Assembly: GCF_026625885.1 (NCBI RefSeq)
Contig: NZ_CP113068.1
Span: 744,001 to 808,000 of the forward strand
DNA: 64,000 bases
Source of the DNA: Roseateles sp. SL47
Lineage (GTDB): Bacteria > Pseudomonadota > Gammaproteobacteria > Burkholderiales > Burkholderiaceae_C
Direction: 5' to 3'
Numbering within the stretch: position 1 is the stretch's first letter; each line of letters starts with the position of its first letter. Positions 1 through 64,000 of the stretch are shown here, piece after piece. The notes under the pieces are model-generated. The model did no database searches. It worked only from the letters and a program-made list of their open reading frames with translations, and was not told the DNA's origin. Both the position numbers and the translations under genes were made by a program.

Positions 1-512
1 GCGAAGTCGATGTCCTTGACCCGCAGGCACAAGGCCTCGGTGATGCGCAACCCCGTGCCGTACAGCAGTCGCGCCAGCAATTGATGCTCGCCCTGCAGTC
101 TGGCAAGCACCGCCAACACCTCTTCGACGCTGAGCACGACCGGGAAGCGCCGCTTGGGCCCCGGGCAGCCGATCTCCTGCATCCAGGGCAACTGCAGCCC
201 CAGCACCTTGCCGTAAAGGAACAGGAGTGCAGACAAGGCTCGGCGATGGCTAGACGGAGACAGCCCTCGGTCGGATGCCAGATAGGTCAGGAAGGCCTCG
301 ACCTCGGAGCCTCCCATCTGCGCCGGATGGCGCAGGCCGTGGAACCGGATGAAGGCTCGAAATCAGTACAAGTACGCCTGCTCGGTCCGCCGGCTGTAGT
401 GCAACATCCGAACGGGTTCATGCAACTGGTCGAGCAGCCTAACGGCACGCAACGGCGGTAAATTGACAGGGGTGGTCGGGCGCAAAGCCGCACGAGGGAT
501 GGCTGGACGCAC
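1..512 (-). pseudogene. intI: Integron integrase (tyrosine recombinase), nonsense-mutated and cut by window edge
   Basis: The minus strand reads as the N-terminal part of an integron integrase, the tyrosine recombinase that inserts and excises gene cassettes at attI and attC. Landmarks in order are [67 protein letters not shown] and [18 protein letters not shown]; the last includes the first catalytic Arg of the family. A TGA at 365-363 replaces the Trp expected after YLY, so translation would stop near residue 50, well before any catalytic residue. The frame is otherwise open to the left edge, beyond which the C-terminus lies. It points away from the cassettes, as integrase genes do. No ATG is in frame near the 5' end; GTG at 512 is a guess at the start. 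Confidence 0.85.
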
Positions 513-665
513 GACGGACAGTCAAATGGGATGAAAGTCCAGTCTCGACAAGCACTTGGATCGCGAGCGGGGCGACCCGTTACTGCGTGGCCTGCCGTGA
601 TAGGCCGCACCGCCCGGCGGTCTACAACACGTTAGCCACTTATCACACACAAGGGAGTCACTGCG
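513..665 (+). other. Integron attI / leader region before the first cassette
   Basis: This stretch lies between the divergent integrase gene and the first cassette gene. It should hold the cassette promoter and attI site. The core triplet context GTTAGCC at 631-637 matches the right-hand core (R'') found at attC sites further along and marks the likely start of cassette 1. A ribosome binding site AGGGAG precedes the ATG at 666. The promoter itself was not identified with confidence. Confidence 0.5.
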
Positions 666-1163
666 ATGGGAATGGTTGGTTGTTTCGCCGCCGTAAGTCC
701 AGAAAGTTTGGGCGAGCTCAAAGACAACCCGGATGAAATCGAGAGCTATATCTACCCGAACGATGGCGAAGACGAACCGCCGAACTACCTCGACGTCGAC
801 AAAGCGTGGCACGGCATTCATTTCATGTTGACTGGTTCCGCCGACGGCGGAGAAGAGCCGCTTTCGTGGGCGGTTCTTGGCGGAGAGGAGGTCGGAGAGG
901 ATATGGGTTATGGTCCTGTCCGCCTTCTCACGCCTCAGCAAGTAAAAGCAGTTGCGGCTGCGTTAGCCGCTCTAAGCGAGGACGGTTTTCGAAGCAGGTT
1001 CGCGCCCCAGGAAATGGAAGCAGCCGGAATTTACCCCGATGTAATCTGGGTTCGCGACGGCCAAGAGGCACTTGATTACGTTCTAGAAAATTATCGACAA
1101 CTGGTCGTGTTCTACTCGGAAGCGGCAGCGCGCGGCGACGGAGCGATTCTTTGGCTTTCCTGA
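666..1163 (+). CDS. DUF1877 (YfbM-like) family protein, integron cassette 1
   Basis: A protein of 165 residues whose N-terminus (MGMVGCFAAVSPESL) and central motif (YLDVDKAWHGIHFMLTG) are characteristic of the DUF1877/YfbM family. Members are small soluble proteins of unknown function that are frequent in integron cassettes and in polyimmunity-like loci. It starts at ATG 666 behind AGGGAG with good spacing. No membrane segment or signal peptide is visible. It is a single-gene cassette: attI-like core at 631 upstream and an attC-like hairpin from 1171 downstream. Its function cannot be deduced from the sequence. Confidence 0.85.
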   Translation: MGMVGCFAAVSPESLGELKDNPDEIESYIYPNDGEDEPPNYLDVDKAWHGIHFMLTGSADGGEEPLSWAVLGGEEVGEDMGYGPVRLLTPQQVKAVAAALAALSEDGFRSRFAPQEMEAAGIYPDVIWVRDGQEALDYVLENYRQLVVFYSEAAARGDGAILWLS

Positions 1164-1170
1164 AGCCAGC

Positions 1171-1255
1171 GGCTAACCCTACGGTCAACACGGACCGCCC
1201 AACAACTGCGCTGTTGGGTTCCCTACGCGCTGCGCGCTTCGGCGGCCGGTTACCT
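1171..1255 (+). repeat. attC recombination site of cassette 1
   Basis: R' core GGCTAAC (1171-1177) and R'' core GTTACCT (1249-1255) bracket an imperfect palindrome of about 85 bp. A central hairpin CCCAACA/TGTTGGG is visible near 1198-1218. Position directly after the DUF1877 stop and before the next ORF fits a cassette attC. Confidence 0.65.
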
Positions 1256-1290
1256 TCACGTTTTTCCGCTTGGAGGAAGGTTGCGCCGCC

Positions 1291-1593
1291 ATGAACGTCT
1301 GCCCGAACTGCCACGCATCTCACGGCATTTCCGAGCTTCTGGTCCTGCTTTCTGGGTCGCTCTGGCCAGCAAGGTGCCGCATTTGCCGAACAAGCTTCTG
1401 TCCGGCGCCAGTACGGGGCGCTCTGTTCGCCGAGATTGCATTCTTTCCGTTCGGCTTGATGGCCTCCGCCGCTTCGTCAAGCGCGTGGGTCGTAGCGCTA
1501 TTCGCCCTGGGGTTTTTTGTCGCTTGCATCGCGGTGCGTGCTTGGGCGCCATTGGTGGTCTTGCCACAACGGCGCGAGGGGCGAGTTCAGTGA
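1291..1593 (+). CDS. Small zinc-ribbon-like membrane protein, integron cassette 2
   Basis: A protein of 100 residues starting at ATG 1291, with GGAAGG about ten bases upstream. The N-terminus carries CPNC and then CRICRTSFC, a cysteine arrangement like a small zinc ribbon. Two hydrophobic stretches follow (roughly residues 45-60 and 63-80), so it is probably a double-pass inner-membrane protein. It ends in a basic tail. Such short zinc-ribbon/two-helix proteins are common in environmental gene cassettes, and none I can name has a known role. It sits between two attC sites. Confidence 0.6.
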   Translation: MNVCPNCHASHGISELLVLLSGSLWPARCRICRTSFCPAPVRGALFAEIAFFPFGLMASAASSSAWVVALFALGFFVACIAVRAWAPLVVLPQRREGRVQ

Positions 1594-1618
1594 GTCGGTC
1601 CGCTCAATGCGCGAATCG

Positions 1619-1675
1619 GCATAACCTTTCGCTTCAGCGGACGGCTCCGCCGCCCGCTGAGCGCGAATGTTAGCC
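1619..1675 (+). repeat. attC recombination site of cassette 2
   Basis: R' GCATAAC (1619-1625) and R'' GTTAGCC (1669-1675) define a 57-bp site. The arms TTCGCTTCAGCGG and CCGCTGAGCGCGAA pair almost perfectly with one unpaired base, typical of the folded bottom strand of attC. GTTAGCC repeats the cassette-1 boundary sequence. Confidence 0.8.
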
Positions 1676-1685
1676 TTCGAAGATT

Positions 1686-2039
1686 ATGTCGCGCTTTATC
1701 GCCCCTGTGCTCGCATTACTCATTTCTGCACTTTGCTTCTCCGGAAGCGCAGGAGCAGAAGAACAGGAGTTGCCGCCTGAGAAGTGGCCGTTGACCGTGT
1801 CCGCGACTGTGAAAGACCTCTTAACTCGAATGTCGGCTGAATCCAAGGCTACGGTTAAGGACACGAAGAAGGAGGATTTGATCCTGTTCCATCATGGCTG
1901 GGGTACGGGCATTCGAAATTACTACGGCCTTTGGCGCGGCAATCAGAAACTCATCCAATCTGCCTGCGGGAAGCCGTGTCATCCGGATGATGCGTCAATG
2001 ATCATCATCGAGGCCGTATGGGCGGAGCTGCAAAAATGA
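1686..2039 (+). CDS. Secreted DUF6794-like protein, integron cassette 3
   Basis: A protein of 117 residues. Residues 1-24 form a clear Sec signal peptide (MSRFIAPVLALLISALCFSG, cleavage near SAGA-EE). The mature part contains KWPLTVSATVKDLLTRMS, HHGWGTGIRNYYGLWRGN and HPDDASMIIIEAVWAELQK. I recognise these as the DUF6794 pattern; the family is of unknown function. It is likely periplasmic. The gene starts ten bases after the preceding attC core, so translation presumably uses a very short leader. It is followed immediately by an attC site. Confidence 0.7.
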   Translation: MSRFIAPVLALLISALCFSGSAGAEEQELPPEKWPLTVSATVKDLLTRMSAESKATVKDTKKEDLILFHHGWGTGIRNYYGLWRGNQKLIQSACGKPCHPDDASMIIIEAVWAELQK

Positions 2040-2040
2040 T

Positions 2041-2109
2041 GGCGAACTAGGCGCTCGAGCCGATTCGCGTCGGTAAGCCGCCGCTCGCGGCTCAGCTTCA
2101 ACGTTATGC
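2041..2109 (+). repeat. attC recombination site of cassette 3
   Basis: R' GGCGAAC (2041-2047) and R'' GTTATGC (2103-2109) are separated by an imperfect palindrome in which GGCGCTCGAGCCG pairs with CGGCTCAGCTTC. The length is 69 bp. It begins two bases after the stop of the cassette-3 gene. Confidence 0.65.
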
Positions 2110-2477
2110 CTCTTAGTACTGTCGCCATTGCACCCGCGCTGGTTGTCCCAAGTGGATCGGAAATCGCTACCTTGCGGTTCGACGGCCAGAGCCTCTCCAT
2201 AGTGGTTGCTCGCGAACAACTTTCGGGTGGTCGGTCTCGGGGCCTTCGGATAGCGTTCCAAGCAGTCCAGGGCTTCCGCACAATACTGGGCAGCCCCTGG
2301 TTTTGTGCGAGGTCATCATGTGCTGCTCGTTAAATCGGGGGGTGGAGTGCCGAGGAGAATCTGAGGCAGGGCCACGAAGTTCGGCGTCGCGAATGGCTCG
2401 TGGTGACCGGAAACCGCTGCCTGAGCGTCTTCGCAAGCGAAGACCCTCAAATTGACGAGGGCGCCTACGATGCCTAG
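2106..2477 (+). pseudogene. Decayed hypothetical cassette gene (multiple frameshifts), cassette 4
   Basis: An ATG at 2106 opens a frame with a protein-like start (MPLSTVAIAPALVV, then ATLRFDGQSLSIVVAREQL). It deteriorates after about residue 45 and stops at 2331-2333. The coding signal continues in two other frames: AQYWAAPGFVRGHHVLLV around 2280-2340, then WSAEENLRQGHEVRRREW and VVTGNRCLSVFASEDPQ up to a TAG at 2475-2477, just before the attC. The last shift falls in a run of six G near 2337-2342. The pieces together resemble one cassette-borne protein of about 120 residues of unknown function. Sequencing error could explain a single shift but hardly all of them. Confidence 0.6.
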
Positions 2478-2534
2478 GCATAACCATTCATTGCAGTGGA
2501 CGCATTCGGCGCCCGCTGAATTAAAACGTTAGCC
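2478..2534 (+). repeat. attC recombination site of cassette 4
   Basis: R' GCATAAC (2478-2484) and R'' GTTAGCC (2528-2534) enclose a 57-bp imperfect palindrome with arms TTCATTGCAGTGG and CCCGCTGAA. The spacing is identical to the cassette-2 site. Confidence 0.7.
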
Positions 2535-3026
2535 CGCAAAACGGAACATGGCCATCTTCGCTTTCACCTGCACATGCTGCGGCAGGCTCCACGAAGGCTC
2601 GCCGAGCGTCGCTTACTCCAGTCCGTGGCATTACTCGCAATTGACCGATGACGAGAAGACTTCTCTGGCAAAGATCGACAGCGACTTATGCAGGATTTCC
2701 TCCGGCGACCAGACCGACTACTTCGTCCGGTGCGTCCTGGAGATTCCGATCCACGGCGTCGACGATCCATTTATTTGGGGCGTGTGGTCATCGCTGAGTG
2801 AGAAGAGTTTTCGGCGCTACGTCGAGACGTACAACGAGCCGGTCAACGGAGACGTGCGGATTTCAGCGATCCCGGACAGTCATTTCAGCGTGATGGCGGA
2901 CAGCGTTTCAAACTGATCGCGGACAGTTTGGGCGCGCGCAAGTGCCTGGGTTGATGGTAGCTCAGGTGTCCGCGATCAGCCTGAACCGGGCTGGCGTGGA
3001 CGGCCTTGGGTTGGTCGGTTTGATGC

Positions 3027-3782
3027 TCATGCCGGGTCCTGTTTCTTGCGCAGCGACTCGCCTTTGAGCGCGATCTTGTGGGCCGAGTGAACGATGCGGT
3101 CGAGGATGGCGTCAGCCAGGGTCGGATCGTCCAGCCACTCGTGCCAGCTGGAGACCGGCAACTGGCTGGTGATGAGAGTCGAGCGGCTGCCGACCCGGTC
3201 GTCGAGCAGCTCCAGCAGGTCGTTGCGGTCGGCCGCCGTGATCGGCGCAATGGCGAAGTCATCAATGACCAACAAGTCGATGCGCGCCAGTTGCGCCAGG
3301 CGCCGGCTGAAGGAACCATCGCCGTGCGCGACCCGGAGTTCCTCCAGCAAGCGAGGCGCCCGTGTGTACAGCACGGCGAATCCCTGGCGAGCCGCCTGCT
3401 GAGCCAGTGCGCATGCCAGCCAGGTCTTGCCGCAACCGGTGGCCCCGGTGAGCAGCACGTTGTGGCCGTGGCGCAGCCAGTCGCAGCCCGCCAGTTGGGT
3501 GATGAGGCTGCGATCCAGGCCGCGCGAGCCGCGCCAGTTGATGTCCTCGATGCAGGCGCTGCTGACCTTGAGTTTGGCGGCCTTGAGCAGCCGGGCCAGG
3601 CGTTTGCCGTCGCGCCAGTCAACCTCGCGCTGCACCAACATGGCCAGCCGCTCCTCGAAGGACAACTCGGCCGCCGCCGTGCGTATGGCGTCATCGGCCA
3701 GCGCGTTCACCATGCCGTCCAGGCGCAGGCCGCGCAGTTGATCCAGGGTATGTTCGTTGAGCAAGAGCTTCTCCTTCTTCAA
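3027..3782 (-). CDS. istB: IS21-family transposition helper ATPase IstB
   Basis: A 251-residue AAA+ ATPase related to DnaC. It assists the IstA transposase by binding target DNA and transmitting target choice. Visible motifs are the Walker A GATGCGKT (about residues 113-120), Walker [10 protein letters not shown] and sensor-like [11 protein letters not shown], followed by DAILDRIVH. Length is usual for the family. Its ATG overlaps the end of istA by four bases, so the two are translated together. Confidence 0.95.
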
Positions 3783-5329
3783 TGGTAGTAATCGGGGCCG
3801 CGCACGTTGTCGTGCAGCGGCAGGGCGGCTTGTGTGGCTGGAGCCGACGCGGCTTGCCGGTCCAGCCCGGTGGTGAGGATCGACTTGATGCTCTGATAGG
3901 TCGGTGAGCGGATCGCCATGGCGCGAACGCAGGCCGCTTCCAGCCGCTCATGGCCGAATCGCCGCGCCAAGCTCTGCAGGCCGAGGCAGGATCGGTAGCC
4001 CTGCTCGGGGTGCGGCCGGTGCTCCATCTGCCAGCGCACCACGGCGGCAGTGGCCTCGCCGATGCGCTCCCCCCAGGCCAGGAGCTTGGCCGGCGTCCAT
4101 TCCCGGTGGGCGCGGTGCGAAGCGGGCATGTGCTCCGGTGCCGTCGTGTGGGCGCCACGCCGCTCGCTGTAGGCGTGCACGGCCACGCGTTGCTGACGGC
4201 TGAGGATCTCCACCGTGGTCGAGGTGACGCGCAACTCGACCTGCTCGCGCACCAGCCGGTGCGGCACGCTGTAGTAATGGCCATCGAGCTCGACGTGGTA
4301 GTCGATATTGACGCGGGCGCGTTTGAAGCGGGCGATGGGCATGCGGGCCGCCGGCAGCGGCTTGAGCACAGGTCGGTCCAGGGCCGCGAAGGCGCTGGCC
4401 CGGCAGCCGGGCAGCTTCTTGAACGGGCGTTGGTTCAGATCGACCAGCAAGACCCGGATGGCGGCGTTGAGCTCGGCCAGGGTGAAGAAGCGTCGATGCC
4501 GCAGCCGCGCCAGAATCCAGCGCTCGACGATCTGCACGCCAACCTCCACCTTGGGCTTGTCGCGGGGGTGAGCGGGCCGAGCCGGCAGCATCGCCACGTC
4601 ATAGTGGTCGCAGAACTCCTCGACCAGGCGGCCGGGCGTGGTTTCGTACCGGTCCGGCCGGGCAATCAGGGCCCGAGCCTGGTCCGGCACGATCAGCCGG
4701 GGCACGCCACCCATGAACTCCAGTGCGTCCATGATGGCACCGACCCAGTCGGCGGCAGTCTGCGTCGGGGTGGCACAGGCAAAGGTGTAGTTCGAGGCGC
4801 CGAGCACGGCCACGAAGATCTGGGCGGCACTGATCTCGCCGGTGGCAGCGTCGATCAGCGGCACGGTCTGGCCGGCGTAGTCGATGAACAGACGCTCGCC
4901 GGCTGGGTGGACCTGGCGCATCGAGCGCTTGAGGCCGGTCACCCAGGTACGGTACTTCACGCAGAAGCTGGTGTACTTGTAGGCTTGCGAGCCGGCGTCG
5001 GCCAGGCTGCGCTGGTACTCCTCCCAGAGCAGTTGCAGGGTGACGCCGGGGCGCTTGAGTTCCTGGTGGACGAGGGCGAAGTCGGGTTCGAGCTGGGTGC
5101 TCGCACGCGGCACGGGCGGGCCGTACAGGCGGGCTTCCAGGGCAGCATCGTCCAAGGTCTGAGCGATGGCCCAATCCACTCTGGCGGCGCGGGCCTTCAT
5201 GACGATGCTGTTGACGGTCGTCTTGGCGATGCCCAGAACGCGCGAGCACTCGCGCATGCTCAGGCCCGATTCCAGGTGCAGTCGAAGGGTTTGACGTAGT
5301 TGGCGCATGTGAATCCTGGGGGTGGGCAT
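3779..5329 (-). CDS. istA: IS21-family DDE transposase IstA
   Basis: A transposase of about 516 residues. The N-terminus holds a helix-turn-helix ([19 protein letters not shown]). The DDE catalytic core begins at [14 protein letters not shown] (first Asp), continues through [21 protein letters not shown] with the second Asp, and reaches the Glu-bearing region [16 protein letters not shown] Mu-transposase C-terminal domain follows ([14 protein letters not shown]). I chose the start MPTPRIHMR at 5329 because it matches the usual IstA N-terminus; ATGs at 5353 and 5308 are alternatives, the latter with AGGA just upstream. Confidence 0.93.
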
Positions 5330-5670
5330 GAGGACCGAAAAATCGGTCAGCATGCCAACGGCTCAGGTCACTTGCGCGCGCCCGGGGTGTCCGGGATCAG
5401 ATTGAAACGCTGTCCGCGTTCCGCTGAAATGGGTGGCCGCGATGGGCTGAAATACGCAGAGACGTATTCTTCGGCTACCTTTGCAATAACCTGCCAGGCT
5501 ATCCCGACACGATCCCCCTTGCAGCGGACGTCCAAGTGCAGCTTGGCAATGAGCGCCCAAAGCTGCGTCTACATCACAGCAAGGCCGATGACCATCCACT
5601 CGTGTTGGACCAAATGCACGGCATCACGGTCGCGAGGGCGCAGGAGCTTGCCGAGCACGTCCACCGTGGG

Positions 5671-5724
5671 GGCTAAGCTTTCATCCCGGCGGACGCTATG
5701 CGGTGCCGCTGAATGCAGACGCCA
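5671..5724 (+). repeat. Degenerate attC-like remnant after the DUF2199 cassette
   Basis: GGCTAAG at 5671-5677 resembles an R' core. The following segment (TTTCATCCCGGCGGAC and GTGCCGCTGAATG) can fold like the preceding attC sites and shares CCGCTGAA with them. The expected right core GTTAGCC is not found; the sequence instead reads GACGCCATTG. This may mark the eroded end of the cassette array. From here to 5786 a short open frame ending MILRVRLKGEQIDKSWHSM could be a gene fragment of unknown origin. Confidence 0.4.
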
Positions 5725-5786
5725 TTGCATCGGCAATGATCTTACGCGTCAGACTGAAGGGTGAGCAGATCGACAAAAGCTGGCAC

Positions 5787-6419
5787 TCAATGTGAGCGTT
5801 GCGCGTCGCTCGGTGGGTAAAGGCCATGCACCTCTGCAATGCGCGACAGAAGCGCGCCGACGTCATTGGCCATGTCGTAAAACTCCTTGTCGAGCTGGTC
5901 AAGCCTTGCCACAACCGCTGCGTAGTCAGGCCGCTCCGTGGATGACGTGGCCATCAAGTGATAGCGCTCCATTTGGCCTGCGGGCACGTCGGACTCTCCA
6001 AACAGAACGTGCTTGGCTTCTTGAAGCAAGCCTTCGACGGAAGAGGCACCGAGTTCATTGAGCGCGGCAACGGTTTCAAGATATCGCTCGCCACTTGAGT
6101 TGGAAAAGAACTGATCAAAGCCGCCGTTGTGGACCTCTCCGCTCAGAACGTTCACGAGGTAGTACAGCTGGTCGCCTCTTGGGAGCGCATCAAAACCTCC
6201 GTCCTGCTTGTAGACGCGATCAACGAGCGACATCCAATATGTCCACTCTGGGGACGCCCGCCAAGCACGCTCCGCTTCGCGTTCCTGTTTTCGCTTCTCT
6301 GTTCTCTGCTCGATAGACAGCTGATTGCCGCGAACGCAGGGCAGGCAAAGGCCAGCATTTTTAGCTGCCGTATCGCGGTGGATCGAGTCCCCGCATCGAA
6401 TGCAAATGAGCCGATTCAT
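5787..6419 (-). CDS. DUF4375 (DMP19-like) protein with N-terminal zinc-ribbon
   Basis: A 210-residue protein starting MNRLICIRCGDSIHRD. CIRC and CLPC at the N-terminus form a small zinc ribbon, followed by a charged helix (EQRTEKRKQEREAERAW). The C-terminal part has the DUF4375/DMP19 signature: YYLVNVLSGEVHNGGFDQFF, SNSSGERYLETVAALNELGA. DMP19 proteins are small acidic proteins that have been discussed as DNA mimics, but the role here is unknown. It lies on the opposite strand to the cassettes, between the array and priA. The longer upstream frame to 6464 is not supported because the family-like sequence starts at the CIRCGDS segment. Confidence 0.8.
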   Translation of the reverse strand: MNRLICIRCGDSIHRDTAAKNAGLCLPCVRGNQLSIEQRTEKRKQEREAERAWRASPEWTYWMSLVDRVYKQDGGFDALPRGDQLYYLVNVLSGEVHNGGFDQFFSNSSGERYLETVAALNELGASSVEGLLQEAKHVLFGESDVPAGQMERYHLMATSSTERPDYAAVVARLDQLDKEFYDMANDVGALLSRIAEVHGLYPPSDAQRSH

Positions 6420-6474
6420 ATATTTCCGGCGGTGTGCCGCTGAACAATCTCTCCTGCGGTGCACCGGCCCTGCG

Positions 6475-8577
6475 TCAAATCACCATCGGATCAATATCCA
6501 CCGCCCAACGCAGCAGCCCCTTGTGCTGTTTCCGCAGCCCATGCAAGCAAGGCAGCCATTCCCTCAGGAAGCGCTGCAACTGCCCTCGGTGCCCGGCCTC
6601 AATCAGCATCTGAAACCGTTCCACATTGGCCACACGCGCCACCGCCATCGGCACCGGTGGATATAGCAGCAACCCCATGGCCAAGGGCGACTCCTGCGCC
6701 CTCGCCTGCGCCGCCTCCAGAAACTCCCGTGCCACCTCCACCGTGCGCCCCTCCGCCCGCACCAGCGCCAGATGCGCAAACGGCGGCAGGCCGGCGGACA
6801 TGCGCTCGCCCAATTGGCTGCTCGCAAAGGCTTCATAGTCGTGCCGCTGCAGCGACTGATAAAGCGCATGGTCTGGATACCAGGTCTGCACCCACAGCTC
6901 GCTGGTGGACGCCTGAGCCGCATCCCGCCCGGCGCGTCCCCCCACCTGCATCAGCAACGAGAACAAGCGCTCCGGCGCCCGGAAGTCATTGCTGAACAGA
7001 GCACCGTCCGGATTCACTGCCGCCACCAGCGTGATGCGGCGGAAGTCATGCCCCTTGGCCACCATCTGGGTGCCCACCAGCACATCCACATCGCCGTCAT
7101 GCACGGCACTGAGCTGGGCTTCCAGGCTGCCTTTGAGCCGCGTGGTGTCCGCATCAATGCGGGCGATACGGGCGCCCGGTAGCGCCTCCGCCAATTGCTC
7201 CTCCAGCCGCTCCGTGCCACGGCCCAGCGGGGCAATGTCCGGGTTGCCGCAGGAGGGGCAGGCGCGCGGCACCCGCTGCGAGACACCGCAATGGTGGCAG
7301 CGCAGCGTGCGGTCTTCGCGGTGGAACACCTGATGGGCACTGCAATGGGGGCAGTCACTTTTCCAGTTGCATTGGTCGCAATGCAGCACCGGGGCATAAC
7401 CGCGCCGATTCAGGAACACCAGGCTCTGCTCGCCACGCGCCAGCCGCTTGCGCAACGCATCCAGCAGCGGCACTGACAAAGCCGTGGTCACGCCCTTCTT
7501 GCGCTCCAGCCGGTTCATGTCGAACAGGCGGACCTTGGGCAGTTCGCCGCCGCCGATACGTTCGGTCAGGTCGATACGCCGATAGCGCCCCGCCAGCGCA
7601 TGCTGCCAGCTCTCCAGTGACGGTGTGGCCGAGCCCAGCAGCACCGGGATGCGTTCCAGATGACCTCGGTACACGGCGAGATCCCGGGCGGAATAACGGG
7701 CACCGTCCTGCTGTTTGTAGGAGGGGTCATGTTCTTCATCGACCACCACCAGCCCCAGGCGCGGCAGGGAAGCAAACACGGCCAGCCGGGTGCCCAGCAC
7801 CAGCTGCGCCCGGCCCAGGTGGGCACTCAGCCAGTGGCGCAGGCGCTGGGCCGGTGTGAGCGCGCTATGCAGCGAAACGATGCTGTGCCCAGCGAAGCGC
7901 GCGGCAAAACGGGCTTCGAGCTGTGGCGTGAGGTTGATCTCCGGCACCAGCACCAGCACCTGCCGGCCCTGGGCCAACGCGTCTTCGGCGGCGCGCAGAT
8001 AGATCTCGGTCTTGCCGCTACCGGTGAGCCCCCACAGCAGGGCTGGCGGCGGCGTGGCTTCGGCCGCCAGCGCGCGCACCGCGTCCAGCGCCGCCTGCTG
8101 TTGGGCCGTGAGGTCCGGGCGGACGGGCGCGCCATCATCAGGATGAGGGACGGTTTGTGCAGCGGCTTCGGCCTTGTCCAGTTTCTTCAGGCGGGCGGCC
8201 AGTTGTTTGGCGTCCAGCTCACGCAGTTGGGGCGGAAGCACGGCCAGCGCCAGTTCGCCCACGCTGCGCTGGTAGTAAGCCGCGGCAAAGTCCAGTAATC
8301 GGCGCCAGGGTGCCGACAGAGCCGGCAACGCGTCGAGAGCCTCCCCCACCGGACGCAGTTGGTCTTCGGGCAGCGCGTCTTCCGGCACATCCTGAGCCTT
8401 GGGTGGGTCCCAGACAATGCCCAAGGTGTTGCGTCGACCCAGGCCCACCTGCACCAGCGTGCCCGGCGTCAGGTCTTGCGGACCCAGGTAGTCCAGCGGC
8501 CCCGTCAGGCCGCTGTGCTGCGGCGCGTCCACGGCCACGCTCACCCGGCCCCAGCCCGAGGTGTCAGGCTCAGCCAT
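6475..8577 (-). CDS. priA: Primosomal protein N' (replication restart helicase PriA)
   Basis: A 700-residue superfamily-2 helicase that reloads the replisome at stalled forks. An N-terminal 3'-DNA-binding domain is followed by Walker A GLTGSGKT (about 183-190), the Walker B box DEEHD and motif III GSATPSLESW. A zinc-binding insertion follows (CDQCNWKSDCPHC, CHHCG, CPSCG) and then the C-terminal helicase half with GTQMVAKGHDF and QVGGRAGR. All expected Cys pairs are present and the length is typical. It starts at ATG 8577. It follows hemE on the same strand with a 400-bp gap. Confidence 0.97.
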   Translation of the reverse strand: MAEPDTSGWGRVSVAVDAPQHSGLTGPLDYLGPQDLTPGTLVQVGLGRRNTLGIVWDPPKAQDVPEDALPEDQLRPVGEALDALPALSAPWRRLLDFAAAYYQRSVGELALAVLPPQLRELDAKQLAARLKKLDKAEAAAQTVPHPDDGAPVRPDLTAQQQAALDAVRALAAEATPPPALLWGLTGSGKTEIYLRAAEDALAQGRQVLVLVPEINLTPQLEARFAARFAGHSIVSLHSALTPAQRLRHWLSAHLGRAQLVLGTRLAVFASLPRLGLVVVDEEHDPSYKQQDGARYSARDLAVYRGHLERIPVLLGSATPSLESWQHALAGRYRRIDLTERIGGGELPKVRLFDMNRLERKKGVTTALSVPLLDALRKRLARGEQSLVFLNRRGYAPVLHCDQCNWKSDCPHCSAHQVFHREDRTLRCHHCGVSQRVPRACPSCGNPDIAPLGRGTERLEEQLAEALPGARIARIDADTTRLKGSLEAQLSAVHDGDVDVLVGTQMVAKGHDFRRITLVAAVNPDGALFSNDFRAPERLFSLLMQVGGRAGRDAAQASTSELWVQTWYPDHALYQSLQRHDYEAFASSQLGERMSAGLPPFAHLALVRAEGRTVEVAREFLEAAQARAQESPLAMGLLLYPPVPMAVARVANVERFQMLIEAGHRGQLQRFLREWLPCLHGLRKQHKGLLRWAVDIDPMVI

Positions 8578-8986
8578 CAGCCGCTCCGCCCCGCACCCAC
8601 CCGGCCGTCATGCAGAAGTTCCTGAGAAAAACGCGCCAAGTCCATGATTTCCAAGCGTGCCCACAGAGGATTGCCATGCTGTGGATAACTTTGTGGGAAA
8701 AGCGCTGGCTTCTTTCCACAACCGTGGGCGAGCCCGCGACAGCGGGGAAACACCCGTTTTTCGGGCAAACTCCAATATCTGTTTTAAATCAATCACTTGC
8801 GTGCCCATCCGGGAAAATCCTAGCTGCAGGATGACCGGTGTGCTGCATTTCAGTGACATGCACGGATTTGGGGATAACTGTTGTCCAAGGTCCGGTCAAT
8901 CTGGCCCGGTCGGAGAGGATCACCACGCCCGCCGCCCCCGATCCAGATGGCCCCGCAGGGCCCCCGGAGGGGCCTTCAGTGGAGCC
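8578..8986. other. Intergenic region between hemE and priA with DnaA-box-like sites
   Basis: About 409 bp without a convincing gene. A perfect consensus DnaA box (TGTGGATAA, complement TTATCCACA) lies at 8680-8688, and a weaker copy TGGGGATAA at 8869-8877. The region is locally AT-richer than its surroundings (8690-8820). The short open frames here have no codon character. Confidence 0.5.
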
Positions 8987-10078
8987 TCAAACCGGCTGAC
9001 GCAGCAACCGGGAGTGACGATGCACTTCGTCCACCAGCTCGGCCACATGGTCCGGCGGTGTGAACTGGCTGATCCCGTGGCCCAGGTTGAAGATGTGCCC
9101 ACCCCACCCCCCGTCAGTGCGCTGCGGGCGGCCGAAGCTGTCCAGCACCGCACGGGCTTCTGCACGCACCACGTCCGGCGGCGCAAACAGCACATTCGGA
9201 TCCAGGTTGCCCTGGAAGGCCACGCGGTCGTGCAGGCGCTGCCGAGCCTGGCCCAGATTCACCGTCCAGTCCAGGCCCACCACATCGGCGCCAGCGTTGC
9301 CGATCTCATCCAGCCACAGTCCACCGCCCTTGGTGAACAGCAGGCGCGGCACCTGGCGGCCTTCATGTTCCGTCTTGAGCTGCGCCAGGACACGGCGTGA
9401 GTAGTCCAGGCTGAAGCGCTGGAAGGCGCCATCGGCCAGCACCCCGCCCCAGGAATCAAACACCATCACCGCCTGGGCACCGGCCTCGATTTGCGCATTC
9501 AGATAAGCCGAGACAGCATCCGCATTGATGGACAGGATGCGGTGCATCAGATCCGGGCGCGCATACATCAGGCTCTTCACATGGCGGTAGTCGTCCGAAC
9601 CGCCGCCCTCCACCATGTAGCAGGCCAGTGTCCACGGGCTGCCCGAGAAACCGATGAGGGGGACACGGCCGTTCAGGGCCTGGCGGATGGAGCTCACCGC
9701 ATCAAACACGTACCGCAAGCGGTTCATGTCCGGCACCGCGAGTTCGGCCACAGCGGCTTCGTCCCGCACCTGTTTGGCGAACTTGGGGCCCTCCCCGGCC
9801 GCAAAGCTCAGGCCCAGGCCCATCGCGTCCGGCACGGTGAGGATGTCGCTGAACAGAATGGCGGCATCCAGCGGATAACGCTCCAGCGGCTGCAAGGTGA
9901 CTTCGGTGGCGTAGTCCTTGTTGGTGGCCAAGCCCATGAAGCTGCCAGCCTTTTCGCGGGTGGCGCGGTACTCCGGCAGGTAGCGGCCCGCCTGGCGCAT
10001 CAGCCAGACCGGCGTGTAGTCCGTGGGCTGGCGCAGGCATGCGCGCAGGAAGGTGTCGTTCTGAAGGGGGGCGCTCAT
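8987..10078 (-). CDS. hemE: Uroporphyrinogen decarboxylase
   Basis: A 363-residue enzyme that decarboxylates the four acetate side chains of uroporphyrinogen III to give coproporphyrinogen III in heme synthesis. The family signatures [16 protein letters not shown] (near residue 25) and [16 protein letters not shown] (about 150) are intact, as are [14 protein letters not shown] and the C-terminal [16 protein letters not shown]. The start is ATG 10078 ([13 protein letters not shown]); an in-frame TTG at 10093 would add five residues and lacks support. Length is usual. Confidence 0.97.
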
Positions 10079-10204
10079 GAACTGATTATCCAACGCCCCC
10101 GTGGGATACTGATTTGCGACAGGTCACAAGCCTGTCGATTGATGGAAGTGTCTTGAAATTCGCCAAGAGCCCTCGATATGCGGCAGCACCAGGAGGATTC
10201 ATCC

Positions 10205-11035
10205 ATGACCCCGTTGTCCACGTCTGTGTCTGATTCCGTGGCCGCTGCATCGTCCACGGCGGACGGCAGCCGTTCCACCCCCGCAGCCTCGGGCCGCACC
10301 ACCCGTACGCGGGGTGTTGCCAGCGGGCTCGCCCGCGGCGTTGCAGGGGCTTTGGTGCTCAGCGCCCCGCTGCTGCTCAGCGGCTGCGGCTACAACGAAT
10401 TCCAGAACCTGGATGAACAGGTGAATGCCAGTTGGTCGGAGGTGCTGAGCCAATATCAGCGCCGCAGCGACCTCATCCCCAACATCGTCAACACCGTCAA
10501 GGGCGAGGCCAACTTCGAGCAGGAAACGCTCACCCGCGTGGTGGAAGCCCGCGCCAAGGCCACCAGCATCCAGGTCACCCCGGAGCTGGCCAAAGACCCA
10601 GAAGCGCTCAAGCGCTTCCAGGCGGCGCAAGGCGAACTCTCCGGCGCGCTCAGCCGCCTGCTGGCGGTGAGCGAGGCGTATCCAACGCTGCAGTCCAACC
10701 AGGGCTTCCGCGACCTGCGGGTGCAGCTGGAAGGCACGGAAAACCGCATTACCGTGGCCCGCAATCGCTACATCAAGTCGGTGCAGGAGTACAACGGGCT
10801 GACACGACGCTTCCCGACCAACTTCACCGCCAAGGTGTTTGGTTATGAAGTGAAGCCCAACTTCACGGTGCAGAACGAAGCGGCGATCTCGGCCCCGCCG
10901 ACCGTCAACTTCGACAAGCCCGCGACGACCGCACCGAATGCGGGGTCCACCGCTGCTCCGGCCGCCACTCCGGCGACACCCGCCTCCTCCCCCCTGAGCC
11001 TGCCGGCCCCGGGCGCCGCTCCGGCCTCGCGCTAA
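10205..11035 (+). CDS. lemA: LemA family lipoprotein
   Basis: A 276-residue LemA protein. The start ATG 10205 has AGGAGG about nine bases upstream. Residues 1-60 are a long basic leader, then a hydrophobic stretch ending in the lipobox LLSGC, so it is probably a lipoprotein. The LemA core is clear: NLDEQVNASWSEVLSQYQRR, DLIPNIVNTVKGEANFE, ENRITVARNRYIKSVQEYN. The tail is Pro/Ala-rich and low in complexity. It is ten bases upstream of a TPM-domain gene, the usual LemA-TPM pairing. The molecular role is unsettled; membrane quality control has been suggested. Confidence 0.93.
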   Translation: MTPLSTSVSDSVAAASSTADGSRSTPAASGRTTRTRGVASGLARGVAGALVLSAPLLLSGCGYNEFQNLDEQVNASWSEVLSQYQRRSDLIPNIVNTVKGEANFEQETLTRVVEARAKATSIQVTPELAKDPEALKRFQAAQGELSGALSRLLAVSEAYPTLQSNQGFRDLRVQLEGTENRITVARNRYIKSVQEYNGLTRRFPTNFTAKVFGYEVKPNFTVQNEAAISAPPTVNFDKPATTAPNAGSTAAPAATPATPASSPLSLPAPGAAPASR

Positions 11036-11045
11036 GGCCAGCGGC

Positions 11046-12037
11046 ATGCGGCAGCGCCTGCTTCCCGTGTCTGATGGGCAAGTGCCGTGGTTCTCGCTGT
11101 GGCTGGCGGCCGTGGTGCTGATGCTGGGCCTGGGGTCCACCTTCACGGTGCGGGCCCAGGACGTGTTGCCGGTCCCGGCACTGTCGGGTCGGGTCATGGA
11201 CCAGACCTCCACACTGACCGAGCCCCAGCGGCAGGCACTGGACCGCAAACTGGCGGCGTTTGAGCAGGAGGCCGGGCCGCAGATCGTGGTGTTGATGGTG
11301 CCCACGACCGCGCCGGAAGACATCGCCGCGTATGCACAGCGGGTGGGTGACCAGTGGAAGATCGGTCGGCGTGAGGTCGGTGACGGCCTGCTGATCGTGG
11401 TGGCCAAACAGGACCGGCGCATCAACATCCAGACGGCCAAAGCGCTGGAAGGGGCCGTGCCGGACCTCGCCGCCCGCCAGATCATTGAACGCGACATCAC
11501 TCCGGCCTTCCGCGCCGGTGACTATGCGGGCGGGCTGAACCGTGCGGTGGACTCGCTGCAGGCGCGCATCCGGGGGGAACACCTGCCGACACCGGCGCCG
11601 CGTGAACGTTCGGCGGCGCACAGTGGGGGCAGTGGAAGCGGCGGCTTCGGTTTGGGTGGCGCGGCCATGCTTTTCTTCATCGGTGTACCGGTGGCGGGTG
11701 CGCTTCTCACCGCGATCTTCGGGCGCAAGCTTGGCAGCCTGGCCACCGGCGGTGGCGCCGGGGCGCTGGGCTGGTTGGCCAGTGGCAGCGTGCTGCTGGG
11801 GATCGGCGCCGGGCTGGCTTCGCTGGTGCTGGTCGGTTTGCTGGGCATTGGTGCCACCCGCCGACGCAGCAGCGCCCAAGGCATCAGGGGAAGCACCCCC
11901 GGTGTGTTCATTCCCCCGGTGATCTGGGGGAGCGGCGGCGGGGGTGGTGGCAGCTGGGGGGCGGCGGCGACGGCGGCGGGTTTTCGTCCGGCGGCGGCGG
12001 TGACTTCGGCGGCGGTGGCGCCTCGGGAGATTGGTGA
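11046..12037 (+). CDS. TPM-domain (YgcG-like) membrane protein, probable frameshift in Gly-rich tail
   Basis: The N-terminal signal peptide (residues 1-37) precedes a TPM domain: GRVMDQTSTLTEPQRQAL, FEQEAGPQIVVLMVPTT, VGDGLLIVVAKQDRRINIQT. Two or three transmembrane segments follow (about 205-275). The tail should be Gly-rich and end GASGDW, as in relatives. As written, a run of six G at 11956-11961 throws the frame and the protein runs on to 12167 with an atypical tail. In the neighbouring frame the sequence reads GGGDGGGFSSGGGGDFGGGG and ends at TGA 12035-12037, which overlaps the next ATG as TGATG. One missing base in the run (seven G) would restore it. The coordinates given are for the restored frame. 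Confidence 0.85.
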
Positions 12038-12558
12038 TGGGCCAGGCACATCTCTCCAATCGCCTTGTGCGGCTGTGCCGTCATCGGCTTTGGGACGAAG
12101 CGGATGCGCATCGTGCTTTGCCCGCCGAAGCCTTGCGGCGGCTGGCCGCGCGTGTGGCCGAGAGTGAACAGCGCCATGGCGGTGAGATCCGCGTCTGTGT
12201 GGAAGCCAGTCTGCCGCTGAGTTATTTGTGGCGGCGCGCATCGGCCCGGGAACGGGCCGTCACCTTGTTCGGCAAGCTGCGGGTGTGGGACACCGAGCAG
12301 AACAATGGCGTGCTGATTTATCTGCTGCTGGCGGAACATGCCATCGAGATCGTGGCGGACCGCGGGCTCAATCAGCGAGTGAGCGCGGAACAGTGGCACA
12401 CGGTCATCGGCAGTCTGCGCGAAGCGCTGCAGGCGGGCCGGTTCGAAGATGGACTGGTGGCAGCCATCGGCCAGGTGGAACAACTGCTGGCACACCAGTT
12501 CCCCACCAACGGCGCGCCTCCGCGCAATGAGTTGCCGAACGCGGTGGTGGTGCTTTAG
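12037..12558 (+). CDS. Second TPM-domain protein
   Basis: A 173-residue soluble protein with a TPM domain: RRLAARVAESEQRHGGEIRV, YLWRRASARERAVTLFGKL, VWDTEQNNGVLIYLLLAEH, AIEIVADRGLNQRVSAEQW. No signal peptide or membrane helix. The ATG at 12037 overlaps the restored stop of the first TPM gene (TGATG), so translation is likely coupled. The set lemA-TPM-TPM is a recurring trio in Burkholderiales. Function is uncertain. Confidence 0.9.
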   Translation: MGQAHLSNRLVRLCRHRLWDEADAHRALPAEALRRLAARVAESEQRHGGEIRVCVEASLPLSYLWRRASARERAVTLFGKLRVWDTEQNNGVLIYLLLAEHAIEIVADRGLNQRVSAEQWHTVIGSLREALQAGRFEDGLVAAIGQVEQLLAHQFPTNGAPPRNELPNAVVVL

Positions 12559-12607
12559 GGCAGCACTCTGAGCAGCAGGAGTCACGGGCCCTGCGGGAAG
12601 CCCAGGC

Positions 12608-13606
12608 TCACGCCATGGGCGGGAACGGGGGCAGCGGTTTGGGCTTCGCCTTGAAGCGCTCCCGCTGCGGCTCGTGTCCGAGCAGCGGGAACTCAAACTG
12701 TTGATCCGGCACCGAGACATCGGGCAGGTGGTCCAGCAGATGGCGGATCAGGGTGAGCCGACCACGCCGTTGATCATTGAAATCCACCAGCGTCCACGGC
12801 GTATGTTGGTTGTGGGTCGCCTTGAGCATGCGGTCCCGTGCCCGGCCGTAGTCCTCGTAATGTTCGCGCGCCTGCAGATCGATGGGAGACAGCTTCCACT
12901 GCTTGAGCGGATCTTCCGCCCGCTCGGCAAAGCGTTGCTCCTGATGCGCCTGATCCACCGTCAGCCAGTACTTGAACAGCAGCACGCCGTCGTCCACCAG
13001 CAGGCGCTCGAAGATGGGCACCTGCGCCAGGAAGGCCTTGGTCTGCTCCGGGCTGCAGAAGCCCATCACCGTTTCCACACCCGCGCGGTTGTACCAACTG
13101 CGGTCGAAGAGCACGAGTTCACCGGCGGTGGGGAGGTGGGCGACGTAACGCTGGAAGTACCACTGCCCCTGCTCCCGTTCGCTGGGTTTGGGCAGCGCCA
13201 CGGTGCGGCATTGGCGGGGGTTCAGGGTTTCAGAGATGGCGTTGATGACGCCGCCCTTCCCGGCCGTGTCGCGCCCTTCCACGATCACCAGGACACGACG
13301 GCCGGTCCGCTGTAGCCAGCGCGCCATGTTGTTGAGCTCGACCTGCAGCGACTCCAGCAGGTCCAGGTAGTCGGACTTGGCGAGCTTGTTGTCGGTGGGT
13401 TCGGCTTTGCCGTCGCCGTCGCGGTCGCCGTTGCCCTTGGCTTTGCGGCTGCCATTGGCTTTGCCTTCGGGGCCGGCTCTGCCGTTGGACTTCGCCCGCG
13501 CGTTGACCCGGTCCTGGGTATCGATGGGTTTGCCAGCGCGACGGCGATCGTCGGGTTGACCGTCCTGCTGACTGTCCTGCTTAGGGTCCTTCTTGTCCTT
13601 GCCCAT
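12608..13606 (-). CDS. ppk2: Polyphosphate kinase 2 family protein
   Basis: A PPK2-type kinase of 332 residues that transfers phosphate between polyphosphate and nucleoside phosphates. The first 85 residues are a Lys/Asp/Gly-rich hydrophilic extension. The kinase core has Walker A VEGRDTAGKGG, lid-region YFQRYVAHLPTAGELVLFDR, Walker B DRSWYNRAGVE and KYWLTVDQAHQEQRF, LSPIDLQAREHYEDY. The start is ATG 13606 with AGGAG nine bases upstream; an ATG at 13615 sits too close to that site. A longer open frame into the neighbouring gene lacks coding character. It is convergent with the TPM gene. The exact nucleotide specificity cannot be read from sequence alone. Confidence 0.93.
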   Translation of the reverse strand: MGKDKKDPKQDSQQDGQPDDRRRAGKPIDTQDRVNARAKSNGRAGPEGKANGSRKAKGNGDRDGDGKAEPTDNKLAKSDYLDLLESLQVELNNMARWLQRTGRRVLVIVEGRDTAGKGGVINAISETLNPRQCRTVALPKPSEREQGQWYFQRYVAHLPTAGELVLFDRSWYNRAGVETVMGFCSPEQTKAFLAQVPIFERLLVDDGVLLFKYWLTVDQAHQEQRFAERAEDPLKQWKLSPIDLQAREHYEDYGRARDRMLKATHNQHTPWTLVDFNDQRRGRLTLIRHLLDHLPDVSVPDQQFEFPLLGHEPQRERFKAKPKPLPPFPPMA

Positions 13607-13668
13607 GCGGTCCATCTCCTGGAGGTGATGGGCACAGACTAACGGATTCAGGACGGCCGCGCCCTGGC

Positions 13669-14514
13669 TTACTCCAGTTCCAGCACCTGCATCGCGGCCC
13701 AGCTCTCCCCCGGCGCCAGCGTCACGGGTTGCAGCACTTGCGCGGCTTCCACGCACAGCATCTGGCGGTAGCCGTCGGCCGGCATGTCGCTGAAAGCCGT
13801 GCCCTTCACCTCTCCTGGGTTCCACACCACCACATCCGAGAAGCCTTGCTGGCTGATGCGCACGCGGCGGTCGGTATCGCGCAGGATCAGGTCGTCCTTC
13901 AGGTCCTGGTAGATGCGGTCCAGCTCGCTGCCATCCAGGCGCAGCAGATCTTCGTGTTGGGTGCTGGCGCGGTTCTCGGCCGAGTCCCAATACGCGAGAC
14001 CGGACAAACCTTGCAGCGATGCGCTCAAGGCGCTTTGCAGGCGCAGATAGGTGTGCAGCGCGGCGGCAAAGGACAACGGCGCCTCCCCCCGGTTTTCACA
14101 GGCCAGCTCCATTTCCAGCGCACGGCCGCTGATGCGGATGCTGATCTCCGCCTCGAACTGATGCGGCCAGACCATGCGGGTGGCGCCGTCGTCGCTCAGG
14201 CGGAGCACGGCCAGGGCGTCGTCCTTGCCCGATTCGGCACTGACCAGCTGCCAGGGCTTGTTGCGGGCAAAACCATGCTTTTGCAGGGGGCCTCGCGCAT
14301 TGAATTGCGGAAAGATCACCGGCACGCCGCCCCGGATGGCCTGTCCGGTGGCGAAGGCGCTGGTGGGGGAGAGATACAGCTGCTCCTCTCCACCGGCGGG
14401 CACCCAGGACACCAGGTGCGCACCATGCAGCAGCAGCGTGGCACGGGCACCATCGGGCGCAACGAGTTCAAGGGCTTCGAGACCGTGGGAGCGGGTGACG
14501 GGAATGGAGCTCAT
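13669..14514 (-). CDS. D-hexose-6-phosphate mutarotase (YeaD-type aldose 1-epimerase)
   Basis: A 281-residue epimerase of the galactose-mutarotase fold that interconverts alpha and beta anomers of glucose-6-phosphate. Typical segments are LLLHGAHLVSWVPAGGEEQL, LSPTSAFATGQAIRGGVPVI, FPQFNARGPLQKHGFAR with the catalytic His, AALHTYLRL with the second His, VVVWNPG and ML-CVEAA with the catalytic Glu. The start MSSIPVTRSHG at 14514 was chosen over an upstream frame to 14550 that overlaps the terminator hairpin. It is 60 bp upstream of ppk2 and may be transcribed with it. Confidence 0.93.
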   Translation of the reverse strand: MSSIPVTRSHGLEALELVAPDGARATLLLHGAHLVSWVPAGGEEQLYLSPTSAFATGQAIRGGVPVIFPQFNARGPLQKHGFARNKPWQLVSAESGKDDALAVLRLSDDGATRMVWPHQFEAEISIRISGRALEMELACENRGEAPLSFAAALHTYLRLQSALSASLQGLSGLAYWDSAENRASTQHEDLLRLDGSELDRIYQDLKDDLILRDTDRRVRISQQGFSDVVVWNPGEVKGTAFSDMPADGYRQMLCVEAAQVLQPVTLAPGESWAAMQVLELE

Positions 14515-14539
14515 GGCGACTTCTGGCAACTTCACAAAT

Positions 14540-14567
14540 AAAAAACCCACCGGAGCCCGGTGGGTTT
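14540..14567 (-). terminator. Rho-independent terminator of the lipoprotein operon
   Basis: Arms AAACCCACCGG (14543-14553) and CCGGTGGGTTT (14557-14567) form a perfect 11-bp stem with a 3-base loop. On the minus strand the stem runs directly into a T tract, so it stops transcription from the three-gene operon ending at 14584. Confidence 0.9.
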
Positions 14568-14583
14568 GCGGCCGGTTGAGGGC

Positions 14584-15279
14584 TTATTTTCGTTCAGTCA
14601 CCGGCTTGCGGGGACCCGGCAGCACACCATTGGTCGCCCGGTCGCTCAGCAGACGCTCGCTGGCAATGCCGGCCACCTGATAGCTACGGTCGTTCAGGCT
14701 GTTGGCGATCTGTTCGACCAGCGCCTTCACCAGCAGCGCCAAGACACCTGAGTTGTTGTTGTTGTTCTCCTCAGCCGTGGACGCGCTGGCCCGGCCGTCC
14801 CAGAGCTGCGTGCCGGTGCGCAGGTCCACCAGACGGGCTTCGATCTCCACCACCGCCTCGGCGCTCACCACTTTGTAGGTGGAGCCGTAACGCTTGACGG
14901 TGACGTAGAGCCCCGCATCCGCGCCGAAGATGTCGCGCAGCTTGGCCCGGTCAATCGACTGTGCGTCCACGGCGTTGTCGATGCCGTTGGTGCGCAGCGT
15001 CTCATCCACCAGTGAAACCGGCAGCACGTAATAGCCGGATTCCGCCAGCGGCAGGGTCAGCGTGGACAGCACCGCATACGACGCGCCCACGTCCGGTGTG
15101 TCATTCACCGGAGGGAGGATCAGCACCGACGCCGGCTTGGCGGCCTTGAAGGCGGTGTAGTCGTAGGGCGTGGCCTCATGGTGGGCGCAGGCGGTGAGTG
15201 CAGCCAGCACGGCGGCCGCGCCACCCAGGCGCAGCCCACGGCGGAGTGCGGGAGACAGGAAACGTTGGGTCAGGGTCAT
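14584..15279 (-). CDS. DUF799 (GNA1162-like) lipoprotein
   Basis: A 231-residue lipoprotein. The signal peptide ends in the lipobox LTAC (about residue 31). The body matches DUF799, the family of Neisseria GNA1162: ASVLILPPVNDTPDVGASYA, LAESGYYVLPVSLVDETLR, VTVKRYGSTYKVVSAEAVV, WDGRAS. A run of five Asn (AAC repeat, 14752-14766) sits in a surface loop and could vary in number without changing frame. The start ATG 15279 has CAGGAG upstream. It is the last gene of a three-gene operon with a DUF4810 lipoprotein and a CsgG-like lipoprotein, thought to form an outer-membrane assembly. Confidence 0.92.
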   Translation of the reverse strand: MTLTQRFLSPALRRGLRLGGAAAVLAALTACAHHEATPYDYTAFKAAKPASVLILPPVNDTPDVGASYAVLSTLTLPLAESGYYVLPVSLVDETLRTNGIDNAVDAQSIDRAKLRDIFGADAGLYVTVKRYGSTYKVVSAEAVVEIEARLVDLRTGTQLWDGRASASTAEENNNNNSGVLALLVKALVEQIANSLNDRSYQVAGIASERLLSDRATNGVLPGPRKPVTERK

Positions 15280-15305
15280 GGCGGGGGGCTCCTGATGCGC
15301 CGGGC

Positions 15306-15767
15306 TCATCGGGCACCGGCCGCAGGAGCGGTAACGGTGGCTGCAGGGGGGGGGGCAGTGGCGGAGGCTGCCGCGCCAGGCTGGGTGGCGGCACTGCGCT
15401 TCTTCAGCAGCAGATCCACATACGCCGCCGACTCGGGGAACAGCGCACGCTCGGCTTCCAGATGCGCACGGGCGGCGTTGTCATTGCCAACCTTGGCATA
15501 CAGCAGCGCCAGATGGCCGTGCAGGCCCGGAGGCGAGGCCTCGTTGGCCGCCTTGTTTTTCACCAGTTGGGCTTCCAGCTTGTTGATCTGTTCGCCAGCG
15601 TTGGCGCCCGAGGCCTTGAAGTACTCGTACAGATTGGACTGGTAGCCGTTCCACTGATAGAGCGGCTTGGGCGGCTGGGCGCAGGCGGTGAAAAGTCCAC
15701 ACAGGGCGGCCACCACAAACATGGCTCCGCGACGGCCAGTCGCCTGGCCGGTGAATGCTGATGTCAT
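15306..15767 (-). CDS. DUF4810 domain lipoprotein
   Basis: A 153-residue lipoprotein with lipobox FTAC near residue 29. The mature N-terminus YQWNGYQSNLYEYFKASG is the DUF4810 signature. A tetratricopeptide-like helical segment follows (HLALLYAKVGNDNAARAHLE), then a Pro/Ala-rich tail. The tail is encoded partly by ten consecutive C (15346-15355 on the minus strand), long enough for slippage. It is the middle gene of the CsgG/DUF4810/DUF799 operon; the stop lies about 25 bases before the next start. Confidence 0.9.
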   Translation of the reverse strand: MTSAFTGQATGRRGAMFVVAALCGLFTACAQPPKPLYQWNGYQSNLYEYFKASGANAGEQINKLEAQLVKNKAANEASPPGLHGHLALLYAKVGNDNAARAHLEAERALFPESAAYVDLLLKKRSAATQPGAAASATAPPPAATVTAPAAGAR

Positions 15768-15777
15768 TGCGGGGTCC

Positions 15778-16458
15778 TTAGCGAGCCTGCGGCTTCCAGG
15801 CGCCGCTGTCCACGCCTTGCACCAGGTTGTTCACGGCTTCACGGATGGCCAGGTCCAGCACCTTGCCGTTGAGCGTGGCGTCATAGCTGGCGGTACCCCC
15901 AAAGCCGACGACTTCACGGGTGGAGAGCGTGTACTCACCAGCGCCTTGCACTGAATACACCACCTCGGAGGTCTGGCTGTTGACCACGTTCAGCGTGACC
16001 TTGGCATAAGCCACCTGGGTCTTGCCGCGGCCCAGCACGCCGAAGAGCTGCTGGTCACCAACTTCTTTGCGGCCAAATTCAGTCACCGCGCCGGTCACCA
16101 GGAAATCAGCACCCTTGATGTTCAGTGCGCCGGCCTTGAACTTGGCTTCCTGCTGGGCTTCTTCGAGGTTGTCGCGGTCCAGGACATTAAAGCGGTTGGT
16201 CTGCTGCAGATGCGCCACCAGGATCGACTTGGACTGGCTGCCCAGGCGGTCCACTGCGTCCGCGAACATGCCGCGCATGTAGCTGGAGCGGTTGTCGAAC
16301 TTGCCCACAGCGATGGGGGCGCGGGGGCCTTGATAAGCGGCCGGTGCGGACGTGGGTCGCGGCACGTCGATGGTGCGCGATTGTTCGGTGGCACAGGCAG
16401 ACAGTGCGGCAACGGCCAGGGCAAGGGTGGCGCGACGCGTCCAGATGGTCTTCAACAT
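15778..16458 (-). CDS. CsgG/HfaB family lipoprotein
   Basis: A 226-residue lipoprotein with lipobox LSAC at about residue 22. CsgG-type features are APIAVGKFDNRSSY, LVAHLQQTNRFNVLDRDNLE, ADFLVTGAVTEFGRK and AYAKVTLNVVNSQTSEVVYS. CsgG itself is the outer-membrane secretion pore for curli, but no curli genes occur here. This operon matches the Neisseria NMB1164-1163-1162 arrangement, so a role as an outer-membrane lipoprotein complex is more likely. First gene of the operon, about 10 bp from the next. Confidence 0.92.
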   Translation of the reverse strand: MLKTIWTRRATLALAVAALSACATEQSRTIDVPRPTSAPAAYQGPRAPIAVGKFDNRSSYMRGMFADAVDRLGSQSKSILVAHLQQTNRFNVLDRDNLEEAQQEAKFKAGALNIKGADFLVTGAVTEFGRKEVGDQQLFGVLGRGKTQVAYAKVTLNVVNSQTSEVVYSVQGAGEYTLSTREVVGFGGTASYDATLNGKVLDLAIREAVNNLVQGVDSGAWKPQAR

Positions 16459-16634
16459 GAAACTCCCTCAAATACGGCAATGACCTCCAGGATGGAGGCG
16501 GGCGGCGCAGCAGCTTCAGCATGCATCAAGGATGCTGGCTGACGCCCCGCGTGGGAACTGTACCGTTGCGCCACGAACTCTATCGCGCGGCCGGTAAATT
16601 CATTGACCGGCTACATGTGAACCAGTGCATGAAA

Positions 16635-16670
16635 AACGGCAGGGCCACGCAAGACGTGGCACCTGCCGTT
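16635..16670 (-). terminator. Rho-independent terminator of the atp operon
   Basis: A long stem: AACGGCAGG (16635-16643) with CCTGCCGTT (16662-16670), continued inside by GCCACG and CGTGGC around a CAAGA loop. On the minus strand the stem runs into five T. It lies 56 bp past the atpC stop. Confidence 0.92.
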
Positions 16671-16725
16671 GGAGGTGCGGCCGACCGTGGTCGTCACCAC
16701 AGTGGCGCCGGGAGCCGGTGACGGC

Positions 16726-17154
16726 TCAGCGCTTGCCGCGGAATTTCCGCAGCGCGGCGATTTGCGCGGCCATGGCCGCGAATTCGCTTTGTGCCTTGGC
16801 GAAGTCGATATCGCTCTTGGCGTCTTTCATGGCGTCCTCGGCGGCCTTCTTGGCGGCTTCGGCGCGGGCCTCGTCCAGGTCTTTACCGCGGATGGCGGTA
16901 TCGGCCAGCACGGTGACCATGTCGGGCTGCACTTCCAGCAGGCCGCCGGCCACGAAGACGAATTCTTCTTCGTTGGTATCGGCGCGCTGGATGCGCACGG
17001 CGCCCGGCTTGATGCGGGTGATCAGCGGGGTGTGCTTGGGCAGGATGCCCAGCTCACCGCCCTCGCCCGGGAGCGCCACGAACTTGGCCTCGCCCGAGAA
17101 GATCTGCTCTTCTGCCGAGACCACATTCACGTGGATCGTTGCTTGGCTTGCCAT
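16726..17154 (-). CDS. atpC: ATP synthase F1 subunit epsilon
   Basis: A 142-residue subunit of the F1 central stalk that couples rotation and inhibits ATP hydrolysis. The N-terminal beta sandwich has [37 protein letters not shown] and [22 protein letters not shown]-terminal helical hairpin rich in Ala, Glu and Lys follows (about 95-142). Length and order are normal. Last gene of the atp operon; 180 bp after atpD with no gene in between. Confidence 0.97.
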
Positions 17155-17337
17155 AAGGTTTCCAATCTATAAGTCCCCGGTGCGCCCCCAAACGTCGGCG
17201 CAGCCGAGTCCCAGAGCGTGCCCACCGAGGGAAAAAGATTCAGAAAGCAAGCAGACGGTGCGAGGGTTAGGCGCTGCGCGGAGCCGGACTGGTGTCCGGC
17301 GAGCACAGCAACGACGCCCTCGCGCCGTATGCGCCGC

Positions 17338-18762
<1,425 letters not shown>

Positions 18763-18801
18763 TCAATTCAAATCTATGCGTTGCCTGCGCGCTTGCGCCG
18801 G

Positions 18802-19677
18802 TCAACCGCTGATGGCGGCGGCGCCGCTGACGATTTCCGACAGTTCCTTCGTGATCGCGGCCTGGCGGGTCTTGTTGTAGACCAGCTTCAGCTCACCAAT
18901 CAGGGTGCCGGCATTGTCGGTAGCGGCCTTCATGGCCACCATGCGGGCCGATTGCTCGGACGCCATGTTCTCGGCCACGGCCTGATAGACCAGGGCTTCG
19001 GTGTAGCGCACCAGCAGCTCGTTGATGACCGTCGGGGCGTCCGGCTCGTAGAGGTAGTCCCATGCGTGACCGGCGGCATCCGTCTCCAGCGACTCGGGGC
19101 TCAGGGGCAGCAACTGCAGCACCACCGGCTCCTGCTTCATCGTGTTGACGAAGCGCGTGTAGCAGAGATAGACCGCCGACAGCTTGCCTTCCGCGTAAGC
19201 GTCCAGCAGCGTCTTCACCGGGCCGACGAGGCGCTCCAGCTGCGGGGCGTCGCCCAGCTGCGTGGCATGCGCAACGACCTTGGCGCCGATGCGGTTCATG
19301 AAACCAAGACCCTTGTTGCCGATCGCGACCACTTCTGACTTCTGGCCAGCCGCCTCAAGCTCCTTCAGCTTGTTGGTGGTGGCGCGAAGCAGGTTGGTGT
19401 TGAGACCGCCGCACAGGCCCTTGTCAGTCGTGACCACCACGAAGCCCGCCGTCTTGGCGTCCGGGTTCGCCACCATGAACGGGTGACGGTACTCCGGATT
19501 GGCCTTGGACAGGTTGGCCGCAATATTGCCGACCTTCTCGGCATACGGACGGGCCGCACGCATCCGGTCCTGCGCCTTGCGCATTTTCGAAGCGGCGACC
19601 ATTTCCATGGCCTTGGTGATCTTCTTGGTGTTTTCGACCGACTTGATCTTGCCGCGAATTTCCTTGCCTGCTGCCAT
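18802..19677 (-). CDS. atpG: ATP synthase F1 subunit gamma
   Basis: The 291-residue rotor shaft of F1. Signature N-terminal segment [29 protein letters not shown], then [16 protein letters not shown] in the Rossmann-like domain. The C-terminal helix has [20 protein letters not shown] and ends [14 protein letters not shown], as conserved. 51 bp upstream of atpD. Confidence 0.98.
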
Positions 19678-19831
19678 GATTTCTCCTTTCAGTTCCCCGA
19701 CAAGGCCGCATTGCTACGGCTGGAGCGCCCAGCGCTCCCCTTGAGACGGTGCCCCTGGGGCTGGCGAGGCCAGGCCCGGAGGGACACCCCCTGGCAGGGG
19801 AGGTGCGAAGCGCGTCGGGGGTGGGTCATGT
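19678..19831. other. atpA-atpG intergenic spacer with REP-like palindromic GC-rich sequence
   Basis: 154 bp between atpA and atpG, longer than the other gaps in the operon. It contains a GC-rich palindromic block (around 19745-19828, with CCCCTGGCAGGGG and GCGCTTCG on the minus strand). Blocks of this style recur between genes in Comamonadaceae-like genomes; a related one lies near 47500-47640. Confidence 0.4.
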
Positions 19832-21385
<1,554 letters not shown>

Positions 21386-21476
21386 TGCTTGCTCCCATCG
21401 GCATCCTGCCGAAGCAGGACACCAGGGTGAATCGGGGGGATCTTGGCAGTCGGGCTGTCCGTCTGAGGCCGGAGCC

Positions 21477-22010
21477 TCAGGCGGTCAGCGCCACTTTCAT
21501 GCGTTCCAGACGGGCCTTCACCGAGGTGTCCAGCACCTCGTCGCCGACCACCACTCGGATACCGCCGATCAGGCCAGGCTCCAGCTCAACGTGGGCTTGC
21601 AGCTTGCGACCGAAACGCTTCTCCAGCATCCCCACCACATCGGCCAGCTGCGCTGGTTCGATGGGGTAGGCGCTGTAGATGTGCGCATCGGCCACGCCGG
21701 CAGCCGCGTTGGCCAGTTCGTGGAACTGCTGGACCATCGCCGGCAGCGCCGCCAGACGGCCGTTGGCGATGACTTCGCGCACGAAGTTCTGCACGCCCGG
21801 GAGCAGTGTCAGCTTCGCGGCCGAAGCCATCACCTGGTAGACCTGGTCGGGACTGACCTTGGGGTCCTCGGCGAACTGGCGCAGGGCGCCGTCCTGGGCG
21901 ACCAGGGCCAGCGCGGAGAGTTGCTCCTGCCAAGCCTTGGTGTCCTGTTGAGAGGCCACCTGGTACAGCGCCTCGGCGTAGGGACGGGCAATGGTTGCGA
22001 GTTCAGCCAT
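21477..22010 (-). CDS. atpH: ATP synthase F1 subunit delta
   Basis: The 177-residue stator subunit linking F1 to the b subunits. N-terminal helical domain [20 protein letters not shown], middle [22 protein letters not shown]-terminal beta segment [25 protein letters not shown]. Two bases separate it from atpF. Confidence 0.97.
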
Positions 22011-22012
22011 GA

Positions 22013-22483
22013 TTACAGCTCCGTCTTCAGACGGTTCAGCAATTCGGCATGCACGCTGGCATTGACCTCGCGCTGCAGGATCTGTTCAGCACCCTTGACG
22101 GCCAGTGCAGCCACCTGCTCGCGCAGGGCCTCACGGGCACGCACCGACTGCTGTTCGGCTTCCGCCTTGGCAGCAGCGATGATCTTGGCAGCTTCGTCTT
22201 CCGCGCGCTTCTTCGCCTCTTCCACGATGCTGGCGCCGCGCTTTTCAGCGTCGGACAGCAGCTTGGTGGTTTCGGTGCGAGTCTGGGCCAGTTGCTCGTC
22301 GACCTTCTTGTTGGCCGAGGCCAGTTCGGCCTTGGCCTGGTCTGCGGCAGCGAGGCCGGCGCGGATCTTGTCCGCACGCTCGTCCAAGGCCTTCACGATC
22401 GGCGGCCAAATGAACCGCATCGTGACGAACACGAGGATGAAGAACGGGATCCACTGAATGAACAGGCTAGCGTTGATATTCAC
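22013..22483 (-). CDS. atpF: ATP synthase Fo subunit b
   Basis: A 156-residue subunit with one N-terminal transmembrane helix ([20 protein letters not shown], about 9-28) followed by a long charged helix that forms the peripheral stalk. The helix is rich in Ala, Glu and Lys with heptad spacing. Length matches proteobacterial b subunits. Confidence 0.97.
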
Positions 22484-22520
22484 GGCACGATCCTTTCAGT
22501 CGTGAAAGGTTCGAGGGGAA

Positions 22521-22787
<267 letters not shown>

Positions 22788-22852
22788 TTAGTTTGAAAGA
22801 AAAAGGAAAGGGAACTGAGAGAACTTCGAAATGAGCTGCCGGGTCCGCCGGA

Positions 22853-23731
22853 TCAGTGCGCGTCGTGCGCCTGACCCAGGTAGATCAGCGTCAGCATCAT
22901 GAAAATGAAGGCCTGCAGCGTGATCACGAGGATGTGGAACAGCGTCCAGACCGTGCCAGCGAGAACGTGGCCGATGGCCAGTCCGATGCCGGTGCCGGTC
23001 AGGGCCCAACCGCCGCCCATCAGGGCGATCAGCATGAACACGAGTTCGCCGGCAAACATGTTGCCGAACAGTCGCATGCCATGAGACACCGTCTTGGCGA
23101 TGAACTCGATGATCTGCATGGCGAAGTTGAAGGGGTAGAGGGCCCAGTGATCACCGAACGGGGCGGCGATCAGCTCATGGCCCCAGCCACCCAGGCCCTT
23201 GATCTTGATGCTGTAGAAGAAGCACAGCAGCAGGATCAAGGTGGACATGCCCAGCGTGGTGGACAGGTCGGCGGTCGGCACCACCCGCAGGTAGGCATGG
23301 TGCGCATCATGGCCGGTGGAGGCGACATAACCGGTCCAGGCGGACGGCAGCGCGTCCACCGGCAGCATGTCCATGGCATTCATGAAGAAGATCCAAACGA
23401 ACACGGTCAGCGCCAGCGGGCCGATGAAGGCACGGCTCTTTTCGTTGTGGATGAGGGACTTGGCCTGGTTGTCGACCATCTCGACCAGGATTTCGACCGC
23501 AGCCTGGAAGCGGCCCGGCACCCCGGCATGGGCCTTGCGTGCGGCCAACCACAGGAGGAACAACGCCGCGAGGCCAAGGACCGAGGTGAAGAGAAGCGAA
23601 TCGAAATTGAAGACGCTGAAATCGACCGGGCCCACCTGCTTCGCGTTTTCGAACGAGAAGTTCTTTTGCCAGTGCTGCAAGTGGTGGGTGATGTATTCAC
23701 CCGAAGTCGGCGCGTGTCCTTCTGCTGCCAT
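22853..23731 (-). CDS. atpB: ATP synthase Fo subunit a
   Basis: A 292-residue membrane subunit with about six transmembrane segments that provides the proton half-channels. The essential Arg lies in HGMRLFGNMFAGELVF; the C-terminal helix has WTLFHILVITLQAFIFMML. The start ATG 23731 is 16 bases after the atpI stop. Confidence 0.97.
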   Translation of the reverse strand: MAAEGHAPTSGEYITHHLQHWQKNFSFENAKQVGPVDFSVFNFDSLLFTSVLGLAALFLLWLAARKAHAGVPGRFQAAVEILVEMVDNQAKSLIHNEKSRAFIGPLALTVFVWIFFMNAMDMLPVDALPSAWTGYVASTGHDAHHAYLRVVPTADLSTTLGMSTLILLLCFFYSIKIKGLGGWGHELIAAPFGDHWALYPFNFAMQIIEFIAKTVSHGMRLFGNMFAGELVFMLIALMGGGWALTGTGIGLAIGHVLAGTVWTLFHILVITLQAFIFMMLTLIYLGQAHDAH

Positions 23732-23747
23732 GGTTGCTTTTCCGTCG

Positions 23748-24257
23748 CTATTTTCTGATTCGACCCTGCCGAAGCAAGGCCAGCCAATTTGCCTTCAGGC
23801 ACACCACCAGGGCTGTCAGCAGGGCTGGCCAGCTCAAGGCGGGGTACCGCAAGACGACCGCCACCAACATGGCGACCGCCAACAACATTTTGATCAGCTC
23901 CCACACCATGAACGAAAGCACCGCAGTGCCCGGATTCATGGCAGGACGCCGTGTGGTTCCCCACGCCATCAAGGCGCTGGGCACCACGACCGAGGCGGCA
24001 CCCCAAAGTGCCGACCAGGCCTTGCTGCCTTGCTGGGTCAACAACCCCCACAAAGCCACCGCCACCAGGCCCGCCACCACCTGCCAGCCCAGGATCACCC
24101 AGGGCGACAAGACGGGAAGCCGCGCCCGAAGGGCCGCCGCTTCTTCCGCAGAGAGGGGCTTGAAAGCCTGTTCGCCGTCCGCATCTTCATCAGCTTGGAA
24201 GCCTGGGGGCAGATCGCTACCCCGCCGACTTCCACTGCTGCCCACACCGCTTCTCAT
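23748..24257 (-). CDS. atpI: ATP synthase subunit I
   Basis: A 169-residue AtpI with a hydrophilic N-terminus (about 50 residues, Asp/Glu-rich) and four transmembrane segments (VILGWQVVAGLVAVALWGLL, WSALWGAASVVVPSALMAWG, VWELIKMLLAVAMLVAVVL, WPALLTALVVCLKANWLALL). AtpI helps assemble the c ring or supplies magnesium, and is dispensable in most species. First gene of the atp operon. Confidence 0.9.
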   Translation of the reverse strand: MRSGVGSSGSRRGSDLPPGFQADEDADGEQAFKPLSAEEAAALRARLPVLSPWVILGWQVVAGLVAVALWGLLTQQGSKAWSALWGAASVVVPSALMAWGTTRRPAMNPGTAVLSFMVWELIKMLLAVAMLVAVVLRYPALSWPALLTALVVCLKANWLALLRQGRIRK

Positions 24258-24488
24258 CCGCTATCCGTTCGATCCACGTTCAGTACACATTCGCTAAGCA
24301 TTTGAACGCGTCATTTGAACGCGTCATTTGAACGCAACTTGTACGAACCACTCGAACGCACCATTCGAACGCACCACTTGCACGAACGACTTGTACGAGC
24401 CACCTGTACGAACCACCTGTACGAGCCACTCGAATGAATCGCGTCCGACGGCCAGCAACTGACTCGGCGCATCCGGCAAATCCGCGAG
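24258..24488 (-). other. atp operon 5' leader with eleven 13-bp tandem repeats
   Basis: The leader between the putative atp promoter and atpI. From 24299 to 24441 it is built of eleven consecutive 13-bp units with no spacer. Plus-strand units run from CATTTGAACGCGT (twice, identical) through CTTGTACGAACCA, CTCGAACGCACCA, CCTGTACGAACCA and CCTGTACGAGCCA to CTCGAATGAATCG. The period is exact while bases vary. Since 13 is not a multiple of 3 the array does not encode a repeated peptide. No gene is present. Confidence 0.85.
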
Positions 24489-24494
24489 ATTATA
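24489..24494 (-). promoter_or_regulatory. Putative -10 box of the atp operon promoter
   Basis: Minus-strand TATAAT, a perfect -10 hexamer, 232 bases before atpI. The expected -35 position (about 24512-24517) is not a good match, so a weak or activated promoter is possible. The surrounding DNA is locally AT-rich compared with the window. Confidence 0.4.
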
Positions 24495-24647
24495 TGTGGT
24501 TTGTCCTTACGGCCCCTTAACAGAGCAAGCCATGCGTCATCGCGCACCAACTTGACAGGGCGTGCGATCCGCGACTAGGGGTGCTGGGTGATGCTGGGTG
24601 ATGCGGGGTGATGCTGCCCAGGGGCGCAGGGCCGCCCTCGGCAGCCT

Positions 24648-25586
24648 TCAGTCCAGCCGCGCGAAGTGCACCGGCAGGCCCGCCACCGGTACACGCAGCT
24701 TCAGCACACAGCCCGCCCAGGGCTGAGCGGCCAACTCCTCGGTGCTGCGCTTTTCTCGTGCAGTGGTCACAAAGATTGTGCGCAGGTCTGCACCGCCAAA
24801 GGTCGGCATGGTGGCGCAACGCACTGGCAGCTCGATGGTCTGCAGCCGCTCGCCCGAAGGAGAAAAGCGCAACAACTGCTGCCCTTCCATCATGGCGATC
24901 CAATAGCAGCCCTCCACATCCACAGCGGCACCGTCGGGCCGGCCGCCGTAAGTCGAGAGCGGCTGGCCTTCGGCCCGCACCGGGAAACTCAGAAAAGGGC
25001 GACGTTCGCCCAGGCTGCCGGTTTTTTGATCGAAGTCGAACTGATAAACCTCATGGGCCTTGGTGTCGGCCCAATACATCGTGCCGCCGTCCGGACTCCA
25101 GGCGAGTCCATTGGACGAGGTGATGCCGTCCTGCATCACTTCGAAGCGGCCATTGCGCCAGCAGTACAGCGCGGAATGCGGCTGCCGGGCATCGTCGATG
25201 GTGCCCACCCAGAGCCGGCCTTGCGCGTCGGCCTTGCCGTCATTGAAGCGGCGTTGGGTGGCGTCATACGGAGCATCGGCCAACTGCATATACGCGCCGC
25301 CGTCCGGGTCGAAGCGCCACAGGCCGTTGCGTTGCGCAATCAGCAGCCCGCCGGACTCCAGCGGCGCGATGCAGCCCGGCTCGCTGTTCAGGTCCCAGCG
25401 TTGCGGCGCCGCATCACCTTCCGACCAGCGGAACAGCGCATGCCCTGGAATGTCCAGGTAATACAGCCGCTGCTCACGCGGATGCCAGAACGGCGACTCC
25501 CCCAGCAGCGCCGGCGTCAGCGAAGCCGGTTCAATCTGGACAGCGCCCGAGGCGGGCAACGAGGAGGATGCGTGGGAGGTGACCAT
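24648..25586 (-). CDS. SMP-30/gluconolactonase/LRE family protein
   Basis: A 312-residue six-bladed beta-propeller of the SMP-30/regucalcin family, which hydrolyses sugar lactones with one divalent metal. The metal ligands appear as Glu in LLGESPFWHP, Asn in GITSSNGLAWSPDG and Asp in GGRPDGAAVD; NDGKADAQGRLWVGT is another family signature. No signal peptide. Its neighbours do not show a sugar operon, so the substrate is open. ATG 25586. Confidence 0.92.
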   Translation of the reverse strand: MVTSHASSSLPASGAVQIEPASLTPALLGESPFWHPREQRLYYLDIPGHALFRWSEGDAAPQRWDLNSEPGCIAPLESGGLLIAQRNGLWRFDPDGGAYMQLADAPYDATQRRFNDGKADAQGRLWVGTIDDARQPHSALYCWRNGRFEVMQDGITSSNGLAWSPDGGTMYWADTKAHEVYQFDFDQKTGSLGERRPFLSFPVRAEGQPLSTYGGRPDGAAVDVEGCYWIAMMEGQQLLRFSPSGERLQTIELPVRCATMPTFGGADLRTIFVTTAREKRSTEELAAQPWAGCVLKLRVPVAGLPVHFARLD

Positions 25587-25671
25587 GCCGCGATGCTAAG
25601 GCGGAAACCGCGCGAAACCGGCGCGCGCGCACGAAATCACTGCGCGGTCCCAGATCCGGAGGTCACCGGGC

Positions 25672-26163
25672 TCAGTCCAGCTCCACCTTCAGGTAGTGCG
25701 CGCCGGCAATCGGGTTGTAGTAGTACGGGGGAATCTCGGTGAAACCGAGGCTTTCATAGAGGTCGCGAGCCGCCTCCATGTCATCCAGCGTGTCCAGCAG
25801 CATGTTGGAGTAGCCCGCCGAGGTGGCGCGGTCGATCAGCGCATGGGCCAGTGTGCGGCCCAGGCCAAAGCGCCTGAAGGCGGGCCGCACATACAGCCGC
25901 TTCATTTCACAGGCGTTGGCATAGTCGCTGTCCGCCAGCGGACGAAAGCCGCCGCAACCAGCCACCTGGCCGTCGACCAGGGCCAGCAGCAGCGTGCCTT
26001 GCGGCTCGGCATACTCACCAGGCAGCGAGCGCAGTTCCTCATCGAAGTGCTGGAAGTCCAGATCGATGTTGAGGCTCTGGCCGTACTCGTGAAGGATCTG
26101 CCGGGCCTGCTCCCACATTGCAGGAGAGTCCGGACAGAGGATGGCGATCTCAGGAGTGTCCAC
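25672..26163 (-). CDS. GNAT family N-acetyltransferase
   Basis: A 163-residue GNAT enzyme. The acetyl-CoA binding motif A is RPAFRRFGLGRTLAHALI, and motif B continues LLDTLDDMEAARDLYESLGF with the usual Tyr. The C-terminus ends PYYYNPIAGAHYLKVELD. The start is GTG 26163; an in-frame TAA lies four codons upstream and no ATG intervenes. Substrate unknown. Confidence 0.88.
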   Translation of the reverse strand: MDTPEIAILCPDSPAMWEQARQILHEYGQSLNIDLDFQHFDEELRSLPGEYAEPQGTLLLALVDGQVAGCGGFRPLADSDYANACEMKRLYVRPAFRRFGLGRTLAHALIDRATSAGYSNMLLDTLDDMEAARDLYESLGFTEIPPYYYNPIAGAHYLKVELD

Positions 26164-26256
26164 GGCTTTAGTTTATCCAGGCCTGGGCGATCGCGGCATG
26201 ATTGACCTCTCTAGGCGACAGATGCGCCGCGATCACAGCGGATGGCCGCTGCTGCC

Positions 26257-26904
26257 TCAGGGCCCGGCGTCGCGCCCATGCTGGACAAAACCGGTCCGGT
26301 CGCACAGGCGCTGGTAATACGCCTCCACCGCAGGCAAGTCGGCATGCTCGATGGGCGCCGCCCGCCAGCGGTGGGTGGCCAGGCCCAGCACCACATCGGC
26401 CAGGGTGAAGTCCGCCCCCAGCACCCAGGGCCCGCCACTGCGCTGCAACTGGCCTTCCAGAATCCCCATGTGGCGATTCCAGCTGGCCACGCCCGCCGCC
26501 TGCTGAGCCGCATCCTGGTGCGCGGGGCTCTGGCGGACCAGCCCCATGAAGGCATAACGCCAGCTGTTGTTCAGCTCACCGGCCTGCCAGTCCATCCACA
26601 TCTCCACCTGTGCGCGGCGTTGCGGGTCGGCCGGCAGCAGATCGGTCCGATGTTCCCGCATCGCGAGATAGCGGCAGATGGCATTGCTTTCCCACATGGA
26701 GAAAGCCGAGGCCGGGCCCGGGCCCCCGCCTTCCACCAGCACCGGCATCATCTGATTCGGGTTGAGCTGGCGAAACGCGTCGCTGCTCACATCCACATCC
26801 TCGCGCTTGAGCGGCAGGTCCAGCTCCACGCCGGTCCACAGCACCTTGCGGACGTTGATGGAGCCAGCGCGTCCCAGCACGCAAATCGGAAGCTCACGTG
26901 CCAT
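26257..26904 (-). CDS. Glutathione S-transferase family protein
   Basis: A 215-residue protein with an N-terminal thioredoxin-like domain (RKVLWTGVELDLPLKREDVD, cis-Pro segment QMMPVLVEGG, SNAICRYLA) and a C-terminal helical domain (MWMDWQAGELNNSWR, GADFTLADVVLGLATHRW with the conserved Asp). It should conjugate glutathione to small substrates. It overlaps nothing but lies 7 bp from the VOC gene and is likely co-transcribed. Confidence 0.93.
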   Translation of the reverse strand: MARELPICVLGRAGSINVRKVLWTGVELDLPLKREDVDVSSDAFRQLNPNQMMPVLVEGGGPGPASAFSMWESNAICRYLAMREHRTDLLPADPQRRAQVEMWMDWQAGELNNSWRYAFMGLVRQSPAHQDAAQQAAGVASWNRHMGILEGQLQRSGGPWVLGADFTLADVVLGLATHRWRAAPIEHADLPAVEAYYQRLCDRTGFVQHGRDAGP

Positions 26905-26911
26905 GCGGCCC

Positions 26912-27511
26912 TCAGTCGAGCGTGGCTTCGATGGCGCTCAAGGCCACCTCGCCCTTGGGGGTGGAGAGCGTCGCACTCAGGCCGTCACGCGCCTCAAAGG
27001 TCTGCAACTGCACACCGCTGTCGGGCAGCTTGTCGGTGGGATGGCCGGTGCCGCTCCATTCAATCGGCGTCGGCAGCCCCTCCTTGCGCAGGCGGCGGCC
27101 GTCTTCCCGCAGCGCCAGGCGCCAGCGCATGTCGCCGCGCGAGCCTTCCACCGGCTGGCCGGCGTCCACCCCTTCGCCTTGCCAATACGCCAGTGCGGCC
27201 TCCAGGTTGGGCACCCGGGCCACCCAGTGCAGCAGCCCCGGGCCTTCCTTCAGCTTCGCCTGCACGGCGGGCTGGTCCAGATCGAACCAGCGGGCCCGTG
27301 CCGGCTTGGGTGCCGACGGGTCGATGGCAATGATCTCGAGATAGCAGCGCGGGTAGTTCGGGGCGCTGATGTTCAACAGCAGATTGTGCGTCCCCATCCA
27401 GGCGTGCTGACCGCCCGGTTGAGGCGAGACGCCCAGGACCTGTTCGCACCACAGGCGCCCCTCCTCCAGGGTGCTCGCGGCAATGACAAGATGATCGACT
27501 TCCATGCTCAT
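26912..27511 (-). CDS. VOC superfamily (glyoxalase-like) protein
   Basis: A 199-residue protein starting MSMEVDHLVIAASTLEEG. It resembles the glyoxalase_3-type domain: GGQHAWMGTHNLLLNI, YLEIIAIDP, HWVARVPNLEAALAYW. VOC proteins bind metal and small molecules; the substrate is unknown. It is four bases downstream of the PhzF gene in transcription order and is probably part of the same transcript as the GST. Confidence 0.85.
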   Translation of the reverse strand: MSMEVDHLVIAASTLEEGRLWCEQVLGVSPQPGGQHAWMGTHNLLLNISAPNYPRCYLEIIAIDPSAPKPARARWFDLDQPAVQAKLKEGPGLLHWVARVPNLEAALAYWQGEGVDAGQPVEGSRGDMRWRLALREDGRRLRKEGLPTPIEWSGTGHPTDKLPDSGVQLQTFEARDGLSATLSTPKGEVALSAIEATLD

Positions 27512-27515
27512 GGTT

Positions 27516-28358
27516 TCACAACCTCACCTGACCGTGGACCAATGGCGTCACATCACCGCCTATCCAGCAATGCGCACCCTCCCTCGCCACATGGATTCGA
27601 CCGGCACGCCCCAGGGCGGCGCCCTGGGCGGCCACATAGCAGTCAGGCGCCAGACCGGCGCCTTGAAGCCATAGTGCCAGACCTGCGTTGAGGCTGCCGG
27701 TGACCGGGTCTTCCGGCACCCCCAGCGTCGGCACAAAAGCCCTGACCTCGAATTGTTGCGGCGAACCTGGAGGATAAGCGCCAACGACGCCCAACTTCAG
27801 CCCCCGCATCACATTGAAGTCGGGGTTCAGTTGCAGTACAGCGTCCGCTGACGCCAACCGGGCGGCCATCCATCCGGGGCCGTTGTCCACCCAGACGAGG
27901 TCCAGCAAGGCGTCCGCCTCCAGATGCAGGGATTGCATCACCTGTTCCCGCAGGGCCGGTTCCTGCACCGGCCCGGAGCGGCGCAGGGGCGGGGCGGCAA
28001 AGGCCAGGCGGCCGTTCTCCCGTCGCACCCGCACCAGCCCGATGCCGCACTCCTGCACCACCTCGCCCGGCTGTTTCGGGTCACCACCACTGGCCAGCCA
28101 GGCATGGGCCGAACCCAGCGTGGGATGGCCCGCAAAAGGCAGTTCGCCACCGGGGGTGAAGATACGGACCCGGTAGTCCGCCGCCGGATCGGTGGGCGGC
28201 AGCAGGAAGGTGGTTTCGGAGAGATTGGTCCAGCGCGCAAAAGCCGCCATCTGCGACTCGCCAAGGCCGGCGCCATCCACCACCACTGCCAGCGGGTTGC
28301 CTTTCAGGGGCTCGCGGGTGAATACGTCCACCTGGACAAATCGGCGCAATTCACTCAA
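27516..28358 (-). CDS. PhzF family isomerase-like protein
   Basis: A 280-residue PhzF/DapF-fold protein: FVQVDVFTREPLKGNPLAVV at the N-terminus, LSETTFLLPPTD with the conserved Glu region, IFTPGGELPFAGHPTLGSAH, and C-terminal EDPVTGSLNAGLALWL. PhzF in phenazine synthesis isomerises a dihydro-anthranilate; most members have unknown substrates. The start is TTG 28358 with AGAGGTG seven bases upstream; the frame upstream belongs to the GNAT gene. It follows that gene by four bases. Confidence 0.9.
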   Translation of the reverse strand: MSELRRFVQVDVFTREPLKGNPLAVVVDGAGLGESQMAAFARWTNLSETTFLLPPTDPAADYRVRIFTPGGELPFAGHPTLGSAHAWLASGGDPKQPGEVVQECGIGLVRVRRENGRLAFAAPPLRRSGPVQEPALREQVMQSLHLEADALLDLVWVDNGPGWMAARLASADAVLQLNPDFNVMRGLKLGVVGAYPPGSPQQFEVRAFVPTLGVPEDPVTGSLNAGLALWLQGAGLAPDCYVAAQGAALGRAGRIHVAREGAHCWIGGDVTPLVHGQVRL

Positions 28359-28362
28359 GGGT

Positions 28363-28812
28363 TCACCTCTGGGTTTGATAGAGCCCCGGCCGCACGATCT
28401 CCATGCCGCGCTCCGGTGCGGCCAAGGGCTGGAAGCCATGGCGAAGATACAGCGCATGCGCGTCGCGTGTGAACAGCGCAAACCTGCGCAGGCCCTGCAA
28501 AGCGCGGTGGGCCATCACCCGGCCGATGAGCCAGTCGCCCAGCCCCTGGCCCCGCCAGGACGGCAGCACAAACACGTCGCACAAATAAGCGAAGGTGGCC
28601 CGGTCCGAGATCACCCGTGCATAAGCGGCCACGCTGCCGTCCGGATGACGGGCAATCAGATTGAGCGAGCCTTCCATGGCACGGCGCATCAGGTCGAGCG
28701 GAATGCCTTCCGCCCAGTAGCTGCGGCTGATTTCGCCATGGACCGCGAGCAGGTCCTGCTCGGTCCAGGCCTCATCCAGCACCGGGGCAAAAGGCACGGT
28801 GAGCGGCTTCAT
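28363..28812 (-). CDS. GNAT family N-acetyltransferase
   Basis: A 149-residue GNAT protein. Motif A is FVLPSWRGQGLGDWLIGRVM with the QGLG signature, followed by LFTRDAHALYLRHGFQPL. The start ATG 28812 (MKPLTVPFAP) has GGTGA upstream; the frame is open further back inside the aminotransferase gene but without coding character. Probable operon with the aminotransferase upstream and PhzF downstream. Substrate unknown. Confidence 0.9.
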   Translation of the reverse strand: MKPLTVPFAPVLDEAWTEQDLLAVHGEISRSYWAEGIPLDLMRRAMEGSLNLIARHPDGSVAAYARVISDRATFAYLCDVFVLPSWRGQGLGDWLIGRVMAHRALQGLRRFALFTRDAHALYLRHGFQPLAAPERGMEIVRPGLYQTQR

Positions 28813-28862
28813 GTTCACCGCGCCGGCCTGGCTCTGCGCGCTGACCGGCCGCGCCGCGTCGC

Positions 28863-30074
28863 TCAAGGCGTGGGCGCATCGGCCAGGGCCAATGCCTCGT
28901 GCAGCACCCGGGCCAGCTTCTCCACGCCTTCGCGGATCAGCGCGGGTGTGAGCGTGACGAAGGACAGACGCAGCGTGCGTGGGTCCGGCTGGTGGGCATA
29001 GAACGCCGCTCCCGGCACATACGCCACCCCGGCGTCCACCGCGCGCGGCAGCAGGGCCATGGCATCCAGCCCCTCGGGCAGGCGGATCCAGAAGAACATG
29101 CCCCCTTCGGGGCTGCGCCATTCGCAGCCTTCCGGCAGATGCTGGCGCAGCGCGTCGGCCATCGCGTCGCGATTGGCCTTGTAGAGCGCACGGATGCGGG
29201 GCACGTGGGTGTCCAGGAAGCCATCCTTGATGACCTCATGCACCACGCGCTGGTTGAAGCCCGGCGTGTGCAGGTCGGCGGCCTGCTTGGCCTGCAGCAG
29301 CTTGGGATAAAGCTCCGATGGCGCCACGATGTAGCCCAGACGGAAGCCCGGCGTCAGCACCTTGGAGAAGGAACCCAGATAGAGGCTGCCTTCCGGCCAC
29401 AGGGCGCTCAGGGACTGGGGCGGCGGCTGGTCGAACCAGAGGTCGCCATAAGGGTTGTCTTCCACCACCGGCACACCGGCGCGGCGGGAGGCTTCCATCA
29501 CCGCCTCGCGGCGGGCCTGGCTCATCACCCGGCCGGTGGGGTTTTGATAGTTGGGCAGCAAATAGCTGAAACGCGTGCCCGGCGCATCATGCGGCAGCGC
29601 CTCGATGGCCGAGGGCAGCGGGCCTTGTTCGTCACTGTCCAGGCTGGCGAACAGCGGCTCGTAGGGCGTGAACGCCTGCAGGGCGCCGAGGTAGGTGGGC
29701 GTTTCCACCGCCACCGGGGCACCAGCATCACACAGCAGCTTGCCCACCAGATCCAGGCCCTGCTGGGACCCGCTGGTGATCAGCACCTGGTCCGGTGTGG
29801 CGCGCAGGCCAAGTGCGCCCACCCGTTGGGCCACCCATTCGCGCAGCGGTGCATACCCTTCGCTGGCGGCGTATTGCAGGGCTTCCTTGGATTGATGGGT
29901 CAGCACCCGGTCACATGCAGCACGGATGGCTTCGACGGGGAAGGTGTCCGCAGAGGGCAGACCACCGGCCATGGACAACACGCCCGGCTTTTCAGTGACC
30001 TTGAGGATCTCACGGATGATGGACGGGTTCATGCGGGCGGCACGGCGGGCCTGCGTCCAGGGGCTGCGGTTCAT
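28863..30074 (-). CDS. PLP-dependent aminotransferase, class I/II fold (2-aminoadipate transaminase-like)
   Basis: A 403-residue aminotransferase. Key motifs: substrate-binding LSMAGGLPSADTFP, ITSGSQQGLDLVGKLL, PNYQNPTGRVMS with the Asn/Pro of the cofactor pocket, VEDNPYGDLWF with the Asp that binds the PLP ring, and the Schiff-base Lys in YLGSFSKVLTPGFRLGYI. It resembles LysN/2-aminoadipate aminotransferases, but substrate specificity is not certain. A MocR-type regulator is divergent and an inverted repeat lies between the two. Confidence 0.92.
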   Translation of the reverse strand: MNRSPWTQARRAARMNPSIIREILKVTEKPGVLSMAGGLPSADTFPVEAIRAACDRVLTHQSKEALQYAASEGYAPLREWVAQRVGALGLRATPDQVLITSGSQQGLDLVGKLLCDAGAPVAVETPTYLGALQAFTPYEPLFASLDSDEQGPLPSAIEALPHDAPGTRFSYLLPNYQNPTGRVMSQARREAVMEASRRAGVPVVEDNPYGDLWFDQPPPQSLSALWPEGSLYLGSFSKVLTPGFRLGYIVAPSELYPKLLQAKQAADLHTPGFNQRVVHEVIKDGFLDTHVPRIRALYKANRDAMADALRQHLPEGCEWRSPEGGMFFWIRLPEGLDAMALLPRAVDAGVAYVPGAAFYAHQPDPRTLRLSFVTLTPALIREGVEKLARVLHEALALADAPTP

Positions 30075-30149
30075 GGAATGTCTCCGACGTCAAAGCTGGC
30101 GCCATGGGCGCCGCGAACACCAAGTCTAGTGGCCCGGACCAGCACAGAA

Positions 30150-30188
30150 CCAATACACTTGTCCACATCAGTGCTTCATCTGTATTGG
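30150..30188. promoter_or_regulatory. Inverted repeat in the aminotransferase/MocR intergenic region
   Basis: CCAATACA (30150-30157) and TGTATTGG (30181-30188) are a perfect 8-bp inverted repeat with half-site centres 31 bp apart, about three helical turns. The right arm ends at the second base before the ATG of the regulator gene. It is a candidate operator for that regulator, which would then control both divergent genes. Confidence 0.6.
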
Positions 30189-30189
30189 C

Positions 30190-31644
30190 ATGGATACCAG
30201 CACAGCCTCACCGCCCGCCCTCCCGGCGCCGCCGGTCTTGTCCCGCAACGCCAGCGAACCGCTGGCCCAGCAACTGGCGCAGCGCTTTGCGGCCCGTATC
30301 CATCAGCGCTTGCTGCTGCCCGGGGCCCGGCTGCCGTCGGTGCGAGACTGTGCGCGGCACCACGGCGTGAGCCCGTACACGGTGGTGGCGGCCTACGACC
30401 AGTTGCTGGCGCAGGGCCTGCTGGAAGCGCGCAAGAAGCGTGGGTTTTTCGTTCGCGAAACCCGGCCACAGCCGGCGCGGCTGCCGTCGGCCAGTCCGGC
30501 GCCGTCCGGATCCCCCCTGCCCCAGCCGGTGGATGCGAGTGCGCTCATCCGCGGCATGTTCCAGGCGGACGCCCGGCGCTCGCCGGGGCTGGGCACCCTG
30601 CCGGCCGAATGGCTGGACCTGCCGCTGCTGCAAGCCACCTTGCGCCGCCTGGCCAGCCAGGCGGACGATGCGCTGCTCTCCGGCTATGGGGACCCGCTGG
30701 GAGACCTGCGCCTGCGTGAGGCACTCTCGCTGCGGCTGCTGGACCTGTCGGTGCAGGCCGCACCCTCGCAGATCATGAGCACGGTGGGCGCCACCCATGG
30801 GCTGGATCTGATCACCCGGGCCTTCCTCAAGCCCGGGGATGCGGTGCTGGTGGACGATCCGGGATGGGCCATCGAATATGCGCGGCTGTCGCAGGCCGGT
30901 ATGCGCTTGCTGCCGGTGCCGCGTGGCGACCTGGGGCCGGACCTGGCGGTGATGCGACGGCTGGTGGCGGAGCATCGGCCCCGCATGTATGTGACCGTGT
31001 CGGTGCTGCACAACCCGACGGGCGCCACATTGAGCCTGTCCAGCGCCCATCAGATCCTGCGGATCGCGCATGAAGCCGATCTGCTGATCGTGGAAGACGA
31101 CACCTACGCCTTTTTTGCCCCCAACCATGCGCCCCGGCTTGCGGCGCTGGATCAACTGCAGCGCACGCTGTATGTGTCCGGGTTCTCGAAGATGCTGTCG
31201 CCGTCCTGGCGGGTGGGCTTTGTGGCGGCCAGTCCGGACCGGATCGCACAGCTCACCGAACTGAAGCTGCTGGCCTCGCTCACCACCAGCCCGCTGATGG
31301 ACCGGGCGGTGGCTCTGTGCCTGGAGCAAGGCCTGCTGCGGCGGCATGCCGAACGGGTCTCGGTCCGGCTGGAGACGGCCCGCCAGCGTTGCGCCCGGTT
31401 GGTGGAAGAAGCGGGGCTGCGCTTCACCGCACCGCCGGCCGGCCTGTTTGGCTGGGTGGACGTGGGCGTGGATACCGAGCGCCTGGCTCAGCCGATGATG
31501 GACCAGGGCTGGCTGATTGCGCCCGGCATTCTCTTCAGCCCGACCCGTCAACCGGGCACGCTGATGCGCATCAACTTCGCCACCTCGCAGGATGCGCGCT
31601 TCTGGCAGGCGCTTGTGGCCACGGTGGAACGGCTGAGGCGATAA
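30190..31644 (+). CDS. MocR/PdxR-type regulator: GntR-like HTH fused to aminotransferase fold
   Basis: A 484-residue fusion. Residues about 20-90 form a GntR-type winged helix (ARIHQRLLLPGARLPSVRDC, GVSPYTVVAAYDQLLAQGLL). Residues about 120-480 form a class I aminotransferase fold with PLP-site elements STVGATHGLDLITRAFL, VLHNPTGATLS, IVEDDTYAFFAP and the Lys motif YVSGFSKMLSPSWRVGF. MocR proteins use PLP or an external amine as effector. The gene starts at ATG 30190 directly after the inverted repeat, so a very short leader or autoregulation is likely. Confidence 0.93.
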   Translation: MDTSTASPPALPAPPVLSRNASEPLAQQLAQRFAARIHQRLLLPGARLPSVRDCARHHGVSPYTVVAAYDQLLAQGLLEARKKRGFFVRETRPQPARLPSASPAPSGSPLPQPVDASALIRGMFQADARRSPGLGTLPAEWLDLPLLQATLRRLASQADDALLSGYGDPLGDLRLREALSLRLLDLSVQAAPSQIMSTVGATHGLDLITRAFLKPGDAVLVDDPGWAIEYARLSQAGMRLLPVPRGDLGPDLAVMRRLVAEHRPRMYVTVSVLHNPTGATLSLSSAHQILRIAHEADLLIVEDDTYAFFAPNHAPRLAALDQLQRTLYVSGFSKMLSPSWRVGFVAASPDRIAQLTELKLLASLTTSPLMDRAVALCLEQGLLRRHAERVSVRLETARQRCARLVEEAGLRFTAPPAGLFGWVDVGVDTERLAQPMMDQGWLIAPGILFSPTRQPGTLMRINFATSQDARFWQALVATVERLRR

Positions 31645-31707
31645 GCGATAAGCGATCAGCGATATGGCGTCCCCTCGAATCGCTGCGCGTGCCCCTAAGA
31701 TCGGCCC

Positions 31708-32493
31708 ATGAACGCTGACGCTCCCTCACACGCCGCCGCCCTGGGCCAGGCCCTGGCAGACGCCTGGACCCGCAGCCAGGCCCTCAACGAGCGCGACTGG
31801 TCGCTGCCCGACGAAGCCGCTGCATATGCGGCACAGGAGGTTCTGGCCCGCACCCTGGACTGGACCGCACGTGGTCGCCCACAGTTCTGGAAATGCGGCG
31901 GCGGGTCTCGCACCGCGCCGCTGGGCCAGTCGCCGCTGGCCCCCCACGGTGTGCGCGAAGTGCGCGGGCTGCGCAACGGCGGCGATTTCAGCGACCTGCG
32001 TCTGTTCGGCGCCGAAGCGGAGATTGCACTGCGCCTGGGTCGGGATGTCACGCCAGAGATGGCGGCGGCACTGGCCCCCGGCGAGACCGGCGACCTCATC
32101 GATGCGATGTGTGTGGCGGTGGAATGGTTGAACTCGCGGTGGGCCGGCGCCATGAAGGCGGACCCGCTGCTGCGCTTGGCCGACGCACAGTCCCACGGCG
32201 CCCTGGCCCTGGGCCCGTGGCAGCGCTGGGACCCGACCCGCGACTGGCGCCAGCAACCCTGCGAGCTGCAGGTGGGTGATGCAGCCCCGCTGGCCGGCAT
32301 CGGCGGGCACGGCCTGGACGACCCGGGCTGGACGGTGGCGCACTGGCTGAAGGTGGCCACCCGCGGCGGGCAGACGCTGTCGGCTGGCAGTGTGGTGACC
32401 ACGGGGGCCTGGCGCGTCGCCCTGGATCTGCCGCCCGGCACCACGGTGACCGCGCGCTACGACGGCCTGGGCAGCCTCACCGTCCGCAACTGA
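31708..32493 (+). CDS. 2-keto-4-pentenoate hydratase / FAH-type family protein
   Basis: A 261-residue protein of the hydratase branch of the fumarylacetoacetate-hydrolase fold. N-terminal helices (LNERDWSLPDEAAAYAAQEV) precede the core with RLFGAEAEIALRLGRDVT, which carries the metal-binding Glu-x-Glu, and AMCVAVEWLNSRW. The C-terminus has SAGSVVTTGAWR. Members hydrate 2-hydroxypenta-2,4-dienoates in aromatic meta-cleavage, but no such pathway genes are near. ATG 31708. Confidence 0.85.
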   Translation: MNADAPSHAAALGQALADAWTRSQALNERDWSLPDEAAAYAAQEVLARTLDWTARGRPQFWKCGGGSRTAPLGQSPLAPHGVREVRGLRNGGDFSDLRLFGAEAEIALRLGRDVTPEMAAALAPGETGDLIDAMCVAVEWLNSRWAGAMKADPLLRLADAQSHGALALGPWQRWDPTRDWRQQPCELQVGDAAPLAGIGGHGLDDPGWTVAHWLKVATRGGQTLSAGSVVTTGAWRVALDLPPGTTVTARYDGLGSLTVRN

Positions 32494-32554
32494 ACCCGCG
32501 CAGGCGGGAGGCTCCTTCGAGCGCCCGCCCTGCCCCTTCTCTGCCCGGCTCAGC

Positions 32555-34429
<1,875 letters not shown>

Positions 34430-34474
34430 GGCGCGATTGTCCCTGATCGCGCCGCTCCCCCCGGCGCGCGGGCG

Positions 34475-35488
34475 TCAGTCGTCCGAAGAAAAGCCGGAGG
34501 CCTGCACGATGGGCCCCCAGGTGGCGCGCTCGGTGGCCAGCCGCCGTGCATAGTCCGCCGGCGCCATCGTCAGCGGTTCGAAGCCCAGCTTGGCCAGCCC
34601 CTCCACCACCTGTTTTTCGCGCAGCGCCACCCGCGCCAGGTCAAACACCTTGTCCACCACCGCAGCCGGTGTGCGGGGCGGCAGGAACAGGCCATAAGTC
34701 TCCACGCCGAGGATGCCGGCAAAGCCCTGCTCTCCGAAGGTGGGCACCTCCGGCACAAAGCGGGAGCGCTGCCGATCGGTCACGCCGAGGATGCGGATGC
34801 GGCCGCTGGCCAGGTGCGGCAGGAAGTCGCCCAGGATGAAGCAGCCGGAGGCGATCTGGCCGCCCATCAGGTCCTGCAGGCCGGGCGCAGCGCCCCGGTA
34901 CGGCACATGGGTGAGCTTCATGCCGGCGGCACGCTGGAACTGGTCACCCAGGAAATGCGGCATGGCCCCGGCGGCCGGTGAGGCATAGGCGGCTTGCTCC
35001 GGACGGGCCTTGGCCCAGGTCACAAAGTCGCCCAGTGTCTTCACCGATGCGGGCACCATCGGCCCGACCCCGAAGCCGCAGGTGGCATTGGCAATCGGCG
35101 ACACCGGAATCACATCACTCTCCGGCTTGTAGGCCAGCTTGCGGTAGACATGGGGGTAGATGGTGAACATCGACGACGGGCTCATCAGCAGAGTGCCGCC
35201 ATCGGCCGGGGCATCCTTGAGCGCCACCACCGCCAGCCGGCCACCGGCACCGACCCGCTGTTCCACCAGCACCGTCTCGGACAGCCGGCCGCGCCAGGCC
35301 TCGGCCACGCGGCGCGCACTGACGTCCACCGAGCCGCCGGCCGGAAAACCGACCAGGATGCGCGGCATGGCTGTCTGCGCTCGCAATGTGCCGAAGGGGC
35401 CGCTGAGCCCCGCCAGTGCGGCACCGAGTGCCCCCAGCCATCGTCCAGCATGGTGACCGGCCTCTCGCCGGTTGAGAGAGTCCTTCAT
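34475..35488 (-). CDS. Bug family periplasmic solute-binding protein (tripartite tricarboxylate transporter type)
   Basis: A 337-residue secreted protein. A basic start and hydrophobic signal (residues about 15-37, ending LRAQ) precede RILVGFPAGGSVDVSARRVA, the substrate-loop signature of Bug proteins. Further elements: VVALKDAPADGGTLLMSPSS, THVPYRGAAPGLQDLMGGQI, AGRIRILGVTDRQRS. No TctA or TctB membrane partner is adjacent, so it may be an orphan sensor or use a distant transporter, as often in Burkholderiales. It lies next to a MarR regulator and a flavin monooxygenase, perhaps a shared aromatic-compound locus. Confidence 0.92.
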   Translation of the reverse strand: MKDSLNRREAGHHAGRWLGALGAALAGLSGPFGTLRAQTAMPRILVGFPAGGSVDVSARRVAEAWRGRLSETVLVEQRVGAGGRLAVVALKDAPADGGTLLMSPSSMFTIYPHVYRKLAYKPESDVIPVSPIANATCGFGVGPMVPASVKTLGDFVTWAKARPEQAAYASPAAGAMPHFLGDQFQRAAGMKLTHVPYRGAAPGLQDLMGGQIASGCFILGDFLPHLASGRIRILGVTDRQRSRFVPEVPTFGEQGFAGILGVETYGLFLPPRTPAAVVDKVFDLARVALREKQVVEGLAKLGFEPLTMAPADYARRLATERATWGPIVQASGFSSDD

Positions 35489-35535
35489 CGCCTTGTCTCC
35501 TGTCGTGCGCCTGTGACCGGCGCTGTGTTGGGAAT

Positions 35536-36213
35536 CTATGTCGTGCGGGGCGGGCGAGGCGGGCGGCTACTTGGGCGCGTGGGGCGCGTGGGGCGCGTGC
35601 CGCTCCTGCCGCTCGTCGGGAGTCTGGCCTGACGGCTCAGGTCGGCCACCTCCGCCAATCGTTCCAGGGCCTGTTTGAGCGGGGCCCCTCCCTTGGCCAG
35701 CGCTGCCAGCAGCGCCTGGTCATGGGCCTGCACCTGACGCTCCAGCGTGGCCAGCATGCGTCGGCCCGGGCTGGTGATGTGCAGACCCCAGCGGCGGGCA
35801 TCGGTGGGGTCGTCGCGGCGCTCCACCCATCCCCGCCCGGTCAGCCAGTCGGTCAGGCGCAAGGCGCCGCTGCGGTGCAGCCCCATGGCTTCGGCCAACA
35901 CGCCCTGGCGCATGCCGGGGTTGCGGCCCACCAGCACCAGTGCGGCAAAACGCTGCGGGCTGACGTCGGCACCGGCGGTGGCGCGGTGGAAGTCCAGATA
36001 AAGGGCATTCTGGGCGCGGCGCAGCGCATAACCGAGCAGGTCGTCCAGCAGGCCGTAATCCAGCCCCGGCACCCGTACCAGGGGCGCTTCCGGGGCTTCG
36101 TGTACAGACGCGGAGGTTGGCGCGGGCGCTGGCGGATGTGCATGTGCGGGCGCCGGCGCAGAGGCCGGCCCCCGGGTGCGACCCGGGGAGCGCGGGCGAG
36201 CGGAGGAGTCCAT
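35536..36213 (-). CDS. MarR family transcriptional regulator
   Basis: A 225-residue protein with a MarR winged-helix core (about 45-180): DVSPQRFAALVLVGRNPGMR, LAEAMGLHRSGALRLTDWLT, WVERRDDPTDARRWGLHITS. The N-terminal 45 residues are Pro/Ala-rich. The C-terminal tail holds short repeats (RPTRPTRPS), encoded by three copies of a 9-bp unit near 35575-35600. It is divergent from the monooxygenase and likely binds the palindrome between them. Confidence 0.92.
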   Translation of the reverse strand: MDSSARPRSPGRTRGPASAPAPAHAHPPAPAPTSASVHEAPEAPLVRVPGLDYGLLDDLLGYALRRAQNALYLDFHRATAGADVSPQRFAALVLVGRNPGMRQGVLAEAMGLHRSGALRLTDWLTGRGWVERRDDPTDARRWGLHITSPGRRMLATLERQVQAHDQALLAALAKGGAPLKQALERLAEVADLSRQARLPTSGRSGTRPTRPTRPSSRPPRPPRTT

Positions 36214-36225
36214 GGGCTCAGCTTA

Positions 36226-36250
36226 GATACTGTTGCGTACTGCAACTATG
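36226..36250. promoter_or_regulatory. Palindromic candidate MarR operator
   Basis: GTTGC (36232-36236) and GCAAC (36242-36246) are separated by five bases, with further symmetry outside (ATAC and CTAT). It lies between the divergent MarR gene (start 36213) and the monooxygenase gene (start 36289), where both promoters would be. This fits repression by MarR lifted by a phenolic ligand. Confidence 0.6.
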
Positions 36251-36288
36251 TCGCTTACCCTGAGCCGCAAAGAACCACGGAGACAAAC

Positions 36289-37650
36289 ATGGACATCCTG
36301 ATCGCTGGCGGCGGCATCGGTGGCCTGAGCGCGGCGCTGGCGCTGCAGCAGGACGGCCATCGGGTACGGGTCTGCGAATCCGCCGCAACGCTCAAGCCGC
36401 TCGGCGTCGGCATCAACCTGCTGCCGCATGCGGTGGGCGTGCTGGACAAGCTGGGGCTCATGCCCTTGCTGCAGTCCATGGCGGTGCCGACGTCGGCGCT
36501 GGTCTTTGCCAACCGTCACGGTCAGGCCTTGTACCGGGACGCGCGTGGCCTGGCCGGTGGCTACAGCCATCCCCAATTCAGCATCCATCGCGGCGAGTTC
36601 CAGATGGCCCTGTGGCGCACCGCCGAAGCCCGGCTCGGCGCGGACTGGCTGCACTGCGGGGAGCGCATCACCGGTGCGCGGCAGGACAAGGGCCAGGTGA
36701 TTGCAGAGATCGAAAGCGCCGACGGCCAACGCAGCGAACGGCGGGCCGATCTGCTGATTGCCGCCGATGGCATCCACTCCGCCGTGCGCCGCCAGTTCCA
36801 TCCCGACGAAGGCCCTCCCCGCTGGAACGGCATGATGATGTGGCGCGGTACCACGCTGGCGGCCCCGTTCCTGGACGGACGCACCATGGTGCAGGCGGGC
36901 CATCGCCGGGCCAAGTTCGTGGTGTACCCCATTGCGGCACCGCGTCCGGACGGGTTGCAGCTCATCAACTGGATCTGTGATCGCCGTCTGCGCGAAGACG
37001 GCCTGGGCGGCGGGCTGACCGCCCCGGGCCGGGAGGACTGGAGCAAGCCGGGCCGGGTGGAAGATCTGCTGCCCACCTTTGGCAGCTGGCGCTTCGACTG
37101 GCTGGACGTGCCGGGCGTGATCCAGGGCGCTCAGCAGTTGCTGGAATGGCCGATGGTGGACCGCGATCCCCTTCCGCGCTGGCGGCAGGGCCGCATCACG
37201 CTGCTGGGCGATGCCGCGCATCCGATGTATCCCATCGGCTCGAATGGCGCGACCCAGGCCATCATGGATGCCCAGGCGATTGCGCGGGCGCTGCGGGCGC
37301 AAGGGCTGCACGAAACGCGGGGCGGCGACAACAGCAACGGCACCGGCATCACCCCCGCCAGCAGAAGCGATCTCGATGCCCGCCTTGAAACCGCCCTCGC
37401 CGCCTATGAAGACGAGCGTCGTCCCCTGTGTGCCCGCATCGTCGAGATGAACCGCCAGGAAGGTCTGGACTACATCCTGGACATGGTCGAGGAACGCGCG
37501 CCGGACGGCTTCGAGCGTCTGGAGGACGTGATCGACCCCGTCGAGGTGGACGCCTTTGTGCGCCGCTACAAGGCGGCGGCCGGGCATCAGCAGCATCAGC
37601 AGCAGACTCGGGAGGGCCTGGCGGCGGACGGCCCCCGGCGGGCCTCCTGA
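36289..37650 (+). CDS. FAD-dependent monooxygenase (salicylate hydroxylase/PhzS-like)
   Basis: A 453-residue class A flavoprotein monooxygenase. The N-terminal dinucleotide-binding motif is ILIAGGGIGGLSAALALQ; ADLLIAADGIHSAVRRQF is the DG motif; LLGDAAHPMYPIGSNGATQA is the GD motif that contacts FAD ribityl. WRGTTLAAPFLDGRTMVQAG forms part of the substrate side. The family hydroxylates aromatic acids with NAD(P)H and O2. The insert GGDNSNGTGITPASRSDLD (about 345-365) and a Gln/His-rich tail are unusual. The start ATG 36289 is the only one fitting the GxGxxG position. The substrate is unknown, but MarR control suggests an aromatic inducer. Confidence 0.92.
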   Translation: MDILIAGGGIGGLSAALALQQDGHRVRVCESAATLKPLGVGINLLPHAVGVLDKLGLMPLLQSMAVPTSALVFANRHGQALYRDARGLAGGYSHPQFSIHRGEFQMALWRTAEARLGADWLHCGERITGARQDKGQVIAEIESADGQRSERRADLLIAADGIHSAVRRQFHPDEGPPRWNGMMMWRGTTLAAPFLDGRTMVQAGHRRAKFVVYPIAAPRPDGLQLINWICDRRLREDGLGGGLTAPGREDWSKPGRVEDLLPTFGSWRFDWLDVPGVIQGAQQLLEWPMVDRDPLPRWRQGRITLLGDAAHPMYPIGSNGATQAIMDAQAIARALRAQGLHETRGGDNSNGTGITPASRSDLDARLETALAAYEDERRPLCARIVEMNRQEGLDYILDMVEERAPDGFERLEDVIDPVEVDAFVRRYKAAAGHQQHQQQTREGLAADGPRRAS

Positions 37651-37692
37651 AGCCATGACCCTCCGGAGGCACGACAGCCCCCCGGGCCGGCG

Positions 37693-38553
37693 TCAGCGCC
37701 CCTGCAGCCCCATCTCCCGCGCGTGGTGCGTGAGATGGTCGTCAATCACCGTGGCGATGAAGTAGTAGCCATGGTCGTAGCCGTCATGCCGGCGCAGGAA
37801 CAGGTCCTGACCGACCATGGCGCAGGCGGATTCCAGCGCTTCGGGATACAGCTGCTCCACCAGGAACTTGTCCGCCAGCCCCTGGTCCACCAGCACGCCG
37901 CCGGGATAAGGGGCGCTGGCCTGACGGGCCATCAGCGCGCTGGCGTCGTGGGCCGGCCAGGCATCGCGGTCGGCGCCCAGATACCCGGTGAAGGCCTTCA
38001 CCCCCCAGGGGCAGCGGCTGGGCGCGGCAATCGGTGCAATCGCTGACAGGGACACAAACGCGCCGGGGTGACGCAGCGCCAGTGTCAGTGCGCCATGGCC
38101 GCCCATGGAATGGCCGCTGATCCCCGTGTGGGCAGCGTCCAGCCCCAGCTCGGCCTGCACCTGCGGAATCAGCTCCTTCATCAGGTAGCTCTCCATGCGG
38201 AAGTGCTGGGCCCACGGGGCCTGTGTCGCATCCAGATAAAAACCGGCGCCCACACCGAAGTCCCAGGCGTCGGTGGCCCCCGGCAAGGCGGTCACCGCAT
38301 CACCGCGCGGGCTGGTGTCCGGCATCAGCAGGGCCAGGCCGAGTTCCGCCGCGCGCCGCTGGGCCCCGGCCTTCATGGTGAAGGTTTCTTCGGTGCAGGT
38401 CAGCCCCGCCAGAAACACCAGCAGGCCTTTGGCTCCGCTCGGTGGCACAAACAGCGCGTAGCGCATCGGCAGGCCGATCTCCCGCGACAGGTGGCGATGA
38501 AACCGCTGCACGCCGCCGAAGGCGCCATGCTCGCTCAACAGTTCTGCATTCAT
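37693..38553 (-). CDS. fghA: S-formylglutathione hydrolase
   Basis: A 286-residue esterase that hydrolyses S-formylglutathione to formate and glutathione in formaldehyde detoxification. The serine nucleophile lies in ISGHSMGGHGALTLAL, the Asp in the later strand region, and the His in RRHDGYDHGYYFIATVIDDH. FLAGLTCTEETFTMKAGAQR is a family signature. The start MNAELLSEHGAFGG at 38553 was chosen; an open frame upstream runs into gshB. It lies 19 bases after gshB on the same strand, which fits its glutathione dependence. Confidence 0.95.
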   Translation of the reverse strand: MNAELLSEHGAFGGVQRFHRHLSREIGLPMRYALFVPPSGAKGLLVFLAGLTCTEETFTMKAGAQRRAAELGLALLMPDTSPRGDAVTALPGATDAWDFGVGAGFYLDATQAPWAQHFRMESYLMKELIPQVQAELGLDAAHTGISGHSMGGHGALTLALRHPGAFVSLSAIAPIAAPSRCPWGVKAFTGYLGADRDAWPAHDASALMARQASAPYPGGVLVDQGLADKFLVEQLYPEALESACAMVGQDLFLRRHDGYDHGYYFIATVIDDHLTHHAREMGLQGR

Positions 38554-38572
38554 GGGAGAGATTCCGTTGGGT

Positions 38573-39562
38573 TCACACGCGGGCGGCCGCTGCCACGCCA
38601 CGCTCCAGGGCATCCAGGAAGGTGGCGCCCACATCAAAACCGGTCTGCTCCATGATTTCCTGGAAGCAGGTGGGGCTGGTGACGTTGATCTCGGTCATCT
38701 TGTCCCCGATCACATCCAGGCCCACCAGCAGCAGGCCGCGCTGGGCCAGCACCGGCGCCAGGGCTTCGGCAATGCGGCGGTCACTGTCGCTCAGCGGCTG
38801 GGCCACGCCTTTGCCGCCTGCGGCCAGGTTGCCGCGGACTTCGCTGCCCTGCGGAATGCGGGCCAGGCAATACGGCACCGGCTGGCCACCAATCAGCAGA
38901 ATGCGCTTGTCGCCCTGCGCGATCTCCGGCACAAAACGCTGCACCATCACCGTCTGGGCGCCGTGCTTGTTGAGCGTCTCGATAATGCTGCCCAGGTTCA
39001 AGCCATCGGCCTTCACGCGATAGATGCCCATGCCGCCCATGCCGTCCAGCGGCTTGAGGATGATGTCCTGATGCTCGGCATGAAAGGCGCGGATGGCCGC
39101 ATCCGAACGGGTCACCAGCGTGGGCGAGATGAACTGGGGGAACTCCAGAATCGCCAGCTTTTCGGGATGGTCCCGCAGGGCCGAAGGTTGGTTGAAGACC
39201 TGGGCGCCTTCCCGCTCGGCCTGTTCCAGCAAATGGGTGGCGTAGAAGAATTCCGAGTCGAAAGGCGGGTCCTTGCGCATCAGCACTGCCTCCACATCGG
39301 CCAGCGCCAGGGGGCGCTCCTCCGCGATGGCATGCCAGACGTCCAGCCGGGTACCGGCCTGGCTGCTGATGGCCTCGGGCGTGAGCGCCAGACGGCGCGC
39401 CCGCTGCGCGGTAACCCGGCCGCCGCTGACCCACAGCAGGTCCGGCACTTCGCAGGCCCAGACCTCATGGCCGCGGCGCGCGGCCTCGCGCATCATGGCG
39501 AAGGTCGAGTCCTTGTAGGTGTTGAAGGTCGACAGCGGATCGGCGACAAACAGAATCTTCAT
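38573..39562 (-). CDS. gshB: Glutathione synthetase
   Basis: A 329-residue ATP-grasp enzyme that adds glycine to gamma-glutamylcysteine. Signature stretches are KILFVADPLSTFNTYKDST at the start, LMRKDPPFDSEFFYATHLLE, DIILKPLDGMGGMGIYRVK (ATP-binding), RILLIGGQPVPYCLARIPQ and LVGLDVIGDKMTEINVTSPT with the metal ligands. Length is typical. gshA lies 8 kb away on the same strand. Confidence 0.97.
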   Translation of the reverse strand: MKILFVADPLSTFNTYKDSTFAMMREAARRGHEVWACEVPDLLWVSGGRVTAQRARRLALTPEAISSQAGTRLDVWHAIAEERPLALADVEAVLMRKDPPFDSEFFYATHLLEQAEREGAQVFNQPSALRDHPEKLAILEFPQFISPTLVTRSDAAIRAFHAEHQDIILKPLDGMGGMGIYRVKADGLNLGSIIETLNKHGAQTVMVQRFVPEIAQGDKRILLIGGQPVPYCLARIPQGSEVRGNLAAGGKGVAQPLSDSDRRIAEALAPVLAQRGLLLVGLDVIGDKMTEINVTSPTCFQEIMEQTGFDVGATFLDALERGVAAAARV

Positions 39563-39579
39563 GGGGAGTTCCGGAAAAA

Positions 39580-40746
39580 TCAGCGTTGCCTGAAGTGTTG
39601 CACCATCAGAGAGACCGCACCGGCCACTACCCCCCAGAACGCCGACCCGATGCCCAGCAGGCTGAGCCCGGAGAGGGTGACGAGGAAGGTGAGCATGGCT
39701 GCATCGCGATGCTTCTCTTCCTTCAGCGCGGCGGAGAGCCCGCCCGCGATGGTGCCCAGCAGGGCCAGCCCGGCCACCGCACTCACCAGCTCGCGTGGGA
39801 AGGCCTGCAGCAGGCCGACCACCGCCCCACCGGCCAGGCCGATGAGGATGTAGAACACGCCGGCCATCACCGACGCCATATAACGCCGCGCCGGGTCTTC
39901 ATGGGCCTCCCGGCCCATGCAGATGGCCGCAGTGATGGCCGCGAGGTTGAAGGCATAGCCGCCAAACGGCGCGAAAACCATGGTTGCCACACCGGTGGCA
40001 GCCACGCTGGCCGACACCGGCGTCTGGTAGCCGGAGGCCCGTTGGGCCGCCACACCAGGCAGGTTCTGCGAGGCCATGGTCACCAGGAACAGCGGCAATG
40101 CCACCCCGATCAGCGTGGTCACCGTGAAACGGGGCGTCGTCCAGACCGGCACGGCCCAGTCCCACACCACGGCCTGGAGGTGCAGGCGGCCCTGCAGAGC
40201 GGCCACCACCACGCCCGCCAGCAGCACCGTGGGGGTGGCATAACGCGGCCACCAGCGCCGCCCGATCAGATAGGCCACGGCCATGGCCACCACCAGCAGC
40301 GGCGCTGTGCGGGTGGCCAACACGGCATCCAGGCCGAAGCGGGCCAGCACGCCGGCCAGCAGCGCAGAAGCAATGGCGATGGGAATGCGGTCCATGATGC
40401 GCTCGAACCACCGGGTGGCGCCGGCCACGGTGATCAGCACGCCGCAGACGATGAAAGCGCCGATGGCTTCGTCCATCTTCACGCCGGACGTGGCCGCCAG
40501 CAGCGCCGCGCCGGGGGTGGACCAGGCGGTGAGCACCGGCTGGCGGGTCCAGAGTGACAGGCCCAGGCTGGTCAGCCCCATGCCCAGGCCCAGGGCCCAG
40601 ATCCAGGAGCTGGTCTGGGCCGCCGTGGCCCCCAGTTGCTGGGTGGCCTGGAAGATGATCGCCACCGAACTGGTGAAGCCCACCAGCACGGCTACAAAAC
40701 CGGCCACGGTGGCGGAGAGGGACAGGTCTTTCAAGGCACGCATCAT
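39580..40746 (-). CDS. benE: Benzoate/H+ symporter BenE family transporter
   Basis: A 388-residue integral membrane protein with about 12 hydrophobic segments. Family features: ATVAGFVAVLVGFTSSVAII, AWSTPGAALLAATSG, VTMASQNLPGVAAQRASGYQ and FAPFGGYAFNLAAITAAICM. It belongs to the nucleobase-ascorbate transporter superfamily and imports benzoate or related compounds. It ends 17 bases before gshB in transcription order. No benzoate-catabolic operon is in the window, though the MarR/monooxygenase locus nearby may be related. Confidence 0.93.
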   Translation of the reverse strand: MMRALKDLSLSATVAGFVAVLVGFTSSVAIIFQATQQLGATAAQTSSWIWALGLGMGLTSLGLSLWTRQPVLTAWSTPGAALLAATSGVKMDEAIGAFIVCGVLITVAGATRWFERIMDRIPIAIASALLAGVLARFGLDAVLATRTAPLLVVAMAVAYLIGRRWWPRYATPTVLLAGVVVAALQGRLHLQAVVWDWAVPVWTTPRFTVTTLIGVALPLFLVTMASQNLPGVAAQRASGYQTPVSASVAATGVATMVFAPFGGYAFNLAAITAAICMGREAHEDPARRYMASVMAGVFYILIGLAGGAVVGLLQAFPRELVSAVAGLALLGTIAGGLSAALKEEKHRDAAMLTFLVTLSGLSLLGIGSAFWGVVAGAVSLMVQHFRQR

Positions 40747-40825
40747 GGTGCCCCAAGCATAACCAGGGTGGTGGGCCCGGCGCCGAAGCGCCGTGCGAGT
40801 TCAAGTGCTTGTGCGAGCCGCGCCG

Positions 40826-42733
40826 TCAGATTTCGACCTTGGACCCCAACTCGACGATCCGGTTGGTGGGCAGGTGGAGGAAGTCCGCCGCTGCCGCCGC
40901 GTTGCGGTGCATGCTGGCAAACAGCTTCTCGCGCCACAGAGCCATGCCGGAGCCGATGGTCGGGATGACGATGTCCCGCGACAGGAAGTAGCTCGTTTCC
41001 ATCTCGTCCAGATGGACACCACGCTCCTCCAGCAGGCGCAGCGCTTCCGGCACGTCCGGTTCATTCTTGAAACCGAAGTGCAGCGTCACCTGCCAGCAGT
41101 CGTTCTCCAGGCTTTCAACCTCCACACGCTTCTCGAAGCCGATCCACGGCACCTCGTGATGGCGCACGCTCACAAACAGGTTTTGCTCGTGCAGCACCTT
41201 GTTGTGCTTGAGGTTGTGCAGCAACGCATTCGGCGTGGTGCCCTGCTCGGCCGACAGGAACACCGCCGTGCCCACCACGCGGGTCGGTGGGTTGATGAAC
41301 ACGGCTTCCAGGAAGCTCTTGAGGTCGATGGCGTCTTCACGCAATTTGTCCGACAGCAGACGACGCCCCTGCTTCCAGGTGAGCATCAGCGTGAACATGC
41401 CCACGCCAATCAGCAGCGGGAACCACCCCCCATGGGCCACCTTGAGCAGGTTGGAGGCCAGGAAGGTGGCATCGATGACAAAGAACACGCCGGTGGCGCT
41501 GATGCACAGCGCCAGCGGATAACCCCAGCCATAACGGATGACAAAGAAGGTCATCACCGTGGTGATGGTCATGTCGATGGTCACCGCCACGCCATAGGCC
41601 CCGGCCAGCTTGCTGGACGAGCCGAAGAAAGCCACCGCCACCACCACAAACGCAAACAGACCCCAGTTCACGAAGGGCACGTAGATCTGACCGATGTCCC
41701 GCACCGAGGTGTGCAGGATGCGCATGCGCGGCAGCAGGCCCAGTTGCACGGCCTGCTTGGTCACCGAGAAGGCGGCAGTGATCAGCGCCTGGGAGGCCAC
41801 GATGGCCGCCAGCGTGGCCAGCGCAAACAGCGGAATCTCGGCCCAGGAGGGCGCAATCAGATAGAACGGGTTCTTGATGGCTTCCGGCCGGTCCAGCAGC
41901 AGCGCGCCCTGGCCGAAATAGTTCAGCACCAGGGCCGGCATGACAAAGCCATACCAGGCGATGCGGATCGGTCTCTTGCCGAAATGGCCCAGGTCGGCAT
42001 ACAGCGCTTCGCCACCGGTCACCACCAGCACCACCGCGCCCAGGGCCACAAATGCCACCCATCCATAGTGCAGGCAGAACTCCAGCGCATACAGCGGATT
42101 GATGGCCGTCAGCACATGCGGGTTGCTGTAGATCTGCGGAATGCCCAGGGCCGCCAGTGCGGTGAACCAGACCAGCATCACCGGGCCGAAGGCCTTGCCG
42201 ACGCCGCTGGTGCCAAAGCGCTGCACCGAGAACAAGCCCGCCAGCACCACCAGGGTGACGGGCACGATGGCGTTGTCGTACTCAGGGAAATAGACGTCGA
42301 TGCCTTCCACCGCACCCAGCACGGTCATGGCCGGGGTGATGACCGCGTCTCCGAAGAAGATGGCAGTGCCGAACAGCCCCACCAGCATCAGGCCGCGTCG
42401 CAGATTGGGCTTCTCCCGCACGGCGGTGGTGGCCAACGCCAGCATGGCAATCAGACCGCCCTCGCCGTTGTTGTCGGCGCGCAGGATCAGCAGCACATAC
42501 TTCAGGGACACGACGATGGTCATCGTCCAGAAGAGCAGCGACAGGACGCCCAGGATGTTGTCGTGCGTCAGGGGCACGTGGCCGCCGTGGAACACTTCCT
42601 TCAGGGCATACAGCGGGCTGGTGCCGATGTCCCCGTACACAACCCCCAAAGCGCCGATGGTCAGGCCTGCCAGGGCGGATGGCGAGCGGGCCACTTGGTG
42701 TGAACTCACAAAGTCGCTCGCGACCGTTTTCAA
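40826..42733 (-). CDS. kup: KUP family potassium uptake protein
   Basis: A potassium/proton symporter with about 12 transmembrane segments in the first two thirds and a cytoplasmic C-terminal domain. The N-terminal signature [19 protein letters not shown] and the motifs [60 protein letters not shown] are present. No in-frame ATG precedes the signature. TTG 42733 gives 635 residues; GTG at about 42709 ([10 protein letters not shown]) would give a slightly shorter product. The start is therefore unsure. Confidence 0.95.
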
Positions 42734-42956
42734 GGGTCGCGAAAAGTCGAAAGTGCGTATTGTGTGCTTCTATTTGTGCAGCGCAACACCCCCACTGACT
42801 TGACAAGCCACAGCCCCCTCCCCTTGGGGGCAGGGTTGTCGCACAGAGACCCCTGGGGAAGTGAGGCAGATTTGGCGTGGGCGGTCAGCGGATCACACAC
42901 CGTAAAACCCGTTGAACCGCTTTGCGGGTACGCTTGCGCACCCTTTACAGACCGCC

Positions 42957-43940
42957 ATGATCGACCAGCCCCCTACGCCCGAGGCCGCCGAGCAATTCAT
43001 CGTGCGCCGCATGAGCCTGCGGCATGCACGGGTGCTGATTGCACTGCATGACACCGGCAACGCCAGCCATGCGGCCGAAGTGCTGCATGTCACCCAGCCG
43101 GCCGTCAGCAAGACGCTGGCGGAGCTGGAGCAGGGGCTGGGCCAGATGTTGTTCTTGCGCAAGGGTCGGCATATGTACATCACGCCGGTCGGCCGGCGCC
43201 TGCTGACCCTGGCCCGCAAGATTGAGGCGGACCTGCACCGGGCCGCCGGTGAAGTGGCGTCCATGGTGCGAGGTGCCACCGGTGAACTGCGCATCGGGGC
43301 CACCAATGCAGCCCTGGCGCGGCTGCTGCCCCGGGCGGTGTCGGCCCTCAAGCGGGAATCGCCGCAAGTCACTGTGAGCGTGCGCACACATGCCTTGCGC
43401 TCCCTGTTTGAAGACCTGCTGGCAGGCCAGCTGGATCTGGTCATCGCGCGGGTGATGCCGCAGGACGAACCGCTGGGCCTGCAACGAATGGCGCTGCTGC
43501 AGCAGCCGGAGCGGCTGGCCATCAGTGCCCACCATCCGCTGGCCGGGCAGGCCTCGCTCAGTTGGGAAACCCTCAGCCGACAGCGCTGGATCTGGCACAT
43601 GCCCGCCACCCGGACCCGCATGCTGGTGGACCGGCTCTGGCAGGCCAAGGGGCTGCCGCTGCCCAGCGACCTGATCGAAAACGGCGACCTGATGCTGTCG
43701 CTCAACATGATGCGCGAAATGCCGCTGCTGGCGGTGATGCCCCATGACGTGGCCGTGGATGCCGAGCGCCAGGGCATCGTGAAGTTGCTGCCGCACGACG
43801 TTGACTTGGGCCTGGGCGCCCTGTCGGTCTGGCATCTGCCGGATGCCCCCAGCGAATCGCTGGACCGCTTCAAGTTGCTGCTGCTGGAGGCCGCCATTGA
43901 GGTGCAGCTGCCGACGGCCGAAGGTCGCAGCGCAGCCTGA
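42957..43940 (+). CDS. LysR family transcriptional regulator
   Basis: A 327-residue LysR regulator. The winged-helix domain (about residues 18-80) has ARVLIALHDTGNASHAAEVL, HVTQPAVSKTLAELEQGLGQ and LFLRKGRHMYITPVGRRLL. The effector domain follows (ELRIGATNAALARLLPRAVS). It starts at ATG 42957; a TTG 45 bases upstream is in frame but unsupported. It diverges from kup and is followed by two tandem genes that share sequence around its stop codon. Confidence 0.93.
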   Translation: MIDQPPTPEAAEQFIVRRMSLRHARVLIALHDTGNASHAAEVLHVTQPAVSKTLAELEQGLGQMLFLRKGRHMYITPVGRRLLTLARKIEADLHRAAGEVASMVRGATGELRIGATNAALARLLPRAVSALKRESPQVTVSVRTHALRSLFEDLLAGQLDLVIARVMPQDEPLGLQRMALLQQPERLAISAHHPLAGQASLSWETLSRQRWIWHMPATRTRMLVDRLWQAKGLPLPSDLIENGDLMLSLNMMREMPLLAVMPHDVAVDAERQGIVKLLPHDVDLGLGALSVWHLPDAPSESLDRFKLLLLEAAIEVQLPTAEGRSAA

Positions 43941-44006
43941 ACCCTGCCTCGGGTGTCCACGACTGACCTGCGCGGGGCTGTCCCGCGCTGCAGTTGGAGA
44001 TTGCCC

Positions 44007-45056
44007 ATGATGCGAGCCTTGTGTCTCGGCCCCTTGAACCCCTTGTCCTGCTGCGTGTCTGCAGAAGACGCTCCGGCCCAACAGCAGAGCTGGGAAACCG
44101 CCCATCAGGTGTTCCTGCGGCGGATGCTTCGTGATGCGCGGCAGGGGACGGTGCGAAGCTGGCAATCCGCCCAGTTCTGTACCGGTGAAGGTGACAGCGA
44201 CAGTGACATCGCGATGCCGGGCGCCCATTCCAGCGTGCTGAAAGGTGTCCTGTCCCTCGCCCCCGATTTCACGCATCACGGCCTGGAGGTCCCGCGCGGG
44301 CCCCAACTCCTGGCCCTGGCATCCCCGGAACACAAGGACCGACCCCTGGCCGAACTGGTCAATCTACTGATGAAACGCGGTGTCGGCCATCTGCTGGTGT
44401 TGGGGCGCGTGTCGAATGATGCGATGCGGGTGGACCGGGGGAACCAGCCTCTCAGTCACCTCACCGCCGTCAACGACATCCCCATCCTGCTCAGGACTTC
44501 GACGGCCCAGCCTATGGGCCAGTGCCTGGCTAGCGAGCTGACCCTCATCACGGGCCAGTCGAACGAACCGCCAACGCCCAATGCGATACTGCCGCGCCAG
44601 TCGCATGTGCTCCAGATGTTGCGGGTGCCGCTGGAAGAACCGGCGCTTCTGACCCCCGAAGAGTTGCGCACGACCGTCACCTGGGCCCGCGCCCGGATGA
44701 AAGATGGGGCGCCCTTGGCCATCATCGCGCGAGACACGCCGCCACGCGATCAGGCACGGGATGGCCGCACGCAACCGCTGCTGGCCATGACAGGACAGCT
44801 GGCGCTGGTGTTCAGCCTTCTGCGTCAGCAGGAGGCGTCAACTGGCGACACGGGGAACTGGGCCGCGCGGCAGCAGCAGCTGTTGACCGAAGCAGCCACT
44901 GAACTGCATGGGTTGAACCCCGGGTATCTGGGCACGGAGCGCCACCTCAGTGCCGTGTTGGCCGCGCACACGGACCTCTCCGACATCACGCGCTCCCGTC
45001 ACTGCTTGCCCAGGCCGCCCATGTCCGCGTCCGGCGCGACGACCAGCGAAGCCTGA
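44007..45056 (+). CDS. Tyrosine-phosphatase-like (catalytically dead) effector-like protein, copy 1
   Basis: A 349-residue soluble protein that I do not recognise as a named family. Segments follow the layout of YopH/SptP-type protein tyrosine phosphatases: GPQLLALASPEHKD..LAELVNLLMKRG with GHLLVLGRVS, TPEELRTTVTWARAR, GAPLAIIARDTPP, then QPLLAMTGQLALVFSLL where the P-loop would be, and ELHGLNPGYLGTERHLSAV, like the C-terminal helix of the fold. The HCx5R catalytic loop is missing, apparently by a short deletion. The N-terminus is polar, without a Sec signal, compatible with type III export, but no secretion genes are here. Paralog of the next gene. Confidence 0.6.
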   Translation: MMRALCLGPLNPLSCCVSAEDAPAQQQSWETAHQVFLRRMLRDARQGTVRSWQSAQFCTGEGDSDSDIAMPGAHSSVLKGVLSLAPDFTHHGLEVPRGPQLLALASPEHKDRPLAELVNLLMKRGVGHLLVLGRVSNDAMRVDRGNQPLSHLTAVNDIPILLRTSTAQPMGQCLASELTLITGQSNEPPTPNAILPRQSHVLQMLRVPLEEPALLTPEELRTTVTWARARMKDGAPLAIIARDTPPRDQARDGRTQPLLAMTGQLALVFSLLRQQEASTGDTGNWAARQQQLLTEAATELHGLNPGYLGTERHLSAVLAAHTDLSDITRSRHCLPRPPMSASGATTSEA

Positions 45057-45122
45057 ACCCCGCCCATCGCGCCCACGACTGACCAGCGCGGGGTCGTCCC
45101 GTGCTCGCAGAAATGATCACCC

Positions 45123-46166
45123 ATGATGCATGGTCTGTCCCTCCGACACCTGAATCCCTTTGCCCGCTGCACGTCCAGCGCAGATCACCGCCCGCCGCAG
45201 CCCGAATGGCAGACCACTCACCAGAAAGCGGCGCGGCAGATCCTGAGACAGGCCCCGCAACTGCCGGTGCAGTCCAGGCTCGCGTCGCAGTTCTCCATGG
45301 AAGGGGCGCAAGCTCCAGGCCGCAACAGCCAGGTGTTGAAGGATTCGTTGTGCCTGCGTCCTGAGCTGAACGCCAATGGAGAACCGGTGCCGGTCGGCCC
45401 CCAGTTGCTGGCGCTGAGCTCCCCGGAGAACCACCTGGCCCGGCTCGCCGAGCTGGTCCATCTGCTGAAGGATCGAGACGTCCATCATCTCCTGGTGCTG
45501 GGCAAGATCTCCACGGCGGCGCTGAAGCCCGATGACTATGTCCGGCCCACCTCCAGCAGCTACGACGTGAACGGGCAACAGATGGTGCTCACCACGTCCA
45601 TGCCACAGTGGCAGGACGGTCTTCAGACCCGCACGCTTTCACTTCGTGTGGACAGCGAGGGTCAGCGAGGGGCGGCAGGCTTGGAGGCCAACGGGCCGAA
45701 GGGACCATCGCGTCATCTGCTGACCCTCGTGGAAGTCGAGCCTACCGAAGCGGGATTGCTGAGCCCGGATGACCTGAAGCAGATTTGCGACTGGAGCCAG
45801 AAGACGATCTCGCGCGGCGAGCCGCTGGCCATCGTCGCGCGCGAGTTTCCTGAGGATGAGGGACGTCGAAACAGCGGCGCTGCCAACCCGCTGCTGATCA
45901 TGACGGGCCAACTCGCCCTGACGATGAGCCTGCGGCGGGAGCTGGACGCCGGCTCAGCGCCCGGGCAGCGCCGGACGCCGGATCGGCAAGAACAGCCGCT
46001 GGCCCGCGCCGCTGCCGAGCTTCATCGGCGCCTTCCGTCCTACCTGGGCAACGAGAAACACCTGAGTGCCGTGCTGGCGGCCTGCGAGTCCCCGTCAGGG
46101 AGCGTGCAGAGCCTTCGCCCCCGCGTGCAGTTCAAGGACCACGCGGTGACCACCAGTCAGACGTAA
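45123..46166 (+). CDS. Tyrosine-phosphatase-like (catalytically dead) effector-like protein, copy 2
   Basis: A 347-residue paralog of the preceding gene. Both begin MM, then a similar polar segment (LRHLNPFARC versus LGPLNPLSCC). Shared blocks: GPQLLALSSPENH, LKDRDVHHLLVLGKIST, SPDDLKQICDWSQK, GEPLAIVAREFPEDEGRR, NPLLIMTGQLALTMSLRREL and ELHRRLPSYLGNEKHLSAVL. The catalytic Cys/Arg loop is absent here too. The DNA before the start (CCACGACTGACC...GCGCGGGG) is nearly identical to that before copy 1, so the duplication includes the leader. The end overlaps the gshA end by ten bases on the opposite strand. Confidence 0.6.
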   Translation: MMHGLSLRHLNPFARCTSSADHRPPQPEWQTTHQKAARQILRQAPQLPVQSRLASQFSMEGAQAPGRNSQVLKDSLCLRPELNANGEPVPVGPQLLALSSPENHLARLAELVHLLKDRDVHHLLVLGKISTAALKPDDYVRPTSSSYDVNGQQMVLTTSMPQWQDGLQTRTLSLRVDSEGQRGAAGLEANGPKGPSRHLLTLVEVEPTEAGLLSPDDLKQICDWSQKTISRGEPLAIVAREFPEDEGRRNSGAANPLLIMTGQLALTMSLRRELDAGSAPGQRRTPDRQEQPLARAAAELHRRLPSYLGNEKHLSAVLAACESPSGSVQSLRPRVQFKDHAVTTSQT

Positions 46167-47452
46167 TCCTCCGCTTCCGGATCCGTCGCTTCCAGCTCAT
46201 AGCTCGCCGCCAGCATGGCCAGGCGGGCAATGACGCCATACATGTAGAAGCGATTGGGGGCGCTGACCCCGGGCTTCTCGCCCGGGGCCGGAAGATGCGA
46301 CGAGTGCGCAAAGGCGAGCGGCACATAGCTGGAGCCCGGCGCGTTGAGGTTCTCATCCTCGCCGCGGTCGGCATGCACCCGGTAGAAGCCGCCCACCACA
46401 TAGCGGTCCATCATGTAGACCACAGGCTCGGCCACGGCGTCATGCATGCGTTCGTGGGTGACCACGCCTTCCTGCACCAGCACCTGCGACACCGCCTGAC
46501 CGTCCTTGATGACGCTCATCTTGTTGCGGGCGCGGCGGCCCAGGTCGTCCAGGTCCTTCGCGTCACGCACGGTCATGATGCCCATGCCGTAGGTGCCGGC
46601 ATCGGGCTTCACCACCACAAAAGGCTTTTCCTGGATGCCGTATTCCTTGTACTTGCGGCGGGTCTTGGTGAGCACGTTGTCCACCTGCGCCTGCAGCGCA
46701 TCCAGGCCCTGGCCGGTGCTGAAGTCCAGATCACCCACCGCCACCGACTGCGGATAGATCAACCACGGGTCCATGCCCAGCAACTTGGCGAATTTCTTGG
46801 CCACTTCCTCATAAGCGCGGAAGTGCTGGCTCTTGCGCCGCAAGGCCCAGCCCGCATGCAGCGGTGGCAGCAGGTATTGCTCATGCAGATGGGTGAGCAC
46901 GTCCGGGATGCCCGCCGACAAGTCATTGTTCAGCAGGATGGTGCAGGGGTCGAAGTCCTTCAGGCCCAGACGCGAGCGCTGGCGGATCAGCGGCTCCAGC
47001 GTGAGGCTGGTGCCGTCCGGCAGCGGCAGCGCGGTGGGCTCCTTGATGCTGTCGTCCAGCGTGCCCAGGCGCACATTCAGCCCGGCCATGCTGAAGATGC
47101 GGATCAGCGTCTGCACATTGGTCAGGTAGAAGCTGTTGCGGGTGTGCTTCTCCGGAATCAGCAGCAGGTTCTTGGCTTCCGGGCAGATCTTCTCGATGGC
47201 GGCCATGGCGGCCTGCACCGCCAGCGGCAGCATCTCCGGCGTGAGATTGTTGAAACCGCCAGGGAACAGGTTGGTGTCCACCGGCGCCAGCTTGAAGCCG
47301 GCATTGCGCAGGTCCACCGAACTGTAGAAGGGAGGGGTGTGCTCCATCCACTCGAGCCGGAACCAGCGCTCGATGGCCGGCATGGACTCGAGCACGCGCT
47401 GTTCCAGCTCGTTGATGGGACCGGTCAGGGCGGTGATGAGGTGAGGGACCAT
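46157..47452 (-). CDS. gshA: Glutamate-cysteine ligase (proteobacterial gshA_ferroox type)
   Basis: A 431-residue ligase that makes gamma-glutamylcysteine, the first step of glutathione synthesis. It belongs to the class first described from Acidithiobacillus-like organisms rather than the E. coli class. Typical stretches are HLITALTGPINELEQRVLES, FSSVDLRNAGFKLAPVDTNL-like, FPGGFNNLTPEMLPLAVQAA, KPDAGTYGMGIMTVRDAKDL and VVYMMDRYVVGGFYRVHADR. The start MVPHLITAL at 47452 precedes the conserved N-terminus; a longer frame extends over the intergenic repeat and is rejected. Confidence 0.93.
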   Translation of the reverse strand: MVPHLITALTGPINELEQRVLESMPAIERWFRLEWMEHTPPFYSSVDLRNAGFKLAPVDTNLFPGGFNNLTPEMLPLAVQAAMAAIEKICPEAKNLLLIPEKHTRNSFYLTNVQTLIRIFSMAGLNVRLGTLDDSIKEPTALPLPDGTSLTLEPLIRQRSRLGLKDFDPCTILLNNDLSAGIPDVLTHLHEQYLLPPLHAGWALRRKSQHFRAYEEVAKKFAKLLGMDPWLIYPQSVAVGDLDFSTGQGLDALQAQVDNVLTKTRRKYKEYGIQEKPFVVVKPDAGTYGMGIMTVRDAKDLDDLGRRARNKMSVIKDGQAVSQVLVQEGVVTHERMHDAVAEPVVYMMDRYVVGGFYRVHADRGEDENLNAPGSSYVPLAFAHSSHLPAPGEKPGVSAPNRFYMYGVIARLAMLAASYELEATDPEAEDYV

Positions 47453-47744
47453 GATGGGCGGGACGCTGGACAGCCGGTGGTGATGTGATTCTAGGGAAGC
47501 TTTGACGGGCCGCAGACCCCTCCCCGGGCTACGACAGGTGGGGGTGGCTCCCCCAAAGGCAAGGGGCGGTCCCGCTGGCCCCAGCGAGACCAGGGGCGGC
47601 AATCGCCCACGGCGCCAGCCGCGAGCCCAGTGGCGCGGAGGGGCAAAAAAAAGCCGCCCCGAGGGGCGGCTGGTCGTCAAGCACGGGGGCAACCCGCAGG
47701 CTCAACCGTTCATTGCAGGAACTCTGTACGGGATCACGGATGGA
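47453..47744. other. Spacer between gshA and amt with GC-rich palindromes
   Basis: 292 bp without a gene. It holds GC-rich palindromic blocks (for example GGGGGTGGCTCCCCC near 47531-47545) and the terminator of the amt operon. The promoter of gshA is expected here but was not identified. Confidence 0.4.
47652..47671 (-). terminator. Rho-independent terminator of the torF-glnK-amt operon
   Basis: Stem AGCCGCCCC (47652-47660) with GGGGCGGCT (47663-47671), two-base turn. On the minus strand it is followed by eight T. It is 73 bp past the amt stop. Confidence 0.92.
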
Positions 47745-49289
47745 TCACTTGTGATAGGCGGTCTCACCATGCGAGGTGATGTCCAGACCTTCGCGTTCGT
47801 CTTCTTCCGAGACACGCAGGCCGATCACCAGGTCCACCAGCTTGAAGGCCACCACCGACACCACACCCGACCAGATCACGGTCACACCCACGGCCTTGGC
47901 TTGGGTCCACACCTGTGCGGCGATGGAATAGGCGTCCCCGGTCACCATGGAGACGGTCACCCAGTCGCCGACGGCGCTCGGGCCCCCCAGGTTGGGCGAA
48001 TTGAAGACACCGGTCAGCAGGGCACCGACGATACCGCCCACGCCGTGCACGCCGAACACATCCAGCGAGTCATCCGCGCCCAGCAGCTTCTTCAGGCCGG
48101 ACACGCCCCACAGGCAGACGAAACCAGCGATGAAACCGATGATCAGGGCACCGCCCACACCCACGTTGCCAGCGGCCGGGGTGATGGCCACCAGACCCGC
48201 CACCGCACCGGAGGCTGCGCCCAGCATCGAGGCCTTGCCCTTGAACATCGCTTCACCCAGGCTCCAGGCCAGCACGGCGGCGGCCGTGGCCACCAGCGTG
48301 TTGATGAAGGCCAGCGCCGCGAAGCCGTTGGCTTCCAGGGCAGAACCTGCGTTGAAACCGAACCAGCCCACCCACAGCAGCGAAGCACCCACCATGGTCA
48401 GCGTCAGGCTGTGCGGGGTGAAGGCTTCCTTGCCGTAGCCGATGCGCTTGCCCACCATGTAGGCACCCACCAGGCCCGCAACGGCGGCGTTGATGTGCAC
48501 GACGGTACCGCCAGCGAAGTCCAGCGCGCCCCACTGCCACAACATGCCGGCCTTGCTGTTCATTTCATCGACCACAGCCGCCGAGGTGTAGGCATCCGGG
48601 CCCATCCAGAACCAGACCATGTGCGCAATCGGCGCATAGCTGAAGGTGAACCACAGGACCATGAAGGCCAGCACGGCGCTGAACTTGATGCGTTCGGCGA
48701 AGGCACCCACGATCAGGCAGCAGGTGATGCCGGCGAAAGTGGCCTGGAAGGCGGCAAACACGATTTCCGGGATCACCACGCCCTTGCTGAAGGTGGCAGC
48801 GTTGGCGAAGGTGCCGGCGGCGTTGTCCCAGATGCCCTTCATGAGAATCCGGTCAAAACCACCGATGAACTTGTTGCCCTCGGTGAATGCAATGCTGTAG
48901 CCGTACAGGGCCCACAGCACGATGATCAGCGAGAAGGTCACCATGACCTGCATCAGCACCGACAGCATGTTCTTGCTGCGGACCAGGCCACCGTAGAACA
49001 AGGCCAGACCGGGGACGGTCATCAGGATCACCAGCAGGGTGGACACCATCATCCAGGTGGTGTCGCCCTTGTTGGGCACCGGCGCGGGCGCGGCAGCGGC
49101 GGAGGCTGCATCAGCAGGCGCGGAAGCGGCCGGTGCCACGGCGGCTGCAGCCGGAGCGGCTGCGGGGGCAGCGGCTTCTGCAGAAGCGGTGGCCGCAGGC
49201 GCGGAGGCCGCGTCCTGCGCCATGGCCGCAGGCGCCAGGCTGGTCAGGGCTGCCGTGGCCAGGGCCAGGCAGGCAAGCAGTTTCTTCAT
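47745..49289 (-). CDS. amt: Ammonium transporter
   Basis: A 514-residue Amt channel. Residues 1-24 are a signal peptide (ending AMAQ). About 50 residues of an Ala/Pro-rich segment follow, longer than usual, then eleven transmembrane segments. Landmarks: LALFYGGLVRSKNMLSVLMQ, DFAGGTVVHINAAVAGLVGA with one pore His region, WFGFNAGSALEANGFAALAF, FIAGFVCLWGVSGLKKLLGA, DVFGVHGVGGIVGALLTGVF with the twin-His region. Blocked by GlnK when nitrogen is replete. Last gene of the operon. Confidence 0.96.
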   Translation of the reverse strand: MKKLLACLALATAALTSLAPAAMAQDAASAPAATASAEAAAPAAAPAAAAVAPAASAPADAASAAAAPAPVPNKGDTTWMMVSTLLVILMTVPGLALFYGGLVRSKNMLSVLMQVMVTFSLIIVLWALYGYSIAFTEGNKFIGGFDRILMKGIWDNAAGTFANAATFSKGVVIPEIVFAAFQATFAGITCCLIVGAFAERIKFSAVLAFMVLWFTFSYAPIAHMVWFWMGPDAYTSAAVVDEMNSKAGMLWQWGALDFAGGTVVHINAAVAGLVGAYMVGKRIGYGKEAFTPHSLTLTMVGASLLWVGWFGFNAGSALEANGFAALAFINTLVATAAAVLAWSLGEAMFKGKASMLGAASGAVAGLVAITPAAGNVGVGGALIIGFIAGFVCLWGVSGLKKLLGADDSLDVFGVHGVGGIVGALLTGVFNSPNLGGPSAVGDWVTVSMVTGDAYSIAAQVWTQAKAVGVTVIWSGVVSVVAFKLVDLVIGLRVSEEDEREGLDITSHGETAYHK

Positions 49290-49370
49290 GTCGGACTCTC
49301 TCAATGTGGAGGGACTCGTGACGGCGCCTTCAGCGCTGTCGTGGGACGTGAGGGGATGTAAAACGGGGGC

Positions 49371-49727
<357 letters not shown>

Positions 49728-49747
49728 TCAGACGCTGGCGGTGGTGT

Positions 49748-50455
49748 TCAGAACACCTTTTTGACGGAGACCACCAGGCCGTTCTTACCCAGGTCCTTGC
49801 CTTTGCCGCCGATGTAGGCATCGGTGCTGGTGGCCACAACAGCGGCGCCCCAGGTGAAGCCTTGCCAATCCTTGTTCACCGTCAGCGAATAGTCGGTGTA
49901 GGAAAAGTCGCCGCTGTTCTTGACCTTCTGGTGGCCCACATGCGGCACCAGGGAGAAGCCGCCGCCGACATCAAAGGTGGCGCTCAGGTCCAGGTAGCCG
50001 CTCTGCTTGGAGTCGGCAAAACCGAAGAGGTTGGACACCGAGTGCGAATACTTCAGCGTGGCCGGGCCGAAGGTCACGGCGCCATACAGCTCGTTGGTGT
50101 TGGCGCTGGTGGCCAGCTTGTTGCTGGGGTAGTTGTAGCGGAGGAAGCCCACATCGATGGTCACGTCCTTGGCCACTTCGGTCTTGTAGCCCAGGTAGGT
50201 ATCGATTTCGATATCGCCGTCGCCGCCGGAATCCTTGACCCACTTGATGGTCGAGGCCCAGGCACCGATGTAGAAGCCGCTGGCGTGGGCGTAATCGATG
50301 CCGCCTTGCAGGGCGGGCTTCAGGCGGGTCTGGGAAAGACCGCGATAGCGGTAGTCGGACGTGACGCTGAGGTTGTAGGAGAGGTCATCGGCCAACACCG
50401 GCAGGGCGGTGGCAGTAAGGGCGGCGGCGGCGATGACGGCGAGAATGGGCTTCAT
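49748..50455 (-). CDS. TorF-family putative outer-membrane porin
   Basis: A 235-residue protein. The signal peptide MKPILAVIAAAALTATALPV ends near LADDLSYN. The mature part starts LSVTSDYRYRGLSQTRLKPA, the hallmark of the Gcw_chp/TorF family, followed by alternating beta strands (YIGAWASTIKWV, IDTYLGYK, DYSLTVNKDW) typical for a barrel. It ends in Phe, as outer-membrane barrels do. The start ATG 50455 has CAGGAG upstream. It is the first gene of an operon with glnK and amt, suggesting a role in uptake of nitrogen compounds through the outer membrane. Confidence 0.9.
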   Translation of the reverse strand: MKPILAVIAAAALTATALPVLADDLSYNLSVTSDYRYRGLSQTRLKPALQGGIDYAHASGFYIGAWASTIKWVKDSGGDGDIEIDTYLGYKTEVAKDVTIDVGFLRYNYPSNKLATSANTNELYGAVTFGPATLKYSHSVSNLFGFADSKQSGYLDLSATFDVGGGFSLVPHVGHQKVKNSGDFSYTDYSLTVNKDWQGFTWGAAVVATSTDAYIGGKGKDLGKNGLVVSVKKVF

Positions 50456-50506
50456 GCGGGCTCCTGATACTTGTGAGGGGACGGTCTCCGAATCCGTAGC
50501 AGGCTT

Positions 50507-50522
50507 TGCAGCTTTTGTGCCA
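50507..50522 (-). promoter_or_regulatory. Sigma-54 (-24/-12) promoter of torF-glnK-amt
   Basis: Minus strand TGGCACAAAAGCTGCA. The GG and GC dinucleotides are ten bases apart, as in the consensus TGGCAC-N5-TTGCA; only the first T of the -12 element differs. It sits 52 bp upstream of the torF ATG, giving a leader of about 40 bases. Confidence 0.85.
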
Positions 50523-50584
50523 GCCCCATTCCGGCTCATCACGCCACGAGGCGTTTCAAAAGCTGCCCCGACATGCGCCATTTC

Positions 50585-50599
50585 GCACCAATCCAGTGC
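50585..50599 (-). promoter_or_regulatory. NtrC-like enhancer site
   Basis: GCACCAATCCAGTGC, with outer half-sites GCAC and GTGC seven bases apart, like the NtrC consensus GCACCA-N3-TGGTGC (one arm perfect, the other CAGTGC). It lies about 63 bp upstream of the -24 element, a normal enhancer distance. Confidence 0.6.
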
Positions 50600-50697
50600 G
50601 TTTTGTGGCTTGTGGTTAACCCTTGTGCCGCCCCAAGGGGGTGCCCAATGTGTCAGAGGGCCGTGGCGGGGGCCGCCCATGAATGTGACCGCCCATC

Positions 50698-50782
50698 AAA
50701 AACGCCCGCTCAGGGCGGGCTGCACACAAAACGCCCGCGCAGGACGGGCTGCAAATAAAAACGCCCGCTCAAGGCGGGCGTT
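50698..50782 (-). terminator. Three consecutive terminator hairpins downstream of the HU gene
   Basis: Three near-identical hairpins stand in a row: 50760-50782 (AACGCCCGC/GCGGGCGTT), 50730-50750 and 50701-50720. On the minus strand each stem is followed by at least four T (GCGGGCGTTTT). They follow the HU stop at 50801. The spacing is 29-30 bp. The arrangement looks like local duplication of one terminator. Confidence 0.85.
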
Positions 50783-50800
50783 GGATCAAGCCAGGCTTGA

Positions 50801-51076
50801 TTACTTGTTCACGGCGTCCTTCAGGGCCTTGCCCGGCGTGAACTTGGCCACCTTGGCGGCCGGGATCTCCAGCGCTTCGCCAGTGGCGGGGTTCTTGCCG
50901 GTACGGGCCGCACGGTCACCCACCTTGAAGGTGCCAAAGCCCACCAGAGCGATGGTGTCACCCTTGGCGAGGGCTTCGGTGATGGTCTCCAGGGTGGCGT
51001 CCAGCAGGGACGTGGCCACAACGCGGGTGACACCAGCCTTGGTGGCGATGCCTTCGATCAGTTCGCTTTTGTTCAT
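50801..51076 (-). CDS. hup: HU family DNA-binding protein
   Basis: A 91-residue HU protein that bends DNA and compacts the nucleoid. MNKSELIEGIATKAGVTRVV, then ALVGFGTFKVGDRAARTGKN and the arm P ATGEALEIPAAKVAKFTPGK are all present. The start MNKSEL at 51076 is the conserved N-terminus; a longer open frame to 51199 is not. Three terminators follow. Confidence 0.96.
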   Translation of the reverse strand: MNKSELIEGIATKAGVTRVVATSLLDATLETITEALAKGDTIALVGFGTFKVGDRAARTGKNPATGEALEIPAAKVAKFTPGKALKDAVNK

Positions 51077-51305
51077 CAGACTCTCAAAACAGACCCGGAT
51101 CCGGGTGATCCGGGGGTCGCGATTATCGGGCCTGCGGCCCGGGCGGGGAAAAAGCGACTGTGTAGCACTTTCAGGGCTGAACTGGCGCACCTTCGCCACC
51201 CCAACTGCAACAAAACGTCCCCAAAACGGGCTGCAAAGCCGCAGAGCGACCGTTTTTGAGTGTTTTCGGCTCGTTTCAGGTCGATTCCGCGCGTTCTTGA
51301 TGCGC

Positions 51306-52493
51306 TCACGGTGACCCCGTCTTGGCCGCCGTCACGATCCCCTGCCCGGCCGCCCAGGCATTGAGGTCATCCCGCCGGATGGCGGCCGCCATCAGCCCGG
51401 GGAACGCGTCCGGTGTGCAGGCAAATGACGGCACGCCCAATGCGGCCAGCTTGGCCGCCAGCGCATGGTCATACGACGGGGCGCCTTCGTCACTGAGCGC
51501 CAGCAAGGTCACGAACTGCACCCCACTGTCCACCAACTCGGACGCCCGGCGCAGCAACTGCTGCTCCACGCCCCCTTCATACAGATCGGAGATCAGCACA
51601 AAGATGGTGTTGCGCGGCTCGCGGATCTGAGACTGGCAATAAGCCACAGCCCCATTGATGTCGGTACCTCCGCCCAGCTGCACGCCAAACAGCAGGTCCA
51701 CCGGGTCATTGAGCTGCTCGGTCATGTCCACCACGGCCGTGTCAAACACCACCAGCCGGGTACTGACCGACGGCAGCGACGCCATCACTGCCCCGAAGAT
51801 GCTGGCATAGACCACCGAGTTGGCCATGGACCCGCTCTGGTCGATGCACAGCACCACCTCCCGCTGGGGCCGCCGTGCCTTGCGGCCGAAGCCGTGCAGG
51901 GTCTCCGGGATCACCGTGCGGTGGCTGGGCTGCCAGTGCCGCAGGTTGGCGCGGATGGTGCGGTGCCAGTCGATCTCCGCCAGCCGTGGCCGGCGGTTGC
52001 GCTGGCTGCGGTCCAGGGCGCCGGTGACGGCACTGCGCATCGGCTCGTCCAGCCGTTGCATCAAGGCCTCCACCACCTGCCGCACCACCTGGCGGGCCGT
52101 CTCCTTGGTGCCCGCCGGAATGACACCGGACAAGGCCATCAGGCTGGCCACCAGATGCACGTTCGGCTGGACGTTCTGCAGCATCTCCGGCTGCAGCAGC
52201 ATGTCCCGCAGGTTCAGGCGCTCCAGCGCATCCTTTTGCAGCACCTGCACCACGCTGCTGGGGAAGTACTTGCGGATATCTCCCAGCCAACGGGCCACGC
52301 GCGGGGCCGAACCGCCCCGCCCGCCTCGCCGTTCGCCAGAGAGGCCCTGGCCTTGTTCGTCATACAAGGCGCTCAGGGCCTGATCCATCTCCTGCGCTTC
52401 GCCGCTCAAGCCGCCACAGCTGTCCTCGGCTTCGCCCCCCAGCACCAGACGCCAGCGGCGCAGGCGGTCGGCCTCTTCCACAGGTGCGGTCAT
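51306..52493 (-). CDS. VWA domain-containing (CoxE-like) protein of a five-gene MoxR system
   Basis: A 395-residue protein. The N-terminal half is helical (ALYDEQGQGLSGERRGGRGG, RKYFPSSVVQVLQKDALERL). The C-terminal half is a von Willebrand A domain with an intact MIDAS: VLCIDQSGSMANS (DxSxS), GGGTDIN (Thr) and FVLISDLYEGG (Asp). It is the last gene of the operon and its ATG overlaps the DUF5682 stop (ATGA). VWA proteins paired with MoxR ATPases usually act in metal insertion or complex remodelling; the client here is unknown. Confidence 0.92.
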   Translation of the reverse strand: MTAPVEEADRLRRWRLVLGGEAEDSCGGLSGEAQEMDQALSALYDEQGQGLSGERRGGRGGSAPRVARWLGDIRKYFPSSVVQVLQKDALERLNLRDMLLQPEMLQNVQPNVHLVASLMALSGVIPAGTKETARQVVRQVVEALMQRLDEPMRSAVTGALDRSQRNRRPRLAEIDWHRTIRANLRHWQPSHRTVIPETLHGFGRKARRPQREVVLCIDQSGSMANSVVYASIFGAVMASLPSVSTRLVVFDTAVVDMTEQLNDPVDLLFGVQLGGGTDINGAVAYCQSQIREPRNTIFVLISDLYEGGVEQQLLRRASELVDSGVQFVTLLALSDEGAPSYDHALAAKLAALGVPSFACTPDAFPGLMAAAIRRDDLNAWAAGQGIVTAAKTGSP

Positions 52494-54886
52494 GCCTGCA
52501 CTCCCAACAACTGGCGCAACAGGGGCAACGGCAGCCTGGCGCGTGATTCATCCCAGGCGGGCGCCGCCGTGGCGGCCCCCACGGGTCCCTGGCGGGCCGC
52601 GCGCGCACCGAGGTCGCGTCGCTCGCCCTGTTCAAACGCGGCAAAGGTGCGACGCACCAGCGGCAGCACCCGCACAAAATGCTCCTCCGCCAGGCCCGCC
52701 AGCCACTGATCAACCAGCGGCCAGACGCCATCGTGATGCAGCAGCACCACCGCATTGCGGTTGAGGAAGCCGTCCAACCAGGCCGCCGCTTTCAGCGGCT
52801 CCGCGCCGCTGCTCAGGTGCAGCGACAGGGCGGTGCCTGCGTCGTCCGCCGTCAGCTCGCCTTCATCCAGCATCAGCCGCGCACACAGGCCTTGCAGCAA
52901 CTCATGGGCCGTGGATCGATCGGCCAGCAGACGGATGGCGCGCCGCCACTGCTGGGCCGGCTCCCCCTGGCCCCCGGGGTCGCGCAGCTTGACGGCGGCA
53001 TGAGCGGCCAACAGGTGCTCACGCATCTGCTCCGCCGCCGCATCGTCGATGGCGCTGCCCACCAGCGGCAGGCCGATGGCGGCCCGGATCACCAGGCCAT
53101 CAAACACCTGCGCCACCAGCGACGCATCGGTCTGGCGGACATTGCCGTAACGGAACACATTGGCCAGCGGCGGCAAGGCGGCCATCAACTGATCGGCATC
53201 GCCGGTGTGGGCCGCGTGGTCCTGCAAGGCCCGCGAGGCCACCGCCACCGCCTCCGGCAGGTCCGCCAGCAGCACCTGGTCCACCAGCGACGCCAACGAG
53301 GCCAGGTCCGTCGCGGCGGCGCATTGTTCGGCCACCCGTGCCGTGGCCGCCGCCACCACCGAATGGCCGAAGCGGCTGGCCTCGATCAGGCGCACCGCGA
53401 ATTCCGGCTGCCATTGCAGCGTCCACACTTCATGGAAGGTGCCGCGCGACGAGCGCCCCACACGGGCCAGCGAACCCCAGCTCACCGCCAGCAGTGCGAG
53501 GCGGTGCAGCAGATGGCTGCGGGCCAGGTCGTTGGGCTGGCGAAGATCCAGGTCCAGCGTCTTCTGGGTCGCTTCCGGTTTCAGCCGCAGCGATTTCTGA
53601 AGCTGTTCCAGATCGCGCTGCAAGGGCACCTTGGGCACGCTGGACGGCACCTGGCCGAGGCGGTCGCCGATGATGAGTTCCTCGCGGATGAAACCCAGCA
53701 CCGACTCATCACCCAGGGTCATGACGGTGCGGGTGGCTTCGTGCAGTTCTTCCAGCCCCGGGGCGGGACGCTGCCGCAATGCCGCAAGGGTGTCAGCGAG
53801 GCGGGCGGCTTCGATCAAATGGGCGCTGGAGCAGTCCAGGTCACGTGCGCGCATCAGCCGGGCCACACGGGCCAACCAGCCCACTGCGCGCGATTGCGGG
53901 GGCTGCCCTGCCGCACCACCACTGCTGCGCCACAGATGTTCGTACCAGCCGGGGGAGTGGATGCCTGCGCCGTAGCCGCTCTGGAAGGCGAGGTGGCGAT
54001 AGGTCCAGGGCACCCAGGTGCTGGCCACCTTGAGTTTGGGCAGGCCCTTGAGCAGGGTGGCATCCGCCTTGGCGGTCACCGGCGCCTTCAGGCCGCCCAG
54101 GTGCCAGGCGCCGCAGATCACGGCCACACGCTGGAAACCTTGCTTGCGGGCCGCTCGGATGCACTGGCGCATCCAGGCCTCGCGCAGGGCCTCCAGCCGC
54201 TGGCGCGCGGTGGGTGCCGGGTCGTCCTGGGGTGCGTCGGCTCGCACCGCAAGCATCGCTTCCTCGATGGCGGCAAACAGCTGCTCGCCATCGCCGCGTT
54301 CTTCCACCATGTGGTTCCACCAGGCTTCGCCGTCGGCATACCCGGCAGCGCGTGCCAGCCAGTCCAGCGGGTCGCCGCGGCGTTGAGCGTCGGAGGCATG
54401 GGGGGGCGCCTCGGGGTTCGTGTCCACCTCGGTCTGCAAGGCCAGGCCATGCGACACCGGCAGATCGATGAACCGCACAACGGCGCCGGCCGCCACCGCC
54501 CAGCGCAGCGCTTGCCATTCCGGCGAGAACTCGGCAAACGGGTGGTACACCGCCCGCCCAGGTTCATCGACGCCATGGGTCAGAAGCGCCACTGGCGGCC
54601 GCATGTCCTCGGCCTGCACATCGGCCACGAGACCATCGGCCTCGGGCGGCCCCTCAATCAGCACACAGTCCGGCTGCAGACGGCCCAGCGCCTGCAGCAG
54701 GCTGCGGGCGCAGCCCGGACCATGGTGTCGGACGCCAAAGAAATGCAAGGCCGATTCCTGGGCCGGCCGGCGGCGCAGGGAGGCAGCCGCGCCAGCGCTC
54801 ACAACCGCCCCGGTCGTGTCCTGCAGTGCCTCAGGATCTTCGGGTTGGTCGCTCTGCACGTTGCTCTGCATGCTGCTCACCACCAT
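52490..54886 (-). CDS. DUF5682 family protein
   Basis: A protein of about 798 residues. The N-terminal 350 residues have HFFGVRHHGPGCARSLLQAL, DCVLIEGPPEADGLV, VRFIDLPVSHGLAL and RVAVICGAWHLGGL. This His/Glu arrangement (GxxH, EGP, later His) recalls the EreA/ChaN/TraB fold of putative hydrolases; this is my inference. The rest is helical and Ala/Leu-rich, perhaps scaffold repeats (HRLALLAVSWGSLARVG, QVLLADLPEAVAVASRAL). The start ATG 54886 overlaps the MoxR stop (TGATG); a TTG further up is in frame but not needed. Function unknown. Confidence 0.85.
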   Translation of the reverse strand: MVVSSMQSNVQSDQPEDPEALQDTTGAVVSAGAAASLRRRPAQESALHFFGVRHHGPGCARSLLQALGRLQPDCVLIEGPPEADGLVADVQAEDMRPPVALLTHGVDEPGRAVYHPFAEFSPEWQALRWAVAAGAVVRFIDLPVSHGLALQTEVDTNPEAPPHASDAQRRGDPLDWLARAAGYADGEAWWNHMVEERGDGEQLFAAIEEAMLAVRADAPQDDPAPTARQRLEALREAWMRQCIRAARKQGFQRVAVICGAWHLGGLKAPVTAKADATLLKGLPKLKVASTWVPWTYRHLAFQSGYGAGIHSPGWYEHLWRSSGGAAGQPPQSRAVGWLARVARLMRARDLDCSSAHLIEAARLADTLAALRQRPAPGLEELHEATRTVMTLGDESVLGFIREELIIGDRLGQVPSSVPKVPLQRDLEQLQKSLRLKPEATQKTLDLDLRQPNDLARSHLLHRLALLAVSWGSLARVGRSSRGTFHEVWTLQWQPEFAVRLIEASRFGHSVVAAATARVAEQCAAATDLASLASLVDQVLLADLPEAVAVASRALQDHAAHTGDADQLMAALPPLANVFRYGNVRQTDASLVAQVFDGLVIRAAIGLPLVGSAIDDAAAEQMREHLLAAHAAVKLRDPGGQGEPAQQWRRAIRLLADRSTAHELLQGLCARLMLDEGELTADDAGTALSLHLSSGAEPLKAAAWLDGFLNRNAVVLLHHDGVWPLVDQWLAGLAEEHFVRVLPLVRRTFAAFEQGERRDLGARAARQGPVGAATAAPAWDESRARLPLPLLRQLLGVQA

Positions 54887-55977
54887 CACACCTGTTCGCG
54901 GCAAGCCCGATACAAATCCTTCCAGTCGGCCCGCTCCTTGACCACGGTCTCCAGATATTCGGTCCAGACCACCTGATCCTGCACCGGGTCCTTCACGACC
55001 GCACCCAGCAGACCCGCAGCCATGTCACGAGGGCTCAGCACCCCGTCGCCAAAGTGGCCCGCCAACGCCATGCCACTGTTGATGACCGAAATCGCCTCGG
55101 CGGTGGACAAGGTGCCACTGGGCGACTTCACCTGGGTCTTGCCGTCTTCGGTACGGCCCTGACGCAGTTCCCGGAAGATCTGCACCACACGGCGGACTTC
55201 CTTCAACGCGGGCGGCTCGGCCGGCAGTTGCAGCGCCGCGCCCATCTCGGTGACCCGCTTCATCACGATCGACACTTCCTCGTCCTCGGTGGCGGGCACC
55301 GGCAGCACCACCGTGTTGAAGCGCCGCTTCAGCGCGGCGGACAGCTCATTCACGCCCTTGTCCCGATTGTTGGCCGTGGCGATCACGCTGAAGCCGCGCA
55401 CCGCCTGCACTTCGCTGCCCAGCTCCGGCACCGGCAGCGTCTTCTCGGACAGGACGGTGATCAGGCTGTCCTGCACATCCGCCGGGATACGGGTCAGTTC
55501 CTCCACCCGCGCGATCTTGCCGGCGCGCATGGCCTTCATCAGCGGGCTGGACACCAGCGCCGCCTCGGACGGGCCGTTGGCCAGCAGTTGCGCATAGTTC
55601 CAGCCATAACGCAGCTGCTCCTCGCCGGTACCCGCCGTCCCCTGGATCAGCAAGGTGGAATCGCCGCTCACCGCCGCAGCCAGATGCTCGGACACCCAGG
55701 ACTTGGCCGTGCCCGGCACCCCATACAGCAGCAGCGCCCGATCCGTGGCCAGCGTGGCCACAGCAATCTCCATCAGCCGTTCGTTGCCGATGTATTTGGG
55801 GCTGATCTGGAAACCGTTGTCCAGGGTGCCCCCCATCAGGTAACACAGCACCGCCCAGGGCGACAGCAGCCAGTTCTCCGGGCGTGGGCGCTGGTCCTGG
55901 CGCTGCAGCTCGTGCAGCTCTTCGGCGAACTGCTGCTCGGCATGTCGGCGCAGCACGTGGGCGTTGGAAGTCGTCAT
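54886..55977 (-). CDS. MoxR-type AAA+ ATPase
   Basis: A 363-residue AAA+ ATPase. Walker A GVPGTAKSW (about 92-100), then RIPADVQDSLITVLSEKTLP, the sensor FSVIATANNRDKGVNELSAA and ALKRRFNTVVLPVPATEDEE with the arginine-finger region. A C-terminal lid follows. The GAKS variant in place of GKT/S at the Walker A Lys-Ser is visible as TAKS, common in MoxR relatives. The start MTTSNAHVL at 55977 overlaps the DUF5691 stop. Partner of the VWA protein in the same operon. Confidence 0.92.
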   Translation of the reverse strand: MTTSNAHVLRRHAEQQFAEELHELQRQDQRPRPENWLLSPWAVLCYLMGGTLDNGFQISPKYIGNERLMEIAVATLATDRALLLYGVPGTAKSWVSEHLAAAVSGDSTLLIQGTAGTGEEQLRYGWNYAQLLANGPSEAALVSSPLMKAMRAGKIARVEELTRIPADVQDSLITVLSEKTLPVPELGSEVQAVRGFSVIATANNRDKGVNELSAALKRRFNTVVLPVPATEDEEVSIVMKRVTEMGAALQLPAEPPALKEVRRVVQIFRELRQGRTEDGKTQVKSPSGTLSTAEAISVINSGMALAGHFGDGVLSPRDMAAGLLGAVVKDPVQDQVVWTEYLETVVKERADWKDLYRACREQV

Positions 55978-57503
55978 GGGGTCCTCGATGTCAACCGGGG
56001 CAGATGAAGAAACGCGCGACGCAGGGCCACCACCTGGGTCACGGCGGTCATGGCGTCGGCATGGGAAGCCGTCTCGCCGTCCCGATGGAACTGGGTCAGG
56101 CCCTCGAATGCATCCAGGCAGTCCGCATGCAGGACGGCGCAGCACTCGGCCAGCAAGGGGCGGACGCCATAGTCGTCCTTGAGCTTGCCGTCGCGCGCAT
56201 GGGCCAGCACCAGACGGGTGACGGCTTGCGAGAGTGGCAGGCCCAGCGTATGACCGTCCAGACAGGCGGACAGCAGCACCACCAGCGGCAACCGCGCCTC
56301 CTCGACGTGGCGCTGCCAGTGGCGTTCACGTCGGTCCTGCGGCAACCACTGCAGCAGTTGCGCCGAGCGCAGGGACTGGGGCTGGATCAGGAGCGCCTCG
56401 CACCAGTCCGGTTCCCGGGTGGCCGCCAGCGCATCCAGCCAGCCACGTGTCAGGGCTTCGGCCCAGTCGGTCCGGGCCGCCCATGCAATGAGTTGCTCCG
56501 GCGTCTGGCCGGTATGGGCCTTCCACCAGGCCACCGGGACCTGGCGCACCAGTTGGTACAGCCACCACGCCCGCTCGCCGAGGGTTTCCTGCTGAGGGCG
56601 GGTCGGGATGATCTGGTCTGCTTCCCAGTCCGGGGCCACCGCCGTGGGAGGCTCCAACGTCCAGGCTCGGCCCCACAGGCCCTTCGGCGCGTGGAGCAAG
56701 GCCGCCAGACGCGCTTGGGCACGGCGGGTATGGGCTGCCCCCGCAATCTGCATCAGCAGACGCACGGAAAGATCGCGCACCTCGCGGCTACGGTCGGTGC
56801 GGCAGCGCTCCAGCAGGGGTTCATCGTCCGGCCCGATGCCGATCTCCAGCACGGGCAACAACTCCAGCCGCTCTTTGGCCGGCAGGCCAGGCAGGGCCTG
56901 GGCCAGCCGCTCGCGGGCGGCTGCCGGCGCCGCCCGACGTTCGTGCTGGAGAAAGGCGCGCCGTTGTTCCAGCGTGCCTTCGGTCCAGTGGCTGTCCTGC
57001 GGCGCTTCACCGCTCACACCGGCGGCATACCGCCATTCATCACGTTGAGCCGCCAGCCACAGGCCGCGCTCGCCCAGCACGGGCAGCAGGTCCGGACGCA
57101 GCGCGGTGGCGCGTCGGCCGAGTTCCAAGGCTTGCGGCAGCAGGTGCGCGGGCAGGCGATAACCGGCATCGCCCAAGGTGCTGAAGACAAACGAATGCAG
57201 TCGGGCCGGCCCGTCCTGCAAGGCCCATTGCAGCAGCGGCTGCAGGGGTGCGGGTGCGCAGGGGCGATGGTCGGCTGCAGCAGGCGCGGGGGGAGGAACC
57301 ATGGCGGCGGTGGGGCGGGCGCCGGCCAACTGGCAAGGGGCCAGGACGGCGGCCGCGCGAAGCACAGCGTCCGCCGGACTGCGCGTTGCCGCGCCGGTCT
57401 GAGCGATCAGCTCACCCATCTCGCCGGGCCATGCCGGCAGCGGCCCACTCTGGCGCTCGGTGCCCACCATCAGCGTGGGCAGCAAAGGAGTCCATGCACT
57501 CAT
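55974..57503 (-). CDS. DUF5691 family protein
   Basis: A 509-residue soluble protein of the DUF5691 family. MSAWTPLLPTLMVGTERQSG is the family N-terminus. The body is Leu/Arg-rich and helical with HEAT-like repeats (RDLSVRLLMQIAGAAHTRRA, LPGLPAKERLELLPVLEIGI) and ends DAMTAVTQVVALRRAFLHLP. Function unknown; it probably scaffolds the complex. The start is ATG 57503, four bases overlapping the SWIM-gene stop, and the stop overlaps the MoxR start. Confidence 0.85.
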   Translation of the reverse strand: MSAWTPLLPTLMVGTERQSGPLPAWPGEMGELIAQTGAATRSPADAVLRAAAVLAPCQLAGARPTAAMVPPPAPAAADHRPCAPAPLQPLLQWALQDGPARLHSFVFSTLGDAGYRLPAHLLPQALELGRRATALRPDLLPVLGERGLWLAAQRDEWRYAAGVSGEAPQDSHWTEGTLEQRRAFLQHERRAAPAAARERLAQALPGLPAKERLELLPVLEIGIGPDDEPLLERCRTDRSREVRDLSVRLLMQIAGAAHTRRAQARLAALLHAPKGLWGRAWTLEPPTAVAPDWEADQIIPTRPQQETLGERAWWLYQLVRQVPVAWWKAHTGQTPEQLIAWAARTDWAEALTRGWLDALAATREPDWCEALLIQPQSLRSAQLLQWLPQDRRERHWQRHVEEARLPLVVLLSACLDGHTLGLPLSQAVTRLVLAHARDGKLKDDYGVRPLLAECCAVLHADCLDAFEGLTQFHRDGETASHADAMTAVTQVVALRRAFLHLPRLTSRTP

Positions 57504-59089
57504 GCCTGGCTCCTGATCCAGATCGGCCGGGGGTCGGCACCCGACCAGGCCGTCAACGGCAACAGGCGCTCGCCGTCCCATTCACCGGCCACGGTCATCG
57601 GATGCCCGCCCGAGGCGGCCATCAACAGCCAGCGTTCCTGCTCGCCCATGGACAGCGGCAAGGACTGGCCCCCGGCCTGAAGCTGCGCGCCGGCTTCGGT
57701 CACCACCGCCACGGCATCGGTGAGCACCATCGGATGCAGCAGCACGAAAGGGTGGGCGGCGATACGTTCGGCCACACGTTGCCATTCGGCGGCCCAGGGA
57801 TCGGTGGGGAGGTCAATGGTGAGATCGGTGTTGAGGTCAGTGGTGGGATCGCTGGTGGAGGCGAGGCTGATACCGCTTGCGGAATCACGGCCCTTATCAC
57901 TCGTGGATTCGCGGCGGGTGTTGCTGTTGATGGGCGTTGCGACGCCCACAGCCTTGCCGGCAGGTGCAGGCACGCGGGTCGGAAGGTGGGCCGACAGTTG
58001 CGGGGGCGCCACCGTCATGGGCTGCAGGTTCAAGGCATCCCCCTCCTCCTGCCGCTGCACGACCAGCGCTCGCATCGGGCTGGCCCCCGGAAACGTGGCC
58101 AGCGTGGCCGCGACGGCGGTGCCCGGCACCCATAGGCCGTTGAATCCCTTGCCGCCATGGGCATGTTCCAGCAGCCACGCCCGGCGCCCGGTCTGCTCGC
58201 CCTGCAGCCACACCCGTCGCTCCATCAGACGGCCTTCACGTTCTTCGATCACGGCAGCCAGCACCGCCCAGCGGTCGTCCACCCGTTCGCCGCTGGCCAG
58301 TACGTCGGCCTGGTCCACCGGCCAGCCGCACAGCGTACGCAAGTCCGCCTGGACCGGCGCTGGCAACTGCTCCCGACGGGTCAACGCCTCCGTCGCCAGT
58401 TGCAACAGGCCCAGCTGGACGATCATGCGCTCCGGCCAGTCCGCGCCCTGGCGCCATACGTCGGCGGCGGCCTGCAGCCGTTGGCCCAGGCCCGGTGCCT
58501 GCGCATCCACCATGCGGGCAGCCATGGTGCGCCAGCCCTGGATCGATGCCGCATCCAAGGCACCCAGGCCACGGGCGATCTGGTCGCCCAGCCAGCGCTG
58601 GAGTTCCTGGGCGGCGGCCTCGATGCGCTGCCAGCGCTGGGCCTCCCGCTTCAGCGAGGCATCGTCCGTCGCTCCATCCGCGTCGCCGGTCTCGCGCTGG
58701 GCCGCACGCGCCTCGGCGCGGTGGGTGGTGTCGCGGTCGCGTTCTTCCTTTTTCTCCGCACGTTCATGGCGGGACAACAGCCATTCGGCCACCCAGGCCG
58801 GCGGCTCGGTGGCGCTCAAGCTGGCGGCGGTCTGCACCCGCATCAACAGCAGGGCCAGGCCATGCTTGCAGGGAAACTTGCGGCTGGGACAGGAGCATTT
58901 GAAGGCGGGCCCACTCAGGTCCACCTGGGTTTGATACGGCTTGGAGCCGCTGCCTTGGCATTCACCCCAGAGCGCCGATTCATTGGCCCCCAGCAGCGGC
59001 CATTTGGCGGGTGAGGTCAGGCCCCTGGCCGCCTTCGCCGATGCATCGTCCGGCGCCAGCGCCAGGACGCCCTCCATGGTCAGCGACAT
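57500..59089 (-). CDS. SWIM zinc finger protein, first gene of the five-gene MoxR operon
   Basis: A 529-residue protein. The SWIM motif CxCxnCxH appears at residues about 64-77 in FKCSCPSRKFPCKHGLALLL, so it should bind zinc and nucleic acid or protein. A charged helix follows (RHERAEKKEERDRDTTHRAE), then a helical region and a hydrophilic low-complexity linker with repeated Thr-Asp (DPTTDLNTDLTIDLPTD, around 57800-57850). The C-terminal domain ends LMAASGGHPMTVAGEWDGER. ATG 59089; GGGAGCGGG upstream. Its stop overlaps DUF5691. Confidence 0.92.
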   Translation of the reverse strand: MSLTMEGVLALAPDDASAKAARGLTSPAKWPLLGANESALWGECQGSGSKPYQTQVDLSGPAFKCSCPSRKFPCKHGLALLLMRVQTAASLSATEPPAWVAEWLLSRHERAEKKEERDRDTTHRAEARAAQRETGDADGATDDASLKREAQRWQRIEAAAQELQRWLGDQIARGLGALDAASIQGWRTMAARMVDAQAPGLGQRLQAAADVWRQGADWPERMIVQLGLLQLATEALTRREQLPAPVQADLRTLCGWPVDQADVLASGERVDDRWAVLAAVIEEREGRLMERRVWLQGEQTGRRAWLLEHAHGGKGFNGLWVPGTAVAATLATFPGASPMRALVVQRQEEGDALNLQPMTVAPPQLSAHLPTRVPAPAGKAVGVATPINSNTRRESTSDKGRDSASGISLASTSDPTTDLNTDLTIDLPTDPWAAEWQRVAERIAAHPFVLLHPMVLTDAVAVVTEAGAQLQAGGQSLPLSMGEQERWLLMAASGGHPMTVAGEWDGERLLPLTAWSGADPRPIWIRSQA

Positions 59090-59420
59090 GCTGGCCCGCT
59101 CCCGATTGGATTTTTGATGGTCGGCAGTCTAGCCACATTCGATGACGGCCACGAAACGTCCAAAGTCACATGCCACGTCCCGTTCGTTCGCGAGACACTG
59201 CATGGAGGCGACCCCCGATTCACGGGGGAAGCGTCTCGAACCCCGATCGCTTCGATGCATTCGGGCTTCCGGCTGTGGGGAAGTGTTGCTTGAATGCCCC
59301 TCGTCAACGTGGAGGGCCTCGCTGATCAAAGGCCACTTGCCGATACTTCGGGCAGTCGTCCTCGACAGCGACATGAATCGGGCCCCGCGCCGGAGCGCCC
59401 CCCTTCTCTATCGGACAGCC
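59090..59420. other. Divergent intergenic region between the SWIM operon and a lipoprotein gene
   Basis: 331 bp. It should hold the promoters of the leftward five-gene operon and the rightward lipoprotein gene. The upstream reading frame of the lipoprotein is open through most of it, but the encoded peptide has no similarity pattern or signal and is not counted as coding. No confident promoter was found. Confidence 0.4.
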
Positions 59421-61349
59421 ATGCGATATCAGAATCCCCTCGCCGCTTCTCCTGCTGTGGCCTCGACCGCTGTTGGTCAGGCCCCTCGGTTCAAACATCG
59501 TTCTGGCAGCGTCCTTGCGGGCGTGCTGGCCGCAGCTTCCACATTGTTAAGCGCCTGCGGCGGTGACAGCGACTCCAGCACTGACAGTGGCGTGACCGTC
59601 ACGTATGCCACGCTGGTGCGTGTGGCCGCCGAGGCGGTGGGCAGTCATTGCACGGCAGGTGGCGCGCGAATTGAATCAGGCATGGACCTCGATTCGAATG
59701 GCGTGCTGGCCGACAGTGAAGTCACTTCGACGCAATATGTCTGCAATGGTACGCAGGGATCCACGGGGTCCACCGGCGCCGATGGCAGCTCGGGCAGCAA
59801 TGGCTTGTCGACCCTGGTGCGTGTGCAGGCCGAAGCGGTGGGCAGCAACTGCGCGCAGGGCGGCTCGGCCGTGCTGGCCGGACTGGATACCAATGCCAAT
59901 GGCGTGCTGGACAACAGCGAGGTCACCAGCACCAGCTACGTTTGCAGCGGAGCTACCGGCGCCACGGGCCCTACCGGCAGCACGGGCAGCGCCGGTAGCG
60001 ATGGCTACAACAGCCTGGTGCTGCTCACCACCGAAGCGGCGGGGGCCAATTGCACTTACGGTGGGCAGCGTGTGCAGTCCGGGCTGGACACCAACCGCAA
60101 TGGCGTTCTGGACAGCGGCGAAGTCACCACCACCACCTACCTCTGTAGCGCCGCCCCGGCCGATACGCAATGGGTCAACGTGACTGGCGGCAGTGTGCAG
60201 GCCGCCTCCAACACCGGCTACCTGGCCAACGCCAGCACATTGGTCACCATCACCCTGCCCGCCTCGCCCGCCATTGGCGACTGGATCAAGATCACCGGCG
60301 TCGGCACGGGTGGCTGGACGGTGGCGCAGAACGCGGGCCAGCGCATCAGCACCCGGGGCCTGCCCGGTGGCATGGCGCTGACCTGGGCATCCGAATCTCT
60401 TCCGGGCAGTTGGTCCGGCGTGGCCATGTCCAGCGATGCGACCCGGCAAGTGGCTGTATCCTCGGCCGGCAACGTGTATGTGTCCACCGACTCCGGGGGC
60501 AGCTGGATACTGCGAAAGACCGGACCGGCCCTGTCGGCCGTGGCCAGTTCCTCCGACGGCCTGAAGCTTGCGGCCTGTTCCAACGGCGGCCCCATCTACC
60601 TCTCGACGGACGGCGGCGTGAACTGGGTGGATGACGGCAGCGCCAGGGCCTGGGCCGCCATTGCGAGTTCGGCCGATGGCACGCGGCTGGTCGCCGCTGC
60701 GTATCTGGACGGCATCTATACCTCCTCGGACAGCGGCGCCAGCTGGACACTGCGCGAGAGTAGCCGCCCCTTCCGCGCGGTCAGCTCGTCCTCCGACGGT
60801 CGGGTGCTGGTGGCCGGTACCAATGGCGACCAGCTCTACGTCTCCACCGACTACGGCGTCACCTGGACCGCCCGGGCCACCAATGAGTATTGGTGGGGCG
60901 TGACGTCTTCGGCGGATGGCACCCGCCTCTATGCAAGCGTCGACACCGGCTATATCTGGACCTCGACCGACTACGGCACCACCTGGGAACGCCAAGACAG
61001 CACCCGCAACTGGCGAGGCATCACCACCTCCCAGGACGGCCGTTATGTCGTGGCGGTGACGGATGGCAGCCTCATCTATCAATCCACGGACTTCGGCAGC
61101 AGTTGGCAACCCACGGCCGACGCAGGCGCCTGGACCACCGTGGCCAGCAGCAGTGACGGGCTGACCCTGCTGGCAGGGAAAGTCAATGTCGATCTTTATG
61201 GCGGGGTGCGGCGTTCCTACACCACGCTCGGCGTCACCGGCTACATCTCGGGCGGGCAGGACGACGCGCTGCAGCTTCAGTATGTCGGTGGGGGGACCTT
61301 CATTCCCATCAGCTATGTATCGGCCAACCTGACCTTCACGGTGAATTAA
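59421..61349 (+). CDS. Exported lipoprotein with three DUF7151-like repeats and a propeller-like domain
   Basis: A 642-residue protein starting MRYQNPLAASP. The hydrophobic stretch at about 34-48 ends in LLSACGG, a lipobox. Three repeats of about 50 residues follow (around 58-290): each has LVRVxAEAVGSxC, a Gly/Asp turn such as GLDTNANGVLDNSEVTST and YVCxG. The Asp-rich turns look like calcium-binding loops. They are separated by Gly-Ser/Thr spacers (TGSTGADGSSGSNG, collagen-like). The C-terminal 350 residues contain repeated xYVSTDxGxxW motifs (STDSGGSWILR, SSDSGASWTLR, STDYGVTWTAR), like BNR/sortilin propellers. Probably on the outer surface, function unknown. Confidence 0.85.
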   Translation: MRYQNPLAASPAVASTAVGQAPRFKHRSGSVLAGVLAAASTLLSACGGDSDSSTDSGVTVTYATLVRVAAEAVGSHCTAGGARIESGMDLDSNGVLADSEVTSTQYVCNGTQGSTGSTGADGSSGSNGLSTLVRVQAEAVGSNCAQGGSAVLAGLDTNANGVLDNSEVTSTSYVCSGATGATGPTGSTGSAGSDGYNSLVLLTTEAAGANCTYGGQRVQSGLDTNRNGVLDSGEVTTTTYLCSAAPADTQWVNVTGGSVQAASNTGYLANASTLVTITLPASPAIGDWIKITGVGTGGWTVAQNAGQRISTRGLPGGMALTWASESLPGSWSGVAMSSDATRQVAVSSAGNVYVSTDSGGSWILRKTGPALSAVASSSDGLKLAACSNGGPIYLSTDGGVNWVDDGSARAWAAIASSADGTRLVAAAYLDGIYTSSDSGASWTLRESSRPFRAVSSSSDGRVLVAGTNGDQLYVSTDYGVTWTARATNEYWWGVTSSADGTRLYASVDTGYIWTSTDYGTTWERQDSTRNWRGITTSQDGRYVVAVTDGSLIYQSTDFGSSWQPTADAGAWTTVASSSDGLTLLAGKVNVDLYGGVRRSYTTLGVTGYISGGQDDALQLQYVGGGTFIPISYVSANLTFTVN

Positions 61350-61717
61350 AGCCAGCCGACACCTTTTCGTCTTGATTGTGTCCAACGGTGAAGAAATCCA
61401 CTTTAGGACCAATTGCAGCGGCCCCCTGCGATCCCTGGGTTGAGCCCAGGGACTGAGAGGGCCCAGACGCTAGTCCTCATTACGGTTTTTCACGAAACCG
61501 TGGACGCTGACGCTGCCGCGTCAACGAACATGCAGCCGGCTCTCAACGCCCGCGCTCCCTCACCAGAACAACGCCATCGCCCCCGACGGGAAGCCAGGCG
61601 AAGCGACCGCTGACCTCGATCGCCCCACCGCACCTGACGTGCGGGCGGCGCATCCGGGCGGCGCTTATGCACCGGGGCGCGAGCGACCGAAGAGTCGTGT
61701 TCAACAGCGGAGGACGC
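61350..61717. other. Intergenic region with two hairpins upstream of the peptidase gene
   Basis: 368 bp without a gene. Two hairpins are visible: TCCCTGGG/CCCAGGGA (61432-61452) and ACGGTTT/AAACCGT (61482-61501). Neither has a T tract after it, so they are not obvious terminators. They could belong to a structured leader of the next gene. GGAGGA at 61710-61715 is its ribosome binding site. Confidence 0.45.
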
Positions 61718-63946
61718 ATGTTCAAAAAGAAATCCCTGGTCGCCTGCCTGGGGCTGGCCGGCCTGTGTGCCAGTGCTGCCCATGCGGCATTGCCGGCCAC
61801 CCTGAGTTACGCGGTCAACAACCGGTGGAGCGGCGGCTACTGCGCCACCGTGAAAGTGACCAATCCCAACACCACCTCGATGACCTGGAGCGGCACGCTG
61901 CGGATCGAGGGCTCGGTCAGCAATGTCTGGAATGCCGAATGGAAGGCCAGCGGCAACCTGCTGACGCTGCAGGGCATTGCCTGGAATCGCATCCTGGCGC
62001 CGCTGGGCAAGAACGAAACGGTGCGCTTCTGCGCGACCACCACGGCTGCGGCGCCGGCGCCCTCTCCGGCACCCGCTCCTTCTCCAGCTCCGGCACCGGC
62101 GCCCACCCCTGCACCTGCGCCGACGCCTGCACCGGCGCCCGCCCCTGCACCTGCGCCGACGCCTGCACCGGCGCCCGCCCCTGCAGCGCCCGTCGTGGAC
62201 GCCGGCACCACCCTGACCAACTGGTACACCGGCACACCAACGGCCCCCACCGTCACGCCCGGCACCTGGCGCGCGGGTGGCCCCAATCCGGAACAAGCCG
62301 CTTTCAAGCTGGTGAAGGAAAGCGCGCACTTTGCGTTCTATTCGGACGAAGCCATTTCCGACGCCGACCTGACCCTGGCCGTCAACACACTGGAAACCAC
62401 GGTGTGGAGTTCGCTGTTCGGGTCGGGGCTGTACATGCCGGAGCCCTTCTACAACAAGGCCGACAAGATCAAGCCGGCGATTCACATCCATTCCGGCTGG
62501 GGCCTGACCGGTGGCGCCTGGGTGGACAGCGCTCGCAATCTGCACATGGGCATGTGGATTGCGCCAGATGCCCTTCGCGACCACTGGGGTCTGACGCATG
62601 AGTTCACTCACGGATGGCAATCGTGGGCGGCGAACAACGGCGGCCTCGTCTGCAACGCGTCCAATACCTGCGGCTGGGTCTTCGAAAGCCATGCCAACTT
62701 CACCCCGCATCAATTGCCGGAATACAAGAGCGACGTGCATTGCTCCGAGATGCTGCCCAACGCGCCGCATCTCTACCTGGGGTCCACCCGCGACCGCTAT
62801 TGCAACTGGCAGTTCATGGAATACCTCAAGGACCGTTATGGGCCCGAGGCGGTGACGCAGATCTGGACCACCTCCGGGGCGGATCCGTTCACCAACATCC
62901 AGAAGGCGCGGGGCTGGACGGTGTCGCAGCTGAATGACTTCTTCGGCGAATGGGCCATGCACAACGTGACCTGGGACTACAAGGCCACGCCGGATGCCTT
63001 CCGCAACAGCTACGGCAACATCGCGCTGACCGACAAGGCCGAGCGGATGCGCCGCCTGATGCCGCTGGAAGCGCTGGACACCAGTTGGGCCGCCAACCGC
63101 CGCTTTGTGTCGCCCTACTACGGCTCGCCGCAGCGCTTCGGCTACAACGTGGTGCGGCTGTATCCGGAAGCCGGTGCCACCACCGTGACGGTGAAGTTCC
63201 GCGGCATCGACCAGACCGGTGCCAATGCCGACTTCCGCTGGGGCCTGGTGGCCACCAACTCGCAGTTCACCTCGTCGCGTTACAGCGGCTTGCAGAAGGG
63301 GCTGGACGGTGAGCTGACCTTCAAGGTGAACACGGGCGAGCCCCTGTTCCTCGTGGTGACGGCGACGCCGACAGTCTTCAAGAGCATCACCTGGGACCAG
63401 GCCTATGGGTCGATCAACCGTTACCGCTACATGGTGGAACTGGCCGGCGCCTGGCCGCAAGGCTTCCAGGGCGGTCAACGGGATCTCTGCCCCACCGGCA
63501 CCGTCCGCCACAGCAACGGCGGTGGCTGCGCACCGACCACCACACCGACCACGGTGTATGTCGGCCCTTACGCCACCATCCTGCCGAACGGACGCGCCAA
63601 CGGCAACGCCCGCATCGAAGACCAGGCCATCGTGGTGAACGGAACGGTCTCGGACAGCGCCGTCGTGGGCGGCCTGAGCATCGTGGGCATGAGCGGCAGC
63701 CCCTGGGGGAACAACACCTTCAACGTGAGCGGGTCCGCGCAGGTGCGCACCACCTTCTACCCGCTGGGCTTCTTCGAGGCCAGCCAGGGAGCGTCCGGCA
63801 CGCTCAACCTGCACGGGGATGTGGAATACCGCGGCGTGGGCTTGAACCTGAGCAGTGGTTATCGGTCCGGCTTTGTGGACGCGACCTCCACCGTAGGGCT
63901 CTCCACCGACGTGAATCCGAAAACGGCGCCCGTGTGGCGGCCGTGA
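61718..63946 (+). CDS. Secreted CBM2-like/DUF6055 putative metallopeptidase
   Basis: A 742-residue exported protein. The signal peptide is MFKKKSLVACLGLAGLCASA, ending AHAA. Residues about 25-108 resemble a CBM2 sugar-binding domain: YAVNNRWSGGYCATVKVTNP, SMTWSGTLRIEG. A Pro-Ala/Thr-Pro linker of about 45 residues follows. The middle domain (about 165-480) matches DUF6055; HEFTHGWQSWAANNG gives an HExxH-type site (HEFTH) and FESHANFTPH supplies a possible third ligand, so a zinc peptidase is plausible. The C-terminal part (YVGPYATILPNGRANGNARI, VVGGLSIVGMSG) looks like a left-handed beta-helix. Start ATG 61718 behind GGAGGA. Substrate unknown. Confidence 0.85.
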   Translation: MFKKKSLVACLGLAGLCASAAHAALPATLSYAVNNRWSGGYCATVKVTNPNTTSMTWSGTLRIEGSVSNVWNAEWKASGNLLTLQGIAWNRILAPLGKNETVRFCATTTAAAPAPSPAPAPSPAPAPAPTPAPAPTPAPAPAPAPAPTPAPAPAPAAPVVDAGTTLTNWYTGTPTAPTVTPGTWRAGGPNPEQAAFKLVKESAHFAFYSDEAISDADLTLAVNTLETTVWSSLFGSGLYMPEPFYNKADKIKPAIHIHSGWGLTGGAWVDSARNLHMGMWIAPDALRDHWGLTHEFTHGWQSWAANNGGLVCNASNTCGWVFESHANFTPHQLPEYKSDVHCSEMLPNAPHLYLGSTRDRYCNWQFMEYLKDRYGPEAVTQIWTTSGADPFTNIQKARGWTVSQLNDFFGEWAMHNVTWDYKATPDAFRNSYGNIALTDKAERMRRLMPLEALDTSWAANRRFVSPYYGSPQRFGYNVVRLYPEAGATTVTVKFRGIDQTGANADFRWGLVATNSQFTSSRYSGLQKGLDGELTFKVNTGEPLFLVVTATPTVFKSITWDQAYGSINRYRYMVELAGAWPQGFQGGQRDLCPTGTVRHSNGGGCAPTTTPTTVYVGPYATILPNGRANGNARIEDQAIVVNGTVSDSAVVGGLSIVGMSGSPWGNNTFNVSGSAQVRTTFYPLGFFEASQGASGTLNLHGDVEYRGVGLNLSSGYRSGFVDATSTVGLSTDVNPKTAPVWRP

Positions 63947-63966
63947 TCCACGGTTGAGCGACTGAA

Positions 63967-63989
63967 GGGGAGCAACGCTCCCCTTTTTT
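63967..63989 (+). terminator. Rho-independent terminator after the peptidase gene
   Basis: GGGGAGC (63967-63973) pairs with GCTCCCC (63977-63983) around AAC, followed by six T. It is 20 bases past the stop codon. Confidence 0.92.
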
Positions 63990-64000
63990 CATGGCGGCTC

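Follow-up and report, generated by a model that had tools for sequence, protein, structure and literature searches.

MoxR ATPases paired with a VWA partner have been described in more than one setting. The RavA-ViaA pair of Escherichia coli consists of a MoxR ATPase and its VWA partner encoded in one operon (PMC3893208). Kaur et al. described MoxR-vWA-centric ternary conflict systems in which the third component is VMAP, iSTAND, FtsH or a beta-propeller; the FtsH and beta-propeller classes were noted to have a GXXXTAKS P-loop, and in some lineages an effector-like domain is fused to the vWA (PMC7159879). The main text of that paper mentions neither SWIM, DUF5682 nor YehL. The YehL branch of the MoxR ATPases has been named, and the open-access literature searched yielded no function either for this branch or for the E. 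coli genes yehLMPQ.

The window, a stretch of 64,000 nucleotides from Roseateles sp. SL47, carries genes for SWIM, DUF5691, MoxR, DUF5682 and VWA proteins on the minus strand (59089-51306). An earlier sequence-only reading had described them as five overlapping genes, and direct reading of the sequence confirmed both their position and an overlap at 4/4 junctions: ATGA at SWIM/DUF5691 (57503-57500), DUF5691/MoxR (55977-55974) and DUF5682/VWA (52493-52490), and TGATG at MoxR/DUF5682 (54888-54884). The features are:

57500-59089, minus strand: SWIM zinc-finger protein, first gene, 529 aa (PF04434, E 5e-6, residues 64-83)
58862..58897, minus strand: SWIM motif CSCPSRKFPCKH, residues 65-76, pattern CxCPSRKxPCKH
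55974-57503, minus strand: DUF5691 protein, probable HEAT-like helical adaptor, 509 aa (PF18944, 3e-126)
54886-55977, minus strand: MoxR AAA+ ATPase, YehL-like, 363 aa (PF07728, AAA_5, 5e-37)
55699..55722, minus strand: MoxR Walker A GVPGTAKS, residues 86-93, seen in alignment to YehL
52490-54886, minus strand: DUF5682 protein, 798 aa counted from the overlapping ATG (PF18934, 1.5e-257)
53927..54748, minus strand: DUF5682 N-terminal TIKI/TraB-like region from profile matches, about residues 47-320, limits approximate
54722..54736, minus strand: DUF5682 motif 1 GVRHH, residues 51-55, conserved across loci
54101..54112, minus strand: DUF5682 motif 2 GAWH, residues 259-262, conserved across loci
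51306-52493, minus strand: VWA_CoxE protein, 395 aa (PF05762, 1e-51)
51825..51842, minus strand: VWA MIDAS motif DQSGSM, residues 218-223, seen in alignment to YehP

None of the five proteins reached the cut-off in an NCBIfam scan, and nothing in the window reached the Rfam gathering score. Between 51050 and 59400 a promoter scan found none, and there were 6 terminator-like sites compared with 3.8 (sd 1.9) in shuffles.

The locus resembles RavA-ViaA in joining a MoxR ATPase to a VWA partner, but the window MoxR scores only 23.5 bits against RavA and 234 bits against YehL, the two subfamilies compared, and by sequence is closer to YehL than to RavA, the other E. coli MoxR. The YehP-like VWA_CoxE gene alongside it is the partner expected for the YehL subfamily. 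RavA-ViaA has no further partner gene of the window set in the annotated stretch. With the ternary systems the locus shares a MoxR and vWA core with additional partners, and GVPGTAKS fits the GXXXTAKS P-loop of two of their classes; a further likeness is an effector-like domain joined to the vWA in some lineages. A Pfam scan of the five proteins found no match to VMAP, iSTAND, FtsH or beta-propeller families, and the window VWA, in which the Pfam domain extends to residue 363 of 395, lacks a variable tail, unlike the ternary systems with their variable effector domains after the vWA and their fast divergence.

Gene set and order across bacteria

Relatives were taken from 80 loci fetched by DUF5682 alone. 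The complete five-gene set was present in 66 of these, under 10 phylum labels, and Nonomuraea (Actinomycetota) also carries all five genes; the exact order SWIM-DUF5691-MoxR-DUF5682-VWA on a single strand was found in 61/81 loci (the 80 and E. coli). Such completeness, together with identical order and strand, argues that the set is kept beyond chance. The earlier suggestion that the same families occur together in distant phyla, Actinomycetota among them, was thus upheld by gene-neighbourhood comparison, and the common set and order support a single operon. Tight overlap is not kept at every locus, an overlapping start being possible at the SWIM/DUF5691 junction in 49/66, at DUF5691/MoxR in 36/70, at MoxR/DUF5682 in 10/69 and at DUF5682/VWA in 60/70. 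Members do occur apart, as in the Yeh-type set described below, which lacks DUF5691, and in some loci where DUF5682 has no co-oriented partners, and this counts in part against the earlier reading.

Within the fetched loci the Walker A pattern GxPGTxKS was seen in 67/73 MoxR rows, the MIDAS pattern DxSGSM in 70/72 VWA rows and CxCPSRKxPCKH in all 67 SWIM rows. Natural fusions join DUF5682 to VWA (1255 aa in Streptomyces, 1228 aa in locus L128) and SWIM to DUF5691 (1009 aa in Hymenobacter), and make it likely that the products form one complex, as had been proposed from the window; these fusions were not found in the open-access literature searched. When pairwise distances are compared between the five proteins, the correlations are 0.86-0.95. 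Identity between phyla (1330 pairs each) was 0.76 for MoxR, 0.65 for VWA, 0.50 for DUF5682, 0.45 for SWIM and 0.27 for DUF5691, and this combination in one cassette of a nearly fixed MoxR (76%) with a variable DUF5691 (27%) was likewise not found in the open-access literature searched. The suggestion that DUF5691 is helical-repeat-like is supported by three HEAT models, whose weak matches fall in 7, 6 and 5 of the 26 members compared (best 2e-4); they have no match in the window's own protein, and a sequence search of solved structures gave chance matches only.

The system is patchily distributed: DUF5682 was present in 6/150 Pseudomonadota genomes and in 15/150 genomes of the host family (Burkholderiaceae_C), and a search of 72,556 plasmid records found it in 36, several of which are as large as chromosomes. 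There is some inter-phylum mixing among the 80 loci. These observations favour the earlier view of a mobile, self-contained system, but flanking genes are shared within Comamonas/Delftia and likewise within Variovorax, and the E. coli sister is near-core, so that the view holds only in part. The sole "phage" match, MT835988, was rejected and treated as bacterial, since it is an unverified faecal contig with two other proteins that are DUF5716 and DUF5717.

The Escherichia coli sister operon

Operons of this kind are known in part already: in E. coli K-12 the sister operon yehL-yehM-yehP-yehQ encodes MoxR, DUF5682, VWA and SWIM proteins near yehI (DUF4132), with identities to the window proteins of 40% for MoxR/YehL, 28% for DUF5682 and 38% for VWA/YehP. 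The yeh region differs in lacking DUF5691, in having YehI upstream with yehK between, and in placing SWIM last, whereas it is first in the window; the likeness of the two SWIM proteins is limited to the surroundings of the zinc finger. Two gene sets can be recognised that have MoxR, DUF5682, VWA and SWIM in common, the second with a DUF4132 protein for DUF5691 in the order DUF4132-MoxR-DUF5682-VWA-SWIM, which was not found in the open-access literature searched and from which the window set departs in all three respects (DUF5691 present, DUF4132 absent, SWIM first). Among six whole or partial DUF4132 proteins taken from loci of the second set, HEAT_2 was detected in two (4.6e-7 and 4.4e-11) and in none of the other 4, YehI included, and a comparison over 278 DUF4132 columns found no homology between DUF5691 and DUF4132 (P 0.14).

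The Yeh operon is near-core in E. coli: the set was found at >=80% coverage in 5162/5426 genomes, with 5320 of 5322 matching places chromosomal. Such wide presence tells against a conflict system that is purely mobile. In the conflict reading, MoxR-VWA would restrain a harmful hydrolase until an invader was detected, the mode of action proposed for the MoxR-vWA ternary systems. Patchy presence, plasmid occurrence and inter-phylum mixing would suit such a role, as would the 4/66 cassettes that contain defence-type genes for toxin-antitoxin, restriction or ADP-ribosylation functions (a PIN toxin in L018, DarT-NADAR in L025, type II restriction-modification in L037 and NADAR in L049), taken as a raw count. 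Restriction genes also adjoin the Fusobacterium set and lie within ~0.6 kb of the Iodobacter set, the window MoxR has the P-loop noted by Kaur et al. for two systems, and its bpMoxR match falls slightly below the cut-off (25.4 vs 27 bits). However, PADLOC assigned no known anti-phage family to the window set, returning weak P-loop matches only (best E 0.0011), and the slow evolution of the core (MoxR 76% and VWA 65% identical between phyla) is unlike that of the fast-diversifying conflict and ternary systems. The conflict role raised by the sequence-only reading was therefore not borne out, and this alternative is judged improbable.

A machine for nucleic-acid-linked repair or stress, in which the MoxR-VWA motor is anchored on DNA or RNA by SWIM, and in some Yeh-type operons by WGR as well, would fit the invariant SWIM motif and the WGR domain (PF05406) of an Agrobacterium DUF4132 protein; YehF, encoded near the E. 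coli yeh operon, is also annotated PF05406. SWIM domains can bind proteins too, however, and the Pfam scan of the five proteins showed no family of nucleases, ligases or polymerases, which makes this explanation very improbable.

DUF5682 and the TIKI/TraB superfamily

The hallmark of the TIKI/TraB superfamily (TraB/GumN, ChaN, erythromycin esterases) is a pair of GX2H motifs together with a catalytic Glu, and the N-terminal half of DUF5682 has a similar His/Glu layout, although it differs from these enzymes in a long additional C-terminal region. The window protein has both motifs and the Glu. The Arg, first His, Glu, Asp, last Gly and last His were each present in 98/98 distinct loci, Yeh-type included, the second His of motif 1 in 96/98 and its Gly in 93/98, Pro replacing it in the remaining 5/98.

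Profile comparison placed DUF5682 in register with DUF5694 (P 0.0016) and with TraB/GumN (P 0.0037), both weak in absolute terms, with hhalign probabilities of 9 and 16% for the link, and 0/60 permuted or reversed control profiles scored as well. The first 110 columns matched DUF5694 (P 5.9e-4, at the Pd-LIEGP stretch) and not TraB/GumN (P 0.23), and the full profile had no match to ChaN (P 0.056). An earlier, narrower profile was unconvincing, 1/20 shuffles scoring 23.3 vs 23.4 for the real one. Pfam does not assign DUF5682 to the superfamily, 1/51 rows being weakly TraB and 1/51 weakly DUF5694, and a sequence search of solved structures gave no match. DUF5694 itself may be placed in the superfamily through the present comparison. 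In its motifs, and weakly in its profile, the N-terminal half of DUF5682 thus resembles the TIKI/TraB hydrolases, a likeness not found in the open-access literature searched, and the possible hydrolase site noted earlier gains support as a candidate site.

DUF5682 could instead be a non-catalytic scaffold or metal carrier in a maturation chaperone whose client, an enzyme encoded outside the locus, is supplied with metal or activated by it, in the manner of CoxD-CoxE or NorQ. The VWA protein belongs to the CoxE family, sequence searches of solved structures linked MoxR to NorQ and Midasin chains and gave no match for VWA or SWIM, and strong conservation and the near-core Yeh operon suit a housekeeping task. 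Against this, no recurrent client gene, nor any sixth cassette gene, lies beside the cassette, the commonest flanking family occurring in 10/80 loci with flanks often cut by contig ends, and most flanking families listed being common to a single genus group; the invariance of the DUF5682 motif residues in 98/98 loci also speaks against it, though a metal carrier could retain them too. This explanation appears rather unlikely.

A candidate ATP-driven machine

The preferred reading is that the five products probably build one ATP-driven protein machine controlling a hydrolase-like protein. In its specific form, to which a probability of about 0.5 is given, a MoxR-vWA remodelling machine would gate the TIKI-like hydrolase DUF5682 through a SWIM/HEAT adaptor. 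The complex would be cytoplasmic, with MoxR as the ring ATPase and the MIDAS-bearing VWA protein gripping a partner or client; DUF5682, with its hydrolase-like domain and long C-terminal region, would be the working enzyme docked on VWA, and SWIM would pair with the HEAT-like DUF5691 in another sub-assembly, whose task would be to recognise or present the client. In Yeh-type operons the machine may be the same except that a DUF4132 protein stands in for DUF5691. More tentatively, these systems may form a separate, broadly conserved MoxR-vWA class: a TIKI-like protease or hydrolase sits on vWA under the direct gating of the AAA+ ring, a swappable HEAT adaptor (DUF5691 or DUF4132) and SWIM pick the client, and E. 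coli K-12 holds an unrecognised near-core example.

With YehL tied to a fixed set of partners, and with an enzyme and active-site residues proposed as candidates, a long-obscure E. coli operon becomes directly testable in a laboratory strain. The TIKI/TraB superfamily is known mainly for secreted or toxin enzymes, and the preferred reading, if true, would add to it a TIKI-like hydrolase under the control of ATP.

Order and distribution of the five-gene set

The five genes lie on the minus strand at 59089-51306 in the order SWIM, DUF5691, MoxR, DUF5682 and VWA, and the successive junctions read ATGA, ATGA, TGATG and ATGA, so that the overlap of all five genes claimed by the sequence-only reading was seen directly in the window. 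The most likely MoxR start is at 55977, giving 363 aa, and the 419-aa open frame at this gene is an in-frame extension. A promoter scan found no sigma-70-like promoter for the operon. Its neighbours are:

50801-51076, HU-type gene, 229 bases downstream of the operon
59142-61349 (+), DUF7151 repeat protein, upstream and divergent

Besides three such stretches, the DUF7151 protein shows BNR/sortilin-like repeats and a weak collagen-like match. The gene at 61667-63946 (+) encodes a DUF6055 protein that also carries a CBM2 (cellulose-binding) domain.

Genome contigs were searched with the DUF5682 alignment alone; at least 590 stretches matched, of which 559 were confirmed; the 80 best were then fetched (loci with L-numbers). 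Profiles of the five proteins found the full set in 66 of these best 80 loci, under 10 phylum labels (taken from record titles) including Candidatus Melainabacteria (40 of the 66 were Pseudomonadota), and the exact one-strand order was present in 61 of 81 loci, the best 80 plus E. coli. The full set also occurs in Nonomuraea gerenzanensis (Actinomycetota), Methylobacterium bullatum, Rhizobium etli and Deinococcus taeanensis, and the statement of the sequence-only reading that the same five families occur in distant phyla, Actinobacteria among them, proved right. Among the 14 loci lacking the full set, four are truncated at a contig end within one of the cassette genes (L015, L027, L043, L075), five have DUF5682 but none of its partners in the same orientation (L051, L056, L062, L072, L080) and the remaining five miss one to three members. 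L062 may reflect an assembly break, since its DUF5682 lies near a contig start and SWIM, DUF5691 and MoxR end another contig (L137); DUF5691 is present elsewhere in three of the five genomes whose DUF5682 lacks a co-oriented partner.

Because the best 80 loci are biased to near relatives, genomes were also sampled. DUF5682 was found in 6/150 Pseudomonadota genomes and DUF5691 above the cut-off in 4/150, every one adjoining DUF5682, with one further match below the cut-off and without DUF5682. The window's family had DUF5682 in 15/150 genomes (8 at 840-888 bits, 7 at 297-349 bits), and the phylum of L072 in 4/119, one of them weak. Pairwise distances of the five proteins correlate at 0.86-0.95. 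A quick tree built from four of these proteins, on which individual placements are uncertain owing to several long branches, requires 13 changes of phylum label against a minimum possible of 9; inheritance is mostly clustered, with some mixing between phyla.

Three further loci differ in content. A Methylosinus plasmid set has an unannotated, possibly broken VWA gene in three reading frames (L170:10172-11397); a record filed as phage (L171, MT835988) looks like a bacterial contig and has MoxR, DUF5682 and VWA genes; and in Fusobacterium vincentii a 638-aa protein that matches no Pfam family occupies the DUF5691 place.

No paper naming DUF5682 or DUF5691 was found in the open-access library searched. 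In the passages available and by term search, the set is not among the four MoxR-vWA ternary systems of PMC7159879; the portions consulted of PMC10910872, PMC11833690 and PMC12839542 do not mention it, and a term search of PMC13092281 gave no match. YehL is named as one of seven MoxR subfamilies (PMC3893208); otherwise the Yeh names led, in the open-access text retrieved, to MoxR papers naming YehL in passing, strain papers and the surname Yehl. Within that open-access library, the five-gene set appears not to have been described previously.

A conserved core and its sister operon

Natural fusions, which make one complex of the products likely, join VWA to DUF5682 and SWIM to DUF5691: a single Streptomyces atratus protein carries DUF5682 (6.7e-203) and VWA_CoxE (8.9e-65), L128 has a similar fusion, and in Hymenobacter SWIM (2.3e-111) and DUF5691 are joined. 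The Walker A motif is kept in 67/73 MoxR rows and the MIDAS in 70/72 VWA rows. Mean between-phylum identity (1330 pairs) is 0.76 for MoxR, 0.65 for VWA, 0.50 for DUF5682, 0.45 for SWIM and 0.27 for DUF5691, a spread that suggests an engine that hardly varies, with a single variable component, and DUF5691 may be read as an adaptor on the conserved MoxR-VWA engine.

The Yeh-type set is a relative with a DUF4132 protein in place of DUF5691. In E. coli K-12, yehL corresponds to MoxR (40% identity to the window protein), yehM to DUF5682 (28%; PF18934 2e-98), yehP to VWA (38%) and yehQ to SWIM. The order DUF4132-MoxR-DUF5682-VWA-SWIM is common to two further genomes and an Iodobacter plasmid, and that in Agrobacterium vitis is MoxR-DUF5682-DUF4132-VWA-SWIM. 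Six DUF4132 proteins or fragments were scanned: two matched HEAT_2 (4.6e-7, 4.4e-11) and one WGR, YehI matching neither; weak matches to three HEAT models occur in 7, 6 and 5 of 26 DUF5691 members. Both sets thus seem to place a partly HEAT-like protein beside a shared core. No homology between DUF5691 and DUF4132 was seen (P 0.14) over the 278 DUF4132 columns compared, which largely exclude the HEAT part.

DUF5682 as a candidate hydrolase

The N-terminal half of DUF5682 carries, in order, G-x-R-H-H (motif 1), P-D-x-x-L-x-E-G-P and R-E-A-x-M-R...G-x-W-H (ending in motif 2). Over 98 distinct loci (Yeh-type included, fragments merged, one duplicate genome removed), six residues are invariant in all 98: in motif 1 the Arg and the first His, then the Glu and an Asp after it, and in motif 2 the Gly and the His. 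The second His of motif 1 is kept in 96 loci and its first Gly in 93, with Pro in the other five, one of them a five-gene set. To judge from these residues, the layout would be that of the TIKI/TraB superfamily, whose motifs carry the label GX2H. A 2His/2Glu site is described in PMC6254334.

In profile comparisons DUF5682 matched DUF5694 (P 0.0016) and TraB/GumN (P 0.0037) at the second motif, in register, with ChaN at P 0.056 and MoxR, VWA, DUF5691 and SWIM at P 0.14-0.25; neither the DUF5694 nor the TraB/GumN score was reached by any of 59 column-shuffled profiles or by one reversed profile. TraB/GumN and DUF5694 also match one another, in that same register (P 8.5e-4). When the comparison was confined to the first 110 columns, DUF5682 matched DUF5694 at the strand with the Glu (P 5.9e-4) and gave no match to TraB/GumN (P 0.23), and a narrower profile scored 23.4 against TraB, one of 20 shuffles scoring 23.3. 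The likeness to TIKI/TraB hydrolases is suggestive.

Conflict or housekeeping

An anti-phage or other conflict role would fit the patchy occurrence of the set, its presence on plasmids (36 of 72,556 records match, several chromosome-sized, with 16 of the matches spanning 80% of the query or more), the restriction genes flanking the Fusobacterium and Iodobacter sets, and the defence-type genes inside 4 of 66 cassettes (4 of the 10 loci with gaps inspected). These genes, with those of Fusobacterium, are:

L018:12438-13057, PIN-domain toxin and small antitoxin-like protein (by eye), between DUF5682 and VWA
L025:10197-11403, DarT ADP-ribosyltransferase and DarT1-type NADAR antitoxin, between DUF5682 and VWA, Polaromonas MAG
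L037:7850-9867, genes for a cytosine methylase and a type II restriction enzyme, in the MoxR-DUF5682 gap, Allochromatium
L049:7704-8150, a NADAR gene on its own, in the DUF5682-VWA gap, Acidobacteria MAG
L195:1005-4386, D12 and N4/N6 methylases and an Mrr-type endonuclease, immediately upstream of SWIM in Fusobacterium

However, defence-type guest genes (toxin, restriction) are known to insert in many genomic places, PADLOC matches were weak, and the between-phylum identity of MoxR and VWA indicates slow evolution. Flanks are moreover common to Comamonas and Delftia and, separately, within Variovorax, and the Yeh-type set is near-core in E. coli, the yehLMPQ stretch being found at 80% coverage or more in 5162 of 5426 genomes (part of the neighbouring metG, for comparison, in 5376). 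A conflict role is thus considered unlikely.

Some 4.3 kb also separates MoxR from DUF5682 in L017:5670-10001, where the gap encodes a long repeat-like protein (784 aa, TPR by eye), and in L175:11202-15526. A gene that we take to be htpG-like (Hsp90) lies upstream of the cassette in Variovorax (L012, L013, L014, L016, L017) and downstream in Dechloromonas (L021:15688-17610).

The favoured reading of the five-gene set is a regulated MoxR-vWA remodelling machine, which would act on a physiological client.
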